From contig VOPT01000007.1 of the NCBI GenBank assembly GCA_009594865.1, positions 1-64,000 of the forward strand: a stretch of 64,000 nucleotides of DNA, in the 5' to 3' direction. A program made the position numbers and the translations under genes. Positions 1-64,000 of the stretch are shown here, one piece after another. Each line of letters opens with the position of its first letter. The first letter of the stretch is position 1. Under the pieces are notes generated by a model. It worked only from the letters and a program-made list of their open reading frames with translations. It was not told the origin of the DNA and did no database searches. This DNA is from Nitrospira sp. Lineage in GTDB: Bacteria; Nitrospirota; Nitrospiria; Nitrospirales; Nitrospiraceae.

Positions 1-1452
1 TTCAAACACCTCGACCTCACTGTCGGTCAGACGATCGTAGGTCAACTGATAGGGCAAATGGGTCAGCGAATTATTCGCCGTGGCCGTCGAACTGTACCGA
101 TAGCCGGTCGCCAGCAGGGCTTGCGGCAGCGCGAAGGGATTGGACAATTCGCCGGGCCGGAATGAGATGATCGACTGGCCGGAAAAGTGATCGATGAGAA
201 ACTTGCTCACTCGCAATTCACCCAGGATACTCACATTGTAGGCCGTCGTCCGATCTTTCACGAAGGGGGCATAGGACGGATAGGCTTCCCGTCCGGTCCC
301 CAGGGGAAACTGATTGAACACCCGTGAATGGGCGATTGTATGGCTCCCCAGTTCCATGCCCAGATCCGCTAATTGCTTCACATACCGGACACCCTCGTCG
401 TTAAAGAAGATATCATCGTTATAATCGCGAATGTATTTCACCTGAATGAAATACGTGCCGACCACGCCCTGGCTTTTCTCATACGCGGCATACTCGACCG
501 CATTTTTAATGGACTGTGTAAAATCGACATCGTGCGTCATCATGACCGACAAGGACTTGCCGAAGGGCACCGTCCCCAGGGTCACCGCCTCTTCCTGCGC
601 CGTGCGATACATCGATTTGAGGAGCCGCAGCCAGACATCGAGCGTCGGATCGAACTCATTGTCGAACGTCTTGACGAGCTCCTCACCGCGATTGTTGTAT
701 CCCTTCAACAGGAGGAATCCGAGATCGAGTCCGATGGCATAGGCCCGGCCACGTCCATGAGCGGCTTGCGTGATGGCGGCGGTTCCATCTTCGAAGCGTG
801 CGAGCGGAGCCGATGCTTCCGTGTAGCCGTAGGTCCCCATCACCTCGATGCCCTTGCCACGGATCCCGACCCGCAGCTGTCGCTCGCGAGGATCCGTCAG
901 GTCCGCCAGTAAAGGAGCGGCCGGGGTCAAGGTCACGTCATAACGCTGGCGCGATGCCACGGCATCACGAAACCCGAAGACCTGGTTCAATCCGCCGCCC
1001 AGCACTTGCACGCCGATCAGTGTCCCGCCTGTCTTCGGAAATTCCGCCAGCGCTTGCAGTGCCTCCGGCCCCAGAACCTTTCCAGAAATCATCGGGTAGA
1101 CCAGCACCACTTGATGCGCCAGGGCCTCATGGACATCACGAGTGATACGAAAAGGAACGCCGATGGATTTGAGTCCATGGGCCAACCCCAGCCATGATGA
1201 GTCGGGATCGGTGAGCAGAATCGCCAACCGGCTGGTCGAGCCCTGTTCATACGTCCTCCACGTTGTCGGCACATGATCAGGCATCACCGTCGCCTTGGCG
1301 GGCCCAGACACCCCCGGGAAACGGTGAAAGTCCTTCTCCGGAACTTCCATGTGCTGAAAAGAGGAAGAGCCCACGAGAATTCGAATGCCGATCACCAGAG
1401 AGACAAACAGCAGGGCAATACCCGACACGCGGACGAGAGTGGACCGTTGCAT
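1..1452 (-). CDS. Polysaccharide deacetylase-family membrane protein, 3' end beyond window
   Basis: The reading frame is open from an ATG at 1452 to the window edge (484 codons), so the C-terminus is missing. Residues 7-27 form an N-terminal membrane anchor or signal. Residues 75-245 look like a flavodoxin/GATase-like alpha-beta domain. A NodB-type deacetylase domain follows, with the metal motifs THDVD (306-310) and SHTIAHS (370-376) and an FRPGE motif (431-435). Such domains remove acetyl groups from beta-linked amino sugars. The gene starts 5 nt after the stop of the TPR/barrel gene, so it is probably the last known gene of an exopolysaccharide operon. PelA of the Pel system also joins a flavodoxin-like segment to a deacetylase. 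I infer periplasmic polymer modification; the substrate is unknown. Confidence 0.8.
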   Translation of the reverse strand, partial: MQRSTLVRVSGIALLFVSLVIGIRILVGSSSFQHMEVPEKDFHRFPGVSGPAKATVMPDHVPTTWRTYEQGSTSRLAILLTDPDSSWLGLAHGLKSIGVPFRITRDVHEALAHQVVLVYPMISGKVLGPEALQALAEFPKTGGTLIGVQVLGGGLNQVFGFRDAVASRQRYDVTLTPAAPLLADLTDPRERQLRVGIRGKGIEVMGTYGYTEASAPLARFEDGTAAITQAAHGRGRAYAIGLDLGFLLLKGYNNRGEELVKTFDNEFDPTLDVWLRLLKSMYRTAQEEAVTLGTVPFGKSLSVMMTHDVDFTQSIKNAVEYAAYEKSQGVVGTYFIQVKYIRDYNDDIFFNDEGVRYVKQLADLGMELGSHTIAHSRVFNQFPLGTGREAYPSYAPFVKDRTTAYNVSILGELRVSKFLIDHFSGQSIISFRPGELSNPFALPQALLATGYRYSSTATANNSLTHLPYQLTYDRLTDSEVEVFE

Positions 1453-1456
1453 ACGC

Positions 1457-3826
1457 CTACCAATGATAGATGAGGTTGAAGTTCCCGCCTCGTCGGACAT
1501 AGAGAAAGCCCCGGTCTTCGTAGTATCCGGAGGTTTCGACAGAGAATCGTTCGTTAATCGGAAACGTGACGCCCGCTTGAATCGTGCGACTTCCGACACG
1601 AGTGAAGTCTTGTTGCGCCACGATGCGTTCGCCTGACGTGCCGAATGAACCGGACGCGAAGAACTGCAGCCGATCGGACGGCCGCCAGGTCAACTGCGAG
1701 GCCAGGGTGACCGCTCCCGTATTCGGAATCAGATAGATCTTTTCCGTCAGCCACAGATTGAACGGAAGAAAGATGGTGAGCCCCGGCATCAGAAGATCGA
1801 TATCGTCCTGCTTGTAATTCAACCGCCGGTAGCCGAAGGACACCTCAAAGGGCGCCAGTGCGGCGTGCAACCCCCCAAGGCCTTGCGCCACTTCGCCGAC
1901 AAATGAATAATTCGGTGAAAAGTGCGGATTCACCGTGGCTTGTCCCGCGATATATCCCCAGGCTCTCGACCACAGGGGGCTATAGAGCTCCGCTGAGATC
2001 GGTGTGTCGTGAAATCCAAACCGATTGATCGGTTCTATGCGGAGCACCAGCGTTTGATTGCCGAGCGGTTTGGCGAGCTCAAACAACAGATCACGTTCGT
2101 CCGGCTGATTCTTCGTATAGGTATAGTGGGCATAGCCGATCTTGGCATAGTCTCGGTAAGGAAGACGCAGCCCGGTCAATCCTTGCCCGACGGCGGCGCG
2201 CGGCGACACGAGTAATTCTGATTTCACCGCGTTGATCTGTTGCTCAAGAGCCGGGTCGTGCGTCTCGGCCAACAGGGCTTCGTAGCGCTGCAACGCCTCG
2301 GACCGGTCGCCACGCCAATGGGCCACTTCGGCGAGGCCACGGCGAGCGTCGATCTGCCCGGGGTCGGCCTGCACGACTTCCCCGTACAACCGCTCCGCCT
2401 CATCGAACTGTTTCTGCCACGACAACACTTGCGCCAGCGCAAGACGTATGTCCTGATCGTCAGGGTGGCGTGCCAGCACTTCTCGATAGAGGGTCGTCGC
2501 TTCCGCATGAGTCCCCTGCCAGGAAAGCACGCGGGCCAGCGCCGTGCGGATGTCGTCATTGTCGGGATGTTGTCGCAGTGCTTCGCGATAGACGCCTTCC
2601 GCTTCGGGATACCGTTTAGCCACCTCGAATCTCGTGGCCTGCTCCATCGCGGCCGCGATAGCACGGACATCCGACTCAGGGACAACGGGCGTTGGAGTAG
2701 CCTGCTCCGCAACAAGCGGTGCGGTCGCGCGCAATTCCGATCGGATGGTCTTTAGTTGCGTTTCAATCTCGGGATCGTGGGTTTTGGCAAGCAACGCTTC
2801 ATAACGCTGGACCGCTTCTGCACGATGCCCCTGCCAATACGCAAGATCCGCGAGGCCGCGCTGCGCCTCGACCAGAGTCGGTTCGGCTTGCAAGGCTTCC
2901 CGGTACAGACGGCCGGCTTCCTCGAATTGCTGTTGCCAGGACAGAACCTGTCCCAGCGCCACGCGAATCTCCTGGTCCTGGGGATGACGCGCCAGAACCT
3001 CTCGATACAGCGCAGTGGCTTCCGAGTGAGCGCCTTGCCAGGAGAGAGTCCGTGCCAGTGCCGCGCGCACCTCATCATTCGCGGGCGCCCGCTGCAGTTC
3101 CTCGCGATACACGGCCACCGCATCGGCATACTGGCGCATCGTTTCTAACCGGCGCCCGCGCTCCAACGCCTCCGGGAAGTCCGATGTGACCCGCTCGTCC
3201 CCCTGCGGAGAAGCCGTACCGGACGGACGGACGGAAAGCCCCTCTGAAGCGGAGGCCGCCTTCAATGCCTGCAGATGCGCTGCCACCTCTGCATCACCGG
3301 TCGCCGCCACGACACGTTCATAGTATGGCACGGCCTGTTCCTGGTGGCCGCTCCACAACAGCACATTGGCCAGCCCGGTGAGTGCCTCGACATGGTCCGG
3401 TTCGTCCTGGAGCACCCGCTCGTACTCTGCTCGTGCCTGATCATATTGCTTTTGCCATGAAAGGACTTGGGCGAGACCGACCCGGAAGTCGTGATCGAGC
3501 GGGTGGCGGGTCAGGAGATCGCGATAGCCGGCAGCGGCCTCATCCCAGTGGCCCTGCCAGGACAGCAGCTTGGCCACCGACGCACGCACCTCGTCATGGT
3601 CCGGTTTGGCCAGGAGGTATTGCAGGTAGGCCGCAAGGGCCTCCTCGTAGCGCTTCTCCTCCTCCCAGGCTCTGGCTTGTTGCAGAATCTGGCGCGGAGA
3701 GGAGTCCGGCGCCATCGCGGCGATCATGGTGGCGGGCGCAGAGAACCAGCCCGCGGCGAGCACCAGCCCCGCCAGCAGACCGGCGACGGAGGTCCTTCGA
3801 GTCATCCATGTGAGGGGACCGTTCAT
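1457..3826 (-). CDS. TPR protein with C-terminal YaiO-like outer-membrane beta-barrel
   Basis: About 789 residues. I chose the ATG at 3826 because AGGA lies 9 nt upstream and a clear signal peptide follows; an in-frame ATG at 3886 would overlap the upstream gene by 26 nt. After the signal peptide come many TPR-like repeats with recurring ALAxxLSWQG and RHPxDxxxRxxLAQVLSW units, in three large near-duplicate blocks. The last ~240 residues are rich in alternating aromatic strands and resemble YaiO-type barrels. TPR plus barrel is the architecture of PgaA and BcsC, which export polysaccharide across the outer membrane. With the neighbouring glycosyltransferase and deacetylase, a secretin role for an exopolysaccharide is a reasonable inference. 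The internal duplications make this a good candidate for repeat-number variation. Confidence 0.85.
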   Translation of the reverse strand: MNGPLTWMTRRTSVAGLLAGLVLAAGWFSAPATMIAAMAPDSSPRQILQQARAWEEEKRYEEALAAYLQYLLAKPDHDEVRASVAKLLSWQGHWDEAAAGYRDLLTRHPLDHDFRVGLAQVLSWQKQYDQARAEYERVLQDEPDHVEALTGLANVLLWSGHQEQAVPYYERVVAATGDAEVAAHLQALKAASASEGLSVRPSGTASPQGDERVTSDFPEALERGRRLETMRQYADAVAVYREELQRAPANDEVRAALARTLSWQGAHSEATALYREVLARHPQDQEIRVALGQVLSWQQQFEEAGRLYREALQAEPTLVEAQRGLADLAYWQGHRAEAVQRYEALLAKTHDPEIETQLKTIRSELRATAPLVAEQATPTPVVPESDVRAIAAAMEQATRFEVAKRYPEAEGVYREALRQHPDNDDIRTALARVLSWQGTHAEATTLYREVLARHPDDQDIRLALAQVLSWQKQFDEAERLYGEVVQADPGQIDARRGLAEVAHWRGDRSEALQRYEALLAETHDPALEQQINAVKSELLVSPRAAVGQGLTGLRLPYRDYAKIGYAHYTYTKNQPDERDLLFELAKPLGNQTLVLRIEPINRFGFHDTPISAELYSPLWSRAWGYIAGQATVNPHFSPNYSFVGEVAQGLGGLHAALAPFEVSFGYRRLNYKQDDIDLLMPGLTIFLPFNLWLTEKIYLIPNTGAVTLASQLTWRPSDRLQFFASGSFGTSGERIVAQQDFTRVGSRTIQAGVTFPINERFSVETSGYYEDRGFLYVRRGGNFNLIYHW

Positions 3827-3860
3827 CCGTGACGATCCTGTTCTCCCGGCATGTGCGATC

Positions 3861-5540
3861 CTATTCGGGGAGGGCCCGGAACCCATCGAGGTCGTGAATA
3901 ATCACTCCGGCAAAACTGGGATGCGGCGTGCCGTCGAGTATCTGGCGGATCGCCCTAGACACCTCGACACGGGAACGTCCGGCAAACGTCAGACGTTCAG
4001 GCCTGACGGTAAATCGCCGATGGATGCGGAACCATTCTCCAGAGCCTATTGACGCATCCGCCTCGGAGATCGGCTTCCATCGCAGACGGCTGTGCTCGCG
4101 ATCCAGGAACACCTCGGCGCGATCGGGCCGCGGGTCGCGTCGCAGCACGACATGCTGTTCAAGCGGCAACAGAGTCGTCTCAACAGCCAGCCACACCGGC
4201 TTCCCGATGACATCGCCATACCGCAGGATGTCTTCGGCGATGTCCTGCACCTCATCGAGGTCGGTGCGATAACTCATCACCGCCACTTCATCGGCCCGAT
4301 CCATCACGGCATAGGCCAATGGCCGACCGCCGACGGTGGGCGTGGCGAGCCAGAAAGGAATCACCATCGACAGTGTGGCGCGGCCTTGAATGGCCTCGTG
4401 TAGTGTCTCAATCGTGCCGAGATAGCGCCGGAGCTGCGCGTCATCGTCGAGAAATCCCGGCAGGAGATAGGGCTCAATATCGAGCTGTACGCCGGACAAC
4501 GCACCGGGCCGCACGAGCTGAAGCAGTCTCCGTATCTTATCGGCCAGGAGATGAGGTTCCTGAATGGCTTCGGGGTACCCGTCCAACGCCAGCGCGTCAA
4601 CGCCGGCCTCCTGCACCAGACTCAAGAGCCGCGCATACTCGCGCCAGACCCCCTCATCATCATTGAGTGACGGCATTTGGATCAGCACCCTCGAACAGGC
4701 TTGCTCGCGACAAGTGGCCACAAGCGTCTGCGACTCCTGTATCGCCGCGCGGTAGTTCCACACCCAAAAGCCGGTGCCGACAGGTCGCTTCTGGACCGCT
4801 TCACTGTGCGACACCTCCACCCGATCAAACTGGATCTGTCCACCTTCTCCTTCAGACGACAGGACGAGAGCGGTCAAATATCGAAGGTCTACCCCGCGAC
4901 CGATCTCCTTGAGCGAAATCGTGAGATCGAACGCCCCGGTGACGGTCGCCAGCGAGTGATTGTGCTCGCGCCCATGACCGGCCACATCTTCTACGCCCAC
5001 CACCACCTGGCCGGTTGCTCGTCCACGAAGCCTCAGTATCTGGTAGGACAGGAGGTCTAGCGGCTTTCCCCCAGGACGCAGTTCGATACGCTGGCCACAC
5101 CGCGTCGCATGGTCGGCAGTCCATTTCACCTCAAGACTCGAGTCGCTGCGGACCGTCTGCCCCTGGCAGGGACCAAAGACATGGGCTGCTCCCAAACCCA
5201 CACGCAGTTCAAGAATGGGTAAAAACGGTCGATAAGGAAGAGGGGCCGCAGCCGGCGCAGGCCCGCTGAATGCCACGGTTGGATCAATCCCCTTCCCGGC
5301 ATAGGTCAGTTCGATCTCATACACCGTGGATGGAATCGGCGAAGACAGAAGAATGTCCTCCCCCTGCGCCACAGACAACCAGACCATGGAACCGACTGCA
5401 GCCCCGAACAACAGAATCACGAAGACACACCGCCTCGCGGCCCCTGCGCATGCGGCACCGACGGAGTGCCTCGAACTCCTGTCTCGAACGACATCCCCGT
5501 TGGCGGAGACGCATTGATCGATGTGGTTAGACCGGCTCAT
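3861..5540 (-). CDS. Membrane-anchored TIM-barrel-like protein of the exopolysaccharide locus
   Basis: A 559-residue protein with one hydrophobic segment at about residues 38-58, then an extracytoplasmic region. The second half has TIM-barrel-like strands: GVDALALDGYP, VQLDIEPYLLPGF, EVAVMSYRTDLDEVQDIAED and a C-terminal GVIIHDLDGFRAL. The LDIEP stretch is similar to acidic catalytic stretches of glycoside hydrolases such as the GH18-like fold, but I cannot name the family. The gene is divergent from the glycosyltransferase and its proposed ATG overlaps that gene's first 20 nt, so one of the two starts may be misplaced. The downstream TPR/barrel gene begins about 35 nt after this stop. I infer that it cuts or handles the secreted glycan, like the hydrolase half of PgaB. 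Confidence 0.65.
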   Translation of the reverse strand: MSRSNHIDQCVSANGDVVRDRSSRHSVGAACAGAARRCVFVILLFGAAVGSMVWLSVAQGEDILLSSPIPSTVYEIELTYAGKGIDPTVAFSGPAPAAAPLPYRPFLPILELRVGLGAAHVFGPCQGQTVRSDSSLEVKWTADHATRCGQRIELRPGGKPLDLLSYQILRLRGRATGQVVVGVEDVAGHGREHNHSLATVTGAFDLTISLKEIGRGVDLRYLTALVLSSEGEGGQIQFDRVEVSHSEAVQKRPVGTGFWVWNYRAAIQESQTLVATCREQACSRVLIQMPSLNDDEGVWREYARLLSLVQEAGVDALALDGYPEAIQEPHLLADKIRRLLQLVRPGALSGVQLDIEPYLLPGFLDDDAQLRRYLGTIETLHEAIQGRATLSMVIPFWLATPTVGGRPLAYAVMDRADEVAVMSYRTDLDEVQDIAEDILRYGDVIGKPVWLAVETTLLPLEQHVVLRRDPRPDRAEVFLDREHSRLRWKPISEADASIGSGEWFRIHRRFTVRPERLTFAGRSRVEVSRAIRQILDGTPHPSFAGVIIHDLDGFRALPE

Positions 5541-6927
5541 TTCAATTTCTGAGTGGCTCTTCCTGCTCTACTTTCTCGGCCTGACCGCCGGATACTTGAT
5601 GCTGGACCTCATCGCCATCATGCACCTGCGGCAATACCTGCAGGAACGGGTGCTCGAAAGCCTGCCGCACAGTTACACCGGCTTCGAACCGCAGATCAGC
5701 ATCCTGGTCCCCGCCTATAACGAGGCCGCCACCATCGCGGGCTCCATTCGGTCACTGCTGCAACTCAGCTATTCGGAATATGAAATCGTCGTCATCAACG
5801 ATGGATCAAAGGATGCCACGATCGATGTCCTCCGCAAAGAATTTGATCTGTTTCCGTTTCCCGAAGCCTGTCATACGCAGCTGCCGACGGCGGAAATCCG
5901 GGCGATTTACCATTCCTCGCTTCATGCCAACCTGCGCGTCATCGACAAAGAGAACGGGGGCAAGGCCGATTCGCTGAATGCGGGCATCAATCTGTCGCTC
6001 TATCCGCTGTTCTGCTGCATCGATGCGGATTCCATCCTGCAGCCGGATAGCCTGCGGCGAGCCGTGCAACCGTTTCTGGACGATCATCGCACGGTGGCCA
6101 GCGGAGGGACCGTGCGCATCGCGAACGGCTGCCGCGTCGAAAACGGCTTCCTGACCAAAATCGGATTGCCCACCAATCTTCTGGCGTTATTCCAAATCGT
6201 GGAATACCTCCGCGCCTTCCTCTTCGGGCGGCTGGGCTGGTCGCCCATGAATGCGATGCTGATCATTTCCGGCGCATTCGGCATCTTCCGGAAAGAAGCT
6301 GTGGTCACCGTGGGGGGCTATCGATCGGATACGATCGGGGAAGACATGGAACTGGTCGTGCGCCTGCATCGCCATCTACGGCTAGGCGAGAAACCCTATC
6401 GTATTACGTTCGTGCCCGATTCCGTCTGCTGGACCGAAGCGCCGGAAGATCTGCGCACGCTGAAGAATCAGCGCATTCGCTGGCAGCGCGGACTCTGTGA
6501 AAGCCTGACCAAAAACCTGGATCTGATGTGTCATCCGAAAGGCGGGACGATCGGATGGCTGGCGTTCCCGTTTATGGCCGTCTTTGAGTGGATCGGTCCG
6601 GCGATTGAGGTGTTCGGCTACTGCTTCCTGATCCTCAGCTTTGTCATGGGATTCGTCTCGATACAGGCGTGGCTGATCCTGCTCGTCGCGGCGATCGGTC
6701 TGGGCGTGTTGCTCTCGGTGAGCGCGCTGTTACTGGAAGAAATGTCGTTCCACGTCTACCCGGGTCAGCGCGACGTGCTGAAACTGCTGCTGGCGGCCAT
6801 CCTGGAGAATTTCGGATTCCGCCAGTTGAATTCCGTGTGGAAATTAATCGGCTTGTATCGATGGATCTGCGGGAAAAAGGCGACGTGGGGCACGATGACG
6901 AGAACTGCATCCTGGCAGGCCCGCTAA
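5521..6927 (+). CDS. Processive family-2 glycosyltransferase (PgaC/BcsA-like)
   Basis: 468 residues. An N-terminal membrane helix (about 11-31) precedes a GT-A domain with all the marks of a processive synthase: INDGS with Asp94, the DAD motif at 168-170, the acid pair GED at 273-275 and QRIRW at 317-321. Two or three membrane helices follow (about 345-405). This matches cyclic-di-GMP-era polysaccharide synthases such as PgaC and IcaA, which polymerise a sugar nucleotide and pass the chain through the inner membrane. No PilZ domain is present. It is transcribed divergently from the TPR/barrel, TIM-barrel and deacetylase genes, which together look like its secretion and modification partners. 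The sugar used cannot be told from sequence. Confidence 0.85.
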   Translation: MWLDRLISISEWLFLLYFLGLTAGYLMLDLIAIMHLRQYLQERVLESLPHSYTGFEPQISILVPAYNEAATIAGSIRSLLQLSYSEYEIVVINDGSKDATIDVLRKEFDLFPFPEACHTQLPTAEIRAIYHSSLHANLRVIDKENGGKADSLNAGINLSLYPLFCCIDADSILQPDSLRRAVQPFLDDHRTVASGGTVRIANGCRVENGFLTKIGLPTNLLALFQIVEYLRAFLFGRLGWSPMNAMLIISGAFGIFRKEAVVTVGGYRSDTIGEDMELVVRLHRHLRLGEKPYRITFVPDSVCWTEAPEDLRTLKNQRIRWQRGLCESLTKNLDLMCHPKGGTIGWLAFPFMAVFEWIGPAIEVFGYCFLILSFVMGFVSIQAWLILLVAAIGLGVLLSVSALLLEEMSFHVYPGQRDVLKLLLAAILENFGFRQLNSVWKLIGLYRWICGKKATWGTMTRTASWQAR

Positions 6928-6950
6928 GGATGCGGACTCTGTCACTGAGC

Positions 6951-8105
6951 TCATGAGGTCAATCGTTCGATCGCCTGACTGGCTCGCTCGAGATCGGCGT
7001 CGGTCTTCGCCATACAAAACCGCATAAAGCGACGGCCCTCGGTTCCTTCGAAAAAGGCTTCGCCCGGCACGCCCGCCACGCCGGTCTTGTCCAGCAAATA
7101 CATCGCGCGCTCCCGACTGGTGTTTCCCGGAAGGCGGGATACGTCCGCTAAGACGTAGTAGGCTCCTTGCGGCACGGCTGGAGGCAAGCCTGCTTTCGCC
7201 AGAGCCCCACAGAAACGATCGCGCTTGTGTTGATGGTCCTGGGCCAGTTCTTTGTAATAAGACGGACCGAGTGCACGGATGCCGGCTGCCACGCCATACT
7301 GTAACGGCGTCGGGGCGCAGACATACAACACATCACTCATCGCGCCGATGGCCTTCGCCCACGACGCCTCCGCCACACTGTAGCCGATGCGCCAGCCGGT
7401 GATGCTGAAGGCTTTTGAATAGCCGCCGATGGTAATGGTGCGTTCGGCCATGCCGGGCAATGAGGCCATGCTCACGTGTTCCCGCCCGTCGAACACAAAG
7501 TACTCATAGATTTCGTCGGTGATCACCAGCAGGTCGCGGCGGCAGGCGATCTCGGCGATCTGCTCCAGTTCACGCCGCGTGAACACCTTGCCGGATGGAT
7601 TCCCCGGCGTATTGACCACGATGGCCTTGGTCTTGGATGTCACGGCCTGTTCCAAGCTTTTCACATCCATGGTCCAATCCGGCGGCCGCATCGACACATA
7701 CCGAGGCACCCCCTCGACGGCCAGGATCGCCTGGACATGGTAGGCATAAAACGGTTCAAAGAGAATCACTTCATCGCCGGGATTGAGGAGCGCCATGCAG
7801 GTGGCTTGGAACGATCCGGTCGCGCCGGCACTCACGGTAATATCGGTCTCCGGATCTGCGGTGATTCGATTGAACGCGGTCAACTTGTCCGCGATCGCCT
7901 GCCGCAACTCCGCGATACCGTCAAACCGGGCGTAAATATTGTGCCCTTGCGCCATCGCTTGTTGCGCCCCCTGCACGACCACCGGAGGAACAGGGGTGTC
8001 GCACACCCCTTGAGACATATTGATGCCGTTGACCTTGGCGCAGGCCAGGGTCATGGCACGAATATCGGATTGGGCCAATCGGGCTGTACGATCACTCTTC
8101 TTCAT
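6951..8105 (-). CDS. PLP-dependent class I/II aminotransferase
   Basis: 384 residues, fold type I aminotransferase. Visible marks are NTPGNPSGK (about 166-174), the cofactor Asp in ITDEIYEYF and the Schiff-base lysine in YSKAFSITGWRIGY (about residue 231). The first ATG at 8105 is preceded by GAGGGTGTG; a GTG sits one codon upstream. The family includes aspartate, aromatic and methionine aminotransferases and the substrate cannot be separated by eye. It is convergent with the glycosyltransferase and apparently monocistronic; only 23 nt separate the two stops. Confidence 0.85.
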   Translation of the reverse strand: MKKSDRTARLAQSDIRAMTLACAKVNGINMSQGVCDTPVPPVVVQGAQQAMAQGHNIYARFDGIAELRQAIADKLTAFNRITADPETDITVSAGATGSFQATCMALLNPGDEVILFEPFYAYHVQAILAVEGVPRYVSMRPPDWTMDVKSLEQAVTSKTKAIVVNTPGNPSGKVFTRRELEQIAEIACRRDLLVITDEIYEYFVFDGREHVSMASLPGMAERTITIGGYSKAFSITGWRIGYSVAEASWAKAIGAMSDVLYVCAPTPLQYGVAAGIRALGPSYYKELAQDHQHKRDRFCGALAKAGLPPAVPQGAYYVLADVSRLPGNTSRERAMYLLDKTGVAGVPGEAFFEGTEGRRFMRFCMAKTDADLERASQAIERLTS

Positions 8106-8262
8106 CACACCCTCAATGTCTATGCCACGTGTTGATTGATGCGGCTCGTGAATCCTGCCTCGTCAGGCAGATGTCCCTACCCCGTTCCCACAGAAAATGC
8201 AACCGACGAGTGGCCCGGTCGAAGAGTAACGCGGAATCGGCGGCTTCGCGATCCACCATGGT

Positions 8263-8880
8263 TCATTCCGGAAGCTGTTGCAGGGACCAGAGCGGGCGAC
8301 GTTCATCCCGGCGCGCCGTCACACGCGGGGGAAGCCGGCTGGTTCCGGCACGAAACCGATCATAGTGGCCGAGCACGCGACCGACATACAGCTGGGTCGC
8401 GGGCAGCGCCGGTGCGCCGATGGCCTGCCGGACGCGCGCTTCACCGAGATGATAGGCTGCCAGCGCCAACGACAGATCTCCGCCGAACCGGTCCAACAGT
8501 CCACGGAGCAGGGCCGCTCCTGCACGGATGTTGTCCTTCGGATCGAACGGGTCGAGCACATGGAACGCCGCCGCCGTCAGCGGCATCAGCTGCATGAGAC
8601 CGATCGCGCCCTTCGAGGACACGGCATCCGCATTAAAATTCGACTCGACCTTGATGATCGCCTGCAGGAGAGCAGGGTCAAGGGCATATTGCTCGGCGTA
8701 GGTCGCAATGAGCGAGGCAATAGGTTCGGCTGAGGGCCTGCCCACCACATCCTTCATGACCGGATCGAAGGCGACCCGGCTGGCAGGAGGCATCAGGGCA
8801 ATGAGGCACCCCGCCACCGCCAACGGGAAGAGCGCACGGGCCACTCGACTCCAGCGAGTATTCCATTCAGGCTGCTGCAT
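8263..8880 (-). CDS. Soluble lytic transglycosylase (SLT domain)
   Basis: 205 residues with an N-terminal hydrophobic segment (about 14-32) suggesting export. The SLT domain follows: ALLQAIIKVESNFNADAVS carries the catalytic Glu79, then GAIGLMQLMP and the later AYHLGEARV helix. Such enzymes cleave peptidoglycan glycan strands, leaving 1,6-anhydro-MurNAc ends. There is no obvious Shine-Dalgarno before the ATG, so the start is less certain than the domain. It lies just downstream of a small lipoprotein gene on the same strand (30 nt apart), which may be co-transcribed. Confidence 0.85.
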   Translation of the reverse strand: MQQPEWNTRWSRVARALFPLAVAGCLIALMPPASRVAFDPVMKDVVGRPSAEPIASLIATYAEQYALDPALLQAIIKVESNFNADAVSSKGAIGLMQLMPLTAAAFHVLDPFDPKDNIRAGAALLRGLLDRFGGDLSLALAAYHLGEARVRQAIGAPALPATQLYVGRVLGHYDRFRAGTSRLPPRVTARRDERRPLWSLQQLPE

Positions 8881-8909
8881 AGGGAGGGATCGGGCGAAAC
8901 CTGGCGGCC

Positions 8910-9296
8910 CTAGCGGCCATCCTCATCCAGGCTCCGAATCAGCACGGCGCGCCCATGGCGATCGAACCAGGATTGAATGCGATCGCCCACATGGGCCGGT
9001 CGATCGATTCTGGTGTTCTCGTCATGCGGAATGCGATGTTCCTGCCCACGGACATCCCGGACGAGGTAGGCGCCGCCCTCGACGGCTTGCACCTGGCCGA
9101 CCACCGATGCGGTGGATTGCTCGCCGGCGGAGACGGCTGATCGGCTTTGCGCGCCCAAGGTTCCTGAGACGATCCCCATCCCGAGGTCTTCCTGGGGGGA
9201 ATGTGCCTGCAGCGTGGATCCGGCACAGCCGGTCACGCCAACCATCACAGGCAGGATAAGCATCACAGAGCGACAATCCGCGAGCAAACGCATCAT
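8910..9296 (-). CDS. Small lipoprotein of unknown function
   Basis: 128 residues from the ATG at 9296, chosen because GGAGG lies 8-9 nt upstream of an ATG-ATG pair. The N-terminus is a lipoprotein signal with a lipobox at GVTGC. The mature part has a Ser/Ala-rich linker and then a compact, probably beta-rich segment (VVGQVQAVEGGAYLVRDVRG to RAVLIRSL) reminiscent of small OB-like or SH3-like folds that respond to hydration or ionic state. I do not recognise the family. It precedes the lytic transglycosylase, which suggests an envelope role. Confidence 0.65.
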   Translation of the reverse strand: MMRLLADCRSVMLILPVMVGVTGCAGSTLQAHSPQEDLGMGIVSGTLGAQSRSAVSAGEQSTASVVGQVQAVEGGAYLVRDVRGQEHRIPHDENTRIDRPAHVGDRIQSWFDRHGRAVLIRSLDEDGR

Positions 9297-9519
9297 GGCT
9301 GGAACCTCCATCGATGAATGGCGTGGTGAACGGTGCAGGACGGGTTGAGCGCACCGTCACGTCACTATTCCATGGAGCGGCGGAATGCTCAAGAAAATGA
9401 GGGAAACTGACGCGTGCCCGAAGGGAATGTGCAGGCAGCAGGCAGGATCAACCGGAACTCTCGCGTGACCGTCGGTACCGGGCTCTTCTCATCGTGAGAT
9501 GGGCCTCGGCTCGAATGGG
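9297..9519. other. Intergenic region without recognised gene
   Basis: About 220 nt between the lipoprotein and the CoA-binding gene. It must hold the lipoprotein promoter on the minus strand. I see no convincing -35/-10 pair, hairpin with T-run or coding potential. Confidence 0.4.
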
Positions 9520-9939
9520 TTATCCGCCGACGCATCGAACATATTCTTTGAGCCAACAGCGATCCATCACCACCTGTAGTCCGGCCTGTCGCGCCCGCAG
9601 GGCGGCCGCCTCGTCGACCACTCCCTCCTGGAGCCACACGGCTTTCGCCCTCATACGTATCGCTTCATCGACCACGGCGCCAGCCTCCTCGGATCGTCGA
9701 AAGACATTCACAAGATCGATTGCACCGGGCACCGCGGATAACGAGGGGTAGGCCTGTTCACCTAATACGTCGGTCTCGCGCGGATTCACCGGGATCACAA
9801 CCTTGCCTCGCTGCTGCATGTAGCAGGCGACACGATAGGAGGGGCGGGCCGGATTCGATGATAGTCCGACCACAGCAATGGTACGGCACTCCCTCAGCAG
9901 ACGTGCGATCTCCTTCCGGGACGAGGCCTGATCCGTCAC
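9520..9939 (-). CDS. CoA-binding domain protein (YccU-like)
   Basis: 139 residues. A Rossmann fold begins TIAVVGLSSNPARPSYRV and continues with VIPVNPRETDVLGE and AVWLQEGVVDEAA, the usual pattern of stand-alone CoA-binding proteins related to succinyl-CoA synthetase alpha. The function of these small proteins is not firmly known. The start is a GTG at 9939 overlapping the msrA stop (GTGA), so the two genes are translationally coupled. Confidence 0.85.
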   Translation of the reverse strand: MTDQASSRKEIARLLRECRTIAVVGLSSNPARPSYRVACYMQQRGKVVIPVNPRETDVLGEQAYPSLSAVPGAIDLVNVFRRSEEAGAVVDEAIRMRAKAVWLQEGVVDEAAALRARQAGLQVVMDRCWLKEYVRCVGG

Positions 9940-10559
9940 GGTGCACCCCAGACTTCTTCGAGCCGCTGCGCGCGACCGCAGTTAAATTTATAGAACTTAT
10001 ACCGGATCGGATTCTTCTTATAAAAATCCTGGTGGTATTCTTCGGCCGGATAGAATGGCGCGGCCTTGGTCAGTTCGGTCACGATCGGGTGCGTCAGCCG
10101 CTGGGATTGTTCGATCGCCCGCTTCGACTCCTCCGCGAGGCGTTTCTGTTCTTCCCCTTGATAGAAAATCACCGCCCGGTACTGACTGCCGTGATCGCAA
10201 AATTGTGCGTTTGGCGTCACCGGATCCACGTTATGCCAAAAGGCATCGAGCAACGTCGTGTAACTCACCTTGGCCGGGTCATAGACCACTTCCACAGACT
10301 CGGCATGCCCCGTCCCCCCTGCAGACACCTGCTCATAACTGGGGTTCTCAACTCGCCCGCCCATATATCCGCTGACGACGGAGGTGACGCCGGGAACCTT
10401 CTCGAACACTTCCTCCATGCACCAGAAACAGCCTCCGGCGAAATAGGCTTTGGCACCCGTCGCCGGATCAGCCGCCTCGCTTTGCGAGACCAGCAATCCG
10501 GCCAACAGCATCGGCAAGACCCACAAAACACCGACCCTCCGACCTGTGATGAACATCAT
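9936..10559 (-). CDS. msrA: Peptide-methionine (S)-S-oxide reductase MsrA, exported form
   Basis: 207 residues. A cleavable signal peptide (about 1-29, ending SEAADP) precedes the MsrA domain. The GGCFWC motif carries catalytic Cys44, and the family blocks GYMGG, GHAESVEVVYDP, FWHNVDP, HGSQYRAVIF and EEYHQDFY are all present. It reduces the S epimer of methionine sulfoxide; the signal peptide implies repair of envelope proteins. A GGAGG lies upstream of a double ATG (10559 and 10556). It overlaps the CoA-binding gene by 4 nt. Confidence 0.95.
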   Translation of the reverse strand: MMFITGRRVGVLWVLPMLLAGLLVSQSEAADPATGAKAYFAGGCFWCMEEVFEKVPGVTSVVSGYMGGRVENPSYEQVSAGGTGHAESVEVVYDPAKVSYTTLLDAFWHNVDPVTPNAQFCDHGSQYRAVIFYQGEEQKRLAEESKRAIEQSQRLTHPIVTELTKAAPFYPAEEYHQDFYKKNPIRYKFYKFNCGRAQRLEEVWGAP

Positions 10560-10686
10560 GGGACGCCTCCTCTCGAACCTGAGCGACTTTCAATCATCTT
10601 ACCAGAGCAGCGGGACTGCGGCGATCCAGAGAGCTCAGGGCCTCTTCAACTCTTTACGCGCGTCGCAATCAATTGGATGGGTGTGT

Positions 10687-11172
10687 ATGATAGGCAGGAT
10701 GAACCGACGACGTGCACCGGCTGGATTATTGATTCTGCTGATCTTTTCCGGTTGCGCCTCCTGGATGATGAACGGGGAGCCACCGGAAGTGCTGGTCACG
10801 AATGTGACCCCGCTGGAGGCCAGCGCGTTTGAGCAGCGACTTCAGGTCGATCTTCGTATCCGCAATCCCAACGATTTCGACCTGGCCGTGACCGGCATCG
10901 ACTTTCGTCTGGATCTGAATGGAAACCGGCTCGCGCGCGGGCTGGGGAACAAAGCATTGGTCGTGCCGCGCTTGAGCGACGCTGTCACCTCCGTCGAGAC
11001 GAGCACCTCCACGTTACAGGTCGTCAGACAATTGCTGTCGTTCTCCGGAGATCAGTCACTGACCTACCACCTGACCGGCGTCGTGCACACCAAGGAAGGA
11101 CGCTTGCCCTTCGATAACTCCGGCGTGCTCCTGGACACAGGCACAGTGTCCGGCTCTCCCTCTGCCCAGTAA
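10687..11172 (+). CDS. LEA14-like (WHy domain) lipoprotein
   Basis: 161 residues from an ATG at 10687; a second in-frame ATG at 10699 is possible. The N-terminus is a lipoprotein signal with lipobox IFSGC. The rest resembles a Water-stress-and-Hypersensitive-response (WHy/LEA14) domain: an immunoglobulin-like beta fold with RLQVDLRIRNPNDFDLAVTG, typical of this family. LEA14-type proteins are linked to desiccation and stress tolerance. It diverges from msrA, which fits an envelope-stress context, though no shared regulator is visible. Confidence 0.75.
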   Translation: MIGRMNRRRAPAGLLILLIFSGCASWMMNGEPPEVLVTNVTPLEASAFEQRLQVDLRIRNPNDFDLAVTGIDFRLDLNGNRLARGLGNKALVVPRLSDAVTSVETSTSTLQVVRQLLSFSGDQSLTYHLTGVVHTKEGRLPFDNSGVLLDTGTVSGSPSAQ

Positions 11173-11210
11173 CAGATTTCAACGTACTGCCGGTGAGGCG
11201 CAGGTGGATC

Positions 11211-11400
11211 AAACAGCCTTTCCAGCAAGGCGACAGCAATGCGAACGCACGAGGCAACATTCTAACCACCCACCCCGACCCTGCCGGGACAGATTTCTTT
11301 CCCATCTGCGGTACGTTGCACCTCGGAGGTTCACGACGCTTCGAATACCGTGCGTCATGCGTGTGAATGCCACCAGCGGTTTGTTTCAACGCCTTCGAGT
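11211..11400 (+). repeat. Degenerate copy of the dispersed hairpin element
   Basis: Keeps the core order of the intact element: a CCAGCAAGGCGACAGCAATG stretch, then GCGGTACGTTGCACCTCGGAGG, then a remnant of the GACGC...AATACC end. An extra ~50 nt interrupts the core. It lies directly upstream of an intact copy. Confidence 0.4.
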
Positions 11401-11417
11401 TCCCAGGAGCATAACCG

Positions 11418-11549
11418 CTGACAAGCTGTTCAAAAAGCCCGTCCAGCAAGGCCGCAGCAATGCGAGGGGGCGAGGCGTACCCTTGCGGTACGTCGAGCCT
11501 CGGAGCGACGCGAGAACGCCGCTGGCGGGATTTTTCAACAGCTTGTCAG
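11418..11549 (+). repeat. Dispersed hairpin element, intact copy
   Basis: 132 bp with near-perfect terminal inverted arms of about 28 nt (left begins CTGACAAGCTGTT, right ends AACAGCTTGTCAG). The core has CCAGCAAGGCCGCAGCAATG, then GAGGCGTACCCTTGCGGTACG, then GCGAGAACGCCGCTGGCGGG. The right end supplies the TGA stop of the LOG-like gene on the minus strand. A-runs and T-runs in the arms mean the transcript would form a long hairpin in either direction, so it may act as a bidirectional terminator. Confidence 0.85.
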
Positions 11550-12076
11550 ACGCCCCAGGAGCGCGCGCCTTGGACCAAGTCCGGCTGCTGCTGCTCGAAC
11601 TGCTTCATCATCAGGGTGATGGCTTCCTCTGGACTTTCCACCGAAGCGATCAGGCGTCCGCCCAGCTTTTTGAAGAATTTCTCTTCGGTCGGTGTGGCCC
11701 CGACCAAAATGACCGGCTTCCCTGCCTTTAACGCCAACGCGACTTCCGACACTGTCCCTGCGCCCATCAGCCCGCACACGACGACCACGTTGCTGGACAT
11801 GACGTTGACGTTGTTCCGTGCATTGCCCATTTCCGTAATGATGGCCAGATCGACATACTTCGAGACGCGCTCGCGAGCTGTCGGCAACACACCGATCGTC
11901 AAACTGCCGGGGACTTTCTTCGCGCCCTGACAGGCCGCGTCCATGACGCCGACGTCGCGTCCGCCCGTCAACACCACCCACTCCCGTCGTGCGATCAATT
12001 CACCCAGCACTCGGGCGTTATCGACATCTTTTTTCCTGGCCTTGGCCGGCCCCATGACTCCGACAATGTATCGCAT
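11546..12076 (-). CDS. LOG-like Rossmann protein (TIGR00725 type)
   Basis: 176 residues from ATG 12076. It begins MRYIVGVMGPA and has TGGRDVGVMDAACQGAK, a variant of the nucleotide-binding PGGxGTxxE/GGGxxGxM signatures of the LOG/lysine-decarboxylase-like fold, followed by VVVCGLMGAGTVSEVALAL. Members hydrolyse nucleoside monophosphates or have unknown roles. The start lies 2 nt from the stop of the upstream methyltransferase, so they form an operon. The stop codon lies inside the terminal arm of a hairpin repeat, so the repeat insertion may have reset the C-terminus. Confidence 0.8.
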   Translation of the reverse strand: MRYIVGVMGPAKARKKDVDNARVLGELIARREWVVLTGGRDVGVMDAACQGAKKVPGSLTIGVLPTARERVSKYVDLAIITEMGNARNNVNVMSSNVVVVCGLMGAGTVSEVALALKAGKPVILVGATPTEEKFFKKLGGRLIASVESPEEAITLMMKQFEQQQPDLVQGARSWGV

Positions 12077-12078
12077 GC

Positions 12079-12900
12079 CTATCCTTGCGTGCTCCCGCCG
12101 CACTGCGGCTGCCACCAGCCAGTCACCGCTACTGTCGCATAATAAATGGCCCAGGAATCCGGATCGTCGGCGAGCCGGCAATACTGCTCGATGTCCGCTT
12201 CCGTCACCAGGCCGGTGGCCACATATTTTTCCCGCAATTGTTCGGCGGAAAGTTTCATCAGCTGCGCAATCGCTCCGCCGCCCGGCGACAAATGGCCTTC
12301 ATGCTCCACCCTCAAATGACTCAAATCCTGCCGTTGAAATATAGCCGGCAACTTCGCCCCCAGCGCATGGTCCATCCCAAGCGACGTGAACATGCGCTCG
12401 ATCGCGGCGCTGACGCGGGCGAAAGACGCTCTGGCATCATCCGCCGCAGTGACGGCGCGGGCCGCCTCAAAATCAGGCTCTTCGATCACGACCCACCCAC
12501 CCGGCTTGACACAGCGCAGCATCCGCTCAAACGCCTTCTGATAATCGGCGATATGAATCATGACGTACCGCGCATGCACCAGATCAAACATGGCGAGCGG
12601 AAGATCCGTGTCGCAGATATCCCCTTGGAGAATATCGATGGTCGACGTGCTGCTGCCCCGCAAGAATCGCGGATTCGTATCGAGCGCCACCACCTTGCCC
12701 GATGGCCCGACACGTTGTTCCAACCAGCGCACAATGGAACCGGCACCCGCCCCTACTTCCAGACAGTGCCAGCCGGTCGTGAGGCCGGTCGCCAACATGC
12801 GGCGTTGCGTGCCGGCGTCGAAGATGCGTTCTAGCATCTGCAAGCGCTGCAATTCGCGAGCTTCCTCGGTGGCCTGAAACACATAATCCGTCTTCAACAT
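12079..12900 (-). CDS. SAM-dependent methyltransferase
   Basis: 273 residues from ATG 12900, preceded by AAAGGA at a 6-nt spacing; upstream in-frame ATGs lack such a site. Motif I is CLEVGAGAGS, followed by VVALDTNP, DILQGDICDTDLP and FDLVHARYVMIHI, a class I Rossmann methyltransferase. A post-motif segment KPGGWVVIEEPDF is typical of the methyltransferase-11/25 type. The C-terminal third is family-specific and the substrate is unknown. It is translationally near-coupled to the LOG-like gene. Confidence 0.85.
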   Translation of the reverse strand: MLKTDYVFQATEEARELQRLQMLERIFDAGTQRRMLATGLTTGWHCLEVGAGAGSIVRWLEQRVGPSGKVVALDTNPRFLRGSSTSTIDILQGDICDTDLPLAMFDLVHARYVMIHIADYQKAFERMLRCVKPGGWVVIEEPDFEAARAVTAADDARASFARVSAAIERMFTSLGMDHALGAKLPAIFQRQDLSHLRVEHEGHLSPGGGAIAQLMKLSAEQLREKYVATGLVTEADIEQYCRLADDPDSWAIYYATVAVTGWWQPQCGGSTQG

Positions 12901-12956
12901 GTCGTGTCCTTTATTCGGCAGCATGATGCACCCTCGTAGCCGCCAGTCAGCCAATC

Positions 12957-14591
12957 CTAGAAGCGAGACCCGGACAGTGAGACGTCGGCCTGCGCCCAGG
13001 CGGAATGCAACCGCGCACTCTCCTGCGCAGCATCTTTTCGCTGAGCCTGCAGACTGTGCACTAATCCGTGCAGAGCCCAGCCGTTCTCGGGATTGAGGCG
13101 CAGGTCCTCGCGATACACGGACTCTGCGTCGCCCGGACGGCCCGCCAAGAGCAACACCGCTCCCAGATTGTGGCGAACCGGCTGAAACCAGAATGGCGGT
13201 TCGCTGTACGGCACCGTGGATTCCAATTGGAGAGCCTCGCGCAAGGCCTGTATCCCGGCGTCGAAGTCCCCTTTACGTGCCGCGATTTCTCCTGCGAGCA
13301 CCCGCTCGGCAATCTTCAAAAGCGTGCGGCTGATCTTGGCTTCAGCGGTCTTGGCCCTGGCTAGTCCCTTCAATGACTTTCGAAGATTCGAGAGCTCACC
13401 CTCCGCGCTGCCGAACCTCGTCGTCGCCGCAAAGGCCAGACCGCGCACGTAATGCCAGAGGCCAGTGGTATACCGCAGTGCTTTTGGAGGCGGCGGTTGT
13501 CTGATCAGTTCGCCCCATTGACCGAACCGGGCCATCGTGAGCAGGAGCGTGGGCGCATACCATTCGAGCGAGGGCTCTTTGAGGATTTCGTCTACCGAAA
13601 TCTTGCTCAAGAGATCCCGCGCCGCCTGCAGGGCTTCCGCGCTTCGCCCCTCCATTATCAACGACGCATTCAGAAAATGAAGGTTGTGCGCATAGTATCC
13701 CGATGCGTAGTTGCCCTCAAGGGGGTGGTGAAGCAAATACTCCTGATCCACGGTCGCCGCGTTGGCATTCCGTTCCGAGGCGTCCCGATAGCGCCCCACC
13801 CGCATGTAAATGTGCGCCGGCATATGAACCAGATGCCCGGCACCTGGCATGAGCGACGGCAGGCGCATGGCGCAGGGCAGGCCTCGTTGGGGGTCGGGGG
13901 ACGCTTCGACAGCGTGAATGTAGTAGTGACACGCCCCGGGGTGATCAGGGTGATGCTGCAGCACGGCTTCCAAGATCGTCACGATCTCCTCGGTCCCGGG
14001 CTGCGGACGGCCATCGGACCGCCAATAGTCCCAGGGGCGAAGCACCATCAAGGCCTCGGCAAATATGGTCGCTGCATCCGCGTCCTCCGGATACTCATGG
14101 GCCAGACGTCGCATCGCCTTGGCATAGGCCTCGTCCTTGCCCTTGCGAGTCGCCGTCTTCTTGACTGAATATCGCGCGGCAAGCGCCTCGACGTAGGCCC
14201 GCTCTTTGGGAGCCGCCTGCGCCAGCCGTGCGGTGGCTTTCTGCACAGCCTCTACAGCTCGCGATTCTGCTTTGGAATCCATCCCCGCATTGATATTCGG
14301 TCCCAGGCTCAGGGCCACACCCCAATAGGGCATGGGCGCATCGGGATCGAGACGAGACGCCTCGGTGAAGGCCGCGATCGCCTCCTCATGATTGAAGGCA
14401 TAGACCAGTCTCAATCCCTGGTCGAAATATTTCTGCGCAAGGTCCGACCGGGTGGTGATCTCATGTCGCAGCACACCGAGGTTCTCGAACAGCGGCACCT
14501 CCGACCGGGCAATTACACCGGACACAGGCAGCGCGAGACCTGCGATCACCAAGCCGTATACCGCCCCGCTCACGTACCGCGCTTTTCTCAT
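12957..14591 (-). CDS. Exported tetratricopeptide-repeat protein
   Basis: 544 residues from ATG 14591, chosen for AGGAG 8 nt upstream and the signal peptide just after it. The mature protein has TPR-like helices; one pair reads LVYAFNHEEAIAAFTEASRLDPDAPMPYWGVA. It also carries a conserved block with HYYIHAVEASPDP and HMPAHIYMRVGRYRDA, seen in a widespread bacterial family of uncharacterised TPR proteins. The final TPR ends ENGWALHGLVHSLQAQ. The His-rich block might bind a metal, but that is only a suggestion. It seems to be transcribed alone. Confidence 0.75.
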   Translation of the reverse strand: MRKARYVSGAVYGLVIAGLALPVSGVIARSEVPLFENLGVLRHEITTRSDLAQKYFDQGLRLVYAFNHEEAIAAFTEASRLDPDAPMPYWGVALSLGPNINAGMDSKAESRAVEAVQKATARLAQAAPKERAYVEALAARYSVKKTATRKGKDEAYAKAMRRLAHEYPEDADAATIFAEALMVLRPWDYWRSDGRPQPGTEEIVTILEAVLQHHPDHPGACHYYIHAVEASPDPQRGLPCAMRLPSLMPGAGHLVHMPAHIYMRVGRYRDASERNANAATVDQEYLLHHPLEGNYASGYYAHNLHFLNASLIMEGRSAEALQAARDLLSKISVDEILKEPSLEWYAPTLLLTMARFGQWGELIRQPPPPKALRYTTGLWHYVRGLAFAATTRFGSAEGELSNLRKSLKGLARAKTAEAKISRTLLKIAERVLAGEIAARKGDFDAGIQALREALQLESTVPYSEPPFWFQPVRHNLGAVLLLAGRPGDAESVYREDLRLNPENGWALHGLVHSLQAQRKDAAQESARLHSAWAQADVSLSGSRF

Positions 14592-14696
14592 ATTCCCCGC
14601 TCCTGCTCGTTCCTTCGTATGCGAGACAGGCGATGCCGTCAACCTGCGCCGCCACCTACAGAACGGCACAAATTAGCAGCCCCGTCGAGAAGTTGC

Positions 14697-14797
14697 TAGT
14701 CGGAGCAGCAAGAGGGGTTGGAAGAGCATGAATGCAGGGTACGTTGAGGTACTGAACAATGCGAGAACCAAGCTGACGGTCGTTGTATCGTCCTGCT
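14697..14797 (+). repeat. Degenerate copy of the dispersed hairpin element
   Basis: Retains AGCAGCAAGAGG, GCAGGGTACGTTGAGGTAC, AATGCGAGAACC and a right arm GGTCGTTGTATCGTCCTGC resembling the arm of the copy before gyrB. The left arm is lost. It lies between two minus-strand genes. Confidence 0.45.
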
Positions 14798-14810
14798 CGA
14801 TCGGCAGGAA

Positions 14811-15518
14811 TCAGGCGTTGAGGTAGGGAATCTGCGAGGCTTCGTTAGATGAGTCCCGGCGATCGCGCGACGATTTCTTTTCCCGTTCACGATAGGGAAT
14901 CGATCGCGGAGATACAAGAGACAGCTCCATCTCGGCAGGCGGCGCCATCTCCATGTCCTTGCCCATGTACATCAAAACCTGCTGCTGAGACTTCACCAGG
15001 GCGCGCAGGTCTTGCAGCTGCGCCGACAGATCTTCCATCTGCACCTGTTGCGTGGCCACCTGCTCGCGTAAATCATGGAGTTCCGCCTGAGTGGATTGAG
15101 TATGTTGGATGACCCAGTCCTTGAGCTCGCGGGCTTGGGCAGTCAAGGCACGCTGCACAAACCCCGCACGATCGCGCAACCGGAAAATGAGGTCACCAAC
15201 GGCACCATCCCATCGGCGGGCCGGCACCAACCCATGTTCCGCTTGAACTTGATGCTCGATATGCCGCGCGACAGGAGCACCCAGCCAGTTCGAGACCCGC
15301 TGCCCCAATGGCTGTTCCGTCCGGTCTTCGGAGCTGCCGTACTGGCACCAATCCTCGAACCGCTCGGTCATATCTTCCAGCTTGACGAACACCTTGCCGA
15401 TCGCGGCACGCAATGGCGATGGCGCAAACGGGTTCACCGCCCCTTTCTCACCCTTGTCAGGAGCGAGCGTCAGAAGATGAATCGGCTTTTCCGCCAAACG
15501 CTGCTGTTTCCGCTTCAT
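14811..15518 (-). CDS. Hypothetical coiled-coil protein
   Basis: 235 residues, no signal peptide or membrane helix. Residues about 125-185 form a heptad-rich coiled coil (ELHDLREQVATQQVQMEDLS onward). A basic, Ser/Arg-rich tail contains SRDRRDSSNEAS. Part of the first half (FEDWCQYGSSEDRT onward) recalls phasin-like or PhaE-like granule proteins, but the likeness is too weak for a name. No Shine-Dalgarno precedes the ATG. It has no operon partner. Confidence 0.55.
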   Translation of the reverse strand: MKRKQQRLAEKPIHLLTLAPDKGEKGAVNPFAPSPLRAAIGKVFVKLEDMTERFEDWCQYGSSEDRTEQPLGQRVSNWLGAPVARHIEHQVQAEHGLVPARRWDGAVGDLIFRLRDRAGFVQRALTAQARELKDWVIQHTQSTQAELHDLREQVATQQVQMEDLSAQLQDLRALVKSQQQVLMYMGKDMEMAPPAEMELSLVSPRSIPYREREKKSSRDRRDSSNEASQIPYLNA

Positions 15519-15667
15519 ACAATATCGAGTCTTCCGAACCTTATCGGCGAACTTTCTTCAATTCATTACTCTTTCCGATAGGCCGAGTCAATGGCCGGGG
15601 AGGGATTTTTGTCCCCCCGACCGCCCGTAAGGCCTGGACTGAGACCGGGGCCGGGCACCAGGCCAGT

Positions 15668-17014
15668 CTAAAATTTGGTCACACTCGAGAAGTGAAAATC
15701 GTGGATTCGCATGGCAGGCACCAGCGCTTTTCCCGTTTCGGACGTCACCGCCTCAGCCGGAGTGGTATACGCTTCCACCTGATTAAAGGCGCGCAACGGG
15801 CTCTCGTGGAAGCGAAAATTTCGCACGGCCGAGGTGATCTCCCCGTTTTCTATGAGGAATGTGCCATCCCTGGTCATGCCGGTCAGCGTCAGATCAGACG
15901 GATTCACGGGACGGATGTACCAGAAGTTCGTCACGAGGATGCCTCGTTGTGTCGTGCGAATGAGGTCGTCCACCCTGGTGCCGATAGGACGTTCGCCTGA
16001 TAAATGGGGCGACTCCAATGTCGTGAGGGGGTCGATCTGGTGCTCGCGAGCCGTATACCGATCATGTAGGAGCTGCGTGAGGACACCCGACTCGATCCAG
16101 CCGGATTCGATCACCGGCAACCCTTCATGCGTAAAGCCGTTTCCCAATAGATCCGCGTGGGCCGGGTGATTCAACAGGGACAGACGGCGATCGATGATTC
16201 GTGAGCCCAACTTTCCACTGAAGGGGCTGGTCCCCTTATAAAAAGATTTGGCATCCAACATCCAAATCATCCAGCTGAGCAGTCCCGCAACGGCAGCCGG
16301 TTCCAGGATGACCGTGTACCGGCCCGGCGGCAACTCCTGCGGCTCATCCGCCCCCCGCTTAGCCTTGATAATGGCGGCCAAGGTGCGCTCCTGCACATGC
16401 AGACGGTCGATGGATCGATGGGCGGCAGCCGACCACCCGGTGGCGTCGCCGGCTTGCACGGTGAGACTGAACCGTCCTTCGGTGCGTTCCTCATAGGCGC
16501 GCAATCCTGTCTCTGCGGCCAACCCCACAGCCGCCGTGCTGGAGGACACGGTGCCGGCGGCGTTGAGATTTTCCATTTTGCATTGCCCGATCGCTTCGCG
16601 TGCATAGTCGAGCCGTCTGGCCGGGCCGGCAGCACTCGTTTCGGGACGGGACGTGGGCAGGGATAGATAGGTTTGCGCGTTCACCGGCGGAAGGTATTCC
16701 GGATCGTCGGGCGAGAGACGCGCGAGCGATTCGGCCTGCTTGAGAGTTTCCCGAACCGCCCCGGCGGTAAAATCCGTGGTGCTGGCGGTGCCGTGCTGAC
16801 GCCCGAAGGCCACGGTGATCGAGAGGCTGCCCCGCCGCAGATTGACGTTCTGAATGATCTGATTGTTGGCGAACCGCGTGGTGCCGCCATGACTGTCGCG
16901 CAATGAGAAAAAGGTGTGATCGCCGGTGGAGTGACTCATCACGAGGTCGGCCAGGAACTCAAACTCCTGGCGGCTCGTGAGTTTCGGCCATGAGGGCGTG
17001 ATCGATGACGTCAT
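15668..17014 (-). CDS. TldE/PmbA-type metalloprotease subunit
   Basis: 448 residues of the TldD/PmbA family. It shows the family's N-terminal fold and a C-terminal barrel with SFYKGTSPFSGKLGSRIIDRRL and GMTRDGTFLIENGEI, but no HExxxH zinc motif. That is typical of the TldE (PmbA) partner. TldD/E heterodimers cut small unfolded peptides such as modified peptide precursors and the CcdA antitoxin. Its ATG overlaps the tldD-like stop by 4 nt. Confidence 0.9.
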   Translation of the reverse strand: MTSSITPSWPKLTSRQEFEFLADLVMSHSTGDHTFFSLRDSHGGTTRFANNQIIQNVNLRRGSLSITVAFGRQHGTASTTDFTAGAVRETLKQAESLARLSPDDPEYLPPVNAQTYLSLPTSRPETSAAGPARRLDYAREAIGQCKMENLNAAGTVSSSTAAVGLAAETGLRAYEERTEGRFSLTVQAGDATGWSAAAHRSIDRLHVQERTLAAIIKAKRGADEPQELPPGRYTVILEPAAVAGLLSWMIWMLDAKSFYKGTSPFSGKLGSRIIDRRLSLLNHPAHADLLGNGFTHEGLPVIESGWIESGVLTQLLHDRYTAREHQIDPLTTLESPHLSGERPIGTRVDDLIRTTQRGILVTNFWYIRPVNPSDLTLTGMTRDGTFLIENGEITSAVRNFRFHESPLRAFNQVEAYTTPAEAVTSETGKALVPAMRIHDFHFSSVTKF

Positions 17015-18543
17015 GCATCCGCCTTCGTGTGCCCGCTGATCACATCCACGCGCCGGAAGCGGGCGTGGGATGCAGCGTGCGTCATCCAGCCCGACTGGCC
17101 GGGCTGCCCTTTGCCGCAGGTGATGAAGCCATACCGCCGACGATGGGTGGCATCGGCGACACCGTCGCAGCGGCCCCAGAATTCCGGGGTGATGCCGTGA
17201 TAGATGACATCCCGCACCATGTGCGTCCGCCGGCCATTTTCAATCAGCCAGAAGGCATCGCCGCCGAACTGAAAATTATACCGCCGCTGGTCGATACTAT
17301 AGGACCCGTGGCCTTCGATATAAATGCCCCGTTTCACGTCGGCCAGCAGGTCATCCAGCGTGGATGTTCCCGCCTCAAGACCGATGTTCGCAATCCGCAC
17401 CATGGGCACGGATCCCCAGCTATCGGCCCGGTTCGATCCGCGTGATCGCTCTTCCTTGATTCTTGGCGCCACCTCTCGATTGGTGCAGTACCCGACGAAG
17501 ATGCCGTCTCGCACGATGTCCCACTTCTGGCAACTGACACCGTCGTCGTCATATCCGGTCGCCGCCAGCGTCCCCGGCTCGGTGTTGTCAGCCACCAGAT
17601 TCACGTGCGCTGAGCCATACCGGTACGTGCCGCGTTTGTCGGGAGTGAGAAAACTGGTGCCGGCATAGTTGGCTTCATACCCGAGTGCGCGATCCAGTTC
17701 GCTCGGATGCCCGCAGGACTCATGCATCGTCAAGGACAGATGCTCGGGATCGAGCACCAGGTCGTACCGTCCCGCATCGATCGCCGGAGCTCGCACTTTC
17801 TCCACCGCCTGTTCCGCGATGCGCGCCCCTTCACGAGCCCAGTCGGCGTCTCGCACGAGTTCATAACCCGTGCGCAAATGGGGAGTGTTGAAGGATCGGC
17901 TCGCAAACCGTCCGTTGTGGACGGCCGTTGCCGTACAGTCCCCCTGCATCGCCAGCAGGTTGAACTCGAGATGCGAGCCTTCAGTTGAGACGAATAGTTT
18001 GCGGTCGCGTTGAGCCCAGAGGCTGGCGTGACTTCTCACCACACCGGGATGCCGCTGGATGAGATCCATCGTGCTCAGAAGCAGTTCGGTTTGTTCTTCC
18101 AACGGAACCGCGAAGGGGTCCAGGCGGCAGGGTGTGACGATGCGATCTCGATGCACCGGCTCGGGGGCCAGGTGGACTTTCGTGATGGCGAGAGACGCCG
18201 AACCTTTGGCAATTTCAACGGCCAGATCGGCGACACGAGGAATTTCTTCGAGTGAAATGATGGAACTGGCGGCAAACCCCCAGGCGCCGCGGTGCAGCAC
18301 GCGGATGCCAAAGCCTCGATCGGTGGACTCGCGGATCTGCGCGATGCGCCGGTCTTCCCCGCTGATGGTCCGCGTCGTCGTATCAAGCAGGCGGATATCC
18401 GCATACTCGACCCCGGCCGCGCACACACGAGACAAGGCCAATTCGGCCAGCTCGTCCCACTGCGATCCACTCATAGCGGCGTCTTTCTCTGCGCCGAATG
18501 CACAGGCAGTTTCGCGTAGTATAACAAGATCGCGGTCATCCAT
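17011..18543 (-). CDS. tldD: TldD-type zinc metalloprotease subunit
   Basis: 510 residues. The zinc site is HESCGH at 274-279 (HExxxH), with GTSFLTPDKRGTYRYGS and GIYIEGHGSYSIDQRRYNFQ downstream as in TldD. It should pair with the adjacent TldE-like subunit to form the peptidase. The start is uncertain: ATG 18543 has a weak AGG upstream; ATG 18474 would remove 23 residues that are not clearly conserved. It is divergent from a small HTH/zinc-ribbon regulator 45 nt away. Confidence 0.9.
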   Translation of the reverse strand: MDDRDLVILRETACAFGAEKDAAMSGSQWDELAELALSRVCAAGVEYADIRLLDTTTRTISGEDRRIAQIRESTDRGFGIRVLHRGAWGFAASSIISLEEIPRVADLAVEIAKGSASLAITKVHLAPEPVHRDRIVTPCRLDPFAVPLEEQTELLLSTMDLIQRHPGVVRSHASLWAQRDRKLFVSTEGSHLEFNLLAMQGDCTATAVHNGRFASRSFNTPHLRTGYELVRDADWAREGARIAEQAVEKVRAPAIDAGRYDLVLDPEHLSLTMHESCGHPSELDRALGYEANYAGTSFLTPDKRGTYRYGSAHVNLVADNTEPGTLAATGYDDDGVSCQKWDIVRDGIFVGYCTNREVAPRIKEERSRGSNRADSWGSVPMVRIANIGLEAGTSTLDDLLADVKRGIYIEGHGSYSIDQRRYNFQFGGDAFWLIENGRRTHMVRDVIYHGITPEFWGRCDGVADATHRRRYGFITCGKGQPGQSGWMTHAASHARFRRVDVISGHTKADA

Positions 18544-18588
18544 GCCTGCCTTTTCATCGGCAGGCGGTTCACCTACAATCAGTACGGC

Positions 18589-18903
18589 ATGATCACTCCA
18601 CAGCAGACACCCCGGCAGCGAATGATGACGCTGCTAACCGGCACGTTGTTATCGTCTCACCAGTTGGCGCAACTTGTCGGCATGCCGGAGCGCCAGGTGG
18701 AAGATCATCTGACCCACATTGTCAAAACGCTTGCGCGCGACGCGTCACGCACCTTTCTGTTGGAACCGTCGCACTGTCAGGACTGTACGTACAGCTTCCG
18801 CGATCGAACCAGGCTCACGCGACCAAGCCGCTGTCCCCGTTGCCGCAGCGAAGCGATTACCTCTCCACGGTATGGCATCCGGGAAGAGTCCGGTTCGCAA
18901 TGA
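18589..18903 (+). CDS. Winged-helix regulator fused to a zinc ribbon (COG3357-like)
   Basis: 104 residues. The first ~60 residues form a helix-turn-helix (LSSHQLAQLVGMPERQVEDH). The C-terminal part has a zinc ribbon with CQDC and CPRC pairs about 18 residues apart. Small proteins of this layout are annotated as predicted transcriptional regulators, mostly in archaea and some bacteria; targets are unknown. It faces away from the tldDE pair and could control it; that is position-based inference only. Confidence 0.8.
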   Translation: MITPQQTPRQRMMTLLTGTLLSSHQLAQLVGMPERQVEDHLTHIVKTLARDASRTFLLEPSHCQDCTYSFRDRTRLTRPSRCPRCRSEAITSPRYGIREESGSQ

Positions 18904-18998
18904 TGCAGCTTGTCTGGACACCTCACTCAAAACCACTACCGACGTGGCAGTCGCTGCGATGACCACGCCGCGCGACCGATGAAGGAAAGGACCGTCGC

Positions 18999-19220
18999 AT
19001 GAATGCCGTACTAACCTGGACCTTTCTCGTCCTGCTCATGAGCGCATCGGCCTGCGGGCCGGATCAGGCGACACAATGGTTGGAAACCGCTCAGTTCGAG
19101 GAGCGCCAAACCAACCTGGTCCACGCCAGAGAGCTGTACGAGAACATCGTCCGCCAGTATCCCGACAGCCCCGCCGCCAAGACGGCGCGAGCACGGCTCG
19201 CCGAACTCGCCAAACCATAA
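18999..19220 (+). CDS. Small TPR-like lipoprotein
   Basis: 73 residues. AAAGGA precedes the ATG. The lipobox is SASACG. The mature part is one TPR-like helical hairpin (RELYENIVRQYPDSPAAKTA) similar to the repeats of BamD/YbgF-type proteins. Too short to form a BamD; it probably acts as a small envelope adaptor. The frame is convincing because of the lipoprotein signal and ribosome site. Confidence 0.65.
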   Translation: MNAVLTWTFLVLLMSASACGPDQATQWLETAQFEERQTNLVHARELYENIVRQYPDSPAAKTARARLAELAKP

Positions 19221-19255
19221 GCGGGAACGCCGCTGGGGACGTTTCTGCCGTCCTG

Positions 19256-20056
19256 TTAGGGCCGGCGCGGGAACCAGGGAAAAAACGCATTCGTGGTGCG
19301 GCGATAGGTAGCATACTCCTCACCCCGGCTCGTCATCGTCTGTGTTTCAGTCCAGGGAATGCCGGTGACTTTCAGGAGCGCCCAGCCCATCGTTAGCGGG
19401 CCAATCAGCGTCACCCCCCAATTGCCCAACGGACTCGCCAATCCCATCACCACGTAACTCCACCAGTGCAGCCATTCAAAAAAGTAATTGGGGTGGCGCG
19501 AGTAGTACCACAGTCCCTCCCGGCACACGCGGTCCCGGTTCCAGGGCTGACGCCGAAAGGATGCCAACTGCCAATCGGCCACTGCCTCCCCTGTCACGGC
19601 GACTGCCCAGAGCAGTACACCCGGTAGCTCCAGAAGATGAAATGGCGGATGGGGATTCTGCATGACGACCAGCGGAGGAAGCGAGAACCAGACAATGGCC
19701 GCGGCCTGCAGTTGAAAGTACCAGAACCGGCGGAGCGGCCCCTGCTCGCCCCATTGCACGCGCAGAGTGCGGTAGCGGCCGTCTTCCGATTTATGCCACA
19801 ACCGATCGATGAGTATATGCGTGCCCAGGCGGGCCGCGTAGAGCACGATCATCACACACACCACCAAGCGCCTCGCCGGTTCGCCTGGCACAACAGTGCT
19901 GTACCACAGCACGACCAAGGCTAACCCATAACACCAGCCCACATCGGCCAGAGCAAGATTATGCAGGCGGCGCTCGAGCAACCAGAGCGCGACCATCAAG
20001 AGCGCCGAAGCGGCCCAGGCGGTCATGAGAAGTGACAGTGGGTCTGTCGCCATCAT
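19256..20056 (-). CDS. DUF1295 / steroid 5-alpha-reductase-like membrane protein
   Basis: 266 residues from ATG 20056 (a second ATG follows at once). About six or seven membrane helices. The C-terminal end carries the family signature GLWYYSRHPNYFFEWLHWW and TGIPWTETQTMTSRGEEYATY, as in DUF1295 proteins, which share the fold of isoprenylcysteine methyltransferase and steroid reductases. The reaction is unknown. It is divergent from a cytochrome c gene. Confidence 0.85.
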   Translation of the reverse strand: MMATDPLSLLMTAWAASALLMVALWLLERRLHNLALADVGWCYGLALVVLWYSTVVPGEPARRLVVCVMIVLYAARLGTHILIDRLWHKSEDGRYRTLRVQWGEQGPLRRFWYFQLQAAAIVWFSLPPLVVMQNPHPPFHLLELPGVLLWAVAVTGEAVADWQLASFRRQPWNRDRVCREGLWYYSRHPNYFFEWLHWWSYVVMGLASPLGNWGVTLIGPLTMGWALLKVTGIPWTETQTMTSRGEEYATYRRTTNAFFPWFPRRP

Positions 20057-20231
20057 GCGATCAGTACTCGACGTGAACTGCGAAGGCACAGCGCGTATCG
20101 TACGTGGCCGGATGATTCTACTACGGCGGCCACCGCAACACACGGCGGAGAAGATCGAATGGCATTGCCCTCGCCACACGCGTATGATGGCCGACTATGC
20201 AGATGTGGCCCCGCTGACCGAAGGAACCAAC

Positions 20232-20588
20232 ATGACCAGAATATTCGTCACGACACTGGTGGTCGTCCTGACACTTGCCGGCGCAGTCCTGAATCAGTCG
20301 GATGCGAGTAGTGACGCGACGCGGAAGACCGATCCTCTTGCAAAAGGGAAACGGCTGTTCGCCAGACACTGCGCCGGGTGCCATGGTCCGGAAGGAAAAG
20401 GGGATGGGTACAAACTACTCGGACCGGACCCGGCCAATCTGACCGCGCCCGCGACCAGGAAGCAATCAGACAGGGCGTTGCTCGCCACCATTCACGAAGG
20501 CAAACCGAACATGCCGTCGTGGAAAGGGCTTCTCTCCGAGCGCGACATCAAGAGCGTGCTGGCCTACGTTCGTTCGCTGCCGCACTGA
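20232..20588 (+). CDS. Small monohaem cytochrome c
   Basis: 118 residues from ATG 20232, with AAGGA at 6 nt. A signal peptide (about 1-25) leads to a class I cytochrome c domain: haem attachment CAGCH at 47-51, the likely axial ligand Met94 in KPNMPSW, and a C-terminal helix DIKSVLAYVRSL. A periplasmic electron carrier is expected. In a nitrite-oxidising organism it could serve the respiratory chain, but nothing nearby fixes its partner. Confidence 0.9.
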   Translation: MTRIFVTTLVVVLTLAGAVLNQSDASSDATRKTDPLAKGKRLFARHCAGCHGPEGKGDGYKLLGPDPANLTAPATRKQSDRALLATIHEGKPNMPSWKGLLSERDIKSVLAYVRSLPH

Positions 20589-20599
20589 TTCGCAAGAGT

Positions 20600-21478
20600 C
20601 TACCGAGCAGCGGGATAATCCCAAAGATCGCCGCTCTCCGACGGATTCTCCGTCAGCCATTGGCGAAATCCCGGCAGGGGGAACGACAGGAGTGCCTGGA
20701 TCTTCTCACTGCGCATGGAGAGATCCGGCGGACGCGGCGGGCCATGATAGTCGGCAACCGAACCAGGCCGGATCGACGACCGTAATTCCGGGAATCGCGC
20801 CGCCACCAGCTCCCCGATCTCCCAGCGAGAGAGCCGTTCATGGCCCCCCAGGTGATACAGGCCCGGGCGGCGCTGTACGCCGAACTCCCAGAGCGCCCGC
20901 ACCAAAGCACCAGCCGGCATCGGACAGCGAAACTCGTCTGTAAACAATGTGAGCTTCGCCCCCTTCGCCGCCGACCGCACCATATCTTCGACGAAACTCC
21001 GGTCGCGCGTCGGTGACGTGCCCGCTGTCAATGCGATACGCACGACGGCATGGGCCGGATTCTCGAAAACGACCTGCTCCGCCTCGGCCTTCGTGTGCCC
21101 ATAGACGTTGAGCGGATGAATGGCATCGGTTTCGACATACTGCCCCTTCGCGCCATCAAACACTTGGTCGGTGGAAAGGAAGATGAACGGCACGTCTCGT
21201 GCGAGGCCGGCCAGGAGCCGGGTTGCCTCGACATTGATCAGCCTAGCCTGCGCGGGATCCTGCTCACACAGACCGGTGCGGCTCAACGCCGCGCAGTGGA
21301 TGACGAGGTCCGGCCGGTGACGATCCCAGAGCCGTTGTACCCGTGCGCGATCGGTGAGATCGACCTCGTTCCTGGTCACGGCACGCACATCCCAGTCAGG
21401 CACCCAGCGCGACGCGCTCCTGACGAGATAGCCACCGATCAGGCCGGAAGCACCGGTGATAAGCGCGATAGGCTTCAT
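20600..21478 (-). CDS. RmlD-like SDR sugar-nucleotide reductase
   Basis: 292 residues, extended SDR fold. Residues 6-14 carry LITGASGLIGG, and STDQVFDG and YGHTKAEAE provide the catalytic Ser/Tyr-xxx-Lys set (PLNVYGHTK). The overall order matches dTDP-4-dehydrorhamnose reductase, but no other rhamnose genes lie nearby, so the substrate is open. ATGA overlap with the preceding SDR gene shows coupling in a three-gene operon. Confidence 0.8.
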   Translation of the reverse strand: MKPIALITGASGLIGGYLVRSASRWVPDWDVRAVTRNEVDLTDRARVQRLWDRHRPDLVIHCAALSRTGLCEQDPAQARLINVEATRLLAGLARDVPFIFLSTDQVFDGAKGQYVETDAIHPLNVYGHTKAEAEQVVFENPAHAVVRIALTAGTSPTRDRSFVEDMVRSAAKGAKLTLFTDEFRCPMPAGALVRALWEFGVQRRPGLYHLGGHERLSRWEIGELVAARFPELRSSIRPGSVADYHGPPRPPDLSMRSEKIQALLSFPLPGFRQWLTENPSESGDLWDYPAAR

Positions 21479-22149
21479 GCTTCGCTCAGCCCCAGACGCC
21501 GGATCTCCGGCACGTCGATGATCCTAGTCTTCACGGGAGGGTGCTCGATAGACCACAGCAGGGCCGCGAGCATGTCTCGAATCGTGATCAATCCCAAGCG
21601 CATAGCGGCCTCTCTCGTTGCGGACACTCGTTCCATCAGACGATAGACCGGCACCAGCGCCAGTGGCCACCAATGCCCGGGGCCGAGAATGTACCACGGC
21701 CTGAGGATGGTGGCGACCAATCCGGCTCGCCTGATGGCCTCTTCCCCGTCACAACGCACAGCGATGTAGTCACGCATAATTGGCGCGGGATGGGCGACAC
21801 TGACGTAGACGAAGTGATCCACACCAGTCGCGGCGGCGGCTCGAATCGCCGCCATGGCTGAGGGCCCATCGATCGCACGAAACTGCGCCCCCTTCCATGG
21901 TGATGGCTTGGGCACACCCACCAACTGGATGAGTGTATCGTGTCCCCGCACAGATTCCGCGAACGTCTCGGTCTTTAAGGGATCACCAACCACAATCCGG
22001 CAACCAGCTGAAACCTTCTTCACAGAAGTGTCGCGAACCAACGCCGTCACGTCATGCCCTCGTTCAAGGAGCAACGGGATAAGCCGCGCCCCGAGGTAGC
22101 CCGTGCCGCCGGTGACAAAGATGCGATGCCTGTCGGTCGGCTTGGTCAT
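21475..22149 (-). CDS. NAD(P)-binding SDR (NmrA/complex I 39-kDa-like)
   Basis: 225 residues from ATG 22149, whose ATGA overlaps the stop of the patatin-like gene. The dinucleotide motif is VTGGTGYLGARL; DTLIQLVGVPKP and VDHFVYVSVAH follow, as in atypical SDRs of the NDUFA9/YbjT type. The YxxxK catalytic motif is degenerate, which suggests a binding or regulatory role. Coupled at both ends to its neighbours. Confidence 0.8.
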   Translation of the reverse strand: MTKPTDRHRIFVTGGTGYLGARLIPLLLERGHDVTALVRDTSVKKVSAGCRIVVGDPLKTETFAESVRGHDTLIQLVGVPKPSPWKGAQFRAIDGPSAMAAIRAAAATGVDHFVYVSVAHPAPIMRDYIAVRCDGEEAIRRAGLVATILRPWYILGPGHWWPLALVPVYRLMERVSATREAAMRLGLITIRDMLAALLWSIEHPPVKTRIIDVPEIRRLGLSEA

Positions 22150-23402
22150 GGATGCGAGAACAGCGCCGGCTTCGTGTCCAGGAAACCCGCCCACCCGGCC
22201 ATTCCGTTCATCTCTTCGCGGCCCTTCGCTACGAGTCGGCCTGCCGCTGTAATCAACGCAGCCTGGTCTTCGGCCGATAAGCCCAGGTTCGTTTTGATAT
22301 GCGTGACGTGCTCGCCCAAGGGATCCGTATCCGGCAATTGGCGCAGTGCGACATGCCAGAATCGACAGGTTCCTCCGACCGCGTCTTGCCCCACCCGGAA
22401 GGTGCCGAACTGTGACACATCCTGCAGGGAGGCAGGAATTCCGGATAGCTCCAAGACATTCCGGCGATGGCCCCGCAGCAGGGCCGCAGCGGCAGAGAGT
22501 GGCGTGTGTGTCTCATTCCTCTGGCGACCCGTCGCATCGATGGAGACGATCAGGCAGCCCTGCGGAAACAGATCCGTCATGGAACGGTTGATTAAGGCGC
22601 CCTCGACCACGTGCATAAGCGTCCGAATCCCCAGATTGTCAGCCGCGCCTCCATCATAGGCCAGCACCGGATTGGCAAGCGCGCCGTTCGTGCCCGCACG
22701 GCTATCTGTCAGCCTGAAGGGTTCCAGCACGCCGGGGTAGGCCGCCGACATGTAGACGGCCCTGGCCATACTGAACGGCGCCAAGGGAATACCCAGCGAC
22801 GCAAACCGTTCCTCGGCAATGACCAGGGGATCACCGGTCAGGGCATCTGTGGCGTTCATCAATAAGATGGGTCGCGAGGGATTGAGGTCAGCGAAGGTGG
22901 CGCCGTGAAACAGTTGTTCGTCCAGGGCGCGGATGACCGGTTCGGCTGGTACGGTGTCTCGAAAGGCATACCGGATCAGATTGTGTGGAGCCGCATACCA
23001 CGGCCCCGCGACCGCGCCTTGAATATCGCGGCCGATCTGCTCGACGAACCCTTGTTGAAAACGGAAGTCCCGGTACCCTTCCAACGCATAGGATGCCGCA
23101 GGCAGCGCGCCACCGGAGACGGCCGACAGCACATCGACCTGTGACAACAGACCGATCCGGTCAAGTTCCTTCATGACGGCGGCCCCGAAGACAGCCGCGC
23201 GGCTGCCTCCGCCGGAAAATGCCAGTCCGACGAACCGGCCATCCGCCAATTCTTTTTGGCCTAACTGGAGGGTCGCCCTGGTCGCTGTAGCAGAAGAGTG
23301 AGGAGGGAGAGCCCGAGGAGGATCGGCCGTCGCGCACGAGACCGAGGTCAGCAGCAACATCGCGAGGCAACAGCCGAGGAAACGTCCCGGTACCATACTC
23401 AT
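22146..23402 (-). CDS. Patatin-like phospholipase, lipoprotein
   Basis: 418 residues. A lipoprotein signal ends at TSVSC. The patatin domain has the oxyanion loop AFSGGGSRAAVFGAA, the nucleophile region LSAVSGGALPAA and the dyad Asp in YDGGAADNLGI. Such enzymes hydrolyse acyl ester bonds in phospholipids. It is the first gene of an operon with two SDR proteins, coupled by a 4-nt overlap; a link between lipid turnover and the SDRs is possible but not shown. Confidence 0.9.
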   Translation of the reverse strand: MSMVPGRFLGCCLAMLLLTSVSCATADPPRALPPHSSATATRATLQLGQKELADGRFVGLAFSGGGSRAAVFGAAVMKELDRIGLLSQVDVLSAVSGGALPAASYALEGYRDFRFQQGFVEQIGRDIQGAVAGPWYAAPHNLIRYAFRDTVPAEPVIRALDEQLFHGATFADLNPSRPILLMNATDALTGDPLVIAEERFASLGIPLAPFSMARAVYMSAAYPGVLEPFRLTDSRAGTNGALANPVLAYDGGAADNLGIRTLMHVVEGALINRSMTDLFPQGCLIVSIDATGRQRNETHTPLSAAAALLRGHRRNVLELSGIPASLQDVSQFGTFRVGQDAVGGTCRFWHVALRQLPDTDPLGEHVTHIKTNLGLSAEDQAALITAAGRLVAKGREEMNGMAGWAGFLDTKPALFSHP

Positions 23403-23480
23403 GCGTGAATATACGGCTGAGTCTGAAAAACGGATGCTTCTCCGGCAAGAGGCAAGAATAGTGAGAAGCTAAGAACCATT

Positions 23481-23607
23481 GCAGGCTGTTCAAAAGAGTT
23501 TTCCAGCAAGGCCGCAGGAAGCACGCCGACTGAGGCGTACCTTCCGGGTACGTCGCAGGGAGGCGTGCGACTGAGAACGCTGCTGGAAGCCCTTTTCAAC
23601 AGCCTGC
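23481..23607 (+). repeat. Dispersed hairpin element, intact copy
   Basis: 127 bp. Arms GCAGGCTGTTCAAAAGAG (left) and the complementary CTTTTCAACAGCCTGC (right) pair over about 27 nt. The core has CCAGCAAGGCCGCAGGAAG, GAGGCGTACCTTCCGGGTACG and GAGAACGCTGCTGG. Its last base is also part of the ettA stop codon, so it sits exactly at the 3' end of ettA and could end that transcript and the convergent patatin promoter region. Confidence 0.85.
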
Positions 23608-25289
23608 TAATTCCTGGTCAGCTTACGATACCGAATCCGGTGCGGCTGATCGGCTTCTTTGCCGAGCCGTCGCTTCCGATCCGCTTCGTATTCGCTGTAG
23701 TTGCCCTCGTACCAGACGACTTTGCTATCGCCTTCGAAGGCCATGATGTGCGTGGCGACGCGGTCCAGGAACCAGCGGTCGTGGCTGCTGATGACGGCGC
23801 AGCCGGCAAACCCTTCCAACCCTTCCTCCAAAGCACGAAGCGTGTTGACGTCGAGGTCGTTGGTCGGCTCGTCGAGGATGATCAGGTTCGCGCCTTCTTT
23901 CAGCATCCGAGCCAGGTGCACACGATTGCGTTCTCCACCCGACAGGTCTTTCACTTTTTTCTGCTGGTCGGTTCCGGCGAAATTGAAGCGCGCGCAGTAG
24001 CCGCGGGCATTGACCTCGGCCTTACCCAGCATGATTGTGTCCTGCCCGTCGGAGATGATTTCGTAGACGGTTTTGTTGGGGTCAAGGGATCGGTCCTGGT
24101 CCACATACCCTAACTTGACCGTTTCACCGATGCGAATGGTGCCCGTATCCGGCTTCTCCTTGCCGATGATCATGCGGAACATGGTCGTCTTGCCCGCCCC
24201 GTTGGGACCCACCACTCCCACGATGCCGCCTTTCGGCAGGCTGAATTCCACATTTTCATACAACACATTGTCGCCGAACGCCTTACTGATCCCCTTGGCC
24301 TCCACAACGACGTCGCCCAGGCGCGGTCCCGGTGGAATATAGATCTCCAGGTCGGCCGCCAGCTGATCCTGCTTTTGATTGACCAGTTCCTCATACCGGT
24401 TGAGGCGCGCCTTGCCCTTCGATTGCCGAGCCTTCGGTGACATCCGGATCCATTCCAACTCGTGCTCCAGCGTCTTCTTGCGTTTCGATTCGGCCTTCTC
24501 TTCCTTCTCCAGCCGATCCTGTTTCTGCTCCAGCCAGGAGGTGTAGTTGCCCTGAAACGGAATGCCGTGCCCGCGATCCAGTTCCAGAATCCAGCCCGCG
24601 ACGTTGTCGAGAAAGTACCGGTCGTGGGTGACGGCAATGACGGTGCCTTTGTACTGCTGAAGATGTTGTTCCAACCATTGCACCGATTCGGCATCGAGAT
24701 GGTTGGTCGGCTCGTCGAGCAGCAGAATGTCCGGCTCTTGAATCATGAGGCGGCAGAGGGCCACGCGGCGTTTTTCGCCCCCTGAGAGGACGCTCACTTT
24801 TTGATCGGCAGGCGGACACCGCAACGCATCCATGGCGATCTCCAACTCGCTTTCGAGTTCCCAGCCATTCGCCGCCTCGATCTTCTCTTGCAATTGCGCC
24901 TGCTTGTCGATGAGTTTTTCCATCTCATCCGGGCTCGCGTCGCCCATGCTGTTGCTGACCGCTTCGTATTCGTGCAGCAAGGCGACCAGTTCTTTTTTGC
25001 CTTCTTCCACGACTTCCTTGACGGTCTTGTTCGGGTCGAGCTGCGGCTCCTGTTCAAGTAAGCCGACGCTGTAGCCCTTCGAGCGGGTGATCTCGCCGAC
25101 ATAGTTGGGATCGGTCCCGGCGATGATTTTCAGCAGCGAGCTTTTGCCGGACCCGTTCAATCCCAGCACACCGATCTTGGCACCGTAATAAAAACCCAGG
25201 TAGATATCGCGGAGGACTTGTTTCTTGGGCGGATAGACCTTGCCCACCCCGACCAGTGAAAAAATCACTTGCTTATCGTTCGTCGCCAT
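23607..25289 (-). CDS. ettA: ABC-F ATPase EttA
   Basis: 560 residues from ATG 25289 (GAGG 6 nt upstream; ATG 25295 is an alternative). Two ATP-binding cassettes: GLNGSGKSS with [11 protein letters not shown] and [11 protein letters not shown], then GPNGAGKTT with [11 protein letters not shown] and [10 protein letters not shown]. The length fits EttA (555 in E. coli), including the arm domain near [12 protein letters not shown] and the linker rich in Lys/Glu. EttA binds the ribosomal E site and gates the first elongation steps according to ATP:ADP ratio. Cytoplasmic, single gene. Confidence 0.95.
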
Positions 25290-25391
25290 AGCCATCCTCA
25301 GTAGAGTGTGAACCGTCTGTTCGATCGTGTAATCGATGACCATAACAAAGCGCGGCGTTATTCACAACCGCGCGAGGGTGTCCTGCTCGTG

Positions 25392-26108
25392 ATGCCAAAC
25401 GCACGGATTCAGCGAAGATCCTGCCGCCTCATTCTGGCCCTGCTTCTGCCGCTGCTCGCCTGGATGGGTGTCACATCCGTCCTTGCGGATGATCGAGAGC
25501 AGCGCGACCTGGTGGACCAGTCGCGCATGACCCTTTCGAACTTTCTCGCCGATTCCAACATGACCTGGTTTCGCGACCACATCCAAGAGGCCAAGGGTCT
25601 TTTCATCGTGCCGCAATATATGAAGGGCGCCTTGATCTATGGCGCAGCCGGCGGCAGTGGCGTCTTCGTTGCCAAGGATGAAAAGACCGGCGAATGGAGC
25701 GAGCCGGCCTTTTTCACGATGGGAGCGGCCAGCTTCGGCTTTCAGTTCGGCGCGCAGATGTCGGAAGTCGTGTTGCTGGTCCTGACGCAACGCGGAGTGG
25801 ATTCACTGCTGCTGGGTAATTTCAAACTCGGGGCGGATGGATCGGTCGCTGTTGGACCGGTCGGCGCAGGTGTCTCCGGTGCGACAACGCCCAACCTCAG
25901 TGCAGACCTGTTGTCGTTCGTGCGGGCCAAGGGCCTGTTTGCGGGAGTGTCGTTGGAAGGAGCGGCCTTGATCAGCCGGGATGAGTGGAGCCGAGCCTAC
26001 TACGGTAAGCCCGTCAGCCCGACTGATATCGTCATCCGCCGCGAGGTGAAGAATCCGCATTCGGAAACGTTGCGTCAAGAAATTCTCAGAGGCAGTGATG
26101 GACGGTAG
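25392..26108 (+). CDS. SYLF-domain (Ysc84-like) lipid-binding protein
   Basis: 238 residues from ATG 25392. A signal peptide (about 9-33, ending VLADD) is followed by the SYLF domain: FIVPQYMKGALIYGAAGGSG, the signature TGEWSEPAFFTMG and FGFQFGAQMSEVVLLVL. These exported proteins bind phosphoinositides or other lipids in the systems studied. A probable decayed relative of this domain lies at 29.0 kb. Confidence 0.9.
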   Translation: MPNARIQRRSCRLILALLLPLLAWMGVTSVLADDREQRDLVDQSRMTLSNFLADSNMTWFRDHIQEAKGLFIVPQYMKGALIYGAAGGSGVFVAKDEKTGEWSEPAFFTMGAASFGFQFGAQMSEVVLLVLTQRGVDSLLLGNFKLGADGSVAVGPVGAGVSGATTPNLSADLLSFVRAKGLFAGVSLEGAALISRDEWSRAYYGKPVSPTDIVIRREVKNPHSETLRQEILRGSDGR

Positions 26109-26208
26109 CGTCTCGCTCGGTCAACGGCAACGGCTGGGGTCATGCTGTTAAAACATGAAGAGCTTCAAGACTTCACATGGTTGCGGTTCTTCACTGGATG
26201 AAAGTTTC

Positions 26209-26237
26209 TTGACATGATTCAGAAGTTAGTTTAGTCT
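26209..26237 (+). promoter_or_regulatory. Possible promoter of the Phd/VapC pair
   Basis: TTGACA at 26209-26214, then 17 nt, then TAGTCT at 26232-26237 (weak -10). A start site 7 nt later would fall on the ATG at 26244, and no Shine-Dalgarno is visible, so a leaderless transcript is conceivable. Confidence 0.4.
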
Positions 26238-26243
26238 TTGACC

Positions 26244-26489
26244 ATGATTAAGCTCAATGTGCATGAGGCCAAGACACATCTCTCCAAATATTTGGCCAAG
26301 CTTAAGGCGGGGGAGCGGATTCTGTTGTGCAAACGCAATCACCCCATTGCCGAAATCACGGCGCTGCCAGAACCTCTCACCCATGCTCGGCCTATCGGGC
26401 TAGCGAAAGGGCGCTTTACCATCCCGCGCAGTTTCTTCGAACCGCTGCCGGACGCACTCCTGCAGGCGTTTGAGGGAACGCACGAGTGA
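26244..26489 (+). CDS. Phd/YefM-family antitoxin
   Basis: 81 residues from ATG 26244 (a TTG two codons upstream is possible). MIKLNVHEAKTHLSKYLAKL is the typical start of Phd-family antitoxins, the DNA-binding half. The C-terminal half (PRSFFEPLPDALLQAFEG) should wrap the toxin. It overlaps the VapC-type toxin by 4 nt. AT-richer than its neighbours. Confidence 0.9.
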   Translation: MIKLNVHEAKTHLSKYLAKLKAGERILLCKRNHPIAEITALPEPLTHARPIGLAKGRFTIPRSFFEPLPDALLQAFEGTHE

Positions 26490-26872
26490 AGTGCCTGCTC
26501 GATAGCTGTACCTTTCTGTGGATTATCTCGGATGCCAAAGAACTATCGCCAACGGCCCGTGAACTTTTTACCGACCCGGACAACGAGATCCTACTGAGCG
26601 TCGTGTCGGTATGGGAGCTGTCCGTGAAACAGGGGCTAGGACGATTGTCGTTGCCAAACCCGATCGATCGATTTCTGGTGGAGCAACGGGAGCGACATGG
26701 GATTGCGATGCTTTCACTTCATGAACGCGCGGTGTTGCATCTGCACAAGCTTCCCAAGTTACATCGAGACCCCTTTGATCGCATGCTGATCTGCCAAGCG
26801 ATAGAACATGATTGCCTGCTACTCACGCCCGACCCCTTGATGACCCAATACCCGATTCGCACTCGCTGGTAA
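26486..26872 (+). CDS. VapC-family PIN-domain toxin
   Basis: 128 residues. PIN acidic residues are Asp6 (LLDSC), Glu44 (SVWELSVK), Asp95 and Asp98 (HRDPFDRMLICQA). It resembles the branch of PIN toxins paired with Phd antitoxins. Expected to be an RNase that cuts tRNA or rRNA until neutralised. Its stop is directly followed by that of the convergent HugZ-like gene. Confidence 0.9.
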   Translation: MKCLLDSCTFLWIISDAKELSPTARELFTDPDNEILLSVVSVWELSVKQGLGRLSLPNPIDRFLVEQRERHGIAMLSLHERAVLHLHKLPKLHRDPFDRMLICQAIEHDCLLLTPDPLMTQYPIRTRW

Positions 26873-27763
26873 TTACAGGGAGTGCAGCACCGGAGTTCCT
26901 GCCCTTGCCTTCGCGGCCAGATCGGCAAGCCCGGCGCGAGCTTCTCCAGCATTGCGAACAGGGGCCGAGAAGGCAAATCGTCCGCCTTGCATCCGGTCAG
27001 GTGTTTGTACCCGCAGATGAAATCCCAACCGATCCATCGTCGTGATGCTCGCCTGCTCGGCATCCAGCTGGCCGCATTCTCGTGCCAACAGCAGAAGCGT
27101 CTCCTGTTGCGCCGTATTCATCTCGCGAATGAGGTCCGCAGCGGTCTCTGCTAGTGGATCGACAGACGCCGCCATGTAATCGGCTGGTGCCACCCATCCC
27201 ATCGATCCGAACCCGCCGACAAAATAAATGTCCGCCAGCGCCATACGAAAAAAAGCGAAGTCGTCGAAGTCCACCCAGTACGACGCGTTCGCATGACGTG
27301 TGAGATAGCGCTCGCGCACGGGAGCAACTTGGTCCTTGGGCACCTTCGTGACCGCTCCCATCAAGGTCACTCTTGCCGCACCCAGCGGATCCCGCTGACT
27401 CTCCGGCGGGGTAACGAGCAGGCTGGCCCGCGGATCGCCCAGTAGGTTTTGCGTGTGCATCGCCATGGTGCTGATGAGAAAACTCGGCTGCCCCTGGTCG
27501 TCGAGGCCATAGGGCATGACGGACCCGAAGGGCCAGCCTGGTTGTTTCCGCGAGATGGTCGAAAGCCCGCCCGTCTGCTGGAGATAGACCAGGGTCTTCG
27601 TCCGTTCGGCATGGGACGGTTCGGGGACTTCCGGCCCGTCGGAATCCGGCCCGCTATTATGTTGCTGTGATGATGACAACGATGCCTCTTTTCTGTGCAA
27701 TGAGCTGCCGGACACCTTACCCTGGATGTGCCGTGGATTTCCACTGAAGCGGCGCTGAGGCAA
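26873..27763 (-). CDS. HugZ-like pyridoxamine-phosphate-oxidase-fold protein
   Basis: Up to 296 residues. A split-barrel flavin/haem-binding domain (GGLSTISRKQPGWPFGSVMP, STMAMHTQNLLGDPRASLLV) is followed by the DUF2470-type C-terminal part (FGSMGWVAPADY to TTMDRLGFHLRVQ). This layout is that of HugZ haem-degrading proteins and of plant-like flavin proteins. The first ~30 residues look unstructured; a TTG at 27679 with AAGAGG upstream is a credible alternative start, giving 268 residues. Confidence 0.8.
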   Translation of the reverse strand: MPQRRFSGNPRHIQGKVSGSSLHRKEASLSSSQQHNSGPDSDGPEVPEPSHAERTKTLVYLQQTGGLSTISRKQPGWPFGSVMPYGLDDQGQPSFLISTMAMHTQNLLGDPRASLLVTPPESQRDPLGAARVTLMGAVTKVPKDQVAPVRERYLTRHANASYWVDFDDFAFFRMALADIYFVGGFGSMGWVAPADYMAASVDPLAETAADLIREMNTAQQETLLLLARECGQLDAEQASITTMDRLGFHLRVQTPDRMQGGRFAFSAPVRNAGEARAGLADLAAKARAGTPVLHSL

Positions 27764-28205
27764 GAACCTGTCTCGACGATCTTCCGGCGCTCCCAGATGC
27801 CTGGCAGGATGTTGAAACAGGTCGCCGGATTCGTTCTCGCATCGCTCCGAAACTCAATGTACGGCGGAGAGTATGATTCGCATTCGCCTCTTCGCTCGCC
27901 GTGACCTTACTGGACGACCGTTTTAGCCATACTGAGAAGCCTCTCTGTAAGCTGTCTCTGACTCCAACCCCTCGGCGTTTTCAGAGGCGCCGGGTGCTTC
28001 CAATTTCGGACCATTGCATTTTCGCAAAATCACCTTTGCCCATTTCAGTTCACCTTTCAGCCGCATCACATATTTGCCCCGCCACACTCCTTGATCACAA
28101 TTTGACGTTATGTTGTTTTTAGATACACTTCGTTTGGTGGGAATCGGCCAAGTTTCAGGTCTATTGAAGGGCACCCACAGAACGATGATGGAGCAAGGAG
28201 AGCAG
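27764..28205. other. Intergenic region, AT-richer, with a decayed hairpin element
   Basis: About 440 nt. Apart from the repeat remnant at 27804-27905 and the presumed promoter of the downstream lipoprotein, nothing coding is supported. Base composition drops here and stays lower to about 29.1 kb. Confidence 0.4.
27804..27905 (-). repeat. Decayed copy of the dispersed hairpin element
   Basis: Left arm CAGGATGTTGAAACAGG and then CGGATTCGTTCTCGCATCGC and AATGTACGGCGGAG match the reverse-oriented element. The other half has been lost or scrambled. Confidence 0.4.
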
Positions 28206-28769
28206 ATGAACGCCATGCGCCCCCTAACAAAGATGCTGGTTATTCTTTTAGTAATTCAACTCACTGGTTGCGCCGCCATGTTTCATGGCACCAACGATCA
28301 AGTCACAGTTGTCAGTGGAGATCCCGAAGCGAAGCTCTATATAGACAGTATGTATCTAGGAAAAGGCTCTGGAGCGATCACTGTTAAGCGAAACACCACC
28401 CATACTATCTTCGCCAGAAAAAAGGGGTGTGCTGACGGCATAGCTCAAACCCAGACGAGTTTCGATTCAGTGTCCCTACTAGGAATCCTCATAGATTGGG
28501 GCCTCATCTCAATGTTGGTCATTGATTGGGGTGCAACGGGTGCCATGTGGAAAACGGACCCCCTGCTGTACAACGTCTCCCCCAATTGCCCTGAAGAAGC
28601 GAATCAAAGTCCAGCCTCAGGAGGAAATATCATAACCGCTGTCGAGAAAGTGCCCGATCAAACGAAGAAACGTAAGGTGCAAAACCAAGAAGGAAAAGTA
28701 GGCACAGATGCGCCATTGCCAGGCAAATGTTACCGTGCGGATAGAGGATTCGTGTGTCGAGAAGAGTAG
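28206..28769 (+). CDS. PEGA-like lipoprotein
   Basis: 187 residues from ATG 28206, chosen for AAGGAG 5 nt upstream. The lipobox is IQLTGCA. A PEGA-type beta domain follows (VVSGDPEAKLYIDSMYLGKG, ITVKRNTTHTIFARKKG). Then comes an odd hydrophobic stretch with two DWG units (GILIDWGLISMLVIDWG), then a Lys/Gln-rich tail with two Cys. Similar small lipoproteins occur widely with unknown function. Lower GC than neighbours suggests recent acquisition. Confidence 0.65.
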   Translation: MNAMRPLTKMLVILLVIQLTGCAAMFHGTNDQVTVVSGDPEAKLYIDSMYLGKGSGAITVKRNTTHTIFARKKGCADGIAQTQTSFDSVSLLGILIDWGLISMLVIDWGATGAMWKTDPLLYNVSPNCPEEANQSPASGGNIITAVEKVPDQTKKRKVQNQEGKVGTDAPLPGKCYRADRGFVCREE

Positions 28770-29011
28770 GTCTTCACTTATTGAATCAAGTAATTTTGAA
28801 TAGCATCCACTACGCCACTACTAACCTACCTCAAGTTGTTGTATCAGCCTCAATGTGAGTCGAGGCACGTCGTATAAGTATTGTTCGGTTCAGATGGTTA
28901 GTTCCAAGGCCACGGTGCAGTCGAATCTGCTTATACCTCCGGTGCCAACACTCAGTTCACATTCTCACCCCAAAGTGTAGCAAAAAGTTCCCGGTCTGAC
29001 AGTTCAGCTCT
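28770..29011. other. Intergenic, nothing recognised
   Basis: Non-coding, lower GC, no clear promoter or hairpin with T-run; leads into a possible gene remnant at 29012. Confidence 0.35.
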
Positions 29012-29101
29012 CACCTTTTCAGCAAAGCCGAGCAGACGGGAGAATGGAACGACCCTTTCTTCCTTACCATAGGAGTCAGCAAAGAAGCCTTCGGTCATTC
29101 A
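29012..29101 (+). pseudogene. Probable remnant of a SYLF-domain gene
   Basis: In one forward frame the stretch from 29024 reads KAEQTGEWNDPFFLTIGVSK and then EAFGHSDAQ. The intact SYLF protein at 25.4-26.1 kb has KDEKTGEWSEPAFFTMGAAS and then FGFQFGAQ at the family signature. About half of the first 23 aligned residues are identical. There is no start or flanking domain, so this is a fragment, now partly overlapped by the small gene on the other strand. Confidence 0.4.
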
Positions 29102-29266
29102 GATGCCCAAATCCTCTGCGAGCCGCACTTCCGATTCATCGATGATTTCCTCCAGACAGCTGAAGCAGGAAAACGGAAATCGATCGACCGGAACCGCGCA
29201 CACTTCCCCGACAGGAAATTCCTCCAACGCCGGGCCGCCGCATTCTTTATGGATTAAGACCAGCAT
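29099..29266 (-). CDS. Small possible zinc-binding protein (55 residues)
   Basis: MLVLIHKECGGPALEEFPVG opens the protein, and a CFSCLEE segment lies near the middle. HxxC (His6, Cys9) and CxxC pairs could bind one zinc ion; one further Cys lies in between. A strong AAGGAG lies 5 nt before the ATG, and the ATG lies 2 nt after the stop of the upstream alpha/beta-hydrolase gene, so it is the third gene of that operon. I do not recognise the family. It is easily missed because of its length. Confidence 0.65.
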   Translation of the reverse strand: MLVLIHKECGGPALEEFPVGEVCAVPVDRFPFSCFSCLEEIIDESEVRLAEDLGI

Positions 29267-29268
29267 GG

Positions 29269-30015
29269 TTACTCCTTCACCACGAGCCGCCGGAACGTTT
29301 CCAAATGCTCCGGACTACTCAGCCGATGATCGCCAGTTTTCAGCAACAATTCGATGGGGAACTCCGGATCTTGCGACAGCACATGCTGCACGAACGTCCA
29401 ACTGCCTTCCGGCTTGATCACCGTATCCTGCAGGCCGTGCAGAATGGTCGTTTTGACGCAACGCGGCATGGTGAAGCGACGACGCCACAACGCCTGGCTG
29501 TCTTCGACCCAATGCCAGGGAATCGGCGCCTCTTTGTGCAAAGGTTCATCATCCCAGGGCATGGCACCGGCTGATTGCCACTGTTCGCGCCTCTCAGCGG
29601 AGATTTGCGCCGCCCTCAGGTCCATCATGTTAAAGGCCGGCGCGATCAGAATGAGCTCTTCGACGACTGGCTGCTCCTGCGCGACGAGCCAGGCCAACCA
29701 GCCTCCAAGGGAGTTTCCGACAATGGTTACCGGCGGACCATCCGCCAGCAGATTCGTCACGGCTTCCGCATCTTCCAGCCAATGCAGCAATCGATAGTCG
29801 CCCCATTGTCCTTCCGAATCTCCCCACCCGCGAAAATCGAAGCAACCAAAACCCCAGCCCCGGTCCTGGCACCATTGCGCCAGTGCCTTGCTCTTATTGC
29901 CCCAGCGCTTGGAGAGAAATCCGGTGATAAAGAGAATTTGGCGGTCGGTGCCGATGTGGCGATCACCACGAAGGACTGCGCCGTCGGCAGCGTTCAGCGT
30001 AAAGGCCTTCATCAT
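29269..30015 (-). CDS. Alpha/beta-hydrolase
   Basis: 248 residues. FITGFLSKRWGNKS is the oxyanion region, FDFRGWGDSEGQWGDY follows, the nucleophile is in VGNSLGG, the acid is likely in HGLQDTVIKP and the base is His in KTGDHRLSSPE. The pattern fits serine hydrolases related to YqiA or lipases. No signal peptide, so it is cytoplasmic. Starts 4 nt after the upstream hydrolase stop. Confidence 0.85.
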   Translation of the reverse strand: MMKAFTLNAADGAVLRGDRHIGTDRQILFITGFLSKRWGNKSKALAQWCQDRGWGFGCFDFRGWGDSEGQWGDYRLLHWLEDAEAVTNLLADGPPVTIVGNSLGGWLAWLVAQEQPVVEELILIAPAFNMMDLRAAQISAERREQWQSAGAMPWDDEPLHKEAPIPWHWVEDSQALWRRRFTMPRCVKTTILHGLQDTVIKPEGSWTFVQHVLSQDPEFPIELLLKTGDHRLSSPEHLETFRRLVVKE

Positions 30016-30019
30016 GCGT

Positions 30020-30733
30020 CTACCGTACCGTCTTCACAAGAAAGCTGCCCAGCTTGCGTAAGACCGGCTCGGGAATTTCATGCCCTCCCCGAAACGGCTG
30101 CCAATCAACGACCAGGCCCGCCTGATGGAATTCATCCCGCAATCGCTCGGCCATGGTGAACGGAAGAATCGGATCCTGCGTGCCATGACTCTGATAGAGC
30201 GGCAGACCCTTCCGTTTCGCCAGCAGCGGCGCCCATTCCTGCTTGGCCACCAGCGTACTCGACAGTTGAATGAGCCCGGCGTAGGGCTGCGTGCTATGGA
30301 GCAATGCATCGCAGGACAACATCGCGCCTTGTGAAAACCCTCCCAGCAAGGTCCGGGCAGGATCAGCCCCCAGTTTCTTGTGCACATCCTCCAGCAAGGC
30401 CTTCACTCGCTCACGCGCTTCCGGGAGCCCGCGGGGGATTTCGCCGGACATGTCGCGGACCTTGCCTGCCGCCCGATCGGCCTGGATGCGGGCCATATCG
30501 ATCATCCACCAGGCGCGCGAATCACCGAACCCCATGGGAATCTGGATCGGCGCTTCGGGAAAGAGAAACCTGGTGCCTGCAGGCGCGTCTACGTATTCGC
30601 TGAGCGGGACCAGGTCATCGCCCAACGCGCCGAATCCATGGAGCAGCAACACCCATGGACCGTTGCCACCGCCCTTACCATCGGTGCCGCCGGTCAGGCG
30701 AACCGTGAGACCGCCCAGTTTTTCAAGCCGCAT
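30020..30733 (-). CDS. Carboxylesterase/phospholipase-type alpha/beta-hydrolase
   Basis: 237 residues. VLLLHGFGALGDDLVPL opens the fold; the nucleophile is in LLGGFSQGAMLS, the acid in SHGTQDPILPF and the base in RGGHEIPEP. This is the layout of small cytosolic carboxylesterases and acyl-protein thioesterases (YpfH/EstB type). First gene of an apparent three-gene operon with a second hydrolase and a small possible zinc-binding protein. Confidence 0.85.
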   Translation of the reverse strand: MRLEKLGGLTVRLTGGTDGKGGGNGPWVLLLHGFGALGDDLVPLSEYVDAPAGTRFLFPEAPIQIPMGFGDSRAWWMIDMARIQADRAAGKVRDMSGEIPRGLPEARERVKALLEDVHKKLGADPARTLLGGFSQGAMLSCDALLHSTQPYAGLIQLSSTLVAKQEWAPLLAKRKGLPLYQSHGTQDPILPFTMAERLRDEFHQAGLVVDWQPFRGGHEIPEPVLRKLGSFLVKTVR

Positions 30734-30811
30734 GGAATCATTTCTCCAACATCAACGCGTGATTGTAGAGGGAATCGTCCGATCGCGTCCACGGCGGGGG
30801 AGATGGTCAGA

Positions 30812-33800
30812 CTACTGACCCAGATACCAGTATTGCAGGAAGGCGAGGACGGCGACAAGGGTGGCCTGAACCACCGGCTGCTGGTAGAAGGGCACAAAGG
30901 CCCCCTGCTGCACGGCATCGATCTCACCGATGATCTGGCGGAGCGCTTCATTCGACGAGCCGACATTGGCCGTGGAGGCCAGTTGGTCAGCCGAGGGAGA
31001 GGCACGGTCGAGATGTTCTTGAAGAGGCTCAAGGATTCTCCGCTTGGCCTGCATGGCGGCCAGATATAACATGCTGGCACTGGCGAGAGCCACCAGGCTG
31101 TTGACTGTAAGGACCAGAATCAGCACAGGCGGGAAGTCCCAATTGTCGAAGTAGTGACTCCGTGCGGCGATGAGAAGAAATAACGACAAGAAGGGGTAGA
31201 GGATCCGGCGATTGACGATTCTCGTCCGCTCGACAATGAGACGAACCTGCTTCATGGGATTGAGCCCGACGGTTAACGGCATTTCCTGGATCCACTTGGT
31301 GCAGAGAATCACGGCGTCCAGGACGGCAAGATTCAGAATGATCAGCGAAACCACGCTGAGAGACGTCAGGATCGCGTCGGCGCGGCAACTGAATGTTCCA
31401 CGGCAGGGGACATACAACCGCCATTCGCCGTCGTTCATGAACCTCCACACTGGAAGGATCAGCAGCAGATACAGAAGCAGCCAGAGCACGACCCTGGCGG
31501 CCCGTTGAGGGCACGTGTGGGCTCGGCAGTAACGAGTCCAGAGCGTTCTCGCCTCACCTGGCCGGTCTCGCTTGGAGCCGTGAAACATCCAGTCCAGGTC
31601 GCCCCAGAACTTTTTCAAACTTCCCCGCCACTCGGCCTCTCTCTCGATCGACTCTCCCGGCGGGAAAAATTTCGCGCTGAGATCTGTGGTGTTCGCGGCC
31701 AGGTCCGCCCAAGCCTTGAATAAAAAGAACATGGATAGGAGGGTCGCGAATAATCGCAACGCCTCCGTGGGCCAGATGCTGACCCCGTCGAACCAGGAAA
31801 AGGGCTCATCTGCGGCGTAGTTGAACTGCCGGATCTGGCACCATAGGAGCACCGCCCCAACCACTACCAGCGGCACCCAGGCCAGCCGCACTGCACGCTG
31901 GAGAGCTTGCACACGGCTATCTGGCTCATTCCGTACGGTGAGCCAATTCCAGTACCGTCCGTACCCCCAAAGAGCCAAACACCCCAAGACCACCCCGACG
32001 ATCCAGAGTGATTCAATTCTCGGCGGAAGGCTGACTCTTCCGGTGCGAAGGTCCACATCGCTTCGCGCCGGATGAATGTTGCTCAGGCCCTCGGCAACCG
32101 CGTCCACGCTTATGTCAACGGCTCCGCGTCGTCCGATTTCGAACAGGCGCGGCAGTATCACGACACTATAGTCAATGTCTTTCCCCTGGCCGCGCTTCAA
32201 GGTATAGGAAGAGGGTTTGCCTTCCCGGAATGCGGGAGAAGCCACATGGCCGATCGCGGTCAAGACGGCGAAGAACGCAGAGGTTTGATAACTCGTTCGA
32301 AACGGTGGGATGCTCTGTTGAAGTTCAGGCGCCACCTGCAAGCCGAAGTGCGAAACGACAAGGACATTGCGAGCCCACTTTCGTTCACTTTCATCAAAAT
32401 AACGCGCGTCCAAATCGGTCGTGAAAAACTGGACGGTGGGAAATTGCTCGCGCACAGCCTGAAGAATGAGAAGCGCATCGTACATGTCTGACCCCAGAAT
32501 TCCGATTGCCTTGACCTTCTTGTCCTGCTCTTCGGATTTGATGCGTGCGACGAGTCTCCGAATATAATCAAGCTGCGAGGACCCTTCAGGCTTTTCATAA
32601 GAGGCAATATCGCGGAGTTTTTCCTTACCGCCGTCGTCCTTCTCCTTGTCCACCTTCTTCGGCATGAGCTTGCTCGCTCGGTCCTCAAGCACTTCTCCGT
32701 CCAGTCCGCTCAAGTAGCTGTATTGCCTGATGTGCAAGGCTTGAGGCAAAACCACTCCGGCCTTCATCTGATCGATGCCGTCTTCCGTCGTTGCGCATTT
32801 CCCTACCAACTGCCTCGTAAGGTCGTCCGATGGAGGGTGGGCTTTCTCAATGTTGCGGTTGGCAATATACTTACAAGCCACGGCACTAAACGTGAGGGGA
32901 AGAGCCCGGGCATAGAACGAATCCCATTCTCCGATCAGGACGATCGAATCCTCGCCGACCGTCACTTGTCTGCGATTCAGTTCGTGAAACAGAGATTCGA
33001 AGAGCGCCTCGTCGCTGTCGATGTGGTATCGAAGTTCCAGGCCCGCATCGGACAACAACCGGTTAAACATGCGGCTGCATGCCAGGTAGGATCGACATTC
33101 AACACCTCCGCTCTGCGTGGGGCTCTTTAACCTGTAAGCGAGCAGTCCGGGCATGGCCGTGGCCCAGGGGGAATAGATCTCAATACGGCCACCAGTATTT
33201 TCCCAGGAGAAAGACGCCGCCTTTACGCCGGCACGTTCCTGCCGGGGTTGCCCCTTTTCTTCGATTTCTTTGAGTATCTGCCGAAATTCTGACGAACTGC
33301 GTGGACCGATGATTTTTGCCGTCACGGTACTATTGTCCTGAACCTTCGACAGTAACTCGCCGATGCGTTGCAGGATCGATGGGCCAAACTCATCGGCCGC
33401 CACCCACAGCACGAGTACCTGTTGATCCTGTGCCTCGCCTTCAACAACGCTCGGCCGTTGACATGCGGCGATCTTGCTACGCCGGTACCATTCATAGGGA
33501 ACGGCAAAGACACGGCGGCCCCGGCCCGATTCGAATTGCCCTATGAAGTATGACAAGAATTGCCCTTCCGCCGCTTTGAAACATCCGACTTCCAACGCGG
33601 CTTCGACGGCATACCGATCGCGGATGCGCGACTCACTGTCATCCACATAGGCGCCCCCCCTGGTCATCACGATCAGCGCTGTCACCTGTTCGCCTCGTCC
33701 GGTGGATTTCTGGATCATTTCCTTCAGGACGTCCAATCCATCGCCCTCGTCCTCGTTCGTCCGCGATTGAATCCTGACCTCTCCCGTGAGTGACTTGGCC

Positions 33801-34081
33801 GTAGAGTGACCCGCGTCGGAAAGACTCACATTGCCCTTCCCAATGACTACGAGCCCGTCTCGTTTTCTGGCCTCAAGATCCTTCTGAACCGCTGCGAATG
33901 GATCCTCCCACAGTCTGGCAGGGGCCTTGAGCTCGATGGTCGCCCCATTTCGATCGATGCCGCTGCCCGTGGGCCTGGAGCTCTTGAGCGGCTCCTTGAC
34001 GAACACCATGGCCGCTACAGCCAGGGCGAGGGTGACCGTTGTGGCTAGAGATAGAGTGGAATCGTCTCCCTTGAAGGCCAT
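30812..34081 (-). CDS. Large orphan membrane protein with ligand-binding-like domain
   Basis: 1,089 residues from ATG 34081 (AAAGGA 6 nt upstream; a TTG lies two codons earlier). One N-terminal membrane helix is followed by about 650 mostly extracytoplasmic residues, then roughly eight hydrophobic segments from about residue 690 to the C-terminus. Around residues 525-625 the run VKAIGILGSDMYDALLILQA, FFTTDLDARYFDESE and VLVVSHFGLQV recalls type I periplasmic binding-protein folds, and an earlier block repeats this look (VIGEWDS, VLWVAADEFGPS). I cannot name the family. Position between hydrolases and SelO gives no functional cue. Single gene. Confidence 0.6.
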   Translation of the reverse strand: MAFKGDDSTLSLATTVTLALAVAAMVFVKEPLKSSRPTGSGIDRNGATIELKAPARLWEDPFAAVQKDLEARKRDGLVVIGKGNVSLSDAGHSTAKSLTGEVRIQSRTNEDEGDGLDVLKEMIQKSTGRGEQVTALIVMTRGGAYVDDSESRIRDRYAVEAALEVGCFKAAEGQFLSYFIGQFESGRGRRVFAVPYEWYRRSKIAACQRPSVVEGEAQDQQVLVLWVAADEFGPSILQRIGELLSKVQDNSTVTAKIIGPRSSSEFRQILKEIEEKGQPRQERAGVKAASFSWENTGGRIEIYSPWATAMPGLLAYRLKSPTQSGGVECRSYLACSRMFNRLLSDAGLELRYHIDSDEALFESLFHELNRRQVTVGEDSIVLIGEWDSFYARALPLTFSAVACKYIANRNIEKAHPPSDDLTRQLVGKCATTEDGIDQMKAGVVLPQALHIRQYSYLSGLDGEVLEDRASKLMPKKVDKEKDDGGKEKLRDIASYEKPEGSSQLDYIRRLVARIKSEEQDKKVKAIGILGSDMYDALLILQAVREQFPTVQFFTTDLDARYFDESERKWARNVLVVSHFGLQVAPELQQSIPPFRTSYQTSAFFAVLTAIGHVASPAFREGKPSSYTLKRGQGKDIDYSVVILPRLFEIGRRGAVDISVDAVAEGLSNIHPARSDVDLRTGRVSLPPRIESLWIVGVVLGCLALWGYGRYWNWLTVRNEPDSRVQALQRAVRLAWVPLVVVGAVLLWCQIRQFNYAADEPFSWFDGVSIWPTEALRLFATLLSMFFLFKAWADLAANTTDLSAKFFPPGESIEREAEWRGSLKKFWGDLDWMFHGSKRDRPGEARTLWTRYCRAHTCPQRAARVVLWLLLYLLLILPVWRFMNDGEWRLYVPCRGTFSCRADAILTSLSVVSLIILNLAVLDAVILCTKWIQEMPLTVGLNPMKQVRLIVERTRIVNRRILYPFLSLFLLIAARSHYFDNWDFPPVLILVLTVNSLVALASASMLYLAAMQAKRRILEPLQEHLDRASPSADQLASTANVGSSNEALRQIIGEIDAVQQGAFVPFYQQPVVQATLVAVLAFLQYWYLGQ

Positions 34082-34291
34082 GCGCAATCCTTTGCTTCAG
34101 TGGCTCAAGGCTGAGGGTGCCCTCATTGACATTACGTAGGGCAGCATTTCCTGTGCCAACTACGTAGATGGCTGGAACAGCAGGGTGTATCCCCGTAGGA
34201 TGAGAACATGTCGTATCGGCGAGGATACAGGGCCGTATCCAATCGGATACCGTGGGACCGATTTGTGAGGACAGCTGAGGAGGGTGAATCG

Positions 34292-35767
34292 TTAGGACGA
34301 GCAGCTCACACTGAGATGTTTGCCCCAATTCGGCGGCGCCGCTGCGTAGGAATTCATGCCGGGATGGTCTGTATACGGATCTCGTAGCAGATTCAGCAAC
34401 CGATCGATCTCTGCATAGTCTTTCTGCTGAGCCTTCTCGATGGCGCCTTGGGCGAGGTAGTTACGGAGGACATACTTGGGGTTGACGCGATTCATGCCGG
34501 CTTGGCGCTCGTCATCCCGACTGTCTTCGCTTCGTAGTCGTTCGCGATACTGCCCCGCCCAGGCGTCGAAGCGATCCAGGTTTAAGAAATGCTCCCGCAA
34601 CCGCTCGTTCTTGGCCGCAGGGTCGGATGAGAAGGTGCCGAGCTCGCGCCAGAAAATCGTGTAGTCCACCCGGCTGCCGACCATGAGCGACTTCAATTCT
34701 TGGAGAAGCGCCTCATCTTCCCCCCGATCCTCCCGCAGGCCGAGTTTCTTTCGCATGAGATCCCGATAATACCGATCGACCGTCACCTGATACCTATCGA
34801 GTACCGCTTTCAACTCTTCCTTAGGCGCGAGCGGCAACAGGGTTTGGGCAAGACAGCTCAGGTTCCACAGGCCGATGTACGGCTGTTGATTGAACGCATA
34901 CCGTCCATTGTAGTCAGAGTGGTTGCAGATGAAACCCGGGTCGTAGTCGTCCATGAAGCCATAGGGGCCGTAATCAAGCGTCAGTCCCAGGATCGACATG
35001 TTGTCGGTGTTCAAGACGCCGTGGGACCAGCCGACCGCCTGCCACTGCGCGATGAGTTTCGCTGTGCGCTCGACCACTGCAGCAAAAAAGCGAACATATT
35101 TGTCGGCGGCCAGCGCAAGATCGGGGAAATGCATCTCGATCACGTAATCAGCCAATCGCTGCAGGTGTTCATGCTGCTTGCGGTAATAGAAAATTTCGAA
35201 GGTACCGAACCGGACATGCGAAGGCGCCATGCGGACGATGGTGGCGCCGGTTTCGACCTGTTGGCGATAGACCTTGTCGTCGCTGCCGACGAGACACAAG
35301 GCGCGCGTGGTCGGGATGCCGAGCCCGTGCATGGCTTCGCAGCAGAGATATTCACGAATGGCCGAGCGAAGCACTGAGCGTCCGTCCCCGTCGCGAGAAA
35401 AGGGGGTCATCCCCGCGCCTTTCAAGTGCAGGTCCCAACGCTCTCCTCGCCCGTTGACGATTTCTCCCAACAGAATGGCCCGCCCATCACCAAGCTGAGG
35501 GACGTAGACGCCGAACTGATGGCCCGAATACAACATCGCCAGCGGCTCCATCCCCGGCACCAGCAGGCTGCCGCCGAAGACGCCGGCAAATTCCGGTCGC
35601 GCCGCTTCACGCGAGTCGAGGTCGATTAATTCCATCGCCGCGGGGTTCGCGCTGATCAGAAACGGCGCGGCGCGAAACGGCGTCGGATTCACCTTGGCGT
35701 AGAACACCTCGGGCAGGCGCGCATAGCGATTATCGAACGTGAGGGTCTCCAGTGTGTGCCGCGTCAT
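34292..35767 (-). CDS. selO: SelO/YdiU protein adenylyltransferase
   Basis: 491 residues of the SelO pseudokinase-like family, which transfers AMP from ATP to hydroxyl side chains of target proteins and protects against oxidative stress. Visible are SGHQFGVYVPQLGDGRA, LHLKGAGMTPFSRDGDGR with the conserved Lys, VGWSHGVLNTDNMSI (the inverted metal-binding DN) and FMDDYDPGFICNHSD. It ends SCSS; the Cys takes the place of selenocysteine found in animal SelO. Cytoplasmic, transcribed alone. Confidence 0.95.
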   Translation of the reverse strand: MTRHTLETLTFDNRYARLPEVFYAKVNPTPFRAAPFLISANPAAMELIDLDSREAARPEFAGVFGGSLLVPGMEPLAMLYSGHQFGVYVPQLGDGRAILLGEIVNGRGERWDLHLKGAGMTPFSRDGDGRSVLRSAIREYLCCEAMHGLGIPTTRALCLVGSDDKVYRQQVETGATIVRMAPSHVRFGTFEIFYYRKQHEHLQRLADYVIEMHFPDLALAADKYVRFFAAVVERTAKLIAQWQAVGWSHGVLNTDNMSILGLTLDYGPYGFMDDYDPGFICNHSDYNGRYAFNQQPYIGLWNLSCLAQTLLPLAPKEELKAVLDRYQVTVDRYYRDLMRKKLGLREDRGEDEALLQELKSLMVGSRVDYTIFWRELGTFSSDPAAKNERLREHFLNLDRFDAWAGQYRERLRSEDSRDDERQAGMNRVNPKYVLRNYLAQGAIEKAQQKDYAEIDRLLNLLRDPYTDHPGMNSYAAAPPNWGKHLSVSCSS

Positions 35768-35796
35768 GTGTTGTCTGACCCCAACCCTTCCTCATT

Positions 35797-36195
35797 TCAC
35801 CGAAAATTGGCTTCGAGATCGGATTCCAAGGTGAAGACGAAGATGCGCTCGCCGACCACCGTATCGATGTCGGTAAACAACGCGGTGATTTTGGCGCCGA
35901 TGAGATCCGCCACCTGTTCACAGAGTCGTTCGCGGCCTTGGGCGATCAGGTTTTGGCGCAGCCGCTTGACCATATCGACGCCTTCGGCCGTTTTGGCCAG
36001 TTGTCGCTCAGCCGGCGTGAGCACCCCCTTCAGTCGCACGACGAGCATGTCCCGCACAATGAACACGCGGACCTCGTCGGGGCCGCGGCCGAGGAATTCC
36101 TGTTCGAATTTGATGATCGCCGTGCGAACGGCGGCTTCTTTTTCTCCCTTGCTGGGCACAGGCACGGTCGTCTTGCTCCCTGGTGATACAGACAT
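35797..36195 (-). CDS. DUF2294 protein
   Basis: 132 residues from ATG 36195, chosen because homology-like sequence starts just after it; a longer frame exists upstream without ribosome site. VRTAIIKFEQEFLGRGPDEV, FIVRDMLVVRLKGVLTPAER and MVKRLRQNLIAQGRERLCEQ match DUF2294, a small cytoplasmic domain with a helical tail. In several bacteria such proteins sit near carbon- or sodium-related transporters. Here it is divergent from the DAB operon, which is suggestive but no more. Confidence 0.8.
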   Translation of the reverse strand: MSVSPGSKTTVPVPSKGEKEAAVRTAIIKFEQEFLGRGPDEVRVFIVRDMLVVRLKGVLTPAERQLAKTAEGVDMVKRLRQNLIAQGRERLCEQVADLIGAKITALFTDIDTVVGERIFVFTLESDLEANFR

Positions 36196-36452
36196 GGACG
36201 ACCGGATTATAGTCACCACCGCCGCAGGACTCCACCCCCATGGAGACCGCTGCCGCAATCCTGCAAACCGAGCCTCGATCGAGTATGACGCGCGCACGCA
36301 CTCGATCCCCTTGCGCGGACTTTTCGCTTGCAATTGCGTGGGGTTCACAGATACATCTAACTCAGTTTTGCGGTGGTGCCGACGACAGGCCGTGATGCGT
36401 GCGCGGCCCGGACCCACTCCATTGATGTACTCAGACAGGCAGTAGGGTCTTG
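36196..36452. other. Upstream part of DAB operon regulatory region
   Basis: About 260 nt between DUF2294 and the leader hairpins. It should contain divergent promoters; I could not pick a confident -35/-10 pair. No coding frame is supported. Confidence 0.4.
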
Positions 36453-36552
36453 CCGGTGTTTCCTTTGCGGGAAAGGCCGGGGACAGTGCAGGCCAGTCGT
36501 TGGTTCCTTGTGTGAAGGACCCTCGGCTGGCCTTTTTCTTTTCATGGCCAGC
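36453..36552 (+). promoter_or_regulatory. Structured leader and candidate attenuator before dabB
   Basis: Hairpin A (36453-36480) pairs CCGG and TTTCC with GGAAA and CCGG. Hairpin B (36490-36533) pairs AGGCCAG with CTGGCCT, has an inner GGTTCCTT/GAAGGACC stem and is followed by the T-run CCTTTTTCTTTT, so it is an intrinsic-terminator shape. The 3' arm of B (GCTGGCC, 36526-36532) can instead pair with GGCCAGC at 36546-36552, just before the dabB ATG at 36564. The two folds exclude each other. Confidence 0.5.
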
Positions 36553-36563
36553 ATGGGGTTCCC

Positions 36564-38258
36564 ATGTCCTTCTTAGCCCTCGTTCCACTGTTGCCGTTAC
36601 TCACGGCCTTCATCGTGATGACCGGCGACCGTGCGGACCAGGAACAGAACGCCCGATCCGGCCTGTTCCCGATCGCCGCGTCCTTCCTCGGCTCGCTCAT
36701 CATTTTGATCGTGGTGACCTCGGACAGGCCGATCATGTTCCAGTTGTATGATCCGGCGGCTATCGCGAATCTGGCTTTCCCCATCGGCGTTTATATCGAC
36801 CGGCTCAGCGCCGTCATGATGGTCCTCATCACGGGTGTCACCACGCTCATCTATCGCTATTCGATGGGCTACATGTATCAGGATCGCGGGTATCGCCGGT
36901 ATCTGGGCATGCTCGGCATCACCACCAGCGTGCTGCTCTGCATGGTCTCCAGCGCTAATCTGGTGATGCTCTTCATCTTCTGGCAGATTCTTTCCTGGCT
37001 CCTGTTTCTCCTGGCCCACAATCACGGACATGCGGCGACCCTGTCCGGCGCGTCCAATACCTTTACGACGTTGCGACTGAGCGATGCCGCCTTCCTCGCG
37101 GGCATTGTCCTGGCCTATTCGCTCTACGGCACGTTTGAATTTCAGACACTGTTCACGCGCGCTGCCGAGACGCCGGTGACCCTGTCGATCTGGCCGGAGC
37201 TCGGCTGGGAGATGAACGGCGTCACCGCGGTGACCCTACTCATTTTTGGCGGCGCCATGGGCAAGTCGGCGCAATTCCCCATCCACACCTGGCTACCGCG
37301 ATCACTGTACGCCCCGACTCCGATTCACGCGCTGCTGCATGCAGGCATCATCAACGCTGGAGGGTTTCTGCTGAACCGGCTCGCCCCTCTCTATGGACTG
37401 AGTCCGACGACGCTGCATGTCGTCTTCGTCATCGGCATGCTCACCGCGATCCTCGGCGCCACCATGATGTTGACACAGAACGACATTAAGAAGACCCTGG
37501 GATTTTCCACCATCGGACAGATGGGCTACATGATCATGGAATGCGGCCTCGGGGCATTTTCCCTGGCCGTCTTTCATTTGATCGCACATGGGCTCTTCAA
37601 AGGGACGGTGTTCCTGAACTGCGGCAACGTGATTCATAAGGCCCGCCAGGAACCCTCATTTCCGCCGATCGACCGCGAGACGGAGGAAAGTGAATTTTCC
37701 AACCTGACCTGGTCGACCGGCTTTTTCACGACCCTGTTGCTGCCCCTGGTCATTCTGTTGGTCACTCACGGCGTGCTGCGGATCCCGCTGCTCGAATCAC
37801 AAGGGACGGTGATCTTCCTGTTCTTCATCTGGGTCACTTCCTCTCAAGCAATCCTCTCGCTGACGCGCATTCGCGCCGTAGCTTCCTGGAAGGTCTCGGC
37901 TGCCATGCTGGTGACGCTGGTCATCGTCGTCTTCACCTATCTGTTTGCGGTCGAGAGCTTCACTCATTTTCTGTATCCGAACCCTGAAGAGGTGGCCTCT
38001 TATTTCAGGGCCGCCGCGCTTCCCGGACGGCTGTTCGACAGTCTGGTCATAGGCACGACGTTGTTGACGATTCTGAGCTGGATGTATCTGTATGCCCACG
38101 CCCACGGACGAAGCATCACGATCCCCGGCTGGATCGAGTCCTTTCTCGTGCGCTTGTACGTCCTGTTCATGAACCGGCTCTACTTGGATCAGCTCTATCT
38201 CAACATCGGCCGCGTGGTCACGCAGGTCGCGCATCGTCTGGAGAAACGGCTCTCGTGA
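36564..38258 (+). CDS. dabB: DabB: NuoL-like membrane subunit of the DAB carbon pump
   Basis: 564 residues with about 14 membrane helices of the proton-pumping antiporter/NuoL family: GKSAQFPIHTWLPRSLYAPT, then IHALLHAGIINAGGFLLNRL, and TLGFSTIGQMGYMIMECGLG with a conserved Lys before it. In DAB systems (DabA with DabB, first shown in Halothiobacillus) this subunit couples the ion gradient to inorganic-carbon hydration by DabA. Identification rests on the DabA gene two positions downstream. The ATG lies only 22 nt after a terminator-like T-run. Confidence 0.9.
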   Translation: MSFLALVPLLPLLTAFIVMTGDRADQEQNARSGLFPIAASFLGSLIILIVVTSDRPIMFQLYDPAAIANLAFPIGVYIDRLSAVMMVLITGVTTLIYRYSMGYMYQDRGYRRYLGMLGITTSVLLCMVSSANLVMLFIFWQILSWLLFLLAHNHGHAATLSGASNTFTTLRLSDAAFLAGIVLAYSLYGTFEFQTLFTRAAETPVTLSIWPELGWEMNGVTAVTLLIFGGAMGKSAQFPIHTWLPRSLYAPTPIHALLHAGIINAGGFLLNRLAPLYGLSPTTLHVVFVIGMLTAILGATMMLTQNDIKKTLGFSTIGQMGYMIMECGLGAFSLAVFHLIAHGLFKGTVFLNCGNVIHKARQEPSFPPIDRETEESEFSNLTWSTGFFTTLLLPLVILLVTHGVLRIPLLESQGTVIFLFFIWVTSSQAILSLTRIRAVASWKVSAAMLVTLVIVVFTYLFAVESFTHFLYPNPEEVASYFRAAALPGRLFDSLVIGTTLLTILSWMYLYAHAHGRSITIPGWIESFLVRLYVLFMNRLYLDQLYLNIGRVVTQVAHRLEKRLS

Positions 38259-38316
38259 CGGCACTCAGATTACGCATCTCCCGCGGCGCTGCTGCATCCG
38301 TGATCGGAGTCCGGCC

Positions 38317-39624
38317 GTGATCGAGAGCTGGATGACACCCTGGCTCCTCCTCGCCATTCCTTTTTTAGGCGCAGGCCTCGGCCTGTTCATGAAGGCTTCC
38401 CTTCAGCGAATGAAGACCGTGGCCTTGACCACGACCGGACTCAGCCTGCTCACCGTCATCGGCACTTCCCTGACACAGGGTGAAGCGGCTGCCGCCCCAT
38501 CGTTGTTATGTCTGCTGCCGGCCACGGCGTTTCTCACGCTGCTCGGCCAGCCCTTGCATCGGGACAACAGTTCAGCCTGGATGATGACGCTGATCCTGCT
38601 CGGCGTGGCGCTGGGTATCCTCACGACTCACACCACCACGCAGAAGCTCTTGCTCATGCTGCTCCTCGGTCTCGTCTGCGGCTTGCTGTATCGACATCAA
38701 CAAGGCTCCGCGCCGGCGATCTGGCGAGGGATGTCCTCATTTGGTCTGGGCATCGCCACTGCCTTGATGGCCCTGACGCTTCCGGCACCGGCCTCTACGA
38801 TCGCTTCGCTGATCACCTGCGCCACGCTACTGCCGCTGCTGCCCGCGCACAGCGGATTCGTGGCGACGCTGAGCGTCTTGCCGGGCAATCTTCCTGCTTG
38901 GCTGGCTTTTATCCTGCCCACGGTCGGATTCCAAAGCCTGTACCTGCTGCTTCCATCACTCTCCGGTACCGTACTGCAGACGGTGGCTCTCCTGGCGTTG
39001 GCCGGCGCCGTGTATGGTTCACTACGGGCCTTGATTCAGTCGCATCCGCTGCCTCGGTTGGGATATGCCTCATCGGCGTTCTTCTGCATGCTCTGGTGGT
39101 ACGTGGCAGATACGGGAACCGCGCCGGTCCAAGCCCTGGTCTATCTCACCGCCGTAGGGCTCACCACCAGCGGACTGCTGATGGCGTGGTACGCCATCCG
39201 CGCGCGGTACGGGGACATCGATTTTCGGGCCCTCGGCGGGCTCGCGTATCCCATGCCTCGTTTCAGCACCCTCCTGGCGCTGCTTGGGCTTGCCGCCCTC
39301 GGCATGCCCCCGTTCGGCGTGTTTTCAGGTTTCCTCGGCATGCTACTTACCCCGACGTTTGCGCCGTCCGGACCGTTCGCCATCATCATGCTCGTCTGGC
39401 TTACCGCCTCCTGGTACTACACCGATCTCATCCAGCAGGTGGTGTTCGGACGGTCACGCATCGACGTACGGCATGAAGATTTGCGGCAGACGGAATGGAT
39501 TTCCCTCATGCTGGTGTTGCTGTTGCTTCTGATCTTGGGCATGGCCCCGTCCCGGGTGTTCGAGCCGCACGGCCCCATTCCATCTGCCACGGTCGCCATG
39601 AAGGGTGAGCCATGGACCCGATGA
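38317..39624 (+). CDS. Extra antiporter-like membrane subunit of the DAB operon
   Basis: 435 residues, about 12-14 membrane helices, GTG start with GGAG upstream. It has NuoM/MrpD-like traits only weakly: GLAALGMPPFGVFSGFLGML near the C-terminus is the best-preserved block, while the usual catalytic Lys/Glu helices are poor in charge. It is placed between dabB and dabA and overlaps dabA by 13 nt, so it should be made with them. I infer a third membrane subunit of a DAB complex, perhaps structural. Confidence 0.75.
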   Translation: MIESWMTPWLLLAIPFLGAGLGLFMKASLQRMKTVALTTTGLSLLTVIGTSLTQGEAAAAPSLLCLLPATAFLTLLGQPLHRDNSSAWMMTLILLGVALGILTTHTTTQKLLLMLLLGLVCGLLYRHQQGSAPAIWRGMSSFGLGIATALMALTLPAPASTIASLITCATLLPLLPAHSGFVATLSVLPGNLPAWLAFILPTVGFQSLYLLLPSLSGTVLQTVALLALAGAVYGSLRALIQSHPLPRLGYASSAFFCMLWWYVADTGTAPVQALVYLTAVGLTTSGLLMAWYAIRARYGDIDFRALGGLAYPMPRFSTLLALLGLAALGMPPFGVFSGFLGMLLTPTFAPSGPFAIIMLVWLTASWYYTDLIQQVVFGRSRIDVRHEDLRQTEWISLMLVLLLLLILGMAPSRVFEPHGPIPSATVAMKGEPWTR

Positions 39625-42600
39625 TTCGCATGGACGAGCCGGCCGATCTCGAACCGCGCCGCATGGAATTGCGGGGCATGATCCGGCTTGCCAGCGAAGT
39701 CATCGCGCAGTACTGGCCCATGCGAACCTTCGTGCACCATAATCCGCTGCATAGCCTCGAATATCTACCGTTTACCGAAACCGTCCGCCGTGGCCAGCAG
39801 TTCCTCGGCGGCAATGGATACCTTCCCGGCGACCTCTATCGCCGATATGTCAAAACGGGCCGCATTCTGATTCGCCACATCGACGATGCGCTGGCATCCC
39901 TGGCGAAGGAGGAGGAAGTCGACCTCGGGTCCTACCGCATCTCACAGCGGGAAGTTATGCGTGCTTGCCTGACCCATGGGCTGTCTCGACCCGCCGAGGA
40001 ACCCCTCGACCGGCTCATGGAGCGCGAACCGACCGAGGAACAGGTCGACCTCTTGGCCGAACGCCTCGTCACCTTTCCCGTGCCGACCGTGCAGGAACGG
40101 ATGGCCGCCACGGTACGCGAGGATGTGGCCGTTCTGGGGCGCGATCTGACTTTGTCGAACTGGTGCGATCGGACGTTGGGCACCCGGATCGTGGATCAGA
40201 TCAACGGCGAATTGATCAAATGGTGCGAAGCCTTTCTCGACGAAGGTCATGCCACCTGGTCGATGCCGGGACGGCGCCAGGGGCTGTATGCGGCTTGGAA
40301 ACAGGTGGCCGCCAATGAATGGGCGACCTGCGGGATTGCCGAGAGTCGCCGAAAAATTGCCGCGTTGCCCGAACATCCGGAAGACGCGGTCTTGGATTGC
40401 CTTGAGGCCTTGGCCATCCCGGCAGAGTTCCGACAGGACTACCTGGCCCTCCAGCTCGCCGCTCTACCAGGCTGGGCCGGCTTCATCAAATGGCGCGCCG
40501 AAGAAAACGACTATGCCTGGCAACAGGCGTACCCTGTCGGCTTGGTCAAATTTCTCGCCGTGCGTCTCTGGTATGTCCGCGAGCTCGTCGAGAAAGCCTG
40601 CCAGGAAGAATTGGGCATCGAGGGGAACTATCGCGCGGTGCTGCGCTTTATGGACCAACAGTCGGCCGGATACTTCATGCGCAAGGAATGGGTCGCCGGC
40701 CGCCTGCCGGCCGCCTATGCCGACCGTGTCGCACGCCTGCATGCGCGATCGCGGTCTCTCCAGAACAAGGCGACGTTATGCCGCGAATGGGACCAACTCA
40801 CGCATCACTATCAGATCGAATACGGCCCGCGCCAGGAACGAGCCACGCAGCGGGCGATGGCTCGACGTCTGCTCACGCTCGCCCAGGCACTCGATATCGT
40901 GCCGACCCTCTTGATGGACGCTCACCCGACCGCCCTTCGCCAACTCCTGGATTGGATGGCCGCATTTCCCGAATCAGCCCATGGCCCGGTCTGGCTCACA
41001 GCCTTTGAAGCAGGCTACCAGGATCATCTGTTCGGCCTGCTTCGGCGTGCGCCGACCAAGCCACAACCGGTTGCTCCCGACGGTCAACCGCCGGTCCGCC
41101 CCCAATCTCAATCGGTCTTTTGTATCGATGTGCGATCCGAGCCGTTCCGCCGGCACCTGGAGTCAACGGGCGCCAACGAGACCTATGGCTTCGCAGGATT
41201 TTTCGCCGCCCTCATCCGATATCGCGCCTGGGGCAAGGAGCATGACACGGAGCAGTTTCCGGTGATCATGCGCGCGAAGAACGAAGTCCGCGAAATCCCA
41301 CGCAGCTACTTGGACCACTACGTGTCCAAACACCAGTCGCGGGCAAAACTGGTCCATGCCGGTCACACGCTCCTGCACGACTTGAAGGAAAACGTCGTCA
41401 CGCCGTATGTGATGGTCGAATCGCTCGGCTGGTTTTACGCCCTCCCCATGATGGGCAAGACCTTCCTGCCAGCCATGTACAAACGCCTGACCAGCTGGAT
41501 CCGCCGGTTGTTCGTTCCGCCGATCGCCACGATTTTAACCGTCGACAAACTGGCGCCGGCGGAAACCGAAGAAATGGTGGTCTCCGAGCAACGCGCCCTG
41601 ATCTGGAAAGCCCTGCGTGACCGGCTTGGCCTGCATGGTTCGCAAGTCGAAGCGGAATTGGTCGAGGCGTTGCGACGGCGGGCCTTGGACGAGGATGCGC
41701 CGGTGGAACCGTTTCTCAGTGAGGCCGCCCGTGCAGTTGATCTGTCCAGCGAGCAACTGACCACGTTTGTGGATGAACTGCGGCGGCACTACCGGATCAA
41801 TCGACGCGCGGCCTCGCGCCAGAAAGAACGCATCACTCGCACCGGCTTCACACTGGAGGAGCAAGTCCTGACCCTCGAAACGGCCTTGCGCATGATGGGC
41901 CTGGTGCGAAATTTCGCTCGATTGGTACTCTTCTGTGCCCACGGCAGCACGACGGAAAACAATCCGTTTGAGTCGGCGCTGGACTGCGGCGCCTGCGGCG
42001 GGAACGAGGGCAAACCGAATGCCCGTGTGTTGGCCGCGATGGCCAACCGCGCTCCGGTACGCGAACGGTTGGCGAAACGGGGCATCATCATTCCGCCGGA
42101 TACGCATTTCCTTGCGGGACAAGTCGATACCACGACCGATGAGGTGCAGCTGTTCGATCTCGAAGACGCGCCCCCGACCCACCGCAAGGACGTCGCTCGC
42201 CTGTATGACGATTTGCGGGAGGCGGCTCAGCTGACCAGCCAGGAGCGCTGTACCAGATTTCCGGACGTCGGCGCTGTCCTGCCCTTGGACAAAGCCTCGG
42301 GCCATGTGGCCGCACGCAGCGCGGACTGGAGTCAGGTGCGGCCCGAGTGGGGCCTGTCCGGCAATACCGCCTTCATCATCGGCCGGCGGGAACTGACGAA
42401 GGGGCTGAACCTGTCCGGGCGCATCTTTCTACAATCGTACGATTATCGCGAAGACCCGACGGATCGCTGGCTCGAAGTGCTTCTCACCGCTCCGCAAGTA
42501 GTGGCGCAGTGGATCAACATGGAGCATTATTTCTCAGCCGTGGATAACGACGTGTATGGAAGCGGGAGCAAGATTTATCATAACGTCGTCGGCCGCATCG

Positions 42601-42890
42601 GCGTCATGTCAGGCCCCTGGAGCGATCTCCGCCTCGGCCTGGCTTGGCAAACCGTCATGAACGATGAGCTGCCGTATCATGAGCCGATGCGCTTGACGAC
42701 GCTGGTGGAAGCCTCGCGCGCGCGGATCGAAAAACTCATCGCACGGCATGAGATCCTGCAGCATTTCTATCACAACGAGTGGGTCCACCTGGCTGCGTTG
42801 GATCCTGAAGACGGCACCTGGTACCGCTATATGCCCTCGGGCGTATGGCGAAGGGTTCAGCATCCGAGCGAGACCACACAGGCTGGGTAA
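39612..42890 (+). CDS. dabA: DabA: zinc-dependent inorganic-carbon transporter subunit (DUF2309)
   Basis: 1,092 residues. The beta-carbonic-anhydrase-like zinc site is visible: Cys504 and Asp506 in FCIDVRSE, His777 in CAHGSTTENNP and Cys792 in LDCGACGG; the His-to-Cys distance of 15 residues equals that in the studied DabA. DabA hydrates CO2 in one direction, driven by DabB, so that bicarbonate builds up in the cytoplasm. Longer than the classic protein, mostly in the N-terminal region. Third gene of the operon. Confidence 0.95.
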   Translation: MDPMIRMDEPADLEPRRMELRGMIRLASEVIAQYWPMRTFVHHNPLHSLEYLPFTETVRRGQQFLGGNGYLPGDLYRRYVKTGRILIRHIDDALASLAKEEEVDLGSYRISQREVMRACLTHGLSRPAEEPLDRLMEREPTEEQVDLLAERLVTFPVPTVQERMAATVREDVAVLGRDLTLSNWCDRTLGTRIVDQINGELIKWCEAFLDEGHATWSMPGRRQGLYAAWKQVAANEWATCGIAESRRKIAALPEHPEDAVLDCLEALAIPAEFRQDYLALQLAALPGWAGFIKWRAEENDYAWQQAYPVGLVKFLAVRLWYVRELVEKACQEELGIEGNYRAVLRFMDQQSAGYFMRKEWVAGRLPAAYADRVARLHARSRSLQNKATLCREWDQLTHHYQIEYGPRQERATQRAMARRLLTLAQALDIVPTLLMDAHPTALRQLLDWMAAFPESAHGPVWLTAFEAGYQDHLFGLLRRAPTKPQPVAPDGQPPVRPQSQSVFCIDVRSEPFRRHLESTGANETYGFAGFFAALIRYRAWGKEHDTEQFPVIMRAKNEVREIPRSYLDHYVSKHQSRAKLVHAGHTLLHDLKENVVTPYVMVESLGWFYALPMMGKTFLPAMYKRLTSWIRRLFVPPIATILTVDKLAPAETEEMVVSEQRALIWKALRDRLGLHGSQVEAELVEALRRRALDEDAPVEPFLSEAARAVDLSSEQLTTFVDELRRHYRINRRAASRQKERITRTGFTLEEQVLTLETALRMMGLVRNFARLVLFCAHGSTTENNPFESALDCGACGGNEGKPNARVLAAMANRAPVRERLAKRGIIIPPDTHFLAGQVDTTTDEVQLFDLEDAPPTHRKDVARLYDDLREAAQLTSQERCTRFPDVGAVLPLDKASGHVAARSADWSQVRPEWGLSGNTAFIIGRRELTKGLNLSGRIFLQSYDYREDPTDRWLEVLLTAPQVVAQWINMEHYFSAVDNDVYGSGSKIYHNVVGRIGVMSGPWSDLRLGLAWQTVMNDELPYHEPMRLTTLVEASRARIEKLIARHEILQHFYHNEWVHLAALDPEDGTWYRYMPSGVWRRVQHPSETTQAG

Positions 42891-42935
42891 TCGCTCGATG
42901 TCGCACACGACGATCACTTTCAAAGGAGTCGAGAC

Positions 42936-43277
42936 ATGGCCGCACTCACATTGCATCCCATGAAGGAAATTCGTGTCATTGTGTCCGGGGAACACCGGCC
43001 GTTTGTCACCGAGTTGCTGGACAAGGTGGAGGCGACCGGGTACACAATCATCGGCAACATTTCTGGTAAGGGCCACCACGGCGTGCGCGAGGCGCACTTC
43101 ATGTTCAGCGAGCAGGAAAGCCTGGTGATGATCATGGCGGTGGTGCCAGAAGAAAAGGTGGAGCCGGTGTTGGCCGGATTACGGCCGCTGTTCGACCGCC
43201 ACTCAGGGGTCATGTTCGTGTCTGATGTGTCCGTCAGCCGGCGTGAATATTTCGGAAAGAAGAGTGCCAAACCCTGA
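42936..43277 (+). CDS. PII-like signalling protein of the DAB operon
   Basis: 113 residues, AAGGAG before the ATG. A ferredoxin-like PII fold: KEIRVIVSGEHRPFVTELLD, then GYTIIGNISGKGHHG in place of the canonical T-loop start, and MIMAVVPEEKVEPVLAGLRP in the C-terminal half. It lacks the uridylylation Tyr loop of GlnB and has no GlnB-specific signature, so it belongs with PII-like proteins that sense carbon or nucleotides, such as SbtB and carboxysome PII. It probably controls the DAB pump. Confidence 0.85.
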   Translation: MAALTLHPMKEIRVIVSGEHRPFVTELLDKVEATGYTIIGNISGKGHHGVREAHFMFSEQESLVMIMAVVPEEKVEPVLAGLRPLFDRHSGVMFVSDVSVSRREYFGKKSAKP

Positions 43278-43393
43278 CCGGAAGACCGGGAACCCGCGAC
43301 TGGTGAGCCCGCACAGGGCGAGACCGACCTTGTCTTCTCACCGGTGATTGTCTACAATGTGCCCCCGTTGGCCTGTAAGAGGAAGGACGGCAC

Positions 43394-43663
43394 GTGAAGG
43401 GATTACGGTTCGAACGGCTCGGGCGGGATCGCCACTACAACATCATTTTCCACATCGGCACGAGCTATGTGCCGGTGAGCGACGAGACCATCGACGAACT
43501 GAAGGCGCAAAGCCTCTTGTCCTCCGAGCGTTTTCTCGACCTCCTCATCGACAAAATCGGCTACACCAACTACCTCAAAGAACAGATCCGCGGGGAACTC
43601 CAAGCCTCCGGCGACCCCATGACCCAGATGACCGTCCTCCAAGGCGCGATTCGGGAACTCTAA
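43394..43663 (+). CDS. Small hypothetical protein after the DAB operon
   Basis: 89 residues, GTG start with GGAAGGA upstream. No signal or membrane helix. FERLGRDRHYNIIFHIGTSY is beta-like; the rest is helical (DELKAQSLLSSERFLDLLID). I do not recognise it. It lies 116 nt downstream of the PII-like gene and may be part of that transcript. A hairpin repeat starts 2 nt after its stop. Confidence 0.6.
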   Translation: MKGLRFERLGRDRHYNIIFHIGTSYVPVSDETIDELKAQSLLSSERFLDLLIDKIGYTNYLKEQIRGELQASGDPMTQMTVLQGAIREL

Positions 43664-43664
43664 A

Positions 43665-43787
43665 CCGGTTGCTGAAACAGGCGACCAACTTCGTTCTCGG
43701 CTCGAAACATCCTCACCGTACCCAAAGGGTACGCCTCCGGTGTTTTCCTCGCCTGCGGCCTTGCTGGCCACCCGTTTGAGCAACCGG
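43665..43787 (-). repeat. Dispersed hairpin element, intact copy in reverse orientation
   Basis: Arms CCGGTTGCTGAAACAGG and CCGTTTGAGCAACCGG pair. The core in reverse reads CCAGCAAGGCCGCAGGCGAG, then GGAGGCGTACCCTTTGGGTA, then CGAGAACGAAG. It begins 2 nt after the stop codon of the upstream gene, a terminator-like position. Confidence 0.8.
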
Positions 43788-43860
43788 GGAGTCCAGAATA
43801 TACCCACGATGGTAAATTCACGCTAGAGGGAATGTCGCTGGACTTGCGACGCCGCCAGAA

Positions 43861-44068
43861 TCAATCCTGAATTCTTCCTGTGAAGCAACGCTTCCGTTTG
43901 AGCTTCGCCTCAAAAATCTTGTTATGGCCGTGCAGGATACTGATTCCGGCGCCCAGGCTCCATCCGGCTGTACCGACGACGTTGGCCGATCGATCTGATC
44001 CTACGCGAAGAAACGTCCGAGTTACGTCGTAAAAGCCGATGGAGAGACGGCCATTGTTGGAAAGGCCT
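43861..44068 (-). pseudogene. Possible gene fragment overlapping the VapC 3' end
   Basis: A reverse frame different from vapC reads NNGRLSIGFYDVTRTFLRVG and then SDRSANVVGTAGWSLGAGIS, ending at TGA 43861-43863. It has no start codon and is blocked upstream by a stop inside vapC. The Gly/Ala-rich amphipathic look is that of a real protein end, but I cannot name the family. Confidence 0.25.
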
Positions 44069-44423
44069 TAAGAATCTGACGATCACTCGTGACCAGAGGC
44101 ACTTCCAAGTCCTGAGCAAGAGCCACGAATTCGCAATCGTAAGCGGAACAGCCGGACCGAGCTGCCAGCGTCAGCACATGTGCCGAAAGCACGCTGTATT
44201 CATGCCCTGTCAGCCACCGTTCGGCTTCTTCGCTCATCGCGAGCGCATCATTCAACTGAAGCGCGCCTGCCCGGATCAGTCCGACCAGGGCATTCCGAAA
44301 CTCTGAGCGCCACAACAACGGCACGGTCCACACTGCGTCCCGCCTGAGCACGGCCTCACTCTCTTCTGTCCGCTGACCTTGGACATAGAGATAGATCAAC
44401 AGATTCGTATCCGCCACTATCAT
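44022..44423 (-). CDS. vapC: VapC-family PIN-domain toxin
   Basis: 133 residues. MIVADTNLLIYLYV gives Asp5 and Asn7, then Glu41 (LLWRSEFRNAL), and the late acidic cluster in CSAYDCEFVALA and VTSDRQILKAFP. PIN-domain ribonuclease of the VapC/FitB type. It overlaps the RHH antitoxin by 4 nt. Part of a toxin-antitoxin patch after the DAB operon. Confidence 0.9.
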   Translation of the reverse strand: MIVADTNLLIYLYVQGQRTEESEAVLRRDAVWTVPLLWRSEFRNALVGLIRAGALQLNDALAMSEEAERWLTGHEYSVLSAHVLTLAARSGCSAYDCEFVALAQDLEVPLVTSDRQILKAFPTMAVSPSAFTT

Positions 44424-44662
44424 GGCCGACCGGCCGTTTTGAGATCCTGAAGCAGGCGATCGTTGAGTCGAATCCCTTTGGGGATGCGGCGAACGGCCCG
44501 CGCCTTGGCCAGTAAGGCATCTGCGTCAATGGGGACGCTGTGAGTCATCTGTTCCAGGCAGGAAATGACCTCAAAGTTCAAACTGCGTCGATGCGCGGCA
44601 GCTTGTTGCTTGAGGCGCTTGACCAAGGGTTCGGGAATATTTTTGATGGTCAAGGTTGCCAC
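44420..44662 (-). CDS. FitA/Arc-type ribbon-helix-helix antitoxin
   Basis: 80 residues. ATLTIKNIPEPLVKRLKQQA and AHRRSLNFEVISCLEQ form a ribbon-helix-helix DNA-binding domain; the tail (RRIPKGIRLNDRLLQDLK) should bind the toxin. GAGGAG lies 6 nt before the ATG. A palindrome that fits autoregulation lies 17-37 nt upstream of the ATG. Confidence 0.9.
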   Translation of the reverse strand: MATLTIKNIPEPLVKRLKQQAAAHRRSLNFEVISCLEQMTHSVPIDADALLAKARAVRRIPKGIRLNDRLLQDLKTAGRP

Positions 44663-44678
44663 GGCAATCTCCTCTGTG

Positions 44679-44699
44679 ATGGTTCCGTAACGGCACCAT
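44679..44699. promoter_or_regulatory. Palindromic operator of the FitA/VapC-type operon
   Basis: ATGGT-n-CCG-nnn-CGG-n-ACCAT, an imperfect 21-bp palindrome. It overlaps a CATAAT (-10-like) sequence on the minus strand (44698-44703 region) just ahead of the antitoxin gene. Confidence 0.5.
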
Positions 44700-44819
44700 T
44701 ATGGATACTAGCCGAGACCTCACGAGGGGTCAAGCTGGATCAAATGCGCGGGCACTCAAAACCTCTGGAATCAGGTCAGGCGGATTACCATCCTAAAAGG
44801 GGCCATCCGCAAGTTGCAA
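44700..44819. other. Spacer between two toxin-antitoxin modules
   Basis: About 120 nt with no recognised gene; must hold the -35 region of the antitoxin promoter on the minus strand. Confidence 0.35.
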
Positions 44820-44944
44820 TCGGCTGCTGGAAGTTCCCTCCAACTTCGTTCTCGGTCACCCGTTCACCTCGATGTACGGAATCAACACGCCTCCGTGTTC
44901 AGACTTCTTGCAGCCTTGCCAGAGAAAGCTTTGAGCAGCTTTGG
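44820..44944 (-). repeat. Dispersed hairpin element, diverged copy in reverse orientation
   Basis: Arms TCGGCTGCTGGAAG and CTTTGAGCAGCTTTGG are partly complementary. In between, CCAACTTCGTTCTCGGTC, ACCTCGATGTACGGAAT, CACGCCTCCGTGTT and TTGCAGCCTTGCC match the reverse core. Lies 45 nt before higB. Confidence 0.65.
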
Positions 44945-44988
44945 TAGGCATCCGCTCCGTCATCGTGGATTGCTCCCAAACTGGGATC

Positions 44989-45297
44989 ATGGTAGACTGC
45001 GCCCTGCGTATTATCGCGAAACGGACTCTTGTCACATTCTGGGATCGGCACCCACGCGCGAGAGGACCGTTAGAGGCCTGGCATCAGGAAGTGGTTCATG
45101 CAGATTGGTCAACCCCGCCTGAGCTTAAAGCCCAGTTTCGCTCAGCGAGTGTGCTGCAAGGCAGCCGTGCGGTGTTCAACATTGCAGGGAACCAGTACCG
45201 ATTGGTGGTGAAGATTAACTACGCCTATCGGATTGTCTATATCCGTTTCGTCGGCACCCATCAAGAGTATGACCAGATCGATGTACAGACCGTCTGA
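44989..45297 (+). CDS. higB: HigB-type toxin (RelE fold)
   Basis: 102 residues from ATG 44989; family members usually start at the LRIIAKRTLVTFW block, so a few extra residues are present. PLEAWHQEVVHADWSTP, FNIAGNQYRLVVKINYAYR and VYIRFVGTHQEYDQID match HigB toxins that cut mRNA on the ribosome. Followed 15 nt later by the XRE-type antitoxin, in toxin-first order typical of HigBA. Confidence 0.9.
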   Translation: MVDCALRIIAKRTLVTFWDRHPRARGPLEAWHQEVVHADWSTPPELKAQFRSASVLQGSRAVFNIAGNQYRLVVKINYAYRIVYIRFVGTHQEYDQIDVQTV

Positions 45298-45312
45298 CAA
45301 GGTGCAGAAGCC

Positions 45313-45672
45313 ATGAATATTTCTCCGATCAAAACCAAGCGGGATCATGAGCGTGCGTTGCTTCGCATCGAACACCTGATGGATGCAAAGCCCGGCACCA
45401 AGGCCGGAGACGAGTTGGACATTCTCACCACCCTCGTGGAAGCCTACGAGGCCAAGCATTATACAATCAGTCCACCTGACCCCGTTGAAGCGATTCGATT
45501 TCGGATGGAACAATTAGGCATGAGCCGGAAGGATTTGGAGGCATTGCTCGGCGGGCGAGGCCGAGTCTCTGAAATTCTTTCAAAAAAACGCGGCCTCTCA
45601 CTGACTATGATTCGTCGAATCCATCGCACACTCCACATTCCACTCGAAAGCCTGATCGGCACAGCGGCGTAG
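45313..45672 (+). CDS. higA: HigA-type antitoxin (XRE helix-turn-helix)
   Basis: 119 residues. The N-terminal half is acidic-helical (DELDILTTLVEAYEAKHY), and residues about 60-105 form the helix-turn-helix (EQLGMSRKDLEALLGGRGRV, SLTMIRRIHRTLHIP). Expected to bind HigB and its own promoter. No palindrome is evident before higB, perhaps because a repeat sits there. Confidence 0.9.
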   Translation: MNISPIKTKRDHERALLRIEHLMDAKPGTKAGDELDILTTLVEAYEAKHYTISPPDPVEAIRFRMEQLGMSRKDLEALLGGRGRVSEILSKKRGLSLTMIRRIHRTLHIPLESLIGTAA

Positions 45673-45775
45673 GAGGACTAGGATCTGAGATCAGACGTAC
45701 GGACAGAAAGCATCTCTCGCGTATTTGCTTGTTGTGGCCGCACTGACCGAACCTCCTGAGCACAATGGAGCCTGG

Positions 45776-45892
45776 CCACACTTTTCACAGCATTCACTCT
45801 TAGTCGCACGTTCACCTCGACATCCGAAAACGGTATGCCTCGGCGTCCGAACTTCCTTGCAGCCTTGTTGATGAAAATTTTTGGTGCCCTCA
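45776..45892 (-). repeat. Degenerate copy of the dispersed hairpin element
   Basis: Reverse-oriented traces: CGTTCACCTCGACATCCG, GGTATGCCTCGGCGTCCG and CTTCCTTGCAGCCTTG. The arms no longer pair well. Spurious short frames cross it. Confidence 0.4.
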
Positions 45893-45906
45893 CCTTGACA
45901 CAAGGA

Positions 45907-46431
45907 TTAGCGTGAGCGCTGCGGGTTCAACGTGGACGAGTCAACGCTCTGATGCTTGTTCGTCAACTCTAGTCCTATCTTCTCGATCTCTTGTCGCAGA
46001 GAATCGAGCCATTGCGGGTTCTGTTCAGGCCAATTAGGCGTCGGGATAACAACGTGCGTAAAATTGAGAATTTCTCGACTCAGTCTTTGACCTTCCCAAC
46101 AGCAGAGTCTAACCCATCCATGATCTCCCGGTGAGATGATATGTATGAGGTACACAGGCATTTCCGGTTTTGTCTCGATGATCCACGCCGCGTACTTCAA
46201 CAAGTTGCTGAGACAGGTCCCCTTGCTGTCATCCTCGATGAAGAGCCATCCACCCCGTTTGATCCTGTATGCGAAATCGGCCCAGAATGGGACGTTGAAT
46301 ATGGTCCATTTGAATTCGCGTGGCGGGCAGCCTGTGCGAGATTGAGGTGATTCTAAGATCGAGCCGAATTCTCGATCGACAAGATCCAAGATTGGCCGCT
46401 TGATGGACATCTCTGTGTGCAAATGTGCCAC
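45907..46431 (-). CDS. Hypothetical protein in the toxin-antitoxin patch
   Basis: 174 residues from a GTG at 46431, or 167 from ATG 46410. No signal or membrane helix. A central alpha/beta part reads FADFAYRIKRGGWLFIEDDS and GTCLSNLLKYAAWIIE, which vaguely recalls nuclease-like folds with an ExD-then-K pattern, then VYLIHIISPGDHGWVRLCCW. Not enough to assign. Codon use is AT-richer than the neighbours, as in the rest of this patch. Confidence 0.55.
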   Translation of the reverse strand: MAHLHTEMSIKRPILDLVDREFGSILESPQSRTGCPPREFKWTIFNVPFWADFAYRIKRGGWLFIEDDSKGTCLSNLLKYAAWIIETKPEMPVYLIHIISPGDHGWVRLCCWEGQRLSREILNFTHVVIPTPNWPEQNPQWLDSLRQEIEKIGLELTNKHQSVDSSTLNPQRSR

Positions 46432-46606
46432 TGGTTTTCCCTTGATGGACGATTTAGCCAGATCGCACTACCCCAATCTCCTGAGCCATGAATACAGAAG
46501 CAGGTTCCCCCGCTCATCAGAAAATCTCAGGTGATGTGCTTCCATTGCGCGCGTCCAACGAGGGCCTTCTGAGACCGCGCGTTGCGCGAGCACTGACAGG
46601 AATTTG

Positions 46607-46700
46607 AATTCTGAATGATGAACGTTGAATGATCGAAATATGCGGTGAGTTCTATTCCCACTCTGGCCATTGAGAATTCATCATTCCGCATCCATCATTC
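46607..46700. repeat. ATGA-rich imperfect inverted/direct repeat
   Basis: TGAATTCTGAATGATGAACG on one side and GAATTCATCATTCCGCATCC on the other can pair in part and also contain tandem GAATGATG units. Lies just after the 3' end of the TPR gene (minus strand). Confidence 0.4.
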
Positions 46701-46711
46701 GCGCTTCGCGC

Positions 46712-47749
46712 CTAGTCCCCTGTCTGACCACTGGCGTGGAGCGCATTCATGATGGCATTTTTCTTGGCAGGATCTTTCTCGAAGCGGATGGCTTTGGAGA
46801 AGTTTTCGGCGGCGCTTTCCCGCTTGCCCTTGGCGGCATAGATTCTACCGATGCCGTAGAGCGCTTGCGCTTCCTCGGGGTTCGCTTTGACGGCGCGATT
46901 GAAGGACTCCATCGCCTCGGTCGGGCGGGATTGCTCCATCAATAACCAGCCAAGCGCGGTGTGAGCCGGGGCGAATTCCGGATTTGCTTCCGTGGCCGCG
47001 CGATATTCTCTCACAGCGAGATCCATGCGGCCTTTCGTCTCGTAAACCCCGCCCAACGCGAAGTGAATTTCCGCATCGTTTGGGTTGAGGCGTAGCGCCT
47101 CCTTGTAGGCCTGGAGCGCCGGTTCGAACTTTCCCTGTTCCGCCAGGGCGCAGCCCAGATTCGCATGGGCGACACCGTCGTTCGGATTGAGCTTGATCAC
47201 TTCACGATATTGAGGAATGGCCATTTCGAGGCGGCCCTGTTCCTGATAGGCGACGCCCAAGTTCGTGCGGGCCGCGGCGAATGCCGGATCGAGTTTCACC
47301 GCTTCCCGATATTCCTTAATCGCCATTTCGAGATGGTTGGCCCGCTCGTGGATCTGGGCGAGAAAATAATGGGGATAGGCGGATTGTGGCGCCAGGCGCG
47401 CGGCTTCTTTGTAGAAGATCATCGATTGTTCCGATTGGCCGGATTGCGCCAGGAAGAGGCCCTGCACCAGGTTCATGTGCGGATTATCGGAATGCTGCTT
47501 CAGGAGGCCTTGCACCCATTCCCCCACCCGCTCGATATCCGCCGTTTCCTGCAACGCATGCGCATGCACCCGCCACGCCTCGGCATACTCGGCGCGAATC
47601 AGGTGCGTGACATTCAAGGCGAAATAGGGACGCGGGTCCTTCTCGCCGGCAGCTTCGAGTGCACGGACGCAGGCTCCGGCTTCGTATCCTAACCGGTCCC
47701 AGTCGCCCGCAAGGAGGGCCGTTTCGATCTGGTGGAGTGGCTGATTCAT
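46712..47749 (-). CDS. TPR-repeat protein
   Basis: 345 residues without signal peptide. At least seven consecutive TPRs, for example MAIKEYREAVKLDPAFAAAR, MAIPQYREVIKLNPNDGVAH and PALQAYKEALRLNPNDAEIH. A cytoplasmic scaffold is likely. The first ~95 residues are less regular and may be a family-specific cap. It follows the ThyX-like gene by 19 nt on the same strand and may be co-transcribed. Confidence 0.8.
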   Translation of the reverse strand: MNQPLHQIETALLAGDWDRLGYEAGACVRALEAAGEKDPRPYFALNVTHLIRAEYAEAWRVHAHALQETADIERVGEWVQGLLKQHSDNPHMNLVQGLFLAQSGQSEQSMIFYKEAARLAPQSAYPHYFLAQIHERANHLEMAIKEYREAVKLDPAFAAARTNLGVAYQEQGRLEMAIPQYREVIKLNPNDGVAHANLGCALAEQGKFEPALQAYKEALRLNPNDAEIHFALGGVYETKGRMDLAVREYRAATEANPEFAPAHTALGWLLMEQSRPTEAMESFNRAVKANPEEAQALYGIGRIYAAKGKRESAAENFSKAIRFEKDPAKKNAIMNALHASGQTGD

Positions 47750-47768
47750 GAGCTGGTCGTTGTGCCGG

Positions 47769-49250
47769 TCAGCGCGTCAACGCATCCTGCACATCCGGCG
47801 AGGTCGCCTGCATGCGCGCACCGAGGATCGGATAGCGTGCGGTGATTTTTTCCTTCATGAGCCAGGCGATGGTGCGATAGGACCAGTGCCCCTTCACGCC
47901 GGATCGTAACTTCGCGATGTATTCCGCCTCGGCATAGTCCATCTTGAACAGGCAGCGTACGGAAAACCCGAACGGAATGGCATAGAGCGCGGCTTCCTGG
48001 CTGGATTTTTTCAGCCGTTCGATATCCGATTTCACATGCCCCATCGCTTCCCGATATTCGGGTTCGAGCCCGGCTTCAGCGAGGATGGGCGGTGTTTCGA
48101 ATCCATGCACCGTGGTGAAATTCTGCTGCACCTGTTGGCACCGACGGTGCCGATGCATGTCGCGCCAGCCACCGATATCCATCATGACGTCGAAGATGAA
48201 GGCATACCCGCTGCGGAATTCCTTGATCAATTCATCGTACGGCCCGCGTTTCAGAAACGCGACTTCCAAGGTGCCCTGCTTTTGTTTTTCGGTCCAGTCT
48301 TGCACGACGGCGAGAATCTTTCGATACGGAGCTTGGGAGGCCCGATAGAGTAGCGTGGTCACCACTTCGTCCAGCGGGTCGTGGGGCTCGATCAAATCCA
48401 CCGGCTCCGCGGCTCCATAGGCGGATGGTTGATCCAACCCGGTGCCCTTCAGCACCTCCTTCGCGTAGCGCGCCAGATCACTGTACACTTCGGCTTGGTA
48501 CACGTTCGGTTTCGCGTACCGCGCCAGGGTGGGAGCCATCGGCTCACCTAATCCAGACGCCTGACCCGACAACTCACCCCACAGATTGACCGGCGGCTTG
48601 CGACAGGCGTCCTGCAAATCCTCCCCGATCTGGCGCAATTCCGGTATCTGCGACGACAACAGGCGGGTGATCTGCTTTTCAAGCGTCCGGATGCTGACGA
48701 CCTGCCCCACATTGGTCTGGGCCGCCAAGGGCAGCAGATAGCGAGTCACGTCGAAAGCGCGCGCGGTGATGGCCCGTTGATAGGCAGCGGGGGTCATGCT
48801 GTCCGGTCGAGGCTCGCGCTCGGTGAGGAACTGGCTCAAGGGATCGTGCAGGGCGCGATACACCGTCGAGAGCCCGCGCAGAATGCCGAGATAACTTGCC
48901 TCGATCTCCTGCCCGCGAATGGTGCCAGGGACGAACCAGCTCGAGGTGGCAAAGTTCTGATACCGGCTCGACTTGGCCTGGCCGTCCCACACCGGCTCGT
49001 CTTCCAATCGGATGGCGGCGAGTTCGGAAATCTGCTCGAAGCAGATAATGACGTGGCCGAGGTCCGCGATCGACCCATGCCCATAGTCGAAGTAAAACTG
49101 TTCCCAGAATTTCTCGGAGGAATGGCCGTGCACCCACTTGATGCTGTCTTCGATCGAGTCCGGAGACCGACTGTAGCGCGCCAGGGCATAGGCGGACTTC
49201 TCCGGGGGCATCGGAGCCAAGGCGATCACGCGGCGGGCTGAAGTCGTCAT
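47769..49250 (-). CDS. ThyX-like protein with two homologous halves
   Basis: 493 residues. The N-terminal half has FYFDYGHGSIADLGHVIICF, EQISELAAIRLED and GQAKSSRYQNF, recalling the FAD/dUMP site of flavin-dependent thymidylate synthase. The C-terminal half has DIGGWRDMHRHRRCQQVQQN, recalling the RHRxxS motif with Cys where Ser is usual. Classic ThyX is ~220-250 residues, so this is a tandem or fused version. Whether it makes dTMP is not clear; neither half shows the full motif RHRxxSxNxxSxR. A promoter is seen upstream. Confidence 0.75.
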   Translation of the reverse strand: MTTSARRVIALAPMPPEKSAYALARYSRSPDSIEDSIKWVHGHSSEKFWEQFYFDYGHGSIADLGHVIICFEQISELAAIRLEDEPVWDGQAKSSRYQNFATSSWFVPGTIRGQEIEASYLGILRGLSTVYRALHDPLSQFLTEREPRPDSMTPAAYQRAITARAFDVTRYLLPLAAQTNVGQVVSIRTLEKQITRLLSSQIPELRQIGEDLQDACRKPPVNLWGELSGQASGLGEPMAPTLARYAKPNVYQAEVYSDLARYAKEVLKGTGLDQPSAYGAAEPVDLIEPHDPLDEVVTTLLYRASQAPYRKILAVVQDWTEKQKQGTLEVAFLKRGPYDELIKEFRSGYAFIFDVMMDIGGWRDMHRHRRCQQVQQNFTTVHGFETPPILAEAGLEPEYREAMGHVKSDIERLKKSSQEAALYAIPFGFSVRCLFKMDYAEAEYIAKLRSGVKGHWSYRTIAWLMKEKITARYPILGARMQATSPDVQDALTR

Positions 49251-49333
49251 AAGGCTGACGTATAAACAGAGCGGGTTCTGAAGCGAACATCCTGGCGCGG
49301 CGGTCGCGCCACGCCATTTTTTACAGGGAAGGC

Positions 49334-49362
49334 ACTATACGCCCGCGGCGAAGAGGGTGCAA
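49334..49362 (-). promoter_or_regulatory. Promoter of the ThyX-like gene
   Basis: Read on the minus strand: TTGCAC (49362-49357), 17-nt spacer, TATAGT (49339-49334). The transcript would start near 49327, giving a leader of about 77 nt to the ATG at 49250. Confidence 0.55.
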
Positions 49363-49471
49363 CATCGGTGTCGCTCGTGCCCCATGGCCTTGGTAAAGGA
49401 TGAACTCCCCCACGATGATCACATCGTGCGTGCTCCTCATCGCGTTTCAGAGGATGGAGCCGGCCACTGCG

Positions 49472-49501
49472 TTGACTTGCCCGCAAGCCCGCCGTTATAG
49501 T
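49472..49501 (+). promoter_or_regulatory. Promoter of hisS
   Basis: TTGACT (49472-49477), 18-nt spacer, TATAGT (49496-49501), a good sigma-70-type match. A start near 49508 leaves about 29 nt to the hisS ATG at 49537. Confidence 0.6.
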
Positions 49502-49536
49502 CCCGCTCGAACGACCGCGAATCCACGACTAGAGCC

Positions 49537-50793
49537 ATGATTAAGGCCATCAAAGGCGTTAAAGATCTGCTTCCGGAAGAGTCCCCCCGTTGGCGATTCA
49601 TTGAGGATACCGCACGGCGCTGGGCGCTCAATTACGGATTCCAGGAAATTCGCGTCCCGATCTTCGAGACCACGACGTTATTTGCCCGAAGTATCGGGGC
49701 AACGACGGACATCGTCGAAAAGGAAATGTATACCTTTGCGGACCGGGACGGTTCGTCCCTGACCCTGCGCCCGGAAGGGACAGCCGGGACGGTTCGTGCG
49801 TTCATCGAACACAACCGCGCCGCCGATCCCAGGCCGCAGAAATATTGTTACGCCGGGCCGATGTTCCGGCACGAGCGTCCACAGGCCGGACGGCTGCGGC
49901 AGTTTCATCAGTTCGGGGTGGAATCCTTCGGGGTGTCGGATCCACGGGCCGATGTCGAGGTCCTGTCGCTTCTGTGGAGGCTCCTTTCCGACCTCACGCT
50001 GCCGGGGTTGACCCTTGAAATTAACAACCTCGGGTACAGCGAGGATCGGGCCCGGTACAAACCGCTGCTCGTGGCGTTTTTGAAGGGTGTGGAAAGCCGT
50101 CTCTGCGGGAATTGTCAGCGACGGATCGAGGCGAATCCGTTGCGGGTCTTGGACTGCAAGGTACCCGAATGCCGCTCCTCCACAGAGGAGGCGCCCCGCC
50201 TGGCTGATTCCCTGTCACCGCCGGCACGAGACCATTTTGAACGGGTGACGGCAGGCCTCCAGTCGATTGGCATTCCGTTTCAGATGAACCCTCGCCTGGT
50301 CCGAGGCCTCGATTATTATTGCCTCACGGCCTTTGAGGTCACCTGCTCACATTTGGGGGCGCAAAACGCGGTTGGGGCCGGCGGACGCTACGACGGTCTT
50401 GTCGAACAGCTGGGGGGAGCCGCGGTGCCGGCCGTGGGATTTGCCATCGGCCTTGAACGGATTGCCTTGATGTTGCCCGAGACGTTCCTTGTACCCTCCA
50501 ACCCGAGGGTGTATGTGGCGGCCTTCGGAACCCGGGCAGCGGACGCCGGGTTCGTCCTACTCGATGAGCTTCGCCGGGCCGGGGTGCCGGCGGATATGGA
50601 TTTTCGCTCCACCTCCCTCAAGGCGCATCTCAGGCAAGCCGATCGCCTTGGCACCCTCTATACCATTCTGTTGGGCGATGATGAAGTCGAAAAAGGCACC
50701 GCCACGATCCGCAATATGCAGACGAAATCGCAGGAAGATGTTCCCATCCAGGATCTCGCCACCGCAATCCGGAACCGACTTCTCAACAAGTAA
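49537..50793 (+). CDS. hisS: Histidyl-tRNA synthetase
   Basis: 418 residues. Class II synthetase: motif 2 near YAGPMFRHERPQAGRLRQFH, the His-binding stretches LVRGLDYYCLTAFEV and GAGGRYDGLVEQLGG, motif 3 VGFAIGLERIALML, and a C-terminal anticodon-binding domain (VYVAAFGTRAADAGF to LLGDDEVEKGTATIRNM). It attaches histidine to tRNA-His. The 418-residue length is typical. Preceded by a clear promoter; the Shine-Dalgarno is weak. Confidence 0.98.
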   Translation: MIKAIKGVKDLLPEESPRWRFIEDTARRWALNYGFQEIRVPIFETTTLFARSIGATTDIVEKEMYTFADRDGSSLTLRPEGTAGTVRAFIEHNRAADPRPQKYCYAGPMFRHERPQAGRLRQFHQFGVESFGVSDPRADVEVLSLLWRLLSDLTLPGLTLEINNLGYSEDRARYKPLLVAFLKGVESRLCGNCQRRIEANPLRVLDCKVPECRSSTEEAPRLADSLSPPARDHFERVTAGLQSIGIPFQMNPRLVRGLDYYCLTAFEVTCSHLGAQNAVGAGGRYDGLVEQLGGAAVPAVGFAIGLERIALMLPETFLVPSNPRVYVAAFGTRAADAGFVLLDELRRAGVPADMDFRSTSLKAHLRQADRLGTLYTILLGDDEVEKGTATIRNMQTKSQEDVPIQDLATAIRNRLLNK

Positions 50794-50845
50794 TCCCCCT
50801 CGTTTTCTAGTTGACTTTCACGCCCAAAATTCGTACGCTCCGCTT

Positions 50846-50948
50846 GTAAGATTGAATATATAAGTGATTGATTATTAAGCACTACTAAAGTTTTTCCACA
50901 GGCACATTTTTTATGAGCGCGCTGAAGATTGGTCTCCTGTTATCCACA
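50846..50948. other. AT-rich stretch with DnaA boxes (candidate origin part 1)
   Basis: 50846-50890 is strongly AT-rich (TTGAATATATAAGTGATTG and on), unusual here. It is followed by TTTTCCACA (50892-50900) and a perfect TTATCCACA (50940-50948) inside the first codons of the DsrE-like gene. A weak TTGACT/TACGCT promoter for that gene lies at 50811-50839. Confidence 0.5.
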
Positions 50949-51233
50949 CCGCCGTCACACCCGAGCGTGGAGACGGTGGCCGCTCTCTCGTCTGAAGCAT
51001 TGGCCCAGGGTGCCGACGTCTATTTGTATTGCATCGACCAAGGGGTCAAGAATCTTCGTGACCCCCGGTATGCCGAACTCGTCGGTCGGGGGATGAAGTT
51101 GTTCGTCTGTGCGTACGGGTGCCAACAACATGGAGTCTCGACGGATCAGCTCGATCCCCGGATCTCACTGTGCGGGTTAGTCGTGTTGTCGAATATCGTG
51201 AACGGCTGTGACCGATTTCTGGCCTTCACTTAA
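50913..51233 (+). CDS. DsrE-family protein (TusD-like)
   Basis: 106 residues. KIGLLLSTPPSHPSVETVAA, LSSEALAQGADVYLYCIDQG and MKLFVCAYGCQQHG show the DsrE fold with cysteines at 66 and 70, the region that carries the reactive Cys in TusD/DsrE. These proteins move sulfur in tRNA thiolation or sulfur oxidation. First of three consecutive genes of this type next to dnaA. Confidence 0.8.
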   Translation: MSALKIGLLLSTPPSHPSVETVAALSSEALAQGADVYLYCIDQGVKNLRDPRYAELVGRGMKLFVCAYGCQQHGVSTDQLDPRISLCGLVVLSNIVNGCDRFLAFT

Positions 51234-51253
51234 TAAGTTCATAGGATTGAATT

Positions 51254-51604
51254 GTGGCCGCGACTGCTTCTATTGCGCTGATTATTCGTGTCGATCCTCT
51301 GACATCCGCGGTGCCGGTCGAGGCCCTTCGCATTGCCTTGGGGTTGGCTGCAGGAGAAAATCCGATCACCGTGATTCTGATGGGATCAGCGGTTCATCTC
51401 TTAGCTGAAGAGTCCGACGATATTATTGATCTGGAGATCCTCGAAAAATATCTCCCTTCCTTCGAGCATCTCCAGATTCCATTTATTCTTGTCTACCCAT
51501 CCGGACCGCGTCCTGACATTCAGGAAGGGTTTGCCGTCACTGTCGGCACCGTAGACTTGGCCCGGGAGGCCATGGAAGCAGCGGACCGGGTCCTCGTATT
51601 TTAG
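51254..51604 (+). CDS. DsrF/TusC-like protein
   Basis: 116 residues from a GTG at 51254. ASIALIIRVDPLTSAVPVEA then LRIALGLAAGENPITVILMG is a DsrEFH-like fold. It lacks an obvious active cysteine. Ends 15 nt before the third gene. Second of the trio. Confidence 0.7.
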   Translation: MAATASIALIIRVDPLTSAVPVEALRIALGLAAGENPITVILMGSAVHLLAEESDDIIDLEILEKYLPSFEHLQIPFILVYPSGPRPDIQEGFAVTVGTVDLAREAMEAADRVLVF

Positions 51605-51619
51605 GAAGGGTGAGTTTCG

Positions 51620-51892
51620 ATGGCAGAGCACAAGACTCTCTACCTCCTCCGCCAGCCGATTTCGGATCCAGCCGAGTCGCTGTTACCATCGGCGACCGAT
51701 ACGCAACTGGCTGATCGGGTTTCTCTTGTTCTGCTGGAAGCGGCCAGATCAACGGCACCGGCATTTCCTGGCCCTGTCTATATCCTCCATCATGACTCCG
51801 GTACACCCGCTCAAGGTGGTTCCAGAAAACAGATTTCCTATCGAGAGTTGGTCACCTTGATTGCGGAGCATCATTCGACCATTGTGCTGTGA
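51620..51892 (+). CDS. Third small DsrH/TusB-like protein
   Basis: 90 residues. TLYLLRQPISDPAESLLPSA and VYILHHDSGTPAQGG with a C-terminal SYRELVTLIAEHHSTIVL fit the short DsrH/TusB type, but only weakly. Named mainly by position after two DsrE-like genes. GAAGGGTGA is the likely ribosome site. Confidence 0.5.
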   Translation: MAEHKTLYLLRQPISDPAESLLPSATDTQLADRVSLVLLEAARSTAPAFPGPVYILHHDSGTPAQGGSRKQISYRELVTLIAEHHSTIVL

Positions 51893-52040
51893 TCCGGGCG
51901 CTCTTCTCTTATCTATCTTCTGTAATAAAGAGAAGATCCGGAGCCGTCGGAGTAGGAGTAGGCCCTGTGTGTTCTGTTGATGAGGGTGAAGCGCTGCGCG
52001 GGTATTGGCGATGGAAGATCCTAGCCCATGTTGATGAGAT

Positions 52041-52241
52041 GGTGTATAAGGCAGGGGGCCTTCAGGGATAACGTGAGGAAGCCTGTGCACGAGGGATCGC
52101 GATGATGGTAGCGAGGGATGGATGTCCACAGGAACGCCGAAAAGATTGCCAGCGCCGCATCAATAGAATCGCGTGCTCCTGTGTATTTATCCACACCTGT
52201 GTATAAGCCTGTGAACATTCGTAAGCTATTGAATTTATAAG
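52041..52241. other. DnaA-box cluster upstream of dnaA (candidate oriC part 2)
   Basis: Perfect TTATCCACA at 52187-52195 (plus), TTATACACA at 52198-52206 (minus) facing it 2 nt away, TTATACACC at 52041-52049 (minus), and weaker boxes at 52122-52130, 52180-52188 and 52210-52218. The whole 51893-52241 gap has no gene. No Shine-Dalgarno precedes the dnaA ATG. Confidence 0.65.
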
Positions 52242-53585
52242 ATGAACCAGATGTGGAACGACGCATTGGAGTACATTCAGGAGAAGGTGCCGAAACAGGT
52301 CTACGAAACCTGGTTCATTCCGGTCGTGCTGGACCGGATTGAAGAGACGACCGCCTATCTCGCAGTTCCGAACAAGTTTTTCGGTGACTGGTTGGGGGAG
52401 CATTATCACGATCTGCTAGCGGAAGCCGTGTCAGCGGCCCAGGGCGGCGGACGTATGGACGTCTCGTTCGTGGTCAATCAGAAACCGGCTCCCGCTCAGA
52501 CACAACCAGATCAGTCGGCACCGGATATGGCGGGACGCGGCTTCATGGCCTCGCGCTCCAAGCGCGGCATCCAGCTCAATCCTAAATATACCTTCAAGAG
52601 TTTCGTGGTCGGGGCCGGCAACCAGTTTGCCCACGCTGCCTGCATGGCCGTGGCCGAGCAACCGGCGAAAGCCTACAACCCGTTATTTCTGTATGGCGGG
52701 GTGGGATTAGGGAAGACCCACCTGCTGAATGCGATTGGAAACTATCTAGCTGAGCGCAGTGATCTGCGGATCGCTTATTTGACGACGGAACAGTTTACGA
52801 ACGAGGTCATCAACTCCATTCGCTACGACAAGATGATCGACCTCCGGAAGCGCTACCGCAACGTCGATATGTTGATGATCGACGACATTCAGTTTTTAGC
52901 GGGTAAGGAGCGGACGCAGGAAGAATTCTTTCACACCTTCAATACGTTGTATGAAGCGCATAAACAAATTGTGCTGTCCAGTGACCGCTTTCCGAAAGAC
53001 ATGCCCGATATTGAAGAGCGGCTCCGGTCGCGGTTTGAATGGGGGCTCATCGCCGATCTGCAGCCGCCGGACGTCGAAACCCGGATCGCCATTTTGCGGA
53101 AGAAGTCCGAGGATGAACGCATTGCCCTGCCGGAAGACGTGATCCATTTTCTGGCGAACACGATGAAGAACAACATCCGCGAGTTGGAGGGGTCGCTCGT
53201 GCGGGTCGGCGCCTATTCCTCGCTCACGGGGCAGGCCATCACGCTGGAGATGGCGAAGAACGTGTTGCGTGATCTCATCGGTGACAAAAAGAAAATTGTG
53301 TCCATCGAAGACATCCAAGAAGCGGTGGGATCCAAATACCATGTGAAAATTGCCGATCTGAAATCGCGCCGGCGGAGTAAAACGCTGGTGCATCCCCGCC
53401 AGATCGCCATGTATCTCTGCCGTGAATTGACCGACGCGTCATTTCCCGAGATCGGCCGCCAGTTCGGGGGGAAGGATCACACCACGATCATTCACGCCTG
53501 CCGGCAGATCACGAAAGCCAAAGAGGCCGACAGCGCGCTGCACACGACGCTGGAAGGCTTGAAAGAACAGATCTTGAGGGCGTGA
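52242..53585 (+). CDS. dnaA: Chromosomal replication initiator DnaA
   Basis: 447 residues. Domain I (about 1-80), a linker with Gln/Pro, then the AAA+ domain with LFLYGGVGLGKTHLLNAIGN (Walker A) and VDMLMIDDIQFLAGKERTQE (Walker B). The C-terminal DNA-binding domain carries GGKDHTTIIHACRQI. It opens the origin as an ATP-bound helix. First gene of dnaA-dnaN-gyrB-gyrA. Confidence 0.98.
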   Translation: MNQMWNDALEYIQEKVPKQVYETWFIPVVLDRIEETTAYLAVPNKFFGDWLGEHYHDLLAEAVSAAQGGGRMDVSFVVNQKPAPAQTQPDQSAPDMAGRGFMASRSKRGIQLNPKYTFKSFVVGAGNQFAHAACMAVAEQPAKAYNPLFLYGGVGLGKTHLLNAIGNYLAERSDLRIAYLTTEQFTNEVINSIRYDKMIDLRKRYRNVDMLMIDDIQFLAGKERTQEEFFHTFNTLYEAHKQIVLSSDRFPKDMPDIEERLRSRFEWGLIADLQPPDVETRIAILRKKSEDERIALPEDVIHFLANTMKNNIRELEGSLVRVGAYSSLTGQAITLEMAKNVLRDLIGDKKKIVSIEDIQEAVGSKYHVKIADLKSRRRSKTLVHPRQIAMYLCRELTDASFPEIGRQFGGKDHTTIIHACRQITKAKEADSALHTTLEGLKEQILRA

Positions 53586-53607
53586 GCGCCCTCTGAGGAG
53601 ACCGACC

Positions 53608-54738
53608 ATGAAGGTACGCATCGGACGAGAGGAATTATTGACGGGCCTGCAGCGCGTGCAGGGTGTCGTGGAGAAACGCAACACCATGCCGATCCTCTCA
53701 AACATCCTGTTGGAGGCTAAACACGACGGGGCGGAAATTGTCGCGACGGATCTCGAAATCGGGATGCGGGGATTGTACAAAGCCACAGTGTTGGAAGCCG
53801 GAGGCGTCACCATTTCGGCGCGCAAGCTGTACGAGATCATCAAGGAACTGCCGAGCGGCGAGATCGAGCTCACCTCGGGCGAGAACAACTGGACGACCAT
53901 CCAATTCGGCAAGAGCCAATTCAAAGTCGTCGGCCTCCCGAGCAGCGATTATCCCGCGTTGCCCTCGATCGAACGGGAAGGATTGACGCCACTGGCCGGG
54001 GCAGGCCTGTTGGAGTTGATCCGCAAGACCCTGTTTGCCGCCGGTGACAACGACGCCCGCTACATCCTCAATGGCCTGCTTGTCAGTTTGACGACGACCG
54101 AAAAGAAGACCACGTTGTTGCGCCTCGTCGGCACCGACGGTCACCGCTTGGCCGTGGCTGAGCGAGAAGTCGGGAGCCCGAACGCGAAGCCGCTGGCGCA
54201 GGATATCAAGGCGATCATCCCGAAGAAGGCGGCTCAGGAAATGCGGCGCCTGCTCGAAGAGGGAGGCGACGAAGAACCGCTGATCGGATTCACAAAAAAC
54301 CTGATGATCTTTCGCAAGAGCGGCCTGTTGCTGACGTCGCGCCTCATGGAAGGGAACTATCCCAATTACCAGCAGGTGGTGCCGAAAGAAAGCGGCAAGC
54401 GGATTGTCGTCAATCGAGGCTTGCTGGAAAGCGCCTTACGCCGCGTGTCGGTGTTGTCGAAGGACAAGGCCAACGCCGTGAAGGTGTCGTTCGCCCCTGG
54501 CGGCATGACCTTGTTCTCCAGTAATCCGGATTATGGCGAGGCCACAGAAGAATTGGTGGCTCGGTACGAGGGTGAAGCGCTTCATACCGGCTTTAACGCC
54601 CGATACCTGTTGGACGCCCTGAGCGTTATGGACGGAGAATCGGTGTCGTTGCAGATGGACACGGCCTTGAGCCCCTGCCTGATTCAGGAAGCCGAGAGCC
54701 CGGGATTCAAATGCGTCGTGATGCCGATCAAGATCTAG
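53608..54738 (+). CDS. dnaN: DNA polymerase III sliding clamp, beta subunit
   Basis: 376 residues, three clamp domains: MKVRIGREELLTGLQRVQGV to ISARKLYEIIKELP; LLELIRKTLFAAGDNDARYI; and ALSPCLIQEAESPGFKCVVM at the C-terminus, where the last strand closes the ring. Follows dnaA by 22 nt with AGGAG upstream, so they form one operon. Confidence 0.98.
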   Translation: MKVRIGREELLTGLQRVQGVVEKRNTMPILSNILLEAKHDGAEIVATDLEIGMRGLYKATVLEAGGVTISARKLYEIIKELPSGEIELTSGENNWTTIQFGKSQFKVVGLPSSDYPALPSIEREGLTPLAGAGLLELIRKTLFAAGDNDARYILNGLLVSLTTTEKKTTLLRLVGTDGHRLAVAEREVGSPNAKPLAQDIKAIIPKKAAQEMRRLLEEGGDEEPLIGFTKNLMIFRKSGLLLTSRLMEGNYPNYQQVVPKESGKRIVVNRGLLESALRRVSVLSKDKANAVKVSFAPGGMTLFSSNPDYGEATEELVARYEGEALHTGFNARYLLDALSVMDGESVSLQMDTALSPCLIQEAESPGFKCVVMPIKI

Positions 54739-54757
54739 CATCAAACATGACCTGTTT

Positions 54758-54880
54758 CAGGATACTCAACACACTCGTCCGGCATGGCCGCAGCGAGTGG
54801 AGGGCCGAGGCGTACCCTTGCGGTACGTTGAGGGCCTCCGCGATGCGAGAACGCTGCCGGCGGACGTGGTCAGTATCCTG
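54758..54880 (+). repeat. Dispersed hairpin element, intact copy between dnaN and gyrB
   Basis: Arms CAGGATACTCAACACACTCG and CGGACGTGGTCAGTATCCTG pair; the core GGCATGGCCGCAGCGAG, GAGGCGTACCCTTGCGGTACG, GCGAGAACGCTGCCGGC is shared with other copies although the arms are different from them. Starts 20 nt after the dnaN stop and ends 11 nt before gyrB. Confidence 0.8.
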
Positions 54881-54891
54881 CTAGGAGCTGA

Positions 54892-57366
<2,475 letters not shown>

Positions 57367-57385
57367 AAAATTCATAGGAGCGTAT

Positions 57386-57450
57386 GGCTGATAGCGTATA
57401 GCCAGGAAATGTACGCGCCCCCTCCCCGCCATCGGCTATATGCCATCAGC
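57386..57450. repeat. Inverted repeat between gyrB and gyrA
   Basis: CTGATAGCGTATAGCC (57388-57403) pairs with GGCTATATGCCATCAG (57434-57449), 14 of 16 bp. The loop is GC-rich. The 3' arm ends a few nt before the AAGGAG site of gyrA, so it may affect gyrA translation or processing. Confidence 0.55.
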
Positions 57451-57467
57451 TTTTCTAAGGAGTCGGA

Positions 57468-59927
57468 ATGCCGCCAGATGAACGCTTAGGCCAAATTGCG
57501 ATCGAAGACGAGATGCGCTCGTCGTACCTTGATTACGCGATGAGCGTGATCGTCGGGCGTGCACTGCCCGACGTGCGGGACGGGTTGAAACCGGTCCACC
57601 GTCGCATTTTGCACGGCATGAACGAGATGGGGCTGGCTGCCAACCGGCCGTACCGCAAATCGGCGAAGATCGTCGGCGAAATCATGGGTAATTACCATCC
57701 CCATGGCGATTCCGCGATTTACGATACCCTGGTGCGCATGGCGCAGAACTTCAACATGCGCTACATGCTGGTGGACGGCCAGGGCAACTACGGCTCGATG
57801 GACGGCGACGCGGCGGCAGCCATGCGGTATACCGAAGCCCGGCTGACCAAACTGGCTGAAGAGTTGCTGGCGGATATCGAAAAGGAAACGGTCGACTTCG
57901 GGCCCAACTACGACGAGTCGCGGGTTGAGCCGCTGGTCTTGCCCTCCCGGGTGCCGAATCTGCTGGTCAATGGCGCGGGCGGCATTGCCGTCGGTTACGC
58001 GACCAACATTCCGACGCACAATTTGGGCGAAGTCATCGAAGGGTTGCTCATGCTGTTGGAAAACCCCGAGGTCACGATCGCGCAATTAATGAAAAAAATT
58101 CCCGGGCCCGACTTCCCCACCGCCGGATTCATTTACGGCACGTCCGGTATCAAGGATGCCTATGAGACCGGTCGCGGGCTGCTCACGGTGCGGGCCAAGG
58201 TGGCCATCGAAACCGACGAACGTACCGATCGCGAGCGGCTCATCATCACCGAAATTCCGTACCAGGTGAACAAGTCGAAGCTGATCGAGAAGATCGCCGA
58301 TCTGGCGCAGGAAGACCGCGTGACCGGCATTTCCGATATCCGGGACGAGTCCGACCGCGAGGGGGTTCGCGTCGTGATCGAACTGAAGCGGAACGAGATT
58401 CCGCTCGTGGTCTTGAACAATCTGTACAAACACAGTCAGTTGCAGACGACCTTCGGCGTCAACATGTTGGCGCTCGTCAACAACCGGCCGGAGGTGCTAA
58501 ATCTCAAACGGATTCTGGAGGCCTTTGTCGAGCACCGGCGCGAAGTGGTCGTGCGACGCACGGCGTACGATTTGCGCAAGGCGGAAGAGCGCGCCCATAT
58601 CCTCGAAGGGCTCAAGATCGCATTGGACAACCTCGATGCCGTGATCGCGTTGATCCGGCGCTCGCAATCGCCCGACGTGGCGCGCGCGGGCTTGATGCAG
58701 CAGTTCCGGTTGTCTGAAATCCAAGCCAACGCGATCCTCGAAATGCGGCTGCAGCGGCTCACGCAACTGGAGCGCGACAAGCTGGTGGAAGAGTATCGCG
58801 AAGTACTGAAGACGATTGAATACCTCCGTTCAGTGCTCGGCAGTGAAGCGTTGGTGCGCAAGATCATCCGAGATGAACTGTCGGAGATCAAAGAGAAGTA
58901 TCAGGACGAACGCCGCACAAAGATCGTCAAGGAAGAGGCGGAACTGACGCTCGAGGACCTGATTGCCGAAGAAGAAGTCGTCGTGACGATTTCGCATGCC
59001 GGGTACATCAAGCGGAACGCCGTCACGCTGTATCGGGCGCAGCGGCGGGGCGGCAAAGGCAAGATTGCGATGGGTATCAAGGAAGAGGATTTTGTCGAAA
59101 CCCTCTTCACGGCCTCCACGCATGACGCGCTGCTGTTTTTTACCGACGCGGGCAAGGTCTACTGGCTCAAGGTGCACGAAATCCCCGAGGCGAGCCGGGC
59201 TGCCAAGGGCAAAGCCTTGGTCAATCTGCTGGCCCTCTCCAAGGACGAGAAGGTCACCGCCACGCTGCCGGTGAAAGAATACCGTGCCGACCGGTTTGTC
59301 ATCATGGGCACCAAGCAGGGCGTCATCAAGAAGACGGAACTGTCTGCCTACAGCAATCCGCGCCAGGGCGGCATCATTGCGCTCTCGCTCGATGCGGGTG
59401 ATAAATTGATCGGGGTGGATCTCACCGACGGTCAGCGCGAGATTCTGTTGGGCACGAAACAGGGCATCACTATCCGTTTTAAGGAAGAGGATGTGCGCGC
59501 CATGGGACGCACGGCTCACGGGGTGCGCGGGATTACGCTGGAGACGGGTGATGAGGTCATTGGTATGGAGACGATTACCCCCGACTCCACGACGGCGATT
59601 CTCACGGTGACCGAAGGCGGCTACGGGAAGCGCACGCCCGTCAATGAGTATCGTGTGCAGGGGCGTGGCGGGAAAGGCATCATCAGCGTCAAGACCACAG
59701 AGCGGAACGGCCCTGCGGTCGGATTCCTCCAGGTGCGCGGCGAAGATGAGATCATGGTCATGGCCGCGCAAGGGAAGGTCCTGCGTTGCAAGGTCGATGA
59801 CATCCGTGAAATCGGACGCAACACGCAAGGCGTACGCCTGCTCGATATGGATGGGGATGAGGACCGTGTCGTTGCCGTGGTGCGGCTGGTCGAACGTGAA
59901 GAAGGGGTGCCCGAAGAGGGCGAGTAG
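57468..59927 (+). CDS. gyrA: DNA gyrase subunit A
   Basis: 819 residues. Catalytic Tyr in [20 protein letters not shown]; the quinolone region [17 protein letters not shown] keeps the sensitive-type Ser and Asp. The C-terminal six-blade domain has the gyrase box QRRGGKGK, as needed for wrapping, and repeats such as [26 protein letters not shown] lies 6 nt before the ATG. Confidence 0.98.
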
Positions 59928-59966
59928 TGACTCCGTGAACGGCGGCGGTTTCAGGCGGCCCTCACC

Positions 59967-60581
59967 ATGGTTATGACCCATCAGAATCCGCCGCCCGCCG
60001 GGACTTCCTCGGGACGTCCAGCTAAGCGTCCGCTGGATACGGTCGTCAAATTGGCGCTGGGCGTCCTGTTCAGTTCCTTTGCGTTGATCTGGGGCGGCAT
60101 GTTTCTCAGCCGGCCGGATCGGTCCATTCCTCCCTACAGCATCGGGTCCCAAGAGGGCCATATCGTCGCGGTGCACGTCCCGTCCTGGACGAGCGATACC
60201 GAAATCGAAACCTTGATCGAACGCTTCCGCAAGGTGGGCGCAGAAACACGCAATTTCGGCCCCATGAAAATCCGTCCGACGACCGGAGATGATCCGAAAG
60301 GGCGCTACCAACGTATCGCGATTTACGTCTTTACGGACGAGGGGTGGACGGAGCCCGACATGCTGCACAAGTATGTGACGGGCGAAGACCCGGCGGTGCG
60401 GGACGGATTCGAAAGATCGGTGCGAGGGTTCTACAAGCTGGAGGAGCAGGAAGAAGAAGGCCGTATCGGACCGGTTCCCAAAGGCAAAGACAGCGCGGCC
60501 ACCGCAGTCTATTCGCGCCAGTTGTTTAAGGGGTCCGTCGCGAAGAGTCCGGCGGGGTCACAGACAACGCCTGCGCCATGA
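59967..60581 (+). CDS. Hypothetical membrane-anchored protein
   Basis: 204 residues. One membrane helix (about 27-48) after a Pro/Ser-rich cytoplasmic tip, then a soluble domain with HIVAVHVPSWTSDTEIETLI and RYQRIAIYVFTDEGWTEPDM. I do not recognise the family; similar proteins seem limited to relatives. Overlaps the 3' end of the convergent DUF721 gene by 56 nt. Confidence 0.65.
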   Translation: MVMTHQNPPPAGTSSGRPAKRPLDTVVKLALGVLFSSFALIWGGMFLSRPDRSIPPYSIGSQEGHIVAVHVPSWTSDTEIETLIERFRKVGAETRNFGPMKIRPTTGDDPKGRYQRIAIYVFTDEGWTEPDMLHKYVTGEDPAVRDGFERSVRGFYKLEEQEEEGRIGPVPKGKDSAATAVYSRQLFKGSVAKSPAGSQTTPAP

Positions 60582-61023
60582 CGGCCGCGAGCTGTTCCCT
60601 GAGGGCCGGATCCTGGATGCCCTGTGTGTGGAGTGCGGATTCCCGCAGTAATTCGGCGCTCGGCTTGGATGCGTGTTCTTCCACGGTCGCTGAGGGCGGG
60701 TTCACTTTCCGCTCGCCGGAAAACTCCCCGATGCGCAGGACGATTTCTGTCACCAGCTGGTCCCCGGCCATCCCATTCACCTTTTCGAGCAGGACCGGTT
60801 TGAGGAAGGTGAGTTGCTGCAGCCACACGGAGTTATGGACGTAGACGTGGAGCTTTTTGAATCGGATTTGATCGGGGCGCGTGTGGGTTGCGATCGGTTC
60901 CCCCACAATGTCGGGCCAATGGCGTCGCAGGCGCGCCTCGAAGAGTTTGCTCTCCAAGCCCAACCGGTGGGCCACACCTGCTAGAATGATGCCGAAGGAA
61001 TCAAGTTTGCTCTGCCCGCGCAT
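60526..61023 (-). CDS. DUF721 (DciA-like) protein
   Basis: 165 residues from ATG 61023. [20 protein letters not shown], then [20 protein letters not shown] and the region up to [14 protein letters not shown] match DUF721. Some family members (DciA) load the replicative helicase, and the location near dnaA, dnaN and gyrase fits, though this is position-based. The C-terminal 60 residues are low-complexity. Confidence 0.75.
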
Positions 61024-61074
61024 GGCGGCATCATAACAAAATGCGCGCGGGTGAAACAGTGTCGCCTCAGCAAC

Positions 61075-61554
61075 ATGACCAAGACGCACGATACAGAGGA
61101 TCAGTACAAGGTGGTGGCCACCAACAGGAAGGCCTACCACGACTATTTTATCGAAGAGAAGTTCGAGGCCGGAGTGATCCTGCGTGGAACGGAGGTGAAG
61201 TCGCTGCGCGAGGGCCGCGTCAACCTCCAGGACAGTTATGCCTCGGTCGATGACGGCGAGGTGTACCTGAACCATTGCCACATCAGCCCCTATTCGCACG
61301 GCAACTTGATGAACCATGATCCGCTCCGCAAGCGGAAGCTTCTGCTGCATCGCAAGGAGATCAACAAACTGATCGGGAAAACCCAGCTCAAGGGTCTCAC
61401 CCTCGTCCCGCTACGCATCTACTTTTCGAAACGCGGCCATGCGAAAGTGGAGCTGGCCCTGGCAAAGGGCAAGAAGCAGTACGACCGCCGCGAATCCATC
61501 AAGGCTCGTGAGGCCGGTCGCGAAGTCGAGCGGGCGATCAAGAGCCGGAAATAG
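61075..61554 (+). CDS. smpB: SsrA-binding protein SmpB
   Basis: 159 residues from ATG 61075 (a GTG at 61051 would add 8). [60 protein letters not shown] and the basic tail [20 protein letters not shown] are diagnostic. SmpB brings tmRNA to stalled ribosomes. No ssrA gene was noticed in the window. Confidence 0.97.
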
Positions 61555-61767
61555 CGTTTCCCACCTTCCCGATGGGCCTGCGGGCCGGCGCCTCCCTCTT
61601 CTCTCCCCTCCTCTTCCCGCAATCTTGTCTTTCCTTATGACTTTGCCCTACACCTCGCCTCATGGAACAGGTTTATCCTCGGTGGGTCTTCCATTGTGTT
61701 CCCGGTCGCGTCTGGGTTTTGGCCAAGGGTCAATTCAGGCCATTCGAAAGAAACGACATGTTTGGAC
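61555..61767. other. Spacer after smpB, pyrimidine-rich
   Basis: A run of C/T-rich sequence (about 61585-61640) follows a weak GGCC hairpin after smpB. No convincing gene. The downstream part carries the promoter of the NmrA-like gene. Confidence 0.35.
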
Positions 61768-61795
61768 TTGACTTGGTTCTAACTAGAACTATTAT
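61768..61795 (+). promoter_or_regulatory. Promoter with embedded perfect palindromic operator
   Basis: TTGACT (61768-61773), 16-nt spacer, TATTAT (61790-61795). The spacer contains GTTCTA-AC-TAGAAC (61776-61789), a perfect palindrome. A repressor bound there would block RNA polymerase. The leader to the ATG at 61905 is about 100 nt and carries AGGGAAGAAGGG. Confidence 0.65.
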
Positions 61796-61904
61796 AGTGG
61801 GGTGCGCGGAATGGCCATGGCTCCTTGTCGATGACGGAGCCGGCCGATAGTCGACGGCTCAGCTCGTCGCGTCACTCAATTCAGGGAAGAAGGGAACGAC
61901 AACC

Positions 61905-62762
61905 ATGTTGGTAGTACTCGGTGCGACAGGACATACGGGATCGGTCGTGGCGGAGACTGTGCTGGCGCGGAAGCAGCCGGTGCGGGTTGTGGTGCGGTCG
62001 GCCGATAACGGGACAAGCTGGGCCGCGAAGGGAGCGGAAGTCGCCGTGGCCTCCCTGGACGATCAGGCTGCCCTGACCAGGGCGCTGCACGGCGCCTCAG
62101 GCGTCTACCTGTTAATCCCGCCGAATTATGGCGCGGCGTCATGGCTGGCCGAGCAACGACAGCGGGTCGACCAGACCGCAGAGGCCGTAAAGGCGAGCGG
62201 GATTGCGCATGTACTGTTGTTATCGTCCATTGGCGCGCACCTTCCGGACGGAACCGGGCCGATACGCGCCGCTCGGTATGGAGAGCAACGGCTCACTGCG
62301 GTGGCGCCGAATGTCACGATCCTGCGGCCTGGATACTTCATGGAGAACTGGGCGTCGGGTATCGGGATCGCCAAGGAGCAGGGCCTGTTGCCCTCGTTCA
62401 TTCCGCCACAGATGTCGATCCCGATGATCTCCACCAGGGACATCGGACGTGTGGCAGCGGAGCGATTGATAGCCGGAGGCCGAGGCCATGCGATTGTGGA
62501 ACTGGCGGGTCCAGAGGAGTACAGTCCTGAAGACGTGGCCACAGAGCTAAGTGGGATTCTCGGACGAGCGGTTGCCATACAGGCCGCGCCGTTGAGTGCG
62601 GTGGTTCCAACATTCACGTCATTCGGGTTTTCCACCGAAGCGGCGGGATTGTTCGAAGAGATGTACACAGCGTTTTCCAAGAGTGCTGTCCGGTATGAGC
62701 GTCCCGCGTCACTCGTGCGGGGAACGACCTCTCTCGCAGCAGCATTGCGGGGGATGGCATAA
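61905..62762 (+). CDS. NmrA-like NAD(P)-binding reductase
   Basis: 285 residues. MLVVLGATGHTGSVVAETVL has the GxxGxxG nucleotide loop; VVVRSADNGTSWAAKGAEVA, LLLSSIGAHLPDGTGPIRAA and ILRPGYFMENWASGIG match the NmrA/QOR2 type of atypical SDR. Members include quinone reductases and redox sensors. First gene of an operon with pirin and a FrnE-type protein, under the palindromic operator. Confidence 0.8.
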   Translation: MLVVLGATGHTGSVVAETVLARKQPVRVVVRSADNGTSWAAKGAEVAVASLDDQAALTRALHGASGVYLLIPPNYGAASWLAEQRQRVDQTAEAVKASGIAHVLLLSSIGAHLPDGTGPIRAARYGEQRLTAVAPNVTILRPGYFMENWASGIGIAKEQGLLPSFIPPQMSIPMISTRDIGRVAAERLIAGGRGHAIVELAGPEEYSPEDVATELSGILGRAVAIQAAPLSAVVPTFTSFGFSTEAAGLFEEMYTAFSKSAVRYERPASLVRGTTSLAAALRGMA

Positions 62763-62776
62763 GAAAGGAGGCCGAC

Positions 62777-63661
62777 ATGCGAACCGAAACGATCAGCTCC
62801 AAAGAGCTTGTGGGAGTCTACCAGGCAGGCTCTCATCATATGGTGGGAGACGGCTTTCCGGTGCGCAACATGATTCCGGGCGCCGGGGTTGAGGAACAAC
62901 TGTCTCCATTCTTGATGCTCGACTATATGGGCCCCGCGGAATTTCCGCCGACCACGCATCGACTGGGTGTGGGTGAGCATCCGCATCGAGGGTTCGAGAC
63001 GGTGACGATTATGTACCACGGGAAAGTCGCGCATCGTGACTCGACCGGAAGCGGAGGCGTCATCGGGCCTGGTGATGTGCAGTGGATGACGGCCGCGTCC
63101 GGCGTGGTGCATGAGGAGCTGCATGAGAAAGAGTTTGCAGAAAAAGGCGGTCTCTTGGAAGGAGTTCAGTTGTGGGTGAATCTGCCGAAGGCGTACAAAA
63201 TGACGACGCCCCGGTATCAGACGTTGCTCAATAGTGACATTCCGACGGTGGAGCTTGAGGGAGGAGCGGGCCGGCTCCGCGTCATTGCTGGAGAATTTCG
63301 CGGAGTGGCAGGACCGGCGAAGACCTTCAGCCCGGTGCATCTCTATGACCTGCGTCTGGCAGCAGGGCACCGGATGGAACTCGATTTGCCCGAAGGGTTC
63401 AATTCGTCCCTCTTCGTGCTCCACGGGCAGGTTGTGGTGAACGGGGCTCAGACAGTGGAGGAAGTGCGAATCGGGCTGCTTGGGCAACGAGGTGAGCGAG
63501 TGGTGCTGGAGGCGACGCAAGACGCGACCGTTCTTGTGCTGAGCGGTCAGCCCATTGCCGAGCCGATTGCTCGCTATGGCCCGTTTGTGATGAACACGCG
63601 GGATGAGATTATCCAAGCCGTGCAGGATTACCAAGCGGGAAAGATGGGCCATCTGTCATGA
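62777..63661 (+). CDS. Pirin-family protein
   Basis: 294 residues, two cupin domains. The first has the metal ligands in EHPHRGFETVTIMYHGKVAH, and GPGDVQWMTAASGVVHEE adds the second His and Glu. Some bacterial pirins have quercetin dioxygenase activity. Stop and next start overlap (ATGA), so it is coupled to the thiol-oxidoreductase gene. Confidence 0.95.
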   Translation: MRTETISSKELVGVYQAGSHHMVGDGFPVRNMIPGAGVEEQLSPFLMLDYMGPAEFPPTTHRLGVGEHPHRGFETVTIMYHGKVAHRDSTGSGGVIGPGDVQWMTAASGVVHEELHEKEFAEKGGLLEGVQLWVNLPKAYKMTTPRYQTLLNSDIPTVELEGGAGRLRVIAGEFRGVAGPAKTFSPVHLYDLRLAAGHRMELDLPEGFNSSLFVLHGQVVVNGAQTVEEVRIGLLGQRGERVVLEATQDATVLVLSGQPIAEPIARYGPFVMNTRDEIIQAVQDYQAGKMGHLS

Positions 63662-64000
63662 CCGCGCCGGTGCTGACGATCGAAGTGTATTCCGACGTAG
63701 TCTGTCCCTGGTGTTATGTCGGAAAGCGGCGGCTGGAACGGGCGCTGGAAGCCTCGGGGAGACAACCATATGCCCAGGTCTTTTGGCGTCCGTTCCAGCT
63801 GAATCCCACCATGCCGAAGGCCGGCATGGATCGCCGCGTCTACCTCGAAGCGAAGTTCGGCGGCCCCGGGGAAATGCAGGCGATTCAGCATCGCATTGCT
63901 GGCGCGGGCGCGAGTGCGGGCATCGAGTTCGCCTTCGATCGTATTGCGCGCACGCCGAATACGTTCGACGCCCACCGGCTGATTTGGTTCGCTCAGCAAC
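63658..64000 (+). CDS. DsbA-family (FrnE-like) thiol oxidoreductase, partial
   Basis: Open from ATG 63658 to the window edge, 114 codons, C-terminus missing. LTIEVYSDVVCPWCYVGKRR carries the CPWC redox pair; FWRPFQLNPTMPKAGMDRRV and TPNTFDAHRLIWF are typical of FrnE/DSBA oxidoreductases related to 2-hydroxychromene-2-carboxylate isomerase. No signal peptide, so cytoplasmic. Third gene of the NmrA-pirin operon. Confidence 0.85.
   Translation, partial: MTAPVLTIEVYSDVVCPWCYVGKRRLERALEASGRQPYAQVFWRPFQLNPTMPKAGMDRRVYLEAKFGGPGEMQAIQHRIAGAGASAGIEFAFDRIARTPNTFDAHRLIWFAQQ

Follow-up and report, generated by a model that had tools for sequence, protein, structure and literature searches.

The operon considered here lies in a window of 64,000 nucleotides, the whole stretch of DNA that was analysed, from a Nitrospira genome with an estimated completeness of 85%, and it raises the question of what a further multi-pass membrane protein, encoded between dabB and dabA, contributes to an inorganic carbon pump of the DAB type. 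The four open reading frames dabB, middle gene, dabA and PII-like gene were found where the original prediction had placed them, and the domain families assigned to them (Table 1) agree with its reading of a DAB-type operon with an antiporter-like third subunit and a PII-like gene. The overlap of 13 nt between the middle gene and dabA, which had also been noticed, was confirmed, and a gap of 58 nt separates dabB from the middle gene. Two neighbours had not been mentioned before, namely a divergent mpsC homologue, which likely starts at a Met located 132 codons from the end of its open reading frame, and a conserved 89-aa open reading frame. In our view, the locus is probably a DAB1-type three-subunit DAB with an enlarged middle subunit, that is, a CO2 pump in which the middle protein would serve as a non-pumping structural brace or gate for DabB. 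Further downstream, open reading frames at 44022-44662 and 44941-45672 read, from their translations alone, like two toxin-antitoxin pairs, one of the PIN-type VapBC and one of the HigBA type.

Table 1. Features of the putative DAB1-type operon and its flanks (positions within the window).
Feature	Position	Strand	Description
mpsC homologue	~35797..36195	-	PF10057, E 3.7e-35; divergent from dabB
dabB	36564..38258	+	NuoL-like membrane subunit, 564 aa; PF00361/PF00662
Middle gene (probable DAB interstitial subunit, enlarged form)	38317..39624	+	435 aa, GTG start, 14 TM helices predicted
dabA	39612..42890	+	Long-type, beta-carbonic-anhydrase-like subunit, 1092 aa; PF10070
PII-like gene, CPII type by homology	42936..43277	+	113 aa; PF00543
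89-aa ORF, conserved	43394..43663	+	Recurs downstream of the PII-like gene in relatives

DabA matches PF10070 with an E-value of 2.7e-263 and aligns with DabA2 of PDB 9rd0. The zinc ligands Cys504, Asp506, His777 and Cys792 named in the original prediction are present and, together with Arg508, invariant in an alignment of 77 DabA proteins, and DabA has the Cys2-His zinc site and the Asp-Arg dyad of a DAB/DAC pump. The finger glutamate, which is essential in DabA2 (E444), corresponds to Glu603 in the motif VMVES, which aligns with FVES of DabA2 in the family alignment; the assignment from a first HMMER alignment, in which His/Asp stood opposite the finger glutamate, was dropped. Aligned to DabB2, DabB retains K234, H259, K309, S315, H338, H342 and K346, whose equivalents K235, H260, K310, S316, H339, H343 and K347 have been shown to matter, as their mutation impairs DAB2 (PMC13144422). 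The sole exception among the lysines, histidines and serines checked is His255, which replaces Ser256 of DabB2, and the position of the closed-state Glu144 of NuoL is a Gln in DabB. From these conserved residues we infer a CO2-hydrating pump in which proton-driven hydration would follow the mechanism published for DAB2: DabA would be a zinc-containing, beta-carbonic anhydrase (CA)-like enzyme and, with its membrane finger, would complete a half-channel for protons in the NuoL-like DabB, and proton flow would drive the one-way hydration of CO2 to bicarbonate, with DIC accumulating.

The middle protein is NuoM-like according to NCBIfam, a PDB profile search and Foldseek, the NuoM match covering its C-terminal two thirds. 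Its AlphaFold model (pTM 0.79, mean pLDDT 76) contains 14 membrane helices, of which helices 12-14 are of low confidence, and reaches TM-scores of 0.75-0.81 to NuoM, ND4, NdhD and MrpD chains in Foldseek. The model predicts an antiporter-like NuoM/MrpD fold in its complete 14-helix form, and the positive-inside count (14.2 K+R inside versus 3.2 outside) fits a 14-helix topology with both the N- and the C-terminus outside. The possibility of a stray complex I gene was rejected, as the PF00361 members of the genome were traced either to the complex I regions C35 and C4 or to one of the two dabB genes.

A third subunit is not in itself a novelty. The original prediction had taken the described DAB to consist of DabA and DabB only, which is wrong: DAB1 of Halothiobacillus neapolitanus is a three-subunit system with a small hypothetical membrane protein, hneap_0908 (PMC13144422), the gene between dabA1 and dabB1 belongs to the mrpA family (PF00361), and the three DAB1 genes together, the interstitial gene included, rescue CA-free E. 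coli (PMC7714395). The three-gene architecture is thus already known. In Gammaproteobacteria, sampled here because Nitrosomonas belongs to this class, each of the 20 long-DabA loci read contains dabB, an interstitial gene of ~255 aa (250-260), dabA and, nearby, a PII-like gene; hneap_0908 was equated with these loci by position and description. The gammaproteobacterial interstitial proteins are homologous to the Nitrospira middle protein over helices 7-14 (hhalign E 5e-18) and more weakly to NuoM (E 6.7e-8), and a comparison with DabB showed no homology. They lack helices 1-6, and neither Lys nor Glu is conserved in the helices that they have. We treat the small size of the interstitial protein as descriptive of the DAB1 type rather than defining.

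The middle gene is kept together with dabA and dabB across the Nitrospirota and beyond, so the lack of conservation that would have spoken against the original prediction was not observed. In a survey of 61 Nitrospirales genomes it is present in 27 of the 28 other members of the genus, and in the single member without it dabA is cut by the contig end. A phylum-wide sample of 296 Nitrospirota genomes yielded the middle gene in 96 and DabA in 125. Among 108 copies checked, which include some genomes present in both collections, 80 are flanked by dabB and dabA and 18 are fused to the C-terminus of DabB with dabA adjacent; the remaining copies are mostly affected by contig ends or split frames. 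The fused form, of about 870-930 aa, comprises DabB and the last nine helices (6-14); besides several further families of the Nitrospirota, Ca. Scalindua and one MAG titled Deltaproteobacteria have it. When a natural fusion was modelled as one unit, the whole chain reached a pTM of 0.80, and Foldseek with this model returned NuoL-like chains only. Since DabB2 has 15 membrane helices (PMC13144422), the C-terminus of DabB should be cytoplasmic, where helix 6 of the middle protein starts, and a fusion beginning at helix 6 is consistent with the predicted 14-helix topology. We regard the fusion as the strongest sign that the middle protein may physically associate with DabB. As a separate variation in gene order, dabB is present in some Nitrospiraceae as a tandem pair, with the middle gene and dabA after it (L044, L093, L094, L117, L120, L121, L133, L134, L135, L138).

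Stand-alone middle genes were also found in Nitrosomonas sp. Nm51 and N. nitrosa Nm90, and the nesting of both DabA sequences with the Nitrospiraceae in the tree points to a transfer of the operon. Ordinary NuoM proteins score at ~1e-30 with the profile used (A3) in the Nitrosomonadaceae, so that just 2 of the 125 genomes from that group are real matches, and the corresponding count for the order of Ca. Scalindua is 4 of 62. No DAB other than the three-gene form was found in the two Nitrosomonas genomes, which have no second DabA, and none other than the fused form in Ca. Scalindua. Both Nitrosomonas loci have an SbtA gene upstream, the Ca. Scalindua locus has a gene for a SulP-family transporter, and these adjoining DIC transporter genes count in favour of a DAB function. 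Transporter genes of the DAB kind have already been surveyed in Nitrospirae with the reductive TCA cycle (PMC10880623). The special link to this cycle that had been suggested for the locus does not hold, since Nitrosomonas with the three-gene form and Ca. Scalindua with the fused form carry the system too; together with the gammaproteobacterial loci, they also led us to reject the idea that a third subunit is peculiar to this organism or to such carbon fixers.

The same genome contains a second locus (L003) with dabB, dabA and a PII-like gene but no middle gene; a sensor kinase and an NtrC-type regulator come next. This two-gene DAB with a long DabA implies that the middle gene is not needed by every DAB; in the DabA tree, the two-gene DabAs form one clade with 99% SH-aLRT support. 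This two-gene sister clade also contains dabA genes without an adjacent dabB (L058, L064 3751-7137, L075 4604-7891, L172, L176, L185). Another separate DabA clade, without dabB, is located immediately before Mrp-type Na+/H+ antiporter genes (mrpE, mrpF, MbhD/E-like, mrpB, mrpC and mrpD) in the relatives' loci L054 3697-13000, L173 3137-9501, L184 1072-8386 and L177 3006-8851, with mrpG in L177, often with mpsC, and with a SulP-family transporter in L054 and probably L184; it is possibly a Na+-linked DabA system. In L181 3219-8611 and L182 711-6160, a further DabA type is followed by a DabB-like protein of 700-750 aa that is ~30% identical to DabB.

Among solved structures, the PII-like protein is closest to the 5d4n series, deposited as P-II/GlnB (E 8.9e-35, residues 1-103), which we take to be the Thiomonas CPII protein, and its sequence would place it in the CPII type. 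As a probable sensor of bicarbonate or adenylates, it would tune the complex. Nearly all Nitrospirota-type and gammaproteobacterial DAB1-type loci read have a PII-like gene after dabA, and none lies directly after dabA in the two Nitrosomonas loci and Ca. Scalindua. On the other flank, an mpsC homologue is recurrently found in divergent orientation beside dabB in the Nitrospirota relatives, which contradicts a published statement restricting the collocation of mpsC to staphylococci; deletion of mpsC in S. aureus gave no phenotype. The 89-aa open reading frame occupies the same place in many Nitrospiraceae loci with 67-99% identity and had no significant match in the family searches. With such companions, the middle protein could be mainly regulatory, a docking site or gate for control by the PII-like protein or MpsC, as the near-constant PII-like gene and the recurrent mpsC might suggest. 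We consider this unlikely, because the two-gene DAB carries a PII-like gene without having a middle gene, and the two Nitrosomonas loci and Ca. Scalindua retain the middle segment without a PII-like gene directly after dabA. The control by PII proposed in the original prediction stays plausible, though with no particular link to the middle gene, given that PII-like genes also accompany the two-gene DAB of this genome and the gammaproteobacterial loci.

It had further been proposed that the third subunit could change the ion stoichiometry. In a profile alignment of 26 middle proteins with NuoM, Lys234 of NuoM corresponds to Leu171 in the protein studied here and is a Lys in none of the 26, His322 to Phe255 (mostly Phe), His348 to Val280 (mostly Val) and Glu407 to Phe339 (Phe, Leu or Ile), while Lys265 aligns to a gap with no Lys there. 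His241 is the sole checked channel residue that is kept (25 of 26 rows). The middle protein therefore has neither the TM7/TM8 lysines nor the TM12 Glu/Lys of a NuoM/MrpD proton pump and, helix ends aside, no conserved charge inside its predicted helices, the others being located in loops. As the proton-carrying lysines and the glutamate of NuoM are lost, an extra pumping step is unlikely, and the altered stoichiometry finds no basis in these residues. A working second ion channel or antiporter with an added translocation step would be in line with the antiporter-like fold, with NuoM as closest relative, with the retained His241 and with the Nitrosomonas homologue, which passes the PF00361 cut-off; nevertheless, it is quite improbable in view of the loss of all other checked channel residues in the Nitrospirota proteins, the missing buried charge, and gammaproteobacterial versions that do without helices 1-6 and without a conserved Lys or Glu in the helices.

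Compared with three relatives, the middle gene has a dN/dS of 0.14-0.20, as opposed to 0.04-0.08 for the neighbouring genes; it is a coding gene under purifying selection that is weaker than on its neighbours, which rules out a chance or non-coding open reading frame. That it is dispensable and persists in the operon only as the relic of a decaying antiporter is highly improbable, for although its faster evolution, lost functional residues, sizes from 255 to 435 aa and absence from the two-gene DAB would suit a relic, it is under purifying selection, almost universally retained across phyla, transferred with the operon into Nitrosomonas and repeatedly fused to DabB.

The explanation that we prefer is a DAB1-type pump with a third, non-pumping subunit, which would stand beside DabB much as NuoM stands beside NuoL and would keep the antiporter-like fold without the proton-moving residues, as brace or gate and not as pump. 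It may brace the splayed DabB helices 12-15 or, alternatively, gate the entry of protons. In the Nitrospirales, the subunit has its full set of 14 predicted helices, ~255 residues corresponding to helices 7-14 would suffice in Gammaproteobacteria, and other Nitrospirota and Ca. Scalindua have helices 6-14 fused to DabB. We infer this assembly, function and regulation of the complex from the observed genes, their order and homology, the residue loss, the fusion and the predicted fold of the middle protein. Counted against it are the faster evolution of the middle protein relative to its neighbours, the DAB of the same genome whose layout does without the middle gene, and the low confidence of the AlphaFold model in helices 12-14. 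A more far-reaching version, which we put forward only tentatively, is that a disarmed antiporter module is common to all DAB1-type pumps and that in Nitrospirota a complete NuoM-like fold docks on DabB, resulting in a NuoL-NuoM-CA assembly that is convergent with the NDH-1MS tip and gates proton entry under PII/MpsC control.

The published DAB structure and mechanism rest on the two-subunit DAB2 (PMC13144422). For a widespread class, with Nitrospira, some Nitrosomonas and Ca. Scalindua among its members, this two-subunit model would be incomplete if a conserved non-pumping antiporter subunit were present in all DAB1-type pumps. Ready controls for the role of the middle subunit are available in the natural DabB fusions and in the two-gene paralogue that this genome carries. 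As far as the literature shows, the loss of channel residues, the size variants and the fusion to DabB have not been described; they are new here, as is the conserved divergent mpsC.

Among known systems, cyanobacterial NDH-1MS (NdhD3, NdhF3, CupA) is comparable by analogy only, in that a NuoL-like and NuoM-like pair is joined to a CA-like subunit; here, DabA takes the place of CupA, the NuoM-like partner is without channel residues, and genes for an NADH or ferredoxin dehydrogenase, Ndh core subunits or CupA were not found in the operon. MpsAB(C) of Staphylococcus aureus shares the DabB and DabA homologues and a nearby mpsC homologue, whereas at this locus mpsC is divergent and an extra membrane subunit is present; the coupling ion has been proposed to be Na+ for MpsAB and protons for DAB2. 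The latter, from H. neapolitanus (DabA2-DabB2, PDB 9rd0), has the zinc ligands, the Asp-Arg dyad, the finger Glu and the proton-path residues of DabB in common with this locus, but its DabA is shorter and a middle subunit is absent. DAB1 of the same organism (dabB1 hneap_0909, hneap_0908, dabA1 hneap_0907) likewise has an antiporter-family gene between dabB and dabA, and the active site of DabA1 (C462/D464) fits a long DabA, as here; unlike the small DAB1-type interstitial protein of ~255 aa, the middle protein of this Nitrospira has 435 aa and a predicted full set of 14 helices.
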